A stretch of 21,931 nt of DNA from a virus: the IMG/VR virus record IMGVR_UViG_3300035698_008202, positions 1 to 21,931 of that record. One strand, 5' to 3'. A program made the position numbers and the translations under genes. The number at the start of each line of letters is the position of its first letter. Position 1 is the stretch's first letter. This document shows, one piece after another, positions 1-21,931 of this stretch. A model generated the notes under the pieces. That model was not told the DNA's origin, did no database searches, and worked only from the letters and a program-made list of their open reading frames with translations.

Positions 1-2
1 AA

Positions 3-92
3 AAACCCGCAGGTTGCGGGTGCAAATTGGCACGGAATTTGCACTGTAGTATTCAACGAGGTCAGTCGATTTTCGGGCATACCTGCGGGTTT
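3..92. repeat. Nested inverted repeats upstream of promoter P1
   Basis: Three inverted pairs lie in the first 92 bases. Bases 3-14 (AAACCCGCAGGT) are an exact reverse complement of 81-92. Bases 20-28 (GTGCAAATT) pair exactly with 36-44 across a 7-base loop. Bases 5-11 (ACCCGCA) can also pair with 15-21 (TGCGGGT) across GGT, which competes with the 3-14/81-92 pairing. Read on the - strand the small hairpin is followed by five T, so it could end leftward transcription. Function is not known: terminator, structured leader, operator or attachment-type site are all possible. The left side is cut by the window edge. Confidence 0.7.
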
Positions 93-95
93 CTC

Positions 96-123
96 TTGAC
101 TTCCACCCTGAGTAGTGTATACT
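96..123 (+). promoter_or_regulatory. Sigma-70-like promoter P1
   Basis: A TTGACT -35 box (96-101) and a TATACT -10 box (118-123) are 16 bases apart. The gene start at 144 follows at the expected distance. The same arrangement, with the identical string TGTATACTTATA at the same offset from TTGAC, recurs at 578-605, which strengthens both calls. A second possible -10, TATAAT at 124-129, is too far from the -35 box. Confidence 0.75.
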
Positions 124-143
124 TATAATAGAGAGGAAACTCC

Positions 144-320
144 ATGAGCGTTGACCCCAACCGCACGATAGCAATCGTCCAGCACGCCACGAGTCATTCC
201 CCGCACTGGTATGCCATCAGTAGCGATTTGCACATTCACATGAAATTCAATCACATAGAAGACGCCATGAGCTACGCACTGTGCCATGCTCTGCCAGAGA
301 ACGTTGAAGTATCCGACTGA
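144..320 (+). CDS. Small hypothetical protein (58 aa), first gene after P1
   Basis: Not recognised. ATG at 144 follows promoter P1 by about 20 bases, with the purine-rich stretch GAGAGGAAAC as a likely ribosome binding site; the stop is TGA at 318-320. The product begins MSVDPNRTIAIVQHA and is rich in histidine (eight His in 58 residues). It has no signal peptide or membrane segment. Its position suggests an early phage protein made by host RNA polymerase. Start and frame are supported by promoter spacing rather than by homology. Confidence 0.6.
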   Translation: MSVDPNRTIAIVQHATSHSPHWYAISSDLHIHMKFNHIEDAMSYALCHALPENVEVSD

Positions 321-339
321 CACCCACAGGAGCACAGGT

Positions 340-627
340 ATGACACATCTAACTGCAATGGGCCATAGACTTGCTAGTGACGCCAAGGGCGTCGAATCTA
401 TTGTCCGGGAGCACTACCGCAAGCATTACGGCCCCGTGTCAATAGCCATTGATATCGACATGGAGCGGCTAAAAGCCACGGTCTCCATGCTAGACTGCAA
501 AATAGACTCCATGCTAGACTCCATGCTAGACTGCAAAATAGTCTGCAAAATAGTCTGTAGTATTGAGAAGTTTTTCCTTGACAAACGTCCGTTGTATTGT
601 ATACTTATACTGGAGAAGGAAGAATGA
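340..627 (+). CDS. Small hypothetical protein (95 aa) with tetrapeptide-repeat tail
   Basis: Not recognised. ATG at 340 has an AGGAG ribosome binding site (CACAGGAGCACAGGT) and begins MTHLTAMGHRLASDAKGVES. An upstream in-frame start at 286 would overlap the previous gene and lacks a site. The first ~50 residues look like ordinary globular sequence. Residues 49-72 are six tetrapeptides (SMLD, CKID, SMLD, SMLD, CKIV, CKIV) encoded by 12-bp tandem DNA units, and the last ~20 codons lie on promoter P2. The C-terminal part may therefore be a by-product of regulatory DNA, and the functional protein may be the N-terminal half. The stop overlaps the next start as ATGA (624-627). Confidence 0.55.
   Translation: MTHLTAMGHRLASDAKGVESIVREHYRKHYGPVSIAIDIDMERLKATVSMLDCKIDSMLDSMLDCKIVCKIVCSIEKFFLDKRPLYCILILEKEE
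484..555 (+). repeat. Six tandem 12-bp units just upstream of promoter P2
   Basis: The six units are TCCATGCTAGAC (484-495), TGCAAAATAGAC (496-507), TCCATGCTAGAC (508-519 and 520-531) and TGCAAAATAGTC (532-543 and 544-555). They form two types, A and B, in the order A B A A B B. They end 22 bases before the -35 box of P2, where activator or repressor sites often lie. They are also in phase with the reading frame above, so amplification has kept the frame open. Confidence 0.85.
578..605 (+). promoter_or_regulatory. Sigma-70-like promoter P2
   Basis: TTGACA (578-583) and TATACT (600-605) are 16 bases apart, as in P1, and both sites carry TGTATACTTATA starting 20 bases after the first T of the -35 box. 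The gene at 624 starts about 12 bases after the probable transcription start, so its leader is very short. The promoter lies inside the 3' end of the upstream reading frame. Confidence 0.75.
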
Positions 628-743
628 CACCCACAGAAGCCATCTATCTAGTGACAATCGTTCAGGACTACTTGAGCGGGGTGCTTGCCCCGGGCGTAAC
701 CGAACAGACCTACTACATCCACAGGATCAAGAAAGTAACATAA
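624..743 (+). CDS. Very small hypothetical protein (39 aa) after P2
   Basis: Not recognised. ATG at 624 is preceded by GGAGAAGGAAGA, a strong ribosome binding site, and overlaps the upstream stop (ATGA). It begins MTPTEAIYLVTIVQDYLSG and ends at TAA 741-743. It is followed after two bases by the next ATG, consistent with translational coupling. The site and promoter support translation; the role is unknown. Confidence 0.5.
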   Translation: MTPTEAIYLVTIVQDYLSGVLAPGVTEQTYYIHRIKKVT

Positions 744-745
744 AT

Positions 746-1123
746 ATGACATCAACAGAGAAGGAAATGCTTGCACCTTACAGGCGACTTAACTCAAGAC
801 AATTAGTCGTCGAGACGATCACGCACGTCCGCTACGATGCCTATACATTCATCATCGTCACCAAGTCTGGTGGATACCTCAAGTTGCAAGGGTACAACGG
901 CGATGGCGACGGTCTTGTTACCGAGCGGCTCCAAGCCGCTGATCTAAAGCACATGGGAATAATTGATGAGGCGACCTGGGAACTAATCCTGGCTGAGCGG
1001 CGCGAGAAGCTGAAAGTCCTACGCCAATCTGATACCGAGATCGCCGTTCGCCGACTTGTCAAAGAGCACGGGGCCGACAAAATTCGAGACCTGATTAGAG
1101 ACCTGATTGAAGACGTGGAATGA
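746..1123 (+). CDS. Hypothetical protein (125 aa)
   Basis: Not recognised. ATG at 746 follows the previous stop by two bases; an upstream in-frame start at 563 would run across promoter P2 and the gene at 624, so it was not used. The N-terminal half looks like a small beta-rich domain (VRYDAYTFIIVTKSGGYLKL) and the C-terminal half is charged and helical, ending in a short repeat (RDLIRDLIEDVE). The stop overlaps the next start as ATGA. Part of the early coupled cluster. Confidence 0.7.
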   Translation: MTSTEKEMLAPYRRLNSRQLVVETITHVRYDAYTFIIVTKSGGYLKLQGYNGDGDGLVTERLQAADLKHMGIIDEATWELILAERREKLKVLRQSDTEIAVRRLVKEHGADKIRDLIRDLIEDVE

Positions 1124-1389
1124 AAACTGCATTTTGGAAAGTTAACGTCAACGCCAGCAACCCCACCAATGGCGGATCATCGTGGGAGCGGTACTTCATG
1201 TACTGTCCGACTGTACAGCAGATGCGCGACATCGTAACGAGCGAAAAAAAGGCTCACTGGATGACTCACCTCGACCTGCTCAATCACTTGAAGCCAACAC
1301 TGACCGGCGTCTTCGAGACTATTATTCAAGTCGCCGGAACCACGGTTGGCTACATCATCGTCACTAAGTTGGAGGCGTACTCGAAATGA
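1120..1389 (+). CDS. Hypothetical protein (89 aa)
   Basis: Not recognised. It starts in an ATGA overlap with the upstream gene and ends in an ATGA overlap with the downstream one, which strongly supports the frame. The product is soluble and aromatic-rich near the N-terminus (AFWKVNVNAS, WERYFMYC), with a beta-prone C-terminus (TTVGYIIVTKLEAY). The phrase YIIVTK resembles FIIVTK in the preceding protein; the two could share a small fold, but this is a weak hint. Confidence 0.7.
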   Translation: MKTAFWKVNVNASNPTNGGSSWERYFMYCPTVQQMRDIVTSEKKAHWMTHLDLLNHLKPTLTGVFETIIQVAGTTVGYIIVTKLEAYSK

Positions 1390-1892
1390 GAACACCTGAC
1401 GGGCTACGATGGGCCGTCCCGATGGCCGACCTAACCAGAAGTACGCTAGAACTACTGAAGGCATCCAAGGATGCCCTGGAAGCGATGCGGAGCCTAGGCC
1501 TCTATCTGGAGGGCTACTACAAAGAGATGCGCCGACTCGAAGCAGCCATCGCAGGGGATGAGAAACTACTGGAGGGAACGAGAATGCAGATACTTGACAA
1601 GCTACGACGAACGAAGGGCGAGCGAGCCCGCACCCAGGGAAAACAGATCATCTGCACCCGCCACTGGGCGTATGCTGAGGTTTTGGAAAATAAACCACTT
1701 TGCGACGACCCCGAGAACCAAATGATCGGCAGTCGGTCAATCCTGCATCTGGGCAACACTGGCAATGGGAGGATTGGCTGGCACCAATATGGCCCACGAG
1801 ACTTAGCAGTGGGCACTCGCGTGGAGCTATTCATGTTTAGTGTTCACGGCAGTTTATTGACAGACTTCCGCGTCCTGGAGAACAACCTATGA
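1386..1892 (+). CDS. Hypothetical protein (168 aa), helical N-terminal half
   Basis: Not recognised. ATGA overlaps at both ends (1386-1389 and 1889-1892) fix start and stop within the coupled series. Residues ~15-85 are charged and helix-prone, probably coiled-coil; the rest is a mixed globular region with Cys95, His98 and Cys112. Residues 96-168 (TRHWAYAEVL, GRIGWHQYGP, VGTRVELFMF) look like a small beta-rich domain. No membrane segment is seen. Confidence 0.7.
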   Translation: MRTPDGLRWAVPMADLTRSTLELLKASKDALEAMRSLGLYLEGYYKEMRRLEAAIAGDEKLLEGTRMQILDKLRRTKGERARTQGKQIICTRHWAYAEVLENKPLCDDPENQMIGSRSILHLGNTGNGRIGWHQYGPRDLAVGTRVELFMFSVHGSLLTDFRVLENNL

Positions 1893-2155
1893 ACAAGATT
1901 CTGGAAACCGTGACACTCACCTGCCCGTGCGGGGCGACGGTGGACTACGAAAACACACTGCAAGGCGCGATCAACATTGGCGACTTCAGACGAGCCACAG
2001 GCTGGTTCAGTATCTACGACTCGCGAATGGTGTCCATTTGGACTTGCCCAGCTTGCGCCGCTGCCGCACTCGAACACGCTAAGGCCATTGTAGACATCCT
2101 TGGCTCCAAACATGTTAGCCTAGCTTCAATCGTCTCCCTGGGGAACAAGAAATAA
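1889..2155 (+). CDS. Small zinc-ribbon-like protein (88 aa)
   Basis: Two cysteine pairs, C12-P-C14-G and C53-P-A-C56, are spaced as in a treble-clef or zinc-ribbon fold, so the protein probably binds one zinc ion. Such small phage proteins often bind DNA or other proteins, but nothing here tells which. It starts in an ATGA overlap with the upstream gene, and its stop (TAA, followed by TAG) closes the coupled series that began at 624. Confidence 0.7.
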   Translation: MNKILETVTLTCPCGATVDYENTLQGAINIGDFRRATGWFSIYDSRMVSIWTCPACAAAALEHAKAIVDILGSKHVSLASIVSLGNKK

Positions 2156-2270
2156 TAGAAGTAAAGACTACTGTATTAGAGACACGGCTCTGTGGCTGAA
2201 AAGGAATTTCCCGCTTTACAGTCTGCCAGCAGAGGGGGGCTTGGGGTCAGTTTTGGAATAACATCAGCGG

Positions 2271-2291
2271 CGTCGGCCCTTGCGGCCGTCG
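2271..2291 (+). other. Imperfect hairpin in the 2156-2333 gap
   Basis: CGTCGGCC (2271-2278) and GGCCGTCG (2284-2291) pair across CTTGC with one T-T mismatch. No T-run follows, so a classic terminator is not supported. It could be an mRNA structure between the two small-gene clusters. No convincing promoter was seen in the rest of this 178-base gap. Confidence 0.4.
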
Positions 2292-2333
2292 GCGCAATCG
2301 CACAGTGACTTAGTACCTAGTATCGGAGATAAT

Positions 2334-2570
2334 ATGAGCGAACAATCAAATGAACTAAGAGAATACGGCCAGGCTTTGCAGGCCGACGTAGCCAGCGGCA
2401 CAGTTATCATAGGGACATTCGTCATTGACTGCGCCGACCGGCTCGAACGGCTGGAGGCAGACCGGGAAGCAATACAAGTATTGATGTCAAGGGCCCACCC
2501 ATGTTCACTGGTGTGTGCCCTCAAGAAGGTGTGCAGATATGCTCCAGAACCCGCAGGAGACAAAGCATGA
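2334..2570 (+). CDS. Hypothetical protein (78 aa)
   Basis: Not recognised. ATG at 2334 has a GGAGAT ribosome binding site seven bases upstream; an earlier in-frame start at 2280 has none. The product begins MSEQSNELREYGQ, has a short hydrophobic stretch (GTVIIGTFVIDCA), a charged helical stretch (DRLERLEADREAIQVL) and a Cys-containing C-terminus. The stop overlaps the nuclease gene start as ATGA (2567-2570), so the two are probably co-translated. Confidence 0.65.
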   Translation: MSEQSNELREYGQALQADVASGTVIIGTFVIDCADRLERLEADREAIQVLMSRAHPCSLVCALKKVCRYAPEPAGDKA

Positions 2571-2899
2571 GCAACTGGCCAAAGGGGCATTATGTGTACG
2601 CTATCATGGATGGGGGCGACCCTATCTATATCGGCAAAGGTACGAAAGGGCGTGCATGGAATCATCTTACATCGGGGATGATGGATCGTGCCCATTACAT
2701 GCCACTTTATGCCCATATTAAAGAAATGCGGGAAGCGGGTCGTGAGCCTGAGGTCCTTATCATAAAAGACGACTTAAACGAGCAAGAGGGTTACGCATCT
2801 GAGGCGGCAATGATCGAGCTAGTTGGCACTCAGGGTGCGGGCACGGGGACTCTTTGCAACCTAGACAGCCCATTGCGCGGCGCTGGCGTTCGTTCGTAA
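2567..2899 (+). CDS. GIY-YIG endonuclease domain protein (110 aa), probably truncated
   Basis: The N-terminus carries the GIY-YIG signature: Y9-V-Y11 in GHYVYAI, then Y21-I-G23-K-G, followed by basic residue R29 (KGRAWNHL), an acidic candidate metal ligand (E79 or E84 in ASEAAMIEL) and N98 (LCNL). GIY-YIG domains cut DNA with a divalent metal and are common in phage homing or stand-alone endonucleases; the YIGKG-x-x-x-RA-x-x-H variant resembles LEM-3/COG3680-type domains. ATG at 2567 has AGGAG upstream and overlaps the previous stop. The frame ends at 2899, but coding-like sequence continues in the other frames to 3376 (next entry), so this is probably the front part of a longer broken gene. 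Whether the domain alone is active is unknown. Confidence 0.75.
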   Translation: MSNWPKGHYVYAIMDGGDPIYIGKGTKGRAWNHLTSGMMDRAHYMPLYAHIKEMREAGREPEVLIIKDDLNEQEGYASEAAMIELVGTQGAGTGTLCNLDSPLRGAGVRS

Positions 2900-3376
2900 G
2901 CCCATATCGCGTTAATGGTTTAGCGATTCAAGTCTGGGGCGAGTGGTTTCCAACATTAGGTGCAGTAGCCAAAGATGCGCGGTGCATTGTAAACTGTAAA
3001 ACACTCTACAGCAGACTAGCTCTTAATTGGCCACTAGAAAAGCGGCCGAAACCCCATCAAAACACCGAGCGGTACACTGCTGGGGCGAAAAGTTTAACTC
3101 CCTGGTCGTGCTCTCAAAAGACCCCCGCTGCGTTGTAAGCTATCTAACACTCCTAAGCCGTTTAGCTAATAAGTGGCCAATAGAGAAAGCGGCAAAGAGG
3201 AGATGTGGAGCGGCGGGGGGTTTGATACTTTGCTGGGGCGAGAAGTTTTTCTCCTGGGCAGCCATCTCTAAGGACCCCGCTGTGTTGTGTCTTACGGAAA
3301 ATTCCAGAGTCGTGTTCACACGGGCTGGCCAATAGAAGCGGCGGCCAGCACCCCTACCGAGGGGGTTCGTCGGTGA
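2900..3376 (+). pseudogene. Decayed C-terminal part of the nuclease gene: three DNA-binding-like repeats in shifting frames
   Basis: Three modules of about 50 codons can be read, with Trp codons at 2935, 3081 and 3234. Their core is W-G-E-x-F...(A/S)-K-D-(A/P)-R-C-x-V...L-x-S-R-L...W-P-(L/I)-E-(K/A)-A-A. Module 1 is in the frame of 2935. Near 3036-3041 one A appears lost from GAAAAAG, moving to the frame of 3081. Near 3276-3280 one C appears lost from CCCCC (module 2 has CCCCCGCTGC, module 3 CCCCGCTGT), moving to the frame of 3281, which runs to TGA at 3374-3376. A third one-base loss between about 2850 and 2896 would join it to the GIY-YIG frame. Restoring all three bases gives one ~270-residue protein. 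The repeats resemble modular DNA-recognition repeats of phage endonuclease-like proteins (from memory). Confidence 0.7.
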
Positions 3377-3533
3377 AAATAAACCCCCTAAATAGGGTGG
3401 GAGGGTCTAATCTGCCGCGTTGAACTAGGGACCCGACAATCGTTAGGACCCCGACAGGGGAAAACTTTACTTTTTTCGATAAAATTGACGCTCTTAAATT
3501 GCCTGGCGAGCCCATTTGGCGTCACATAAAGAT

Positions 3534-3555
3534 AGAGGGGGAGGACTACCCCTCT
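3534..3555 (+). other. Hairpin ahead of the zinc-motif gene
   Basis: AGAGGGG (3534-3540) and CCCCTCT (3549-3555) pair perfectly across an 8-base loop, followed by TTACTG. It lies 22 bases before the gene at 3578 and could be a weak terminator for the left cluster or an mRNA leader structure. The rest of 3377-3577 holds no gene; it has several short C-run/G-run pairs (for example CCCC-GACA-GGGG at 3449-3460, followed by a T-run at 3471-3476) but no convincing promoter. Confidence 0.4.
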
Positions 3556-3577
3556 TTACTGTGTCTGAGGAGCGCGA

Positions 3578-4117
3578 ATGAGCCACACCGACGCCAATGA
3601 CCCACGCCGCTGCCAAGCAAACACCCAAAGGGGTCAATGCACACACGTCGCAGCGACGGGTCACGAATACTGCCCCTACCACCTAAAAGATCGAGACATC
3701 GAAGACAAGGTGTCCTTGCGTGCTTATCAGTTGACGAATACAGCTATCGCTGAATCAGCCGGGCGTCACAGCCAAGTTGAAGAACTCAAGTCCCTCCGCG
3801 AAGAAATCGCGCTCTGCCGCTCCCTTGTCGAGCAGCGTTTGAATATGGTCCAGTCCAACGCTGACCTCCTAGCGGCGGTGGGGCAGGTGAACTCTCTCTT
3901 TCTCACGCTTGAGAAACTCATCTCAAGTTGCCATCGCCTGGAAACAAGTCTTGGCAATCTTCTCTCCAAAGCCTCCTTGCTGGAACTCGCCAAGGGCGTT
4001 GTGGAAATCGTCATGGACGAGTTGGAAGGCGTCGATAACTTTGAGGAGATAGTGGACAACATCAGCGAACGAATGGTCACACAGATCGCCAGCTACGAGC
4101 CTGAAGAGAAAAGGTAG
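3578..4117 (+). CDS. Zinc-motif helical protein (179 aa), candidate small terminase subunit
   Basis: ATG at 3578 has GAGGAG upstream. The N-terminus has a Cys/His cluster (C12, C21, H23, C32, H35, within RRCQANTQRGQCTHVAATG and YCPYH) that probably binds zinc; this pattern is common in small phage DNA-associated proteins. Residues ~60-170 are almost wholly helical, with leucine-rich coiled-coil stretches (LREEIALCRSLVEQRLNMV; LFLTLEKLI). A DNA-binding head plus helical oligomerisation region fits a small terminase subunit, and no better candidate lies beside the large terminase. The gene is nevertheless about 9.6 kb from it, so the assignment is tentative. The next gene starts 10 bases after its stop. 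Confidence 0.5.
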   Translation: MSHTDANDPRRCQANTQRGQCTHVAATGHEYCPYHLKDRDIEDKVSLRAYQLTNTAIAESAGRHSQVEELKSLREEIALCRSLVEQRLNMVQSNADLLAAVGQVNSLFLTLEKLISSCHRLETSLGNLLSKASLLELAKGVVEIVMDELEGVDNFEEIVDNISERMVTQIASYEPEEKR

Positions 4118-4126
4118 ACTGTGTAA

Positions 4127-5941
4127 ATGGCAACATCCCCAACACTTCTTCCAGACGACCCCCTTGCCAATATCGGTAACGATACTGCTAGGTGGCATGA
4201 TGGCTGGTTCTCAAACTTACACGCAGTAGAAATTGCCGCAGGTGTATTTTTTGCAGATGTTTTCACCGTGAACACGATTACGGCGGCCGACCTTGAAGTC
4301 ACCAACAACCTGACTGTAGCAAATACAACCACTACAAATGACCTTGAAGTCACCAACAACCTGACTGCAAATGGCGTAACCACCGTCAATGACCTGACCG
4401 CTAATGACGTAAACACTACTAATCTCACTGCGGTTGACGTAAACACCACTAACCTCGTCGCGGTTGACGTAAACACCACCAACCTGACGGCTACTGATGT
4501 AAATACCACTAACCTGACGGCTACTGAAGTAAACACGGTTGAAGTAAACACCACTAACCTAACGGCTACTGATGTAAATACCACTAACCTGACGGCTACT
4601 GAAGTAAACACCGCTAACCTCGTCGCGGTTGACGTAAACACCACTAACCTGACGACTACTGAAGTAAACACGGTTGAAGTAAACACCACCAACCTCGTCG
4701 CGGTTGACGTAAACACCGTCAATCTCACCGCGAGCGGGGCAATAACTGGACCAAACGTCACAACTGGAAACGACCCAGGACACCTACACACCATATACCT
4801 GAATAAGGATGGCTCCGTTCCACTCACAGGCGACTGGACGACTGGTGCGTTTAGTATTATCGGAAGCGATCATTGGTATGTTCGCGGAGCAAGTAAGCGA
4901 ATCTATTTCGGGGCGGCTGATAATGGTGCAATCTATCATAATGCAGTCAACTTAGTAATTGAAGCGCAGGAAGCTGGAGTTGGGAACATCTCGATACCAT
5001 CCGGAGCAATTGGACTTGGCGTCTTGCCAGCCGCAGACACGAAGCTTTACGTGAAACAGGTAACATCTCTTACGACCTCTACTGTTAGGGGCATCATTTC
5101 GTTAGTCGTATATGGCTCGGCGGGGAGCGGTAACAACGCGAACGGACTTATTGGTACATGGAATTACGTGCAAACGGGAGGCGCTTACAACGGAAACATA
5201 GCAGGAAACGTCATCGGCGCGGGCTTAGAGGCACACCACTACGGCACCGGAAGCCTAAATCAGATGTACGGCGATAGGATTATCGTATCAACGCGGAATG
5301 GCTCCGGGACCATTGGGAATGCGTTCGGGGTTTCTATCACCGTTAAGAAGTACGTTGGCGGCGGGGCATTCACAAGTATTTATGGGTTGGATATCGCGGA
5401 TGTTGTCGATGGCTCCACTTATAACTATGCAATCTACACCCGCGCCGGTCAGGTACGAATAGGTGACGACTTGTTCTTCGCGGACGCAGGGTCGGGCCTG
5501 CCGTATGCCGGAATTTACGGCAATGATCTCACGGCGACAATTACGATTACTGGTACTGGCACTGCGAACAAGGTGCAGGTCCTTGTGTTCGATACCAACG
5601 ACGACTCAAACCTAATGACGCCAGACCACACGGACGATCATATTACAACTGTGAAGGCTGGCATCTATTTTGTCGCAGTCAACATACATACAGAGAGTGT
5701 CGGCGGCGCTGCGTATGTAATGAAATACGCAGTATACAAGAACAACGGTGCCACGGCTTCGAGTCTTCAGGCGCATCGTCACTACTCGGGCGGCGGGAGC
5801 GACTGTCAATCTACTGCGCTTTCGGGGTTTGTTACCTTAGCGGCCACCGACACGCTGGAGCTTTGGTGTTGGAACGAAACGAATACAGCAAATATCATTG
5901 TAGAAGACGTATCGCTCTCCGCAGTGATGGTAGGTGGATAA
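4127..5941 (+). CDS. Tail fibre or appendage protein with pentad-repeat shaft and C1q/TNF-like head (604 aa)
   Basis: Probable receptor-binding fibre. The N-terminus (PDDPLANIGNDTARW) should attach to the virion. Residues ~48-94 are loose T/N/V/L repeats. Residues 95-204 are 22 pentads read as (T/V/A)-(N/D/E)-(L/V)-x-(A/T), arranged in ten-residue pairs. Then comes a GHLHTIYLNKDGSVPLTGDW segment of a kind common in phage fibres (a DGSVP-x-TG motif), and a Gly/Asn-rich central region. Residues ~461-604 look like a C1q/TNF-type jelly roll (FDTNDDSNLM, HITTVKAGIYFVAVNIH, LELWCWNETN), often a trimeric fibre head. The start has AAAAGG about 11 bases upstream. The specific receptor cannot be inferred. 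Confidence 0.8.
   Translation: MATSPTLLPDDPLANIGNDTARWHDGWFSNLHAVEIAAGVFFADVFTVNTITAADLEVTNNLTVANTTTTNDLEVTNNLTANGVTTVNDLTANDVNTTNLTAVDVNTTNLVAVDVNTTNLTATDVNTTNLTATEVNTVEVNTTNLTATDVNTTNLTATEVNTANLVAVDVNTTNLTTTEVNTVEVNTTNLVAVDVNTVNLTASGAITGPNVTTGNDPGHLHTIYLNKDGSVPLTGDWTTGAFSIIGSDHWYVRGASKRIYFGAADNGAIYHNAVNLVIEAQEAGVGNISIPSGAIGLGVLPAADTKLYVKQVTSLTTSTVRGIISLVVYGSAGSGNNANGLIGTWNYVQTGGAYNGNIAGNVIGAGLEAHHYGTGSLNQMYGDRIIVSTRNGSGTIGNAFGVSITVKKYVGGGAFTSIYGLDIADVVDGSTYNYAIYTRAGQVRIGDDLFFADAGSGLPYAGIYGNDLTATITITGTGTANKVQVLVFDTNDDSNLMTPDHTDDHITTVKAGIYFVAVNIHTESVGGAAYVMKYAVYKNNGATASSLQAHRHYSGGGSDCQSTALSGFVTLAATDTLELWCWNETNTANIIVEDVSLSAVMVGG
4409..4738 (+). repeat. 30-bp tandem repeats (two 5-codon units each) in the fibre gene
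   Basis: Ten full 30-bp units of the type GTAAACACCACTAACCTGAC plus ten more bases, and two 15-bp half units (VNTVE codons at 4529-4543 and 4664-4678). The half units are exactly 135 bp apart and sit in the same local context, pointing to a segmental duplication inside the array. DNA identity between units is high, so recent expansion or recombination is likely. Confidence 0.9.
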
Positions 5942-5942
5942 C

Positions 5943-6164
5943 ATGCAGGAAATTACATTCAGCTTGTCCGATGAACATATTGCAAGGCTAATTGATGCCT
6001 TCTGCGGCTTGCACGAGTACGAGCAGAAGCCTGAAGAAACGCGGGCACAATTCGTGAGGAAGAAACTTCGCGAATGGTTAGTATCACAAGTGCGTCGGTG
6101 GGAACACTTAGAAGCGCAAAAAATCACGGCAGCAACTATAACAGACATTGAAATTACACAGTAA
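5943..6164 (+). CDS. Small helical protein (73 aa) next to fibre genes
   Basis: ATG at 5943 is preceded by TAGGTGG at good spacing and follows the fibre stop by one base; a GTG at 5934 would overlap the upstream gene. The product is soluble, charged and helical, with a Q-F-x-R-K-K-L-x-E-W-L core (residues 37-47) and a trailing helix (VRRWEHLEAQKITAAT). I recall similar small proteins beside tail-fibre genes in many environmental phages, without known function. It may be a fibre assembly or accessory factor, from position only. Confidence 0.7.
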   Translation: MQEITFSLSDEHIARLIDAFCGLHEYEQKPEETRAQFVRKKLREWLVSQVRRWEHLEAQKITAATITDIEITQ

Positions 6165-6187
6165 GTAGTTTAACTAGGAGATAAGAC

Positions 6188-9067
6188 ATGGGTCTCTATA
6201 CAGATTTTATTGCACACTCTACAGTCATTGACAAAACAGAACCGCAGCAGGGCACGCCGCGATCAGCTTACAACGAATTGCTCCAACATAAAGCAAAATT
6301 GGATCAGACAAGGCCAACCGCCTTTGATGCGTATGACGAAGTGCAAGTTCTAAATGCCTTTACCAGCACCGTGGGCAGTGGCAACTATACGATCACAATT
6401 GTTGATGAGCTTGGTGTCAGTCACACCACTGCTAACCTTGCGTACGATGCGGACGCGGCTACTATTGAAGCGGCCATTGACGTAATTATGACATCCGACG
6501 CCTATGCAGATTGGACCAACGCTGACATTAGCGTTGCCGTGACAGGCGACCTTGCCACCAACGACGCAACGCTCACCTTTGATGGTGCCTCTGTTACAGA
6601 GAAGAACTTCAGCCAAACCACAGTAGCAGACGGAAACCTCGCTGGTGCCGGTACGGTCAATGGAATGGTCTCAACGGTAAACGGAATAACCACCAACGAA
6701 GTGCAGACTATTAACACATTCCTCCCCACGGTTAGTGGTGGCAATTTCACGCTCAACGTCGTAGACGAGCTTGGAGTTAATCACACTACGGCTAACATTC
6801 TGTACGATGACAACGCTGCGACAATTGAAGCAGCCATTGACACAATTATGACGTCCGACGGATATGTAGGCTGGACCAACGCCGACATTAGCGTTACTTT
6901 GGGAAGTGACCTCACTGCTGGTGATGCAACACTCACCTTTGACGGTGCTTCAGTTACAGGTAAAAACATGGGTCAGGCTACCATCGCTGACGTAGACCTC
7001 GTTGGCAGCGGCACAGTCAACGGATCGACTACTGGTACGCCCGGAGCGACCGTCAACGAAGTGCAAACTCTCACCCAGTTCCTCCCCACAGTCAGTGGTG
7101 GCAACTTCACAGTCACAATCATAGATGAACTCTCTACCAGTCGCACCACAGGTAACATTGCGTACGACTCAGCCGCAGCCGTAATCGAAGCGGCCATTGA
7201 CGTAATAATGACGGCGGGCACATACTCGGGTTGGACCAATGGTGACATCACTGTCACCTTGGGAAGTGATCTCACCGCTGGTGACGCAACACTCACGTAC
7301 GACGGTGCTTCTGTCACTGGTAAGAACTTCGACCAAGCTACAATTACCAATGTTGATCTCACCGGCTCTGGTACGGTGAACGGATCGTCCACCGGCACGC
7401 CTGGCTCGGAAACTGCTGAGGTGCAGACTATTAACACATTCACCGCCCCCGTTACTGGCGGTAACTTCACGTTAAACATCGTAGATGACCTCGGCGCCAA
7501 TTACACCACGGCCAACATCCTTTGGAATTCAAACGCAGCTACGGTTGAAGGCGCAATCAACACGGTTATGACAGGCAACTACACAAGCTGGGTCAATGGC
7601 GACATTACTGTTGCCTGTACAGACAACCTCACTGCTAACGACATGACACTTACGTATGATGGTGACTCAGTTGATGGTTTGAACATGGGTGAAGTAGTGG
7701 CCACTGACGTGGACCTCGCTGGCGGCGGCACAGTCAATGGGTCGGCCACCGGCACTCCAGGTGCAAAAATTAGCGAAGTGCAAACCATTAACACATTTGT
7801 TGCTACAGTTAGTGGCGGTAACTTCACAATCAACATCGTTGACGAACTCGCCGGAGACCACGTCACTGCTAACATCGCTTATGATGCAAACGCGGCTACT
7901 ATTGAGACTGCTATTGACGTGGCTATGGCGGCGTACACAGGTTGGGCTGCCTGGACTAATGGTGACATCACCGTCGCCTTGGGAACCGATCTCACTGCTG
8001 GGGACGCAACACTTACCTTTGATGGCGACTCAGTCAACGGCTTGAACATGGGTCAGGCCACTGTTGCTGACGTTGATCTCGTCGCAGGCACGGTCAATGG
8101 GTCAGGCACGACGACCCCTGGCTCAGTTACCAGCGAAGTGCAAACTATTAACACGTTTGTTGCGACGGTTATTGGCGGCAGTTACACAATCAACATTGTG
8201 GATGAACTCGCCGTAAACCATGTCACTACTAACCTTGCATACGATGCGGACGCGGCTACTATTGAAGCGGCCATCGACGTGGCTATGGCAGCATACGGAA
8301 GCTGGACTAATGGCGACATCACCGTTGCCTTGGGAACTGACCTGACTGCTGGCGATGCAACGCTCACCTTCGACGGTGCTTCTGTCACAGGTAAGAATGT
8401 GGGTCAGGCGACCATCGCCGACGTGGACCTTGAGTCAGGCACATCCAACGGGTCGGCCACCAGCACGCCTGGAATAACCACCAACGAAGTACAGACCATT
8501 AACACGTTTATTGCCACGGTTACTGGCGGTAACTACACACTCAACATCTCAGACGTTGGTAGTGGCAACACTTACACCACAGCCAACATTGCATACGATG
8601 CAAATGCGGCTACGATTCAAGCTGCGATTGACACCGTTATGACGGGAAACCACGCGGGTTGGACTAACGCCGACATCACTGTTGCCTTGACGGGTGACCT
8701 CACTGCTAACGACGCAACGCTCACCTTTGACGGAGACTCCGTTACAGGTTTGAACATGGGTGATTTGGCCATCGCCGACGTAGACCTTACCGCACCCGGC
8801 ACTGTTAATGGCGGCTCCATCACGACTGCGGGTCAGGCGATTCGATACGCTTGGGCGGTAATGTGGGCGTATGGTATGATTTCCGCATCATCGCTGCCGG
8901 ATCAAGGTGACTTACTTTCGCCGGCCGCATTAGATGTGACACCTGCATCGACTACAGCGCGTTGGCCTAACGCCGCCTTGAGAAGGGCACTTGCATGGCA
9001 GGCGGCCATTGACGATGACCTACCTGCGTTGAGGACGCAATTGGAATCACTGTTCTACATTAAATAA
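6188..9067 (+). CDS. Large virion protein with seven ~120-residue repeats (959 aa)
   Basis: Residues 1-50 form a distinct N-terminal region (MGLYTDFIAHSTVIDKTEPQ). Residues 51 to ~878 are seven repeats beginning E-V-Q-x-(I/L)-x-x-F, each with a G-G-N-(F/Y)-T-(L/I)-N-I-V-D-(E/D)-L strand pattern, an A-A-T-(I/V)-E-A-A-I-D helix, W-T-N-(G/A)-D-I, and D-(A/M)-T-L-T-(F/Y)-D-G. Residues ~879-959 are a different, helical C-terminus (RYAWAVMWAYGMIS; ALRRALAWQAAIDDD). The repeat resembles EVQT...TGGTFTL-type beta repeats I recall from phage virion proteins, probably elongated fibre or head-decoration modules. AGGAG lies seven bases before ATG. Strand alternation fits a surface-exposed structural protein; exact location on the virion is unknown. 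Confidence 0.75.
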   Translation: MGLYTDFIAHSTVIDKTEPQQGTPRSAYNELLQHKAKLDQTRPTAFDAYDEVQVLNAFTSTVGSGNYTITIVDELGVSHTTANLAYDADAATIEAAIDVIMTSDAYADWTNADISVAVTGDLATNDATLTFDGASVTEKNFSQTTVADGNLAGAGTVNGMVSTVNGITTNEVQTINTFLPTVSGGNFTLNVVDELGVNHTTANILYDDNAATIEAAIDTIMTSDGYVGWTNADISVTLGSDLTAGDATLTFDGASVTGKNMGQATIADVDLVGSGTVNGSTTGTPGATVNEVQTLTQFLPTVSGGNFTVTIIDELSTSRTTGNIAYDSAAAVIEAAIDVIMTAGTYSGWTNGDITVTLGSDLTAGDATLTYDGASVTGKNFDQATITNVDLTGSGTVNGSSTGTPGSETAEVQTINTFTAPVTGGNFTLNIVDDLGANYTTANILWNSNAATVEGAINTVMTGNYTSWVNGDITVACTDNLTANDMTLTYDGDSVDGLNMGEVVATDVDLAGGGTVNGSATGTPGAKISEVQTINTFVATVSGGNFTINIVDELAGDHVTANIAYDANAATIETAIDVAMAAYTGWAAWTNGDITVALGTDLTAGDATLTFDGDSVNGLNMGQATVADVDLVAGTVNGSGTTTPGSVTSEVQTINTFVATVIGGSYTINIVDELAVNHVTTNLAYDADAATIEAAIDVAMAAYGSWTNGDITVALGTDLTAGDATLTFDGASVTGKNVGQATIADVDLESGTSNGSATSTPGITTNEVQTINTFIATVTGGNYTLNISDVGSGNTYTTANIAYDANAATIQAAIDTVMTGNHAGWTNADITVALTGDLTANDATLTFDGDSVTGLNMGDLAIADVDLTAPGTVNGGSITTAGQAIRYAWAVMWAYGMISASSLPDQGDLLSPAALDVTPASTTARWPNAALRRALAWQAAIDDDLPALRTQLESLFYIK
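6338..8823 (+). repeat. Seven tandem ~360-bp coding repeats
   Basis: Repeat starts, at the Glu codon of EVQ, are at 6338, 6698, 7058, 7418, 7775, 8135 and 8486. Spacings are 360, 360, 360, 357, 360 and 351 bases, always a multiple of three. The copies have diverged at the DNA level but keep the motifs, so they are older than the 30-bp array in the fibre gene. Copies 5 and 6 share an inserted M-A-A-Y type segment. Confidence 0.9.
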
Positions 9068-9076
9068 GGGGAAGAG

Positions 9077-9502
9077 ATGAAACTTGGCGAAATTTTTCAA
9101 AGTGTCGAAGCGTGGAAGAAATTAACCTCCGTCAACATACAGCCTAAGCTCGCGTATACAGTGCTTAAATACACGCGATTGGTCGAGGAGGAGTATAAGA
9201 TTGTGGAGCAGCAGCGGCGGGGGCTGTTTCGCGAAATTGCCGGCACCGAGGAGGGTGAAGATGCGCAGCTAGAGGCTGAAACACCTGAGTTAATGGAATT
9301 CGTCGCAAGGTTCGGTGAAATCTTGTCGCAAGAGTCCTCGCTAGAGAAAATCGACCTTGAGTTTGAAACTGTAGTTGACGCTTTGGATGACAAAGATGCT
9401 GTAATATCAGTTTCCGATTTAGCTGCACTCGAACCTTTTTTTAAGATTGAAATTAACAACACTCCAAAGGAGAAGCACGATGAAAAAGATTTGGCAAAGT
9501 AA
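9077..9502 (+). CDS. Hypothetical phage protein (141 aa), acidic helical
   Basis: ATG at 9077 follows AGGGGAAG and begins MKLGEIFQSVEAWKKL. The product is acidic and helical, with a motif late in the chain (SVSDLAALEPFFKIE) that I recall from a widespread phage family starting MKLxEI...EALxKL and ending SAxDLxALxPF; members have no established function. Its 3' end overlaps the holin-like gene by 23 bases, and the ribosome binding site of that gene (AAAGGAG) lies inside this coding region. Confidence 0.7.
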   Translation: MKLGEIFQSVEAWKKLTSVNIQPKLAYTVLKYTRLVEEEYKIVEQQRRGLFREIAGTEEGEDAQLEAETPELMEFVARFGEILSQESSLEKIDLEFETVVDALDDKDAVISVSDLAALEPFFKIEINNTPKEKHDEKDLAK

Positions 9503-9665
9503 GACGATTTGGGTCAACGCTCTCATGCTCTGTGCAGGCGTTGTCGGTTATTTGGTCAGTGACGATCTCATCAAGGATAATGAGAGTTTGCTGGCGTTGC
9601 TTGTCGCAGTGCAGGGTGGTGTGAATGTCATTCTGCGGTTTGTTACAACCAAACCGATTAAGTAG
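9480..9665 (+). CDS. Holin-like small membrane protein (61 aa)
   Basis: Two hydrophobic segments (about residues 9-26, WVNALMLCAGVVGYLV, and 38-55, LALLVAVQGGVNVIL) are joined by a charged turn (SDDLIKDNES) and flanked by basic ends (MKKIWQSK; TTKPIK). Size and topology fit small two-segment phage holins, which permeabilise the inner membrane at lysis. ATG at 9480 has AAAGGAG seven bases upstream; an in-frame start at 9447 was rejected because it lacks a site and lies deeper in the previous gene. No endolysin was recognised nearby. Confidence 0.7.
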   Translation: MKKIWQSKTIWVNALMLCAGVVGYLVSDDLIKDNESLLALLVAVQGGVNVILRFVTTKPIK

Positions 9666-9679
9666 TCAAAGGGCGGGTA

Positions 9680-9716
9680 GGCGGGGTCGCCAAGCGACCC
9701 CGCCCCTTATAAGGGG
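9680..9716 (+). terminator. Perfect 11-bp hairpin overlapping a 14-bp palindrome
   Basis: GGCGGGGTCGC (9680-9690) pairs perfectly with GCGACCCCGCC (9694-9704) across CAA. Its 3' arm overlaps the palindrome CCCCTTATAAGGGG (9703-9716). It lies 15 bases after the holin-like stop, where a terminator would be expected, but there is no T-run, so it could instead pause or protect the transcript end. The rest of the 9666-9795 gap has a small AAACTT-CAAC-AAGTTT hairpin (9768-9783) just before the next ribosome binding site. Confidence 0.6.
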
Positions 9717-9795
9717 AGATCGCCGAAAGAGAAGATAGGCCTTGGATTGGGGGGCTATAAATGACCCAAACTTCAACAAGTTTTAGGAGCTAATT

Positions 9796-9984
9796 ATGGC
9801 TAAAAAGAAGCCAGAAAAATGGATTGGAAAAGCGGGCATCAAGAAAGGCGCCTTGACAGCAATGGCTAAGCGAGCGGGGTTCCCAAGTTGGCAAGCCTAC
9901 TGCGACCAGCCAGAAGAGAAATTAAGTCCGTTGGCAAAGAAACGATGCTCACTCGCCAGAACACTCACACAACTCGGGCGCTAA
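9796..9984 (+). CDS. Small basic phage protein (62 aa)
   Basis: ATG at 9796 is preceded by TTAGGAGCTAATT. The product is strongly basic, with the pattern K-W-I-G-K-A-x-I-K-K-G-A-L-T-A-x-A-K-R-A-G near the start and L-A-K-K-R-C-S-L-A-R-T-L at the end. I recall very similar short proteins (W-I-x-x-A-I-K-x-P-G-A-L-T...A-R-L-A-x-T-L) in many tailed phages, usually among structural genes and without known role. The basic character suggests nucleic-acid binding, which is inference. Confidence 0.7.
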   Translation: MAKKKPEKWIGKAGIKKGALTAMAKRAGFPSWQAYCDQPEEKLSPLAKKRCSLARTLTQLGR

Positions 9985-9988
9985 ATCA

Positions 9989-10192
9989 ATGCAGCGACAT
10001 TTACGACAACGACGTAAGCGAGAAATGAGACGTGGTGAGCTAATCAAGAAGAGGGAAGGTGCTGATGGCCAGCTTCCAACATGTCCGTGTGGAAAAACAA
10101 TCTTTTTCGCTAACACTGGCCTATGCGAAGACTGCTGGATAGATTACCAACTTAGATGGCACGGTAACGATCAATCAGCGAAGATCAACTAA
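9989..10192 (+). CDS. Small zinc-ribbon-like basic protein (67 aa)
   Basis: The N-terminal 25 residues are very basic (RHLRQRRKREMRRGELIKKR). C32-P-C34-G and C46-E-D-C49 form a likely zinc-binding ribbon. ATG at 9989 is four bases after the previous stop but lacks a clear ribosome binding site; an internal ATG at 10025 is an alternative that would remove 12 basic residues. Function unknown; nucleic-acid binding is plausible. Confidence 0.6.
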   Translation: MQRHLRQRRKREMRRGELIKKREGADGQLPTCPCGKTIFFANTGLCEDCWIDYQLRWHGNDQSAKIN

Positions 10193-10204
10193 TGAGGGAG
10201 AAAC

Positions 10205-11023
10205 ATGTTTAATTCCAAAGTATTACTACGTTCGCTTCTAGGCGTGATAGCTGCCGTGCTGATCGGTTGGTCGGCCCTTAGCGTGGCTCCAGAGACGAAG
10301 AAGCAGTCAACTAATTTCCCAGTTGTGAAGCTGTCTGTTTATGAAGGCTTGACAGGGTTTACCCAGGACAAGGAAGACCTACAGGAGGAAGGCGCAAAGA
10401 TTGTCATCAAGGCGCAGACAATTGCGGAAGTCGGGGAACTGGTTCGATTCGACGTATCGTCTAGTCAGGCGGAGTCATTCAAATGGATTCTTGTCCCTGA
10501 GTCGCCGGACTTCGAGGTATACAATGATGGCCGCAGGGCAACCTTCAGTGCTCGTAAAGAAGGTGAGTACATGTTTATCGTGGCGTGCGCCTATAAGAGT
10601 AAAGTTGACGTTACAACGCACATTGTCACAGTAGGCACCCCAGGGCCGAAACCTAATAGTTACCCCAACGTCAGCCGCCCTGACTCTAATGCTGAGGTTG
10701 TAGATTGGGTCCCTTATTGGTGCGCGCTCACGCAGCGCCCACAAGATGGTGCCTTAAAGCTGTCCGCAAGTTTCGACGGTGTGGCTGCTACAATTTCTGC
10801 GGGCGTGAATACAACGCCAAACGAAATTATCAACGCCACGAGTGAATCCACACGACAAGCTCTCGGCGACTCAATAGAGGACTGGAAACCCTTCCTACTC
10901 AGTCTGCAAAACCAGTTCAAAGATCGTGCAGCCGCAGGCACACTGGTCTCCCCAGACCAACACGCTAAAATGTGGCGAGAAGTTGCGACAGGACTGCGAG
11001 CTTACGCAGACCTTTTTAAGTAA
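10205..11023 (+). CDS. Membrane-anchored protein with PKD-like domain (272 aa)
   Basis: The N-terminus has a basic start and one hydrophobic segment (residues ~6-27, LLRSLLGVIAAVLIGW) without a lipobox Cys, so it is probably a signal anchor or uncleaved signal. Residues ~65-145 match the PKD/Ig-like pattern: G-E-L-V-R-F-D-V-S-S-S, F-K-W, a strand with DGRRATFSA, then G-E-Y-x-F-I-V-A-C-A and T-H-I-V-T-V-G. The C-terminal third is helical (TRQALGDSIEDWKPFLLSL). GAGGGAG precedes the ATG. PKD-like domains mediate protein or glycan contacts outside the cytoplasm; here the likely place is the periplasm or virion surface. It heads a run of envelope-directed genes. Confidence 0.7.
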   Translation: MFNSKVLLRSLLGVIAAVLIGWSALSVAPETKKQSTNFPVVKLSVYEGLTGFTQDKEDLQEEGAKIVIKAQTIAEVGELVRFDVSSSQAESFKWILVPESPDFEVYNDGRRATFSARKEGEYMFIVACAYKSKVDVTTHIVTVGTPGPKPNSYPNVSRPDSNAEVVDWVPYWCALTQRPQDGALKLSASFDGVAATISAGVNTTPNEIINATSESTRQALGDSIEDWKPFLLSLQNQFKDRAAAGTLVSPDQHAKMWREVATGLRAYADLFK

Positions 11024-11047
11024 TAGATAAGCCATAAGGAGATAACG

Positions 11048-12079
11048 ATGAACCGACGTGATGCTTTGAGGCTGATGGCTAGTACGGCTGGTGGGCTCGT
11101 TACAGGGGTTAGTTTACCGACATTTGCGGCAGGTACGCCGATTGACCTGCACACGGACACTAATACCCCACTCTACGCCGGGTGGCTCGACGACACAAAA
11201 TCGCGGGCGCGATTTGTTAAGGCTAATCGCTACCCCTTTCTAAATCAATTGTCTAGTAACATCAAAGGTACAGGCAAGGGTAAGAAGGTTCTCCTATGGA
11301 AGCTTTTTGAACAAATCACTGGCAGACCGCTAGTGCCACACTACCAGACAGTCGGGGATTGTGTTAGTCATGCTTTTGGACTCGGAATAGATGTCTTGAC
11401 GGCTGTTCGCATTTTGATGCAAAATAAGTCAGAGAAGTGGGTAGCAAAATCGGCGACGGAAATAATTTACGCCGGTTCGCGAGTAGAGGTTGGAAAGGGT
11501 GTACTTACAAAAGACGGCTCCCGTGCTGAATGGGCGGCAGAGTTTATTAGGCAATGGGGCGTGCTCCTGCGACAGAGCTATCTTTCAGGTGAGCACGACT
11601 TTACTATCTACGACGGCCACAAGGCCCGCGCCCTTGGTCAAAGTGACGGCAGAGGGGTGCCGGATGAATTGGAACCACTGTGTAAACTCCACCCAGTAAA
11701 GACGTGTGCCCGTGTGCAATCTTGGGAAGACTGCCGTGACTCAGTGGCTAACGGCTACCCAGTGATTATGTGTAGTAACATTGGTTTCAATACAAAACGA
11801 GACAGGGATGGATTTCTACGACGTGGGCGACGGCCGTGGTATCATGGTATGGTAATCATCGGCATTGACGATGAGTACCGCCGTTCGGGGGGATTAGTCC
11901 AGAACAGTTGGGGCGGAGATGTGTGGGTTAGCGGCCCAAAACGACACGGACAACCTGACGGGAGTTTCTGGTGTGATGCTGCGACGATTGATGCCGCCAT
12001 GAAGCAGGGTGACAGTATCGCTATCAGTGGTTACGTTGGTTATCCAAGACAAGACATTCCCAATTACATAATTTGGTGA
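11048..12079 (+). CDS. Papain-like (C1-type) cysteine protease with Tat-type signal (343 aa)
   Basis: The N-terminus is a twin-arginine signal (R3-R4-D-A-L-R-L, hydrophobic stretch, A-A-G end near residue 29), so export through the host Tat system is predicted. The mature part has papain-type landmarks in order: Q100 and C105 in HYQTVGDCVSHAF (oxyanion Gln and nucleophile Cys), H266 in WYHGMVIIGID, and N286 in QNSWGG. These support a complete catalytic site. AAGGAG lies six bases before ATG. Possible roles are processing of virion or fibre proteins, attack on host surface proteins, or lysis help; the sequence does not decide. A phage protein that needs folded export is unusual. Confidence 0.8.
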   Translation: MNRRDALRLMASTAGGLVTGVSLPTFAAGTPIDLHTDTNTPLYAGWLDDTKSRARFVKANRYPFLNQLSSNIKGTGKGKKVLLWKLFEQITGRPLVPHYQTVGDCVSHAFGLGIDVLTAVRILMQNKSEKWVAKSATEIIYAGSRVEVGKGVLTKDGSRAEWAAEFIRQWGVLLRQSYLSGEHDFTIYDGHKARALGQSDGRGVPDELEPLCKLHPVKTCARVQSWEDCRDSVANGYPVIMCSNIGFNTKRDRDGFLRRGRRPWYHGMVIIGIDDEYRRSGGLVQNSWGGDVWVSGPKRHGQPDGSFWCDAATIDAAMKQGDSIAISGYVGYPRQDIPNYIIW

Positions 12080-12084
12080 TCGTA

Positions 12085-12627
12085 ATGAAAGAATACATCC
12101 TCACTTTTCTAGGAGTCTGCTATGTTTGCTTTGCTTTCGCTGTGGCGGCGCACAGTAAAATTGATTCGCTCGATAGGGCTAGCCCTATCGAAAGGCACCA
12201 AGATCGTATGGAGCAGGAAGATCGAGGAGGCAACAGATATAGCCAACGATTATCTCGATCACAAAGGTCATCCGAAGCTGAGTACGCCCCCAGAGAAAAA
12301 GGAGCCGCGAAGACGATTGCTGAGGCGGCGGCGATAACGCCAGTCTTCCAGCCAAATTGCATGATTCTATGGACAGCTAAGTGGTGTCCCGCTTGCAAAA
12401 GCATGTATATACGTGCCAAAATTCTGCAAGCTGAAGATTATGCAGTCTACATTTTGGATATCGACCAGAATAAAGCGCTTGCCAAAAAGATGCGAGTACA
12501 ATATCTGCCAACAACTTTGATTCGTCGATACGGTGTTGAAATCACCAGACGCACAGGGATTGTTACCGTGGACGAGATCAAGCGAGACTTGAAGAAAAAT
12601 ACTGAGACACCTTATGACAGTTGGTGA
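12085..12627 (+). CDS. Exported or anchored thioredoxin-fold protein (180 aa)
   Basis: Residues ~85-170 are a thioredoxin-like domain with active site W100-C101-P-A-C104, strand YAVYILDID, and the cis-proline loop Y140-L-P142-T-T. Residues 4-22 are hydrophobic and end in A-V-A-A-H-S, a possible signal peptide or anchor. Residues ~25-80 are a hydrophilic Arg/Ser/Glu-rich linker. ATG at 12085 follows the protease stop by five bases; a TTG at 12073 is less likely. The linker region is overlapped by another open frame with a better ribosome binding site (12122-12337), so the true start could lie downstream, for example at 12208. A periplasmic oxidoreductase acting on cysteines of neighbouring products is an inference. 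Confidence 0.7.
   Translation: MKEYILTFLGVCYVCFAFAVAAHSKIDSLDRASPIERHQDRMEQEDRGGNRYSQRLSRSQRSSEAEYAPREKGAAKTIAEAAAITPVFQPNCMILWTAKWCPACKSMYIRAKILQAEDYAVYILDIDQNKALAKKMRVQYLPTTLIRRYGVEITRRTGIVTVDEIKRDLKKNTETPYDSW
12122..12337 (+). CDS. Possible overlapping gene, basic amphipathic protein (71 aa)
   Basis: ATG at 12122 has TAGGAG seven bases upstream, one of the better sites in this block, although it lies wholly inside the thioredoxin gene in another frame. The product begins MFALLSLWRRTVKLIRSIG, an amphipathic, possibly membrane-associating helix, continues with KIEEATDIANDYLDH, and ends in a Pro/Arg-rich tail (EPRRRLLRRRR). It looks more like a natural protein than most shadow frames, and the thioredoxin frame over this stretch encodes low-complexity linker. 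Either both are translated or the thioredoxin starts later. Not recognised. Confidence 0.45.
   Translation: MFALLSLWRRTVKLIRSIGLALSKGTKIVWSRKIEEATDIANDYLDHKGHPKLSTPPEKKEPRRRLLRRRR
12170..12191. repeat. Perfect 22-bp palindrome inside the overlapping frames
   Basis: TCGATAGGGCT (12170-12180) is followed directly by its exact reverse complement AGCCCTATCGA (12181-12191). In RNA it would form a stem with a small loop; in DNA it is a symmetric site such as a dimeric protein would bind. No T-run follows, so it is not a standard terminator. Confidence 0.85.
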
Positions 12628-12925
12628 GATAATCCTGGTATCCTTAGCAATTGCTGCCGCTTCGATGACTGTATCAAAGTCTAACGCAATGTTCTGGTTT
12701 AGGCAGCTAGTCTCAAAGCTTGGTTACTGGTTTAAGGAATTGATTCATTGCCCCTACTGTTTGAGTCACTGGTTAGCAGCTATTATCGCGATAGCAATGT
12801 TTCGAGCACCTGTGGGGGAGATGGTTATTACCGGCTTGGCGATGGTGACTCTTGCCAGTCTAGCGTCCTTAGGAATAACACATTTCTTTTTGGCACTTGA
12901 TGCCTTAGATAGGAGTGACGAATGA
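12614..12925 (+). CDS. DUF1360-like small membrane protein (103 aa)
   Basis: Hydrophobic segments lie at residues ~4-20, ~52-64 and ~70-97. Between them is H45-C46-P-Y-C49-L-S-H-W, the signature of DUF1360 proteins (C-P-Y-C-x-S-x-W), which occur in phages and Bacillus (YjcA-like) with no established function. The start overlaps the thioredoxin gene by 14 bases and the stop overlaps the next start as ATGA. The Cys pair beside a thioredoxin-fold gene is suggestive of a redox link, but this is inference. An inner-membrane location is predicted. Confidence 0.7.
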   Translation: MTVGEIILVSLAIAAASMTVSKSNAMFWFRQLVSKLGYWFKELIHCPYCLSHWLAAIIAIAMFRAPVGEMVITGLAMVTLASLASLGITHFFLALDALDRSDE

Positions 12926-13233
12926 ACTTCGCACGAAAAGCAAAACGAGTAGCACGGCGTCAGCATAGGCATGGCCTTATTACAGACAAAGAGTACGCGA
13001 AGGTGAAAGAAGCTGTTCGCGATCCAAAAGTTGTCGCAAAGTGGCAAGCTGAAGTCGAGAGGCAGATGGCTCCGCCCTGGACTGTGTCGGCTGGCTTTAT
13101 TGACTGGGGGGCCGTTTGGGACTGGCTTGTTAAGAATTGGCCTAAGATTCAGGCCATCCTGTTGAAGCTACTCCCGCTGCTGATTTTGGAACCAAATCCA
13201 ACAAAGAAAAAATACCGGAGGGATGTAAAATGA
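12922..13233 (+). CDS. Basic protein with hydrophobic C-terminal helix (103 aa)
   Basis: Not recognised. It starts in an ATGA overlap, with TAGGAG a few bases upstream. The N-terminus is strongly basic (ARKAKRVARRQHRHG), followed by a helical region and a Trp-rich hydrophobic segment (about residues 60-89: DWGAVWDWLVKNWPK, then IQAILLKLLPLLILE), ending basic (KKKYRR). It may sit on a membrane or bind nucleic acid. The stop overlaps the next gene as ATGA. Confidence 0.65.
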   Translation: MNFARKAKRVARRQHRHGLITDKEYAKVKEAVRDPKVVAKWQAEVERQMAPPWTVSAGFIDWGAVWDWLVKNWPKIQAILLKLLPLLILEPNPTKKKYRRDVK

Positions 13234-13661
13234 AGTTTCATAACCCCGCACGTCACTACCCTAGCTACCTAGTGCATGTTTATTTGAAGGACGGGCGTAA
13301 GCTAAATGTACGAGGTTCGTGTACACCTGAGATCAGTATTCCTATGAATGAGGAAGATGTCCTGGCGACTGTTGTCAAGATTGTCAACGCTAGTCGTGAA
13401 GTAGTGTTGGTTCGATTGCTAGTCGATGGTGAATGGTCCGATTACAGTGAGGAAGCCCTGGAAGCCGTGTTAACGCCGCCAAAGCCGCGTTGCAGGTGCA
13501 AAAATCCTGAGTCTTGCGGCGAAGCCAAGATGTGCAGCGGGGGTGTGACGGCATGTGTACAAAGCTGCAAACTGAAATCCAAGACAGAACCCAAAATAGA
13601 ACCCAAGCCAGAACCCGAGTCGGAAGACTACGGTAATGAATACGGGCTAGGTTGCAGTTAA
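13230..13661 (+). CDS. Cys-rich hypothetical protein (143 aa)
   Basis: Not recognised. ATGA overlap at the start, with GGAGGGATGTAAA as ribosome binding site. The N-terminal ~80 residues look like a small beta domain (YLVHVYLKDGRKLNVRG). Residues 88-113 hold six Cys (88, 90, 96, 102, 109, 113) in a short knot-like or zinc-like cluster. A spacer of repeated K-x-E-P units (TEPKIEPKPEPES) and a short tail with Cys142 follow. Neighbouring thioredoxin-fold and DUF1360-like genes make disulfide chemistry worth considering. Two TGACAAA copies separate it from the terminase start. Confidence 0.65.
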   Translation: MKFHNPARHYPSYLVHVYLKDGRKLNVRGSCTPEISIPMNEEDVLATVVKIVNASREVVLVRLLVDGEWSDYSEEALEAVLTPPKPRCRCKNPESCGEAKMCSGGVTACVQSCKLKSKTEPKIEPKPEPESEDYGNEYGLGCS

Positions 13662-13686
13662 TAAGGACTCTGACAAAGAGTGACAA

Positions 13687-15354
13687 ATGGGTGAGTTGCA
13701 GAATTCCTTCCGAGAGGCTATTGCAAGCGGTATGAAAAGCCGGACAATGACCTCAGCATCTCGATGGGCTACTAACAGGCGTATTATGGGCGGGGACTTT
13801 GCAGGGCCGTACGGATACGAGGCTTACCCGTGGTGTAAGGAGATTCAAGACTCAAAGGCAGCTTATAATGTTGCGATGAAAGCGGCCCAGATGGGGGTCA
13901 CAGAAGTTGCCATCAACCAAGCGTTTTATGTTGTGGATGTACTGCGAAAAGATGTGCTGTACGTCCTCCCCACATTAAGCAACGCCAGCGACTTTGCGAA
14001 AGCTAGATTCAATACAGCATTACTGTACAGCCCCTACTTGAAGGACCTTTTCACTGATACCAACACTGTTGGCTTGAAGCAAGCTGGAGGCGTGAATCTA
14101 TATATCAGGGGCTCACGAGGAGATTCCAATTTGAAGTCAATTCCGGTCTCGACGCTGATTCTTGATGAAGTGAACGAGATGGATCAGAAGCAAATTTGGC
14201 TGGCATTAGAGCGATTGTCAGGACACGTTGAGAAATGGGTGTGGGCCATTTCAACCCCGACAATCCCTAAATTCGGAGTACATAAACTATACGAACAAGG
14301 GTCTCAAGAGCATTATATGTTTAAGTGCCCTCACTGTGGCCGCAGCACGGAGTTGGTTTGGCCAGACTGCATTGAAATATGCGGGGAGACAGTGTCAGAC
14401 CCAAGATGCAAAGAATCATACTTGAAGTGCAAAGAATGCGGGCACAAGTTGGACCACAAACATAAAGCCGGTTGGTTAAACTTGGATACGACTAACTGGG
14501 AATCAACGGTAAGCTGTGACGAGGATTTTCGCAGCTTCCTAATCAACCAGTTATACAGCTTCACAGTGTCGCCAGGTGAGATTGTTGTTGCCCATTTTCG
14601 AGGGCTGGGCGACGAGGCCGCGATGGTTGAGTTCCACAACTCAAAGCTAGGCCAACCATACGTTCCGGCAGGTGGGTTAGTGACGGACACAGAAATTGAC
14701 CGCGCAGTTGCAGGGTACAGCAAAAACGACCCAAGGCCTCAAGTTGGCGGTGATCGCCTCATTTGTATGGGAGTTGACCAAGGCAAAGTGAACAACATAG
14801 TAATTGTAGAATTTTTCTTCGATCAATACGGCCGCGACTTAAACGCAGCAGCATTTGCCAAGCTACTATGGGAGGGGAAGGTTCCGGGCGATGATTTCAC
14901 AGAACTCGACAGACTTATGCGAGAATTTCAAGTCTTGATGTGCGTTATTGACCCTGACCCTCAAATTAACGACGCTCGGAGATTTGCCCGTCGCTTCCCA
15001 GGATACGTCTACCTCTGTAGATACAGACGCGGAGTCACTGGCAAAGAAATGCAAATCAGCGAAGAAGGCGGCGGAGCACCTATACTTACCGTGGATCGCA
15101 CCAACTGGTTGGATGCAGCACTCGGACGTTTTCACAGCGGTAGGATTCAGATTCCGGCAGATACTAGCTTAGAGTTTAAGGAGCACCTGAAGAATATCGT
15201 CCGAACCTTCGAGAAGGATGACCTTAACAACCCACGAGCCCTTTATATCAACACCGGCATGGACCATTATGTACATGCTCTGAATTATGCCGAGATGGCC
15301 CTTCCGCTGGCGGCAAGTATAGTAACTAACCGAGACATCGCGAGCTTCCTGTGA
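13687..15354 (+). CDS. terL: Terminase large subunit, GpA type (555 aa)
   Basis: Packaging motor and nuclease that cuts concatemeric DNA and drives it into the prohead. Visible marks: a GpA-type deviant Walker A around K65-A-A-Q-M-G-V-T-E73 (no G-K-S/T), Walker B L157-I-L-D-E161, coupling motif S189-T-P near 191, and a zinc cluster C214-x2-C217...C248-x2-C251. Nuclease-type acidic residues follow: D364 in GVDQG, D422 and D424 in VIDPDP, and D526 in GMDHYVHALNYAEMA. The Cys4 insert and A-Q-M-G-V-T-E resemble lambda GpA relatives rather than TerL of T4 type. Length is within the family range. A small subunit is not next to it; the gene at 3578 is the best candidate. Confidence 0.9.
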   Translation: MGELQNSFREAIASGMKSRTMTSASRWATNRRIMGGDFAGPYGYEAYPWCKEIQDSKAAYNVAMKAAQMGVTEVAINQAFYVVDVLRKDVLYVLPTLSNASDFAKARFNTALLYSPYLKDLFTDTNTVGLKQAGGVNLYIRGSRGDSNLKSIPVSTLILDEVNEMDQKQIWLALERLSGHVEKWVWAISTPTIPKFGVHKLYEQGSQEHYMFKCPHCGRSTELVWPDCIEICGETVSDPRCKESYLKCKECGHKLDHKHKAGWLNLDTTNWESTVSCDEDFRSFLINQLYSFTVSPGEIVVAHFRGLGDEAAMVEFHNSKLGQPYVPAGGLVTDTEIDRAVAGYSKNDPRPQVGGDRLICMGVDQGKVNNIVIVEFFFDQYGRDLNAAAFAKLLWEGKVPGDDFTELDRLMREFQVLMCVIDPDPQINDARRFARRFPGYVYLCRYRRGVTGKEMQISEEGGGAPILTVDRTNWLDAALGRFHSGRIQIPADTSLEFKEHLKNIVRTFEKDDLNNPRALYINTGMDHYVHALNYAEMALPLAASIVTNRDIASFL

Positions 15355-15381
15355 AAAACAAGAAAAGATACCTGGAGATTC

Positions 15382-17202
15382 ATGATGGCGAATAAACCTT
15401 TCTCTGTGCTGGATTCAAGACACCCACGATACTTCCATGACGTACCCTACTGGGCCAAGTGGCGTGAAGTGTATGACGGAGGAGAGACCTACGCTCAGAG
15501 GTATCTCACCAAATTCAACGACCGTGAATCTTCAGATGATTACAATAATCGCCTAGCAATCACCCCCATACCCGCTTATGCCAAGGCTGCTGTAAACGAC
15601 GTGCGTAACGCGATCTTCCAGCGAATGCGAGACATCACACGGAGAGACGGATCAACAGCCTACATGCAAGCCGCCGCTGGCGAGAATGGCGGCGTGGACC
15701 TCAAAGGCAGCACAATGAACGGCTTCCTGGGCATCGACATCCTAACAGAGTTGCTTGTAATGGGCAAAGTAGGTGTGTACGTTGATATGCCACAGCTATC
15801 CGGTCCCACCCTTGCTGATACTGGAGGCGCTCGGCCCTACCTGTACATGTATCAAGTGGAAGACATTCTTGCATGGTCGCTGTCTAAGCCAGAAGACCCC
15901 GGTGAATTCCAAGCCGTCTTGCTTAGGGACAAGGGCATTGATTTTACTCAACATGATATGTACGACATTAAGATGCCAGGGAGCGAATACGAGCGGTACC
16001 GCTTAATTTGGATCGACAAGGAAACAGGATTTGTCAATGTTCAATTCTACGATGCAGAGGGTATGGCTATCTCACCAGACGGTGAATATGCCGCTGAAGT
16101 CCCCGTTGTATTAGCGTTGACTCGAATCCCATTTGTTATTTTAGATATTGGCGATAGCCTCCTGAAAGATGTGTCTAACCATCAGGCCGCCTTACTCAAT
16201 TTGACTTCGGCCGATGTCGCCTATGCCCTAAGGTCAAACTTCCCGTTCTACGTAGAGCAGCAAGACTCGCGAGCAATGGGGGCTCACCTTAAACATGCAC
16301 AAAGTTCTGATGGAACGGCAATGGCTGGCGGGCAGCGAGCGGGAGGTAGGGAAGTAGCAGTTGGCTCAACACACGGTAGAACCTACGACCTAGGGGCGAA
16401 TGCGCCAGGTTTTATTCATCCATCCTCTGAACCGCTGGAAGCGTCAATCAAGTTGCAGGAAAAACTGGAGGACGACATCAGGAAACTTGTCAACTTAGCT
16501 GTTACCAATAAAATAGGGAAACGGGCCACCTCAGCCGAGGCCTTAAAGCTGAGCGATCAAGGTTTGGAAGCTGGGTTATCTTACATTGGTCTGATCCTGG
16601 AGAGCAGCGAGCGTAGCCTGTCGCAATACTGGGCGGCATACGAAGAACGCCGACCTGAGAACAGGCAAATCGCCACGGTGAAGTACCCTGACCGATACAG
16701 CTTGAAGACAGATCAAGATCGAATCGAAGAAGCTAAGAAGCTGGCCGAATTGATGTTCAAAGTGCCGGGCACGGCGGCTAAGAAGGAACTTTCCAAAGGC
16801 ATCGCCACGGCATTACTATCAGGCAGGGTGAAGACAGACACGCTCGATAAAATTTTCACTGAGATTGACGCCGCCAATTATGCGACGAGCGACCCTGAGA
16901 CTATCATCAGCGCGCAAGAGGCTGGCTTATGTGGAGACCAGGTGGCGTCGATGGCCTTAGGGTTTGATGAAGATGAGTACCTGCAAGCACGTAAGGACCA
17001 TCTTGATAGGGTGACTCGAATCCTAAAGGCTCAGACCTCGATCAAAGGTGCAGACAACCCGGCTGCCCGAGGCATAGACGATTTGTCAACTGATCCTGTA
17101 GGGGCAGGCCGTAAGGAACGTGACGACGCTACAGATACAACGTTCAGTGACACAGCAGTAAAGCCAGTTCGTGGCAAAGGCCGAGCAAATAAAGAGGAAT
17201 AA
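15382..17202 (+). CDS. Portal protein, DUF4055-like (606 aa)
   Basis: Forms the dodecameric ring at one capsid vertex through which DNA passes. Position directly after the large terminase and before adaptor, scaffold and capsid genes is typical. The N-terminal half shows the DUF4055 portal pattern: WAKWREVYDGGETYAQRYL, a Y-x-N-R-L stretch, NDVRNAIFQRMRDI, FLGIDILTELLVMGKVGVYVD, and RPYLYMY...EDILAWSL. The C-terminal ~100 residues are charged and low in complexity. Two ATGs are adjacent; GGAG is 4 bases from 15382 and 7 from 15385, so 15385 may be the real start. Longer than many DUF4055 proteins because of the C-terminal extension. Confidence 0.85.
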   Translation: MMANKPFSVLDSRHPRYFHDVPYWAKWREVYDGGETYAQRYLTKFNDRESSDDYNNRLAITPIPAYAKAAVNDVRNAIFQRMRDITRRDGSTAYMQAAAGENGGVDLKGSTMNGFLGIDILTELLVMGKVGVYVDMPQLSGPTLADTGGARPYLYMYQVEDILAWSLSKPEDPGEFQAVLLRDKGIDFTQHDMYDIKMPGSEYERYRLIWIDKETGFVNVQFYDAEGMAISPDGEYAAEVPVVLALTRIPFVILDIGDSLLKDVSNHQAALLNLTSADVAYALRSNFPFYVEQQDSRAMGAHLKHAQSSDGTAMAGGQRAGGREVAVGSTHGRTYDLGANAPGFIHPSSEPLEASIKLQEKLEDDIRKLVNLAVTNKIGKRATSAEALKLSDQGLEAGLSYIGLILESSERSLSQYWAAYEERRPENRQIATVKYPDRYSLKTDQDRIEEAKKLAELMFKVPGTAAKKELSKGIATALLSGRVKTDTLDKIFTEIDAANYATSDPETIISAQEAGLCGDQVASMALGFDEDEYLQARKDHLDRVTRILKAQTSIKGADNPAARGIDDLSTDPVGAGRKERDDATDTTFSDTAVKPVRGKGRANKEE

Positions 17203-17218
17203 CCTCTGAGGATTCGAT

Positions 17219-17743
17219 ATGTACACGTACTACGGAATACTAGCGGACGCCAACACCTACTTTTCAAACCGTCTTCACGAAGAGGTTTGGACAGACTCCT
17301 CAACTGAAGATCGTAGAAAAGCCTTAATCTGGGCAACTGCCATCATTGACGCTCTGAACTTCAAAGGGCGTAAGGCGGCCGTTTATGATATCCTGTTTGA
17401 CGAAGATGGTGCGATGTTGGAAGTCACAGATGAAGAACTCAGGGATGCGGATTGGTCGCAGGATTTGGAGTTCCCGCGAGACACGGATGAGGAAGTCCCA
17501 GAAGAGATCGAAATCGCCACCTGGGAAATTGCTTATAACCTCTTAGATGGGGTTGATCCTGACCTTGAAATTGAAAACCTGGGAGTGGTCAGCCAGGGAA
17601 TTGCGTCTGTCAGAACTACGTACAACCGGAACCACACACAGATTGAACATCTGACGAACGGGGTTCCAAGTGCCGCAGCATGGAGATACCTACGCCCATA
17701 CCTGCGTGACAGCGCTGCAATTAAATTTAGTAGGGTAGACTAA
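17219..17743 (+). CDS. Head-tail adaptor-like protein (174 aa)
   Basis: Follows the portal gene by 16 bases with GAGGA upstream. The opening (YYGILADANTYFSNRL...W...RRKALIWATAIIDALNFKG) matches the pattern I recall for head-tail connector proteins of the gp6/DnaT-like group: a short Y-x-D-A-x-x-Y-F start, R-x-x-A-L-x-x-A-x-x-x-I-D-x-L-x-F-x-G, then F-P-R, then a late E-I-A-x-x-L-L-D-G helix. It probably binds beneath the portal to complete the head after packaging. An acidic insert (ATWEIAYNLL preceded by DTDEEVPEEIE) is present. Confidence 0.75.
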   Translation: MYTYYGILADANTYFSNRLHEEVWTDSSTEDRRKALIWATAIIDALNFKGRKAAVYDILFDEDGAMLEVTDEELRDADWSQDLEFPRDTDEEVPEEIEIATWEIAYNLLDGVDPDLEIENLGVVSQGIASVRTTYNRNHTQIEHLTNGVPSAAAWRYLRPYLRDSAAIKFSRVD

Positions 17744-17763
17744 TATCTATTAGGAGAGTTTTA

Positions 17764-18693
17764 ATGTCGAATTGCAAGCTGAATGACCTAATCTGGACGA
17801 AGCCGACGTTGGCCTGTTATGAAGGCGGAGACGGCGGAGACGGCGGAGATGGTGGAGACGGTGGAGATGGTGGAGACAGTGCGGTACAAGCTGCTGAAGC
17901 AGCCGCCGCTGCCGCCGCTGCGGATGCTGTCACTAAGGCCGAGGAGGCTCGCGCCGCCGCTGAGGCAGCACGAAAGAACACGGAGAAGACCTTCTCGCAA
18001 GCTGATCTGAATACCTTCCTAGCTGAAGATCGTCGTAAGCACCAGGAAAAAACCAGCCAGTTGGAGCAGAGCTACAAGCAGCTTCTTGATGATAAGAGTT
18101 TGCAAAAAGAGCAGCGAGCTAAGCTGGAGGCTGACCTTCAAGACGTGCAGAAAATGTCGCGTACGAAAGAGCAGCAGGCTGAATTTGACCGCAAGCAAGA
18201 GCGCGAACGCTACACAACCGAAGTGGACTCCTTGAAAGAACAAGTCCAGCAGTGGGAAGCCATGTTTAAGAGTTCCGTAATTGACCGGTCTCTTCAAGAT
18301 GCGGCCAACGCTCAGGACGCGTTTAATGCAAACCAAATTATGGGACTACTGCGCCCGATGACCCGTATGCAGGAAGGGCAGGACGACAATGGAAACCCGC
18401 TTGGGCTGTTTTCGCCTGTCATTGACTTCCCAGATATCGCTGAGACAACTGGGGAGCAAGTAACTACCCTTAGAACCCCCGAAGAAGCAGTACAACGAAT
18501 GAAGGAATTGCCTCAGCTTTATGGTAATCTCTTCAAGTCAAACGTTGTCAGCGGTGTTGGATCGGGTTCCGCGACCGGCGGCGTTAAGTCGGGTGAAGGC
18601 CGTATTGATCCTACGAAATTGACGCCAGAGCAATATCGTAAGGTTCGCAAGGAAAACCCAGAAGCCTTGGGCCTAAAGCAGCGACTCGCTTAA
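17764..18693 (+). CDS. Scaffold protein (309 aa) with GGD repeat
   Basis: Guides capsid assembly from inside the prohead. It lies just before the major capsid gene and has the expected make-up: a low-complexity acidic N-terminus with six Gly-Gly-Asp units (residues 21-38), an Ala-rich helical stretch, long coiled coil (about 75-165, Glu/Gln/Lys rich), and a C-terminus with helix-turn-helix character (DPTKLTPEQYRKVRKENPEALGL), often the capsid-binding part. AGGAGAG precedes ATG. The first residues (L-I-W-T-K-P-T-L-A-C-Y) strikingly match the start of the capsid protein. No protease domain was recognised in it. Confidence 0.8.
   Translation: MSNCKLNDLIWTKPTLACYEGGDGGDGGDGGDGGDGGDSAVQAAEAAAAAAAADAVTKAEEARAAAEAARKNTEKTFSQADLNTFLAEDRRKHQEKTSQLEQSYKQLLDDKSLQKEQRAKLEADLQDVQKMSRTKEQQAEFDRKQERERYTTEVDSLKEQVQQWEAMFKSSVIDRSLQDAANAQDAFNANQIMGLLRPMTRMQEGQDDNGNPLGLFSPVIDFPDIAETTGEQVTTLRTPEEAVQRMKELPQLYGNLFKSNVVSGVGSGSATGGVKSGEGRIDPTKLTPEQYRKVRKENPEALGLKQRLA
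17824..17877 (+). repeat. Six 9-bp units encoding Gly-Gly-Asp
   Basis: Units GGCGGAGAC, GGCGGAGAC, GGCGGAGAT, GGTGGAGAC, GGTGGAGAT and GGTGGAGAC run without gaps inside the scaffold gene. All are in frame; differences are synonymous. Such units can vary in number by slippage, giving a flexible acidic linker. Confidence 0.9.
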
Positions 18694-18711
18694 AGAAAGG
18701 GGTCATGTTTG

Positions 18712-18759
18712 TTCAATACCTGTTGTAAGGTTTGAATTATCACCACGCCCCAAAGGGGC
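18712..18759 (+). promoter_or_regulatory. Two hairpins in the capsid gene leader
   Basis: Stem 1 pairs TTCAA (18712-18716) and ACCT (18718-18721) with AGGT (18728-18731) and TTGAA (18732-18736), with one bulged T and a GTTGTA loop. Stem 2 pairs GCCCC (18747-18751) with GGGGC (18755-18759) across AAA. They fill most of the 89-base gap before the capsid gene and could stabilise or process the capsid mRNA. No clear sigma-70 promoter is present here. Confidence 0.45.
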
Positions 18760-18782
18760 AGAAAACTAAAAGGAGAAGCAAC

Positions 18783-20201
18783 ATGAATTTGCTTTACAGT
18801 AAACCGGTCTTGGCTTGTTATGCCAATGACAACGACGCAATGATTCCGGAGCTTTGGGCACAGGAAGGATTGGCAATTCTTGAGGAAAACATGGTGATGG
18901 CCCGCTTGGTCCACCGAGATTTCAGTAATGAGGTCGCCCAATTTGGCGACGTTGTAAACACACGTCGGCCGGGCTCGTTTACGGCTAAGCGTAAGACCGA
19001 CGCTGACAGCGTCGTGAGCCAAGATGCCACCACGACCAACGTGCAGGTTCCGTTGGACCAGCACGTCTACGTGACCTTCACAATCAAGGACGGTGAAGCC
19101 AGCAAGTCCTTCCAGGACTTGGTCGAAATGTACTTGACGCCTGCCGCGCAGGAAATCGCCAGTTCGGTTGATCGCATCCTGTGTGGTCAGGTTCACCAGT
19201 TCCTAGCTAACAACGTCGGCATGTTGATGACGATGAATGGCACGCTCGCGAAAACCTACCTGTTGGAAGCTCGTGAGAAGATGAACGTCAACAAGGCGTA
19301 TGCCGGTGGCCGTAACATGATCCTTTCGCCGAGTTCGGAAACCGATCTCTTGGAGACGGAACTGTTTACCAGCGCTGAGAAGCGCGGTGATGATGGTACG
19401 GCTCTGCGGGAAGCTAGCCTTGGTCGCGTGTTTGGTTTCGATACCTACATGGATCAGAACATTCCCAGTGTCACACTGGCGAACGTTGATAATGCCGCTG
19501 GCGTCATCAACGGTGGCGAGCCCCTTGGCGAAACCACGATTGTCGTCACGATCCTGGATTACGCGGTTCAGGATGGGGAATACTTCTGGATTGCTGGCGA
19601 AGGCAAGGCACAGGAAGTCGCTTCGGCCACTGACGACGGTACCAACACCTCCGAGGTCGTGCTGGTTGACGGCATCACCGCCGCCGCTGTTGATACAGTA
19701 GCCTGCATTGCATTCAAGCAGTGCGATGTTGACGGTGAGCACCTTTCTGGGTACTCGAAGGGCATCGCCCTTGACCTGGGGGACACTGTGATGACAGAAC
19801 CGCCGCAGGTGGGTCAGTTGCTTGCGTTTAACACCGGTGCCTCTCGGCATGTTTACACGATCATCGCCATTGCTGTCGATGCTGAGGATGCTACTCGCCA
19901 CTTGGCGTGGCTTGATCGTCCGCTGGAAGCCACCGTGGCTAACAACGCGGCTGCCTACCCCGGTCCGTCTGGTTCGTTCAACTTCGCATTCCACCGCAAT
20001 GCTCTCGCGCTCGTTACACGTCCGCTGGCCCTGCCGAACACCGCCCTTGGTGTCCGCTCTGCCGTTGGTGCGTACAACGACGTGGCCATGCGTGTGTCGA
20101 TGCAGTACGATATCAGCGCACAGGGAACAATTGTCACCGCCGACCTACTCTGCGGAGTGGCTACGCTTGACGAGAACCTGGGCTGCATCATGCTTGGCTA
20201 A
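18783..20201 (+). CDS. Major capsid protein, P22-coat-like (472 aa)
   Basis: Main shell protein. ATG at 18783 follows AAAGGAG; an in-frame TTG at 18732 was rejected because it lies in the leader hairpins. Family signs of the P22 coat group are the early helix (MIPELWAQEGLAILEENMVMA), the loop FGDVVNTRRPGSFTAKR, VPLDQHVYVTFTIKDGE, QDLVEMYLTPAAQEIASSVD, and the closing TADLLCGVATLDENLGC. A middle region of about 200 residues (from ~240) is beta-rich and may be an inserted surface domain; the family match returns near FHRNALALVTRPL. Codon choice is regular and GC-richer than the left cluster, fitting high expression. The N-terminus shares K-P-x-L-A-C-Y with the scaffold. Confidence 0.85.
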   Translation: MNLLYSKPVLACYANDNDAMIPELWAQEGLAILEENMVMARLVHRDFSNEVAQFGDVVNTRRPGSFTAKRKTDADSVVSQDATTTNVQVPLDQHVYVTFTIKDGEASKSFQDLVEMYLTPAAQEIASSVDRILCGQVHQFLANNVGMLMTMNGTLAKTYLLEAREKMNVNKAYAGGRNMILSPSSETDLLETELFTSAEKRGDDGTALREASLGRVFGFDTYMDQNIPSVTLANVDNAAGVINGGEPLGETTIVVTILDYAVQDGEYFWIAGEGKAQEVASATDDGTNTSEVVLVDGITAAAVDTVACIAFKQCDVDGEHLSGYSKGIALDLGDTVMTEPPQVGQLLAFNTGASRHVYTIIAIAVDAEDATRHLAWLDRPLEATVANNAAAYPGPSGSFNFAFHRNALALVTRPLALPNTALGVRSAVGAYNDVAMRVSMQYDISAQGTIVTADLLCGVATLDENLGCIMLG

Positions 20202-20212
20202 ACCCTAATCAT

Positions 20213-20250
20213 ACCGGGCGGGTGAAAACTCGCCCGCCCGGTTTCTTTTT
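20213..20250 (+). terminator. Strong intrinsic terminator after the capsid gene
   Basis: ACCGGGCGGGTGA (20213-20225) pairs with TCGCCCGCCCGGT (20230-20242) across AAAC: 13 pairs with one T-G wobble. A T-rich run (TTCTTTTT) follows. It lies 12 bases after the capsid stop and should reduce transcription into the tail genes, setting a high capsid-to-tail ratio. Confidence 0.9.
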
Positions 20251-20268
20251 GTTGCGAGGAGGCATAGT

Positions 20269-20562
20269 ATGGGGTCAGAAATGCTTACCACACTGTTAGA
20301 ACAATTTGGGCCCCTTGTTGGTGTCATCTTATTCTTTATTTGGCGTGATTGGAAACGAGAAGATGCACTTTCCACGCGAGTAGAGAGCCTTGAAAACTAC
20401 CAGCGGGACACATTGTACCATTTGGTCGAACGTTCAACGACAGCTTTAGCTCAAAATGCTGAGTGCCTTAAATGGGTTGGCCATGTAATGGAGCGGCTTT
20501 GCAATCGTTGCCCTTACGTGGAGATAGATGGAGCACCTGAAGGTGTAAAAGATGCTAACTAG
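20269..20562 (+). CDS. Small single-pass membrane protein, holin-like (97 aa)
   Basis: AGGAGG precedes ATG by six bases. One hydrophobic segment (about residues 7-25, TTLLEQFGPLVGVILFFIW) is followed by a basic turn and a coiled-coil stretch (STRVESLENYQRDTLYHLVE). This layout resembles BhlA/UviB-type holin-like peptides and other phage one-pass proteins. Four Cys lie in the tail (C65, C78, C81 and others near NRCPYVE). Position between capsid terminator and head closure gene is unusual for a holin. The downstream gene overlaps it by 11 bases. Confidence 0.6.
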   Translation: MGSEMLTTLLEQFGPLVGVILFFIWRDWKREDALSTRVESLENYQRDTLYHLVERSTTALAQNAECLKWVGHVMERLCNRCPYVEIDGAPEGVKDAN

Positions 20563-21055
20563 CGTTAATAGAAGCATGAACCGCTTCATAAGAAAAACAT
20601 TATACAGTCTCAAGAGACAGTATGGTGGCCGTGTGGATGTGTACAGTCTAACATCAACAGATACAGACTATGCAAGTGGGGTGAAGACGTATGCCCGCGA
20701 TATGACACGGGTCGTGAGATGTATAGTTCTCCCAGTCAAGATTCAGCGTGAGGTTGTTCAGTCAATCTCACAAATCTCAGCTAACAAGATGTTTGTCTAT
20801 GGCGGGACTTATGATGCAGGGACAAGGATGTTTATTATTGACGCCCGTGATTTACCTGGTGCTTACGAGATAACTAACGATGATTGGTTAGTTTACGATA
20901 GCCATCGCTATGATATTAAAAGCATTACTGAGTTTGAACAACATACTGGCTGGGTGATTGTGGGCAAAGAGATTAGGGGCGTACGACCGGAACAGATTTT
21001 CCAGGTTAAGGTCGGGAACTCATTGAGCGTTGACCACGAAGTAGAGCAGACATAA
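20552..21055 (+). CDS. Head closure / stopper-like protein (167 aa)
   Basis: It follows the capsid gene region and precedes tail completion and tube genes, the usual place for the head stopper (SPP1 gp16-like). The N-terminal part (QYGGRVDVYSLTSTDTDYASGVKTY) and the beta-rich middle (RMFIIDARDLPG, DDWLVYDSHRYDIKSI, GWVIVGKEIRG) fit that small beta-barrel family. ATG at 20552 overlaps the upstream gene by 11 bases; an alternative ATG at 20576 would drop eight residues, and neither has a strong ribosome site. Its stop overlaps the next start as TAATG. Confidence 0.65.
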   Translation: MLTSVNRSMNRFIRKTLYSLKRQYGGRVDVYSLTSTDTDYASGVKTYARDMTRVVRCIVLPVKIQREVVQSISQISANKMFVYGGTYDAGTRMFIIDARDLPGAYEITNDDWLVYDSHRYDIKSITEFEQHTGWVIVGKEIRGVRPEQIFQVKVGNSLSVDHEVEQT

Positions 21056-21531
21056 TGGACGTTAATCTAGCCCGTTGGATATTGGCATCTGTTGCCACCT
21101 ATTTTAAGACGGTGGCGGACGCTCTCAGCCTCGCGTATTTTGTAGAGGGTGTAGACGAACGTGCTCCAGACACAATGCGTGTTCAGCGCGTAGAATTACG
21201 GGTGAATGGACCCTTCGTTCGTGAAATAAGCCATGATTATTGGCGGGCCCATGTCGATATTAACGCTCTTCTAGTGGATTTCATGGACATGTCCACTGAG
21301 AACGCTTATGACCTCAACCAATGGGGCGGAGAATTTCTCGCCGCTATGCTGGAGCCCATTCCAATTTACAAGTTAGGCGAGGGGGCGGGGGACGATGAAG
21401 CCTTAATCGGCTGCTTGACACCAAGAAGGGGTACCAGTGAACCGGCGAGATTGATACACTTCGGCCAAATCAGTAAAGAAGACAGAATTCGGCAAGCAGC
21501 AGTGGATGGCCGATTCGAGATGTATGTGTAA
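21055..21531 (+). CDS. Tail completion / tail terminator-like protein (158 aa)
   Basis: It starts in a TAATG overlap with the head closure gene and ends 26 bases before the tail tube gene, which is the position of tail terminator or completion proteins. The chain begins with a helix (MDVNLARWILASVATYFKTVAD), followed by beta strands (VQRVELRVNGPFVREIS, YWRAHVDINALLVDF), typical of that fold. Homology was not certain; the call rests on gene order and fold pattern. Confidence 0.6.
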   Translation: MDVNLARWILASVATYFKTVADALSLAYFVEGVDERAPDTMRVQRVELRVNGPFVREISHDYWRAHVDINALLVDFMDMSTENAYDLNQWGGEFLAAMLEPIPIYKLGEGAGDDEALIGCLTPRRGTSEPARLIHFGQISKEDRIRQAAVDGRFEMYV

Positions 21532-21557
21532 TTACTTAACAACAAAGGAGGCCTAAC

Positions 21558-21931
21558 ATGGCCAGAATCGAGCTACGAGACGCCAGTATCATTATCAAAG
21601 ACGGCCTTAGTGGCACAGCCACTATTGCGGAAGCCGCCCCCGGCGCAACTGATACTGATGCAGACATCAATACCCCAGTATTGAATACAACAGACGTGGA
21701 CCTCGTGCCTGTTGGTGCCAGGTTTACGGTAAACACAGCCGGTAACACTGAAATCTACACTGTTACAGGGCGTACGCCAGCGACAACGTCTCCGACAACT
21801 AATGTCGAGTTCACCCCTGCTTGGGGTGTAAATGCACCTGCGGCAGCCGATGTGATTACGTTTCAGGCTCAAGAGCTTGAGATCACCATCGGTGAAGGTA
21901 ACTTGACTTGGACGGAAGCCAAGGAATACGA
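21558..21931 (+). CDS. Tail tube protein, N-terminal part (runs off the window)
   Basis: AAAGGAGG lies seven bases before ATG at 21558; the frame is open to the last base (124 full codons). It begins MARIELRDASIIIKDGLSGT and includes VLNTTDVDLVPVGARFTV, a T-V-T-G-R-T-P strand region, and L-E-I-T-I-G-E-G-N-L-T-W-T-E-x-K-E-Y at the end. I recall this combination from major tail (tube) proteins of long-tailed environmental phages; tube proteins stack as hexamers around the DNA channel. The 3' end is missing here. Confidence 0.75.
   Translation, partial: MARIELRDASIIIKDGLSGTATIAEAAPGATDTDADINTPVLNTTDVDLVPVGARFTVNTAGNTEIYTVTGRTPATTSPTTNVEFTPAWGVNAPAAADVITFQAQELEITIGEGNLTWTEAKEY

Follow-up and report, generated by a model that had tools for sequence, protein, structure and literature searches.

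A conserved cassette upstream of TerL in uncultured phages encodes a predicted exported papain-like protease, a thioredoxin, and a nested gene and may be a lysis module

The window, which is the whole stretch of 21,931 nucleotides analyzed here (positions 1 to 21,931 of IMG/VR record IMGVR_UViG_3300035698_008202), carries upstream of TerL a tightly packed set of genes for a PKD protein, a protease, a thioredoxin, a DUF1360 protein, a 103-amino-acid protein, and a protein with a variable tail. Judged from gene content and order, this cassette may be an envelope-attack set for the end of infection, i.e., a lysis (exit) module, a reading to which we assign a probability of about 0.48. In addition, substitution patterns showed a second predicted protein-coding frame within the thioredoxin gene (here designated NEST), an unannotated gene that a preliminary description of this DNA had missed. 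The genes of the cassette, including the holin-like gene at its head, are the following:

9480 to 9665, + strand: holin-like small membrane protein (hol63), 61 amino acids, head of the cassette
10205 to 11023, + strand: membrane-anchored PKD/Ig-like protein with a helical C-terminal domain, 272 amino acids
11048 to 12079, + strand: papain-like (C1) cysteine protease with a predicted Tat signal and putative active-site residues Q100, C105, H266, and N286
12085 to 12627, + strand: thioredoxin (CPAC) with an N-terminal signal-anchor and a linker
12122 to 12337, + strand: NEST, 71 amino acids, in the +1 frame within the thioredoxin gene
12614 to 12925, + strand: DUF1360 membrane protein with invariant C46-x-x-C49...W53
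12922 to 13233, + strand: small basic 103-amino-acid protein, W-rich, with a C-terminal hydrophobic segment
13230 to 13661, + strand: small protein with a conserved N-terminal domain and a variable Pro/Lys/Glu tail

The spacing within the cassette comprises gaps of 24, 5, and 25 nt and overlaps of 14, 4, and 4 nt. The 14-nt overlap is that of the DUF1360 start with the thioredoxin end, and a 4-nt overlap is found at each of the next two starts. All of the genes named in the preliminary description were present and tightly packed, with the small gaps and the overlaps at 12614, 12922, and 13230 that it had pointed out. Elsewhere in the window, a 959-amino-acid protein (6188 to 9067), probably a tail fiber, contains many similar repeats of ~120 residues, the copy number of which varies among the relatives, and a gene located between those for the portal and a head protein (17764 to 18693), in a scaffold-like position, begins with a GGDGGDGGD repeat.

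The largest scan of IMG/VR yielded 79 loci, 169 stretches encode a protease relative, and four loci with such a relative were identified in GTDB genomes. The protease was absent from 50,697 deposited phage genomes and from the deposited plasmids searched, no cultured relative was found in our searches, and a literature search found nothing on such phages. The relatives are metagenomic contigs selected for carrying the protease, and many of the loci are closely related; the counts given here are not independent events, and the absence of a gene from such contig fragments is weak evidence.

In the 48 nonredundant loci with a TerL homologue (the TerL family), the gene order, which is PKD, protease, thioredoxin, (DUF1360), 103-amino-acid protein, (last gene), and TerL, was never violated (48/48). 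The protease is found in all 48 of these loci, the thioredoxin and the 103-amino-acid protein each in 47, PKD and NEST each in 42, and DUF1360 in 23; the six loci without PKD are cut contigs. A PKD-centered scan found the protease adjoining PKD in 14/14 loci, and a NEST-centered scan (14 loci) found no NEST outside the cassette, one of these loci being a contig cut within NEST. The full order in one relative (L029) is TerS-like gene, holin-like gene, g62a, GIY-YIG-like insert, PKD, protease, NEST, thioredoxin, 103-amino-acid protein, last gene, and TerL. The earlier proposal that the genes form an envelope-directed set that travels together is borne out by the constant order in the TerL family and by the constant proximity of the protease to PKD. 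Additional genes are inserted in some of the cassettes: GIY-YIG-type homing endonuclease genes are present in L010 (4243 to 4902; Pfam match below the cut-off) and L029 (7461 to 8150; recognized by eye), and a sulfotransferase-like gene (weak Pfam match) sits between the protease and thioredoxin genes in L024 (4476 to 5036).

Beyond the TerL family, an exported thioredoxin is encoded 3' of the protease in L048, L054, L057, L063, L066, and L076 (the L048 and L057 thioredoxins score below the Pfam cut-off), and a PKD protein accompanies the protease in L051, L052, L060, L065, and L069. In about 20 loci, the protease is found by itself and without a signal. As to co-occurrence in unrelated phages, the combination of the protease with an exported thioredoxin recurs, but the rest of the set is not constant. 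The core pair of protease and thioredoxin is real, yet not obligatory, and the strict co-dependence that the tight coupling had suggested is contradicted by the solitary, signal-less proteases and by the limitation of DUF1360 to one clade and a few other phages.

The protease frame from position 11048 opens with MNRRDALRLMASTAGG...FAAG, a Tat-type signal. Residues Q100, C105, H266, and N286-S287 are invariant across 61 protease relatives, giving the papain order of catalytic residues plus the oxyanion Gln, and the NSWG motif is present as in papain. One relative (L071) passes the Pfam Peptidase_C1 (PF00112) cut-off (25.0 versus 20.7), and PF00112 matches 7 of the 61 members at E values of up to 0.01; the window protease itself is unmatched by PF00112 and has no Pfam match over the cut-off. 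In a PDB profile search with the protease, 22/22 matches were C1 proteases, and the matches listed for its structural model (pLDDT of 47, a low confidence, and used for the fold only) were all papain-type C1 enzymes. Based on the Q/C/H/N active site, the NSWG motif, and the structure matches, the window protease is predicted to be a member of papain family C1, from which it differs in its sub-cut-off Pfam score, the lack of a known propeptide, and its absence from the deposited phage genomes. The activity of papain-like proteases of this type, unseen in those records, is therefore unexplored. The weak Pfam matches to DUF6374 and Peptidase_C39_2 were rejected.

Twin arginines were identified in 41 of the 43 intact protease N termini of the TerL family, together with a hydrophobic stretch and an AxA-type site, and Pfam TAT_signal matches five protease members (best match, 1.8e-5). 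The TerL-family protease is thus a predicted Tat substrate; proteases outside this family have no signal. A reading as a prohead protease is disfavored by the Tat signal. Inteins are located at three points of the relatives' proteases, all of which adjoin a catalytic residue (Cys105, His266, or Asn286): at C105 in L016, L017, L020, L049, L055, and L063; adjoining the catalytic His in L065; and directly after NSWG in L020, L039, and L055. Pfam Intein_splicing supports those in L017 and L020 and LAGLIDADG that in L020, and the other inteins were read from the sequence. The L049 intein is short, without an obvious endonuclease. In L062 (5956 to 7103), the protease frame is split in two by a frameshift or an assembly error; it is intact in the near-identical L031.

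The thioredoxin has a CPAC (CxxC) motif and matches Pfam PF00085 (Thioredoxin) over the cut-off (1e-8). Its true start is most likely ATG 12085, which fits the relatives, TTG 12073 being the mechanical start, and its hydrophobic N terminus is also found in relatives. The DUF1360 protein matches PF07098 (2.4e-7; 31.1 bits versus a cut-off of 21), and C46-x-x-C49...W53 is invariant in the alignment (n = 20). With its family (PF07098, phrog_781), it shares the Pfam match over the cut-off and the CxxC...W of a membrane protein; the family is of unknown function and is here tied to the anchored thioredoxin in one clade. This link was rejected as independent evidence because a single gain and a single loss account for it on the TerL tree. 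In the L029-L041 clade, the thioredoxin is short, has no export signal, and apparently stays inside the cell, and the protease retains its Tat signal, which argues against an obligatory periplasmic control of the protease. The redox-controlled periplasmic protease system envisaged earlier is upheld only in part: control of the protease by the thioredoxin is hypothetical and would require the thioredoxin to be outside, and in one clade it apparently stays inside.

The PKD protein has an N-terminal transmembrane segment, and its AlphaFold model (pLDDT of 85) consists of a PKD/Ig-like sheet and a helical C-terminal domain. The model is most like the PKD domains of the collagenases ColG and ColH (TMt, 0.60 to 0.69), which supports a predicted PKD fold for the product of 10205 to 11023; profiles of PKD, NEST, and DUF1360 found nothing meaningful among solved structures. 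A role for the PKD protein as a chagasin-like inhibitor was rejected, inspection by eye having revealed none of the inhibitor loop motifs. The product of the last gene (13230 to 13661) has eight Cys in the window versus zero to five in other relatives, so that the cluster is special to the window and was rejected as a conserved feature. Cysteine chemistry had been ascribed to four products; because the six-Cys cluster is not conserved, three products, not four, plausibly have thiol chemistry. The hol63 gene has a strong SD (AAGGAG), and its ortholog in L007 matches holin phrog_4712 (E value, 2.1e-5); the window copy itself matches only at noise level. In L029 and L018, the holin-like gene lies directly 3' of the TerS-like gene.

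Entry exclusion, virion maturation, and lysis had all been put forward for these genes; lysis fits best, and the other two are ranked below as rivals. A lysis module is the most likely of the roles considered because of the holin-like head of the cassette, its place just upstream of TerL (in L029, between the TerS-like gene and TerL), the small membrane genes adjoining the protease in other phages, and the lack of an over-cut-off match to ten murein-hydrolase families in 16 to 20 contigs. In other phage types, 12 of 31 loci, which are not independent of each other, have a small membrane gene immediately 5' of the signal-less protease gene, versus a background of 9.5%, and several of the small membrane genes that precede signal-less proteases match holin profiles weakly. 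Ten murein-hydrolase families were searched for in 16 to 20 contigs of 48 to 226 kb (one of the 16 is 18 kb), all protease carrying and possibly incomplete, and nine of the ten families had a working control. Amidase_2 had no match over the cut-off in 16 contigs, and NlpC/P60, CHAP, phage lysozyme, SLT, M15_3, M23, and Amidase_3 had none in 20 long contigs, with positive controls in both cases. The sole M15_4 match, in one record, was below the cut-off, and GH19 had no match in the long contigs, but neither did its control. Near the protease, L071 (8169 to 8768; PAS_9, 0.0004) and L057 (10991 to 11542; by eye) encode small membrane proteins that are holin-like and carry a PAS-like domain.

In such a lysis module, the holin-type protein would set the timing, and the Tat-exported papain-like protease, held or positioned by the anchored PKD protein, would cleave a protein of the host envelope (a wall protein, an S-layer, or peptide cross-links). 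It speaks against lysis that the usual targets of C1 proteases are proteins rather than murein. The anchored thioredoxin would reduce disulfides in the envelope substrate or in the protease, the CxxC membrane protein DUF1360, where present, would probably supply it with electrons, and NEST and the 103-amino-acid protein would work on the inner side of the membrane. The cassette is accordingly a candidate way for a large uncultured phage lineage to leave its host without any of the common endolysins covered by the search. A protein-rich host wall is a supposition, and a planctomycete host, with its protein-rich and cystine-rich wall, was considered as a possibility. A further step, in which a papain-type protease, a thioredoxin, and a CxxC protein have replaced the murein endolysin and lyse a protein-based envelope through proteolysis and the reduction of disulfides, with NEST adding a membrane-active component, is rather unlikely.

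Exported enzymes, an anchored partner, and membrane proteins would fit equally well with a remodeling of the envelope without lysis, in which receptors are cut or reduced (superinfection exclusion, receptor shedding, or host takeover), and the optional nature of DUF1360 is also consistent with this. We nevertheless regard this role as unlikely, given the presence of the cassette in 48/48 loci at a fixed place before TerL, its holin-like head, and the lack of an over-cut-off match to any of the ten lysis-enzyme families searched for; exclusion genes usually vary among relatives. Less probable still is a role in the virion or its morphogenesis, with the protease maturing a tail or fiber protein or riding in the virion for entry. 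Fiber-like genes are found 5' of the cassette in relatives, and in L071 and L078 the signal-less forms adjoin long fiber-like genes, which can come after the protease, an arrangement that speaks against lysis and would also fit a virion role. However, the near-universal Tat signal in the TerL family would take the protease away from the site of assembly, and the protease is paired with an exported thioredoxin. It is quite improbable that the thioredoxin serves general periplasmic folding or reduction of phage proteins, functionally separate from the protease: the signal-less thioredoxin and Tat-signal protease of the L029-L041 clade would agree with this, but the thioredoxin gene is repeatedly placed directly 3' of the protease gene, few bases away, in other phages as well.

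NEST is basic, with an amphipathic N terminus and an Arg-rich C terminus, and has its own SD (AGGAG). In five close genomes, the NEST frame had a pN/pS of 0.25 and the thioredoxin frame, counted on the same bases, one of 1.66; synonymous changes in the latter frame dropped from 0.648 in the region of the thioredoxin domain to 0.146 within the NEST overlap. Immediately 5' of NEST, 12 thioredoxin codons had a pN/pS of 0.36, indicating that the upstream thioredoxin start is coding too. With 15 genomes, the values were 0.41 for NEST and 1.46 for the thioredoxin frame, and eight pairs drawn from a further six groups of relatives showed the same direction, clear in some pairs of other clades (0.40 versus 1.54 and 0.50 versus 1.33) and weak in the most divergent pairs (0.71 versus 0.82). 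A free-standing NEST homologue is present in L029, L031, L033, L035, L038, L041, L049, and L088, where it precedes a short signal-less thioredoxin; L035 has no thioredoxin, and L088 is outside the TerL tree. That NEST is no gene and a mere by-product of the thioredoxin coding sequence is extremely improbable: when the codons of this one sequence were shuffled, a 71-codon ORF in its frame did arise in 9 to 15% of cases, but the evidence for NEST is conservation, not the length of the ORF in a single sequence, and consists of the selection on its frame rather than on the thioredoxin frame, also seen in other clades, and of the free-standing homologues.

NEST is thus a well-supported overlapping gene of a kind that annotation programs miss. 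The clade with the free-standing NEST forms one group in the TerL tree; rooting by outgroup terminases, which were too distant (2/4 were misplaced), gave no order for nesting versus separation. Such a contrast between a nested NEST with an anchored thioredoxin and a separate NEST with a signal-less one is rare and lends itself to the study of how overlaps form and dissolve. In the Rz/Rz1 genes of lambda and T7, a small gene is nested in the +1 frame in the gene of an N-terminally anchored protein, near TerL in T7. NEST likewise lies close to TerL and is wholly contained, in the +1 frame, in a gene whose product is anchored by its N terminus, but the outer gene encodes a thioredoxin, and NEST is strongly basic and has no lipoprotein signal. 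NEST was rejected as an Rz1-type spanin, as it begins with MFALLSLWRR and has no lipobox and no Cys.

An overlapping spanin gene of phage Mu was missed in the original annotation (PMC9239132). The lysis cassettes of P1, 21, and Mu (holin, exported SAR endolysin, and spanins) also combine an exported enzyme and small membrane proteins in the vicinity of late genes, and the P1 enzyme Lyz is a target of modification by the Dsb system of the periplasm (PMC9239132). The window differs from these cassettes in that its enzyme is a predicted Tat-signal papain-like protease and not a murein hydrolase, its thioredoxin is phage encoded, and no lipoprotein spanin was recognized in the block.

Signal-less protease homologues were also identified in Bacteroidota contigs (Mucilaginibacter and Flexithrix), namely, L089 (8974 to 9897), L090 (8983 to 9906), and L091, and the neighbors of the L089 homologue look chromosomal rather than phage.
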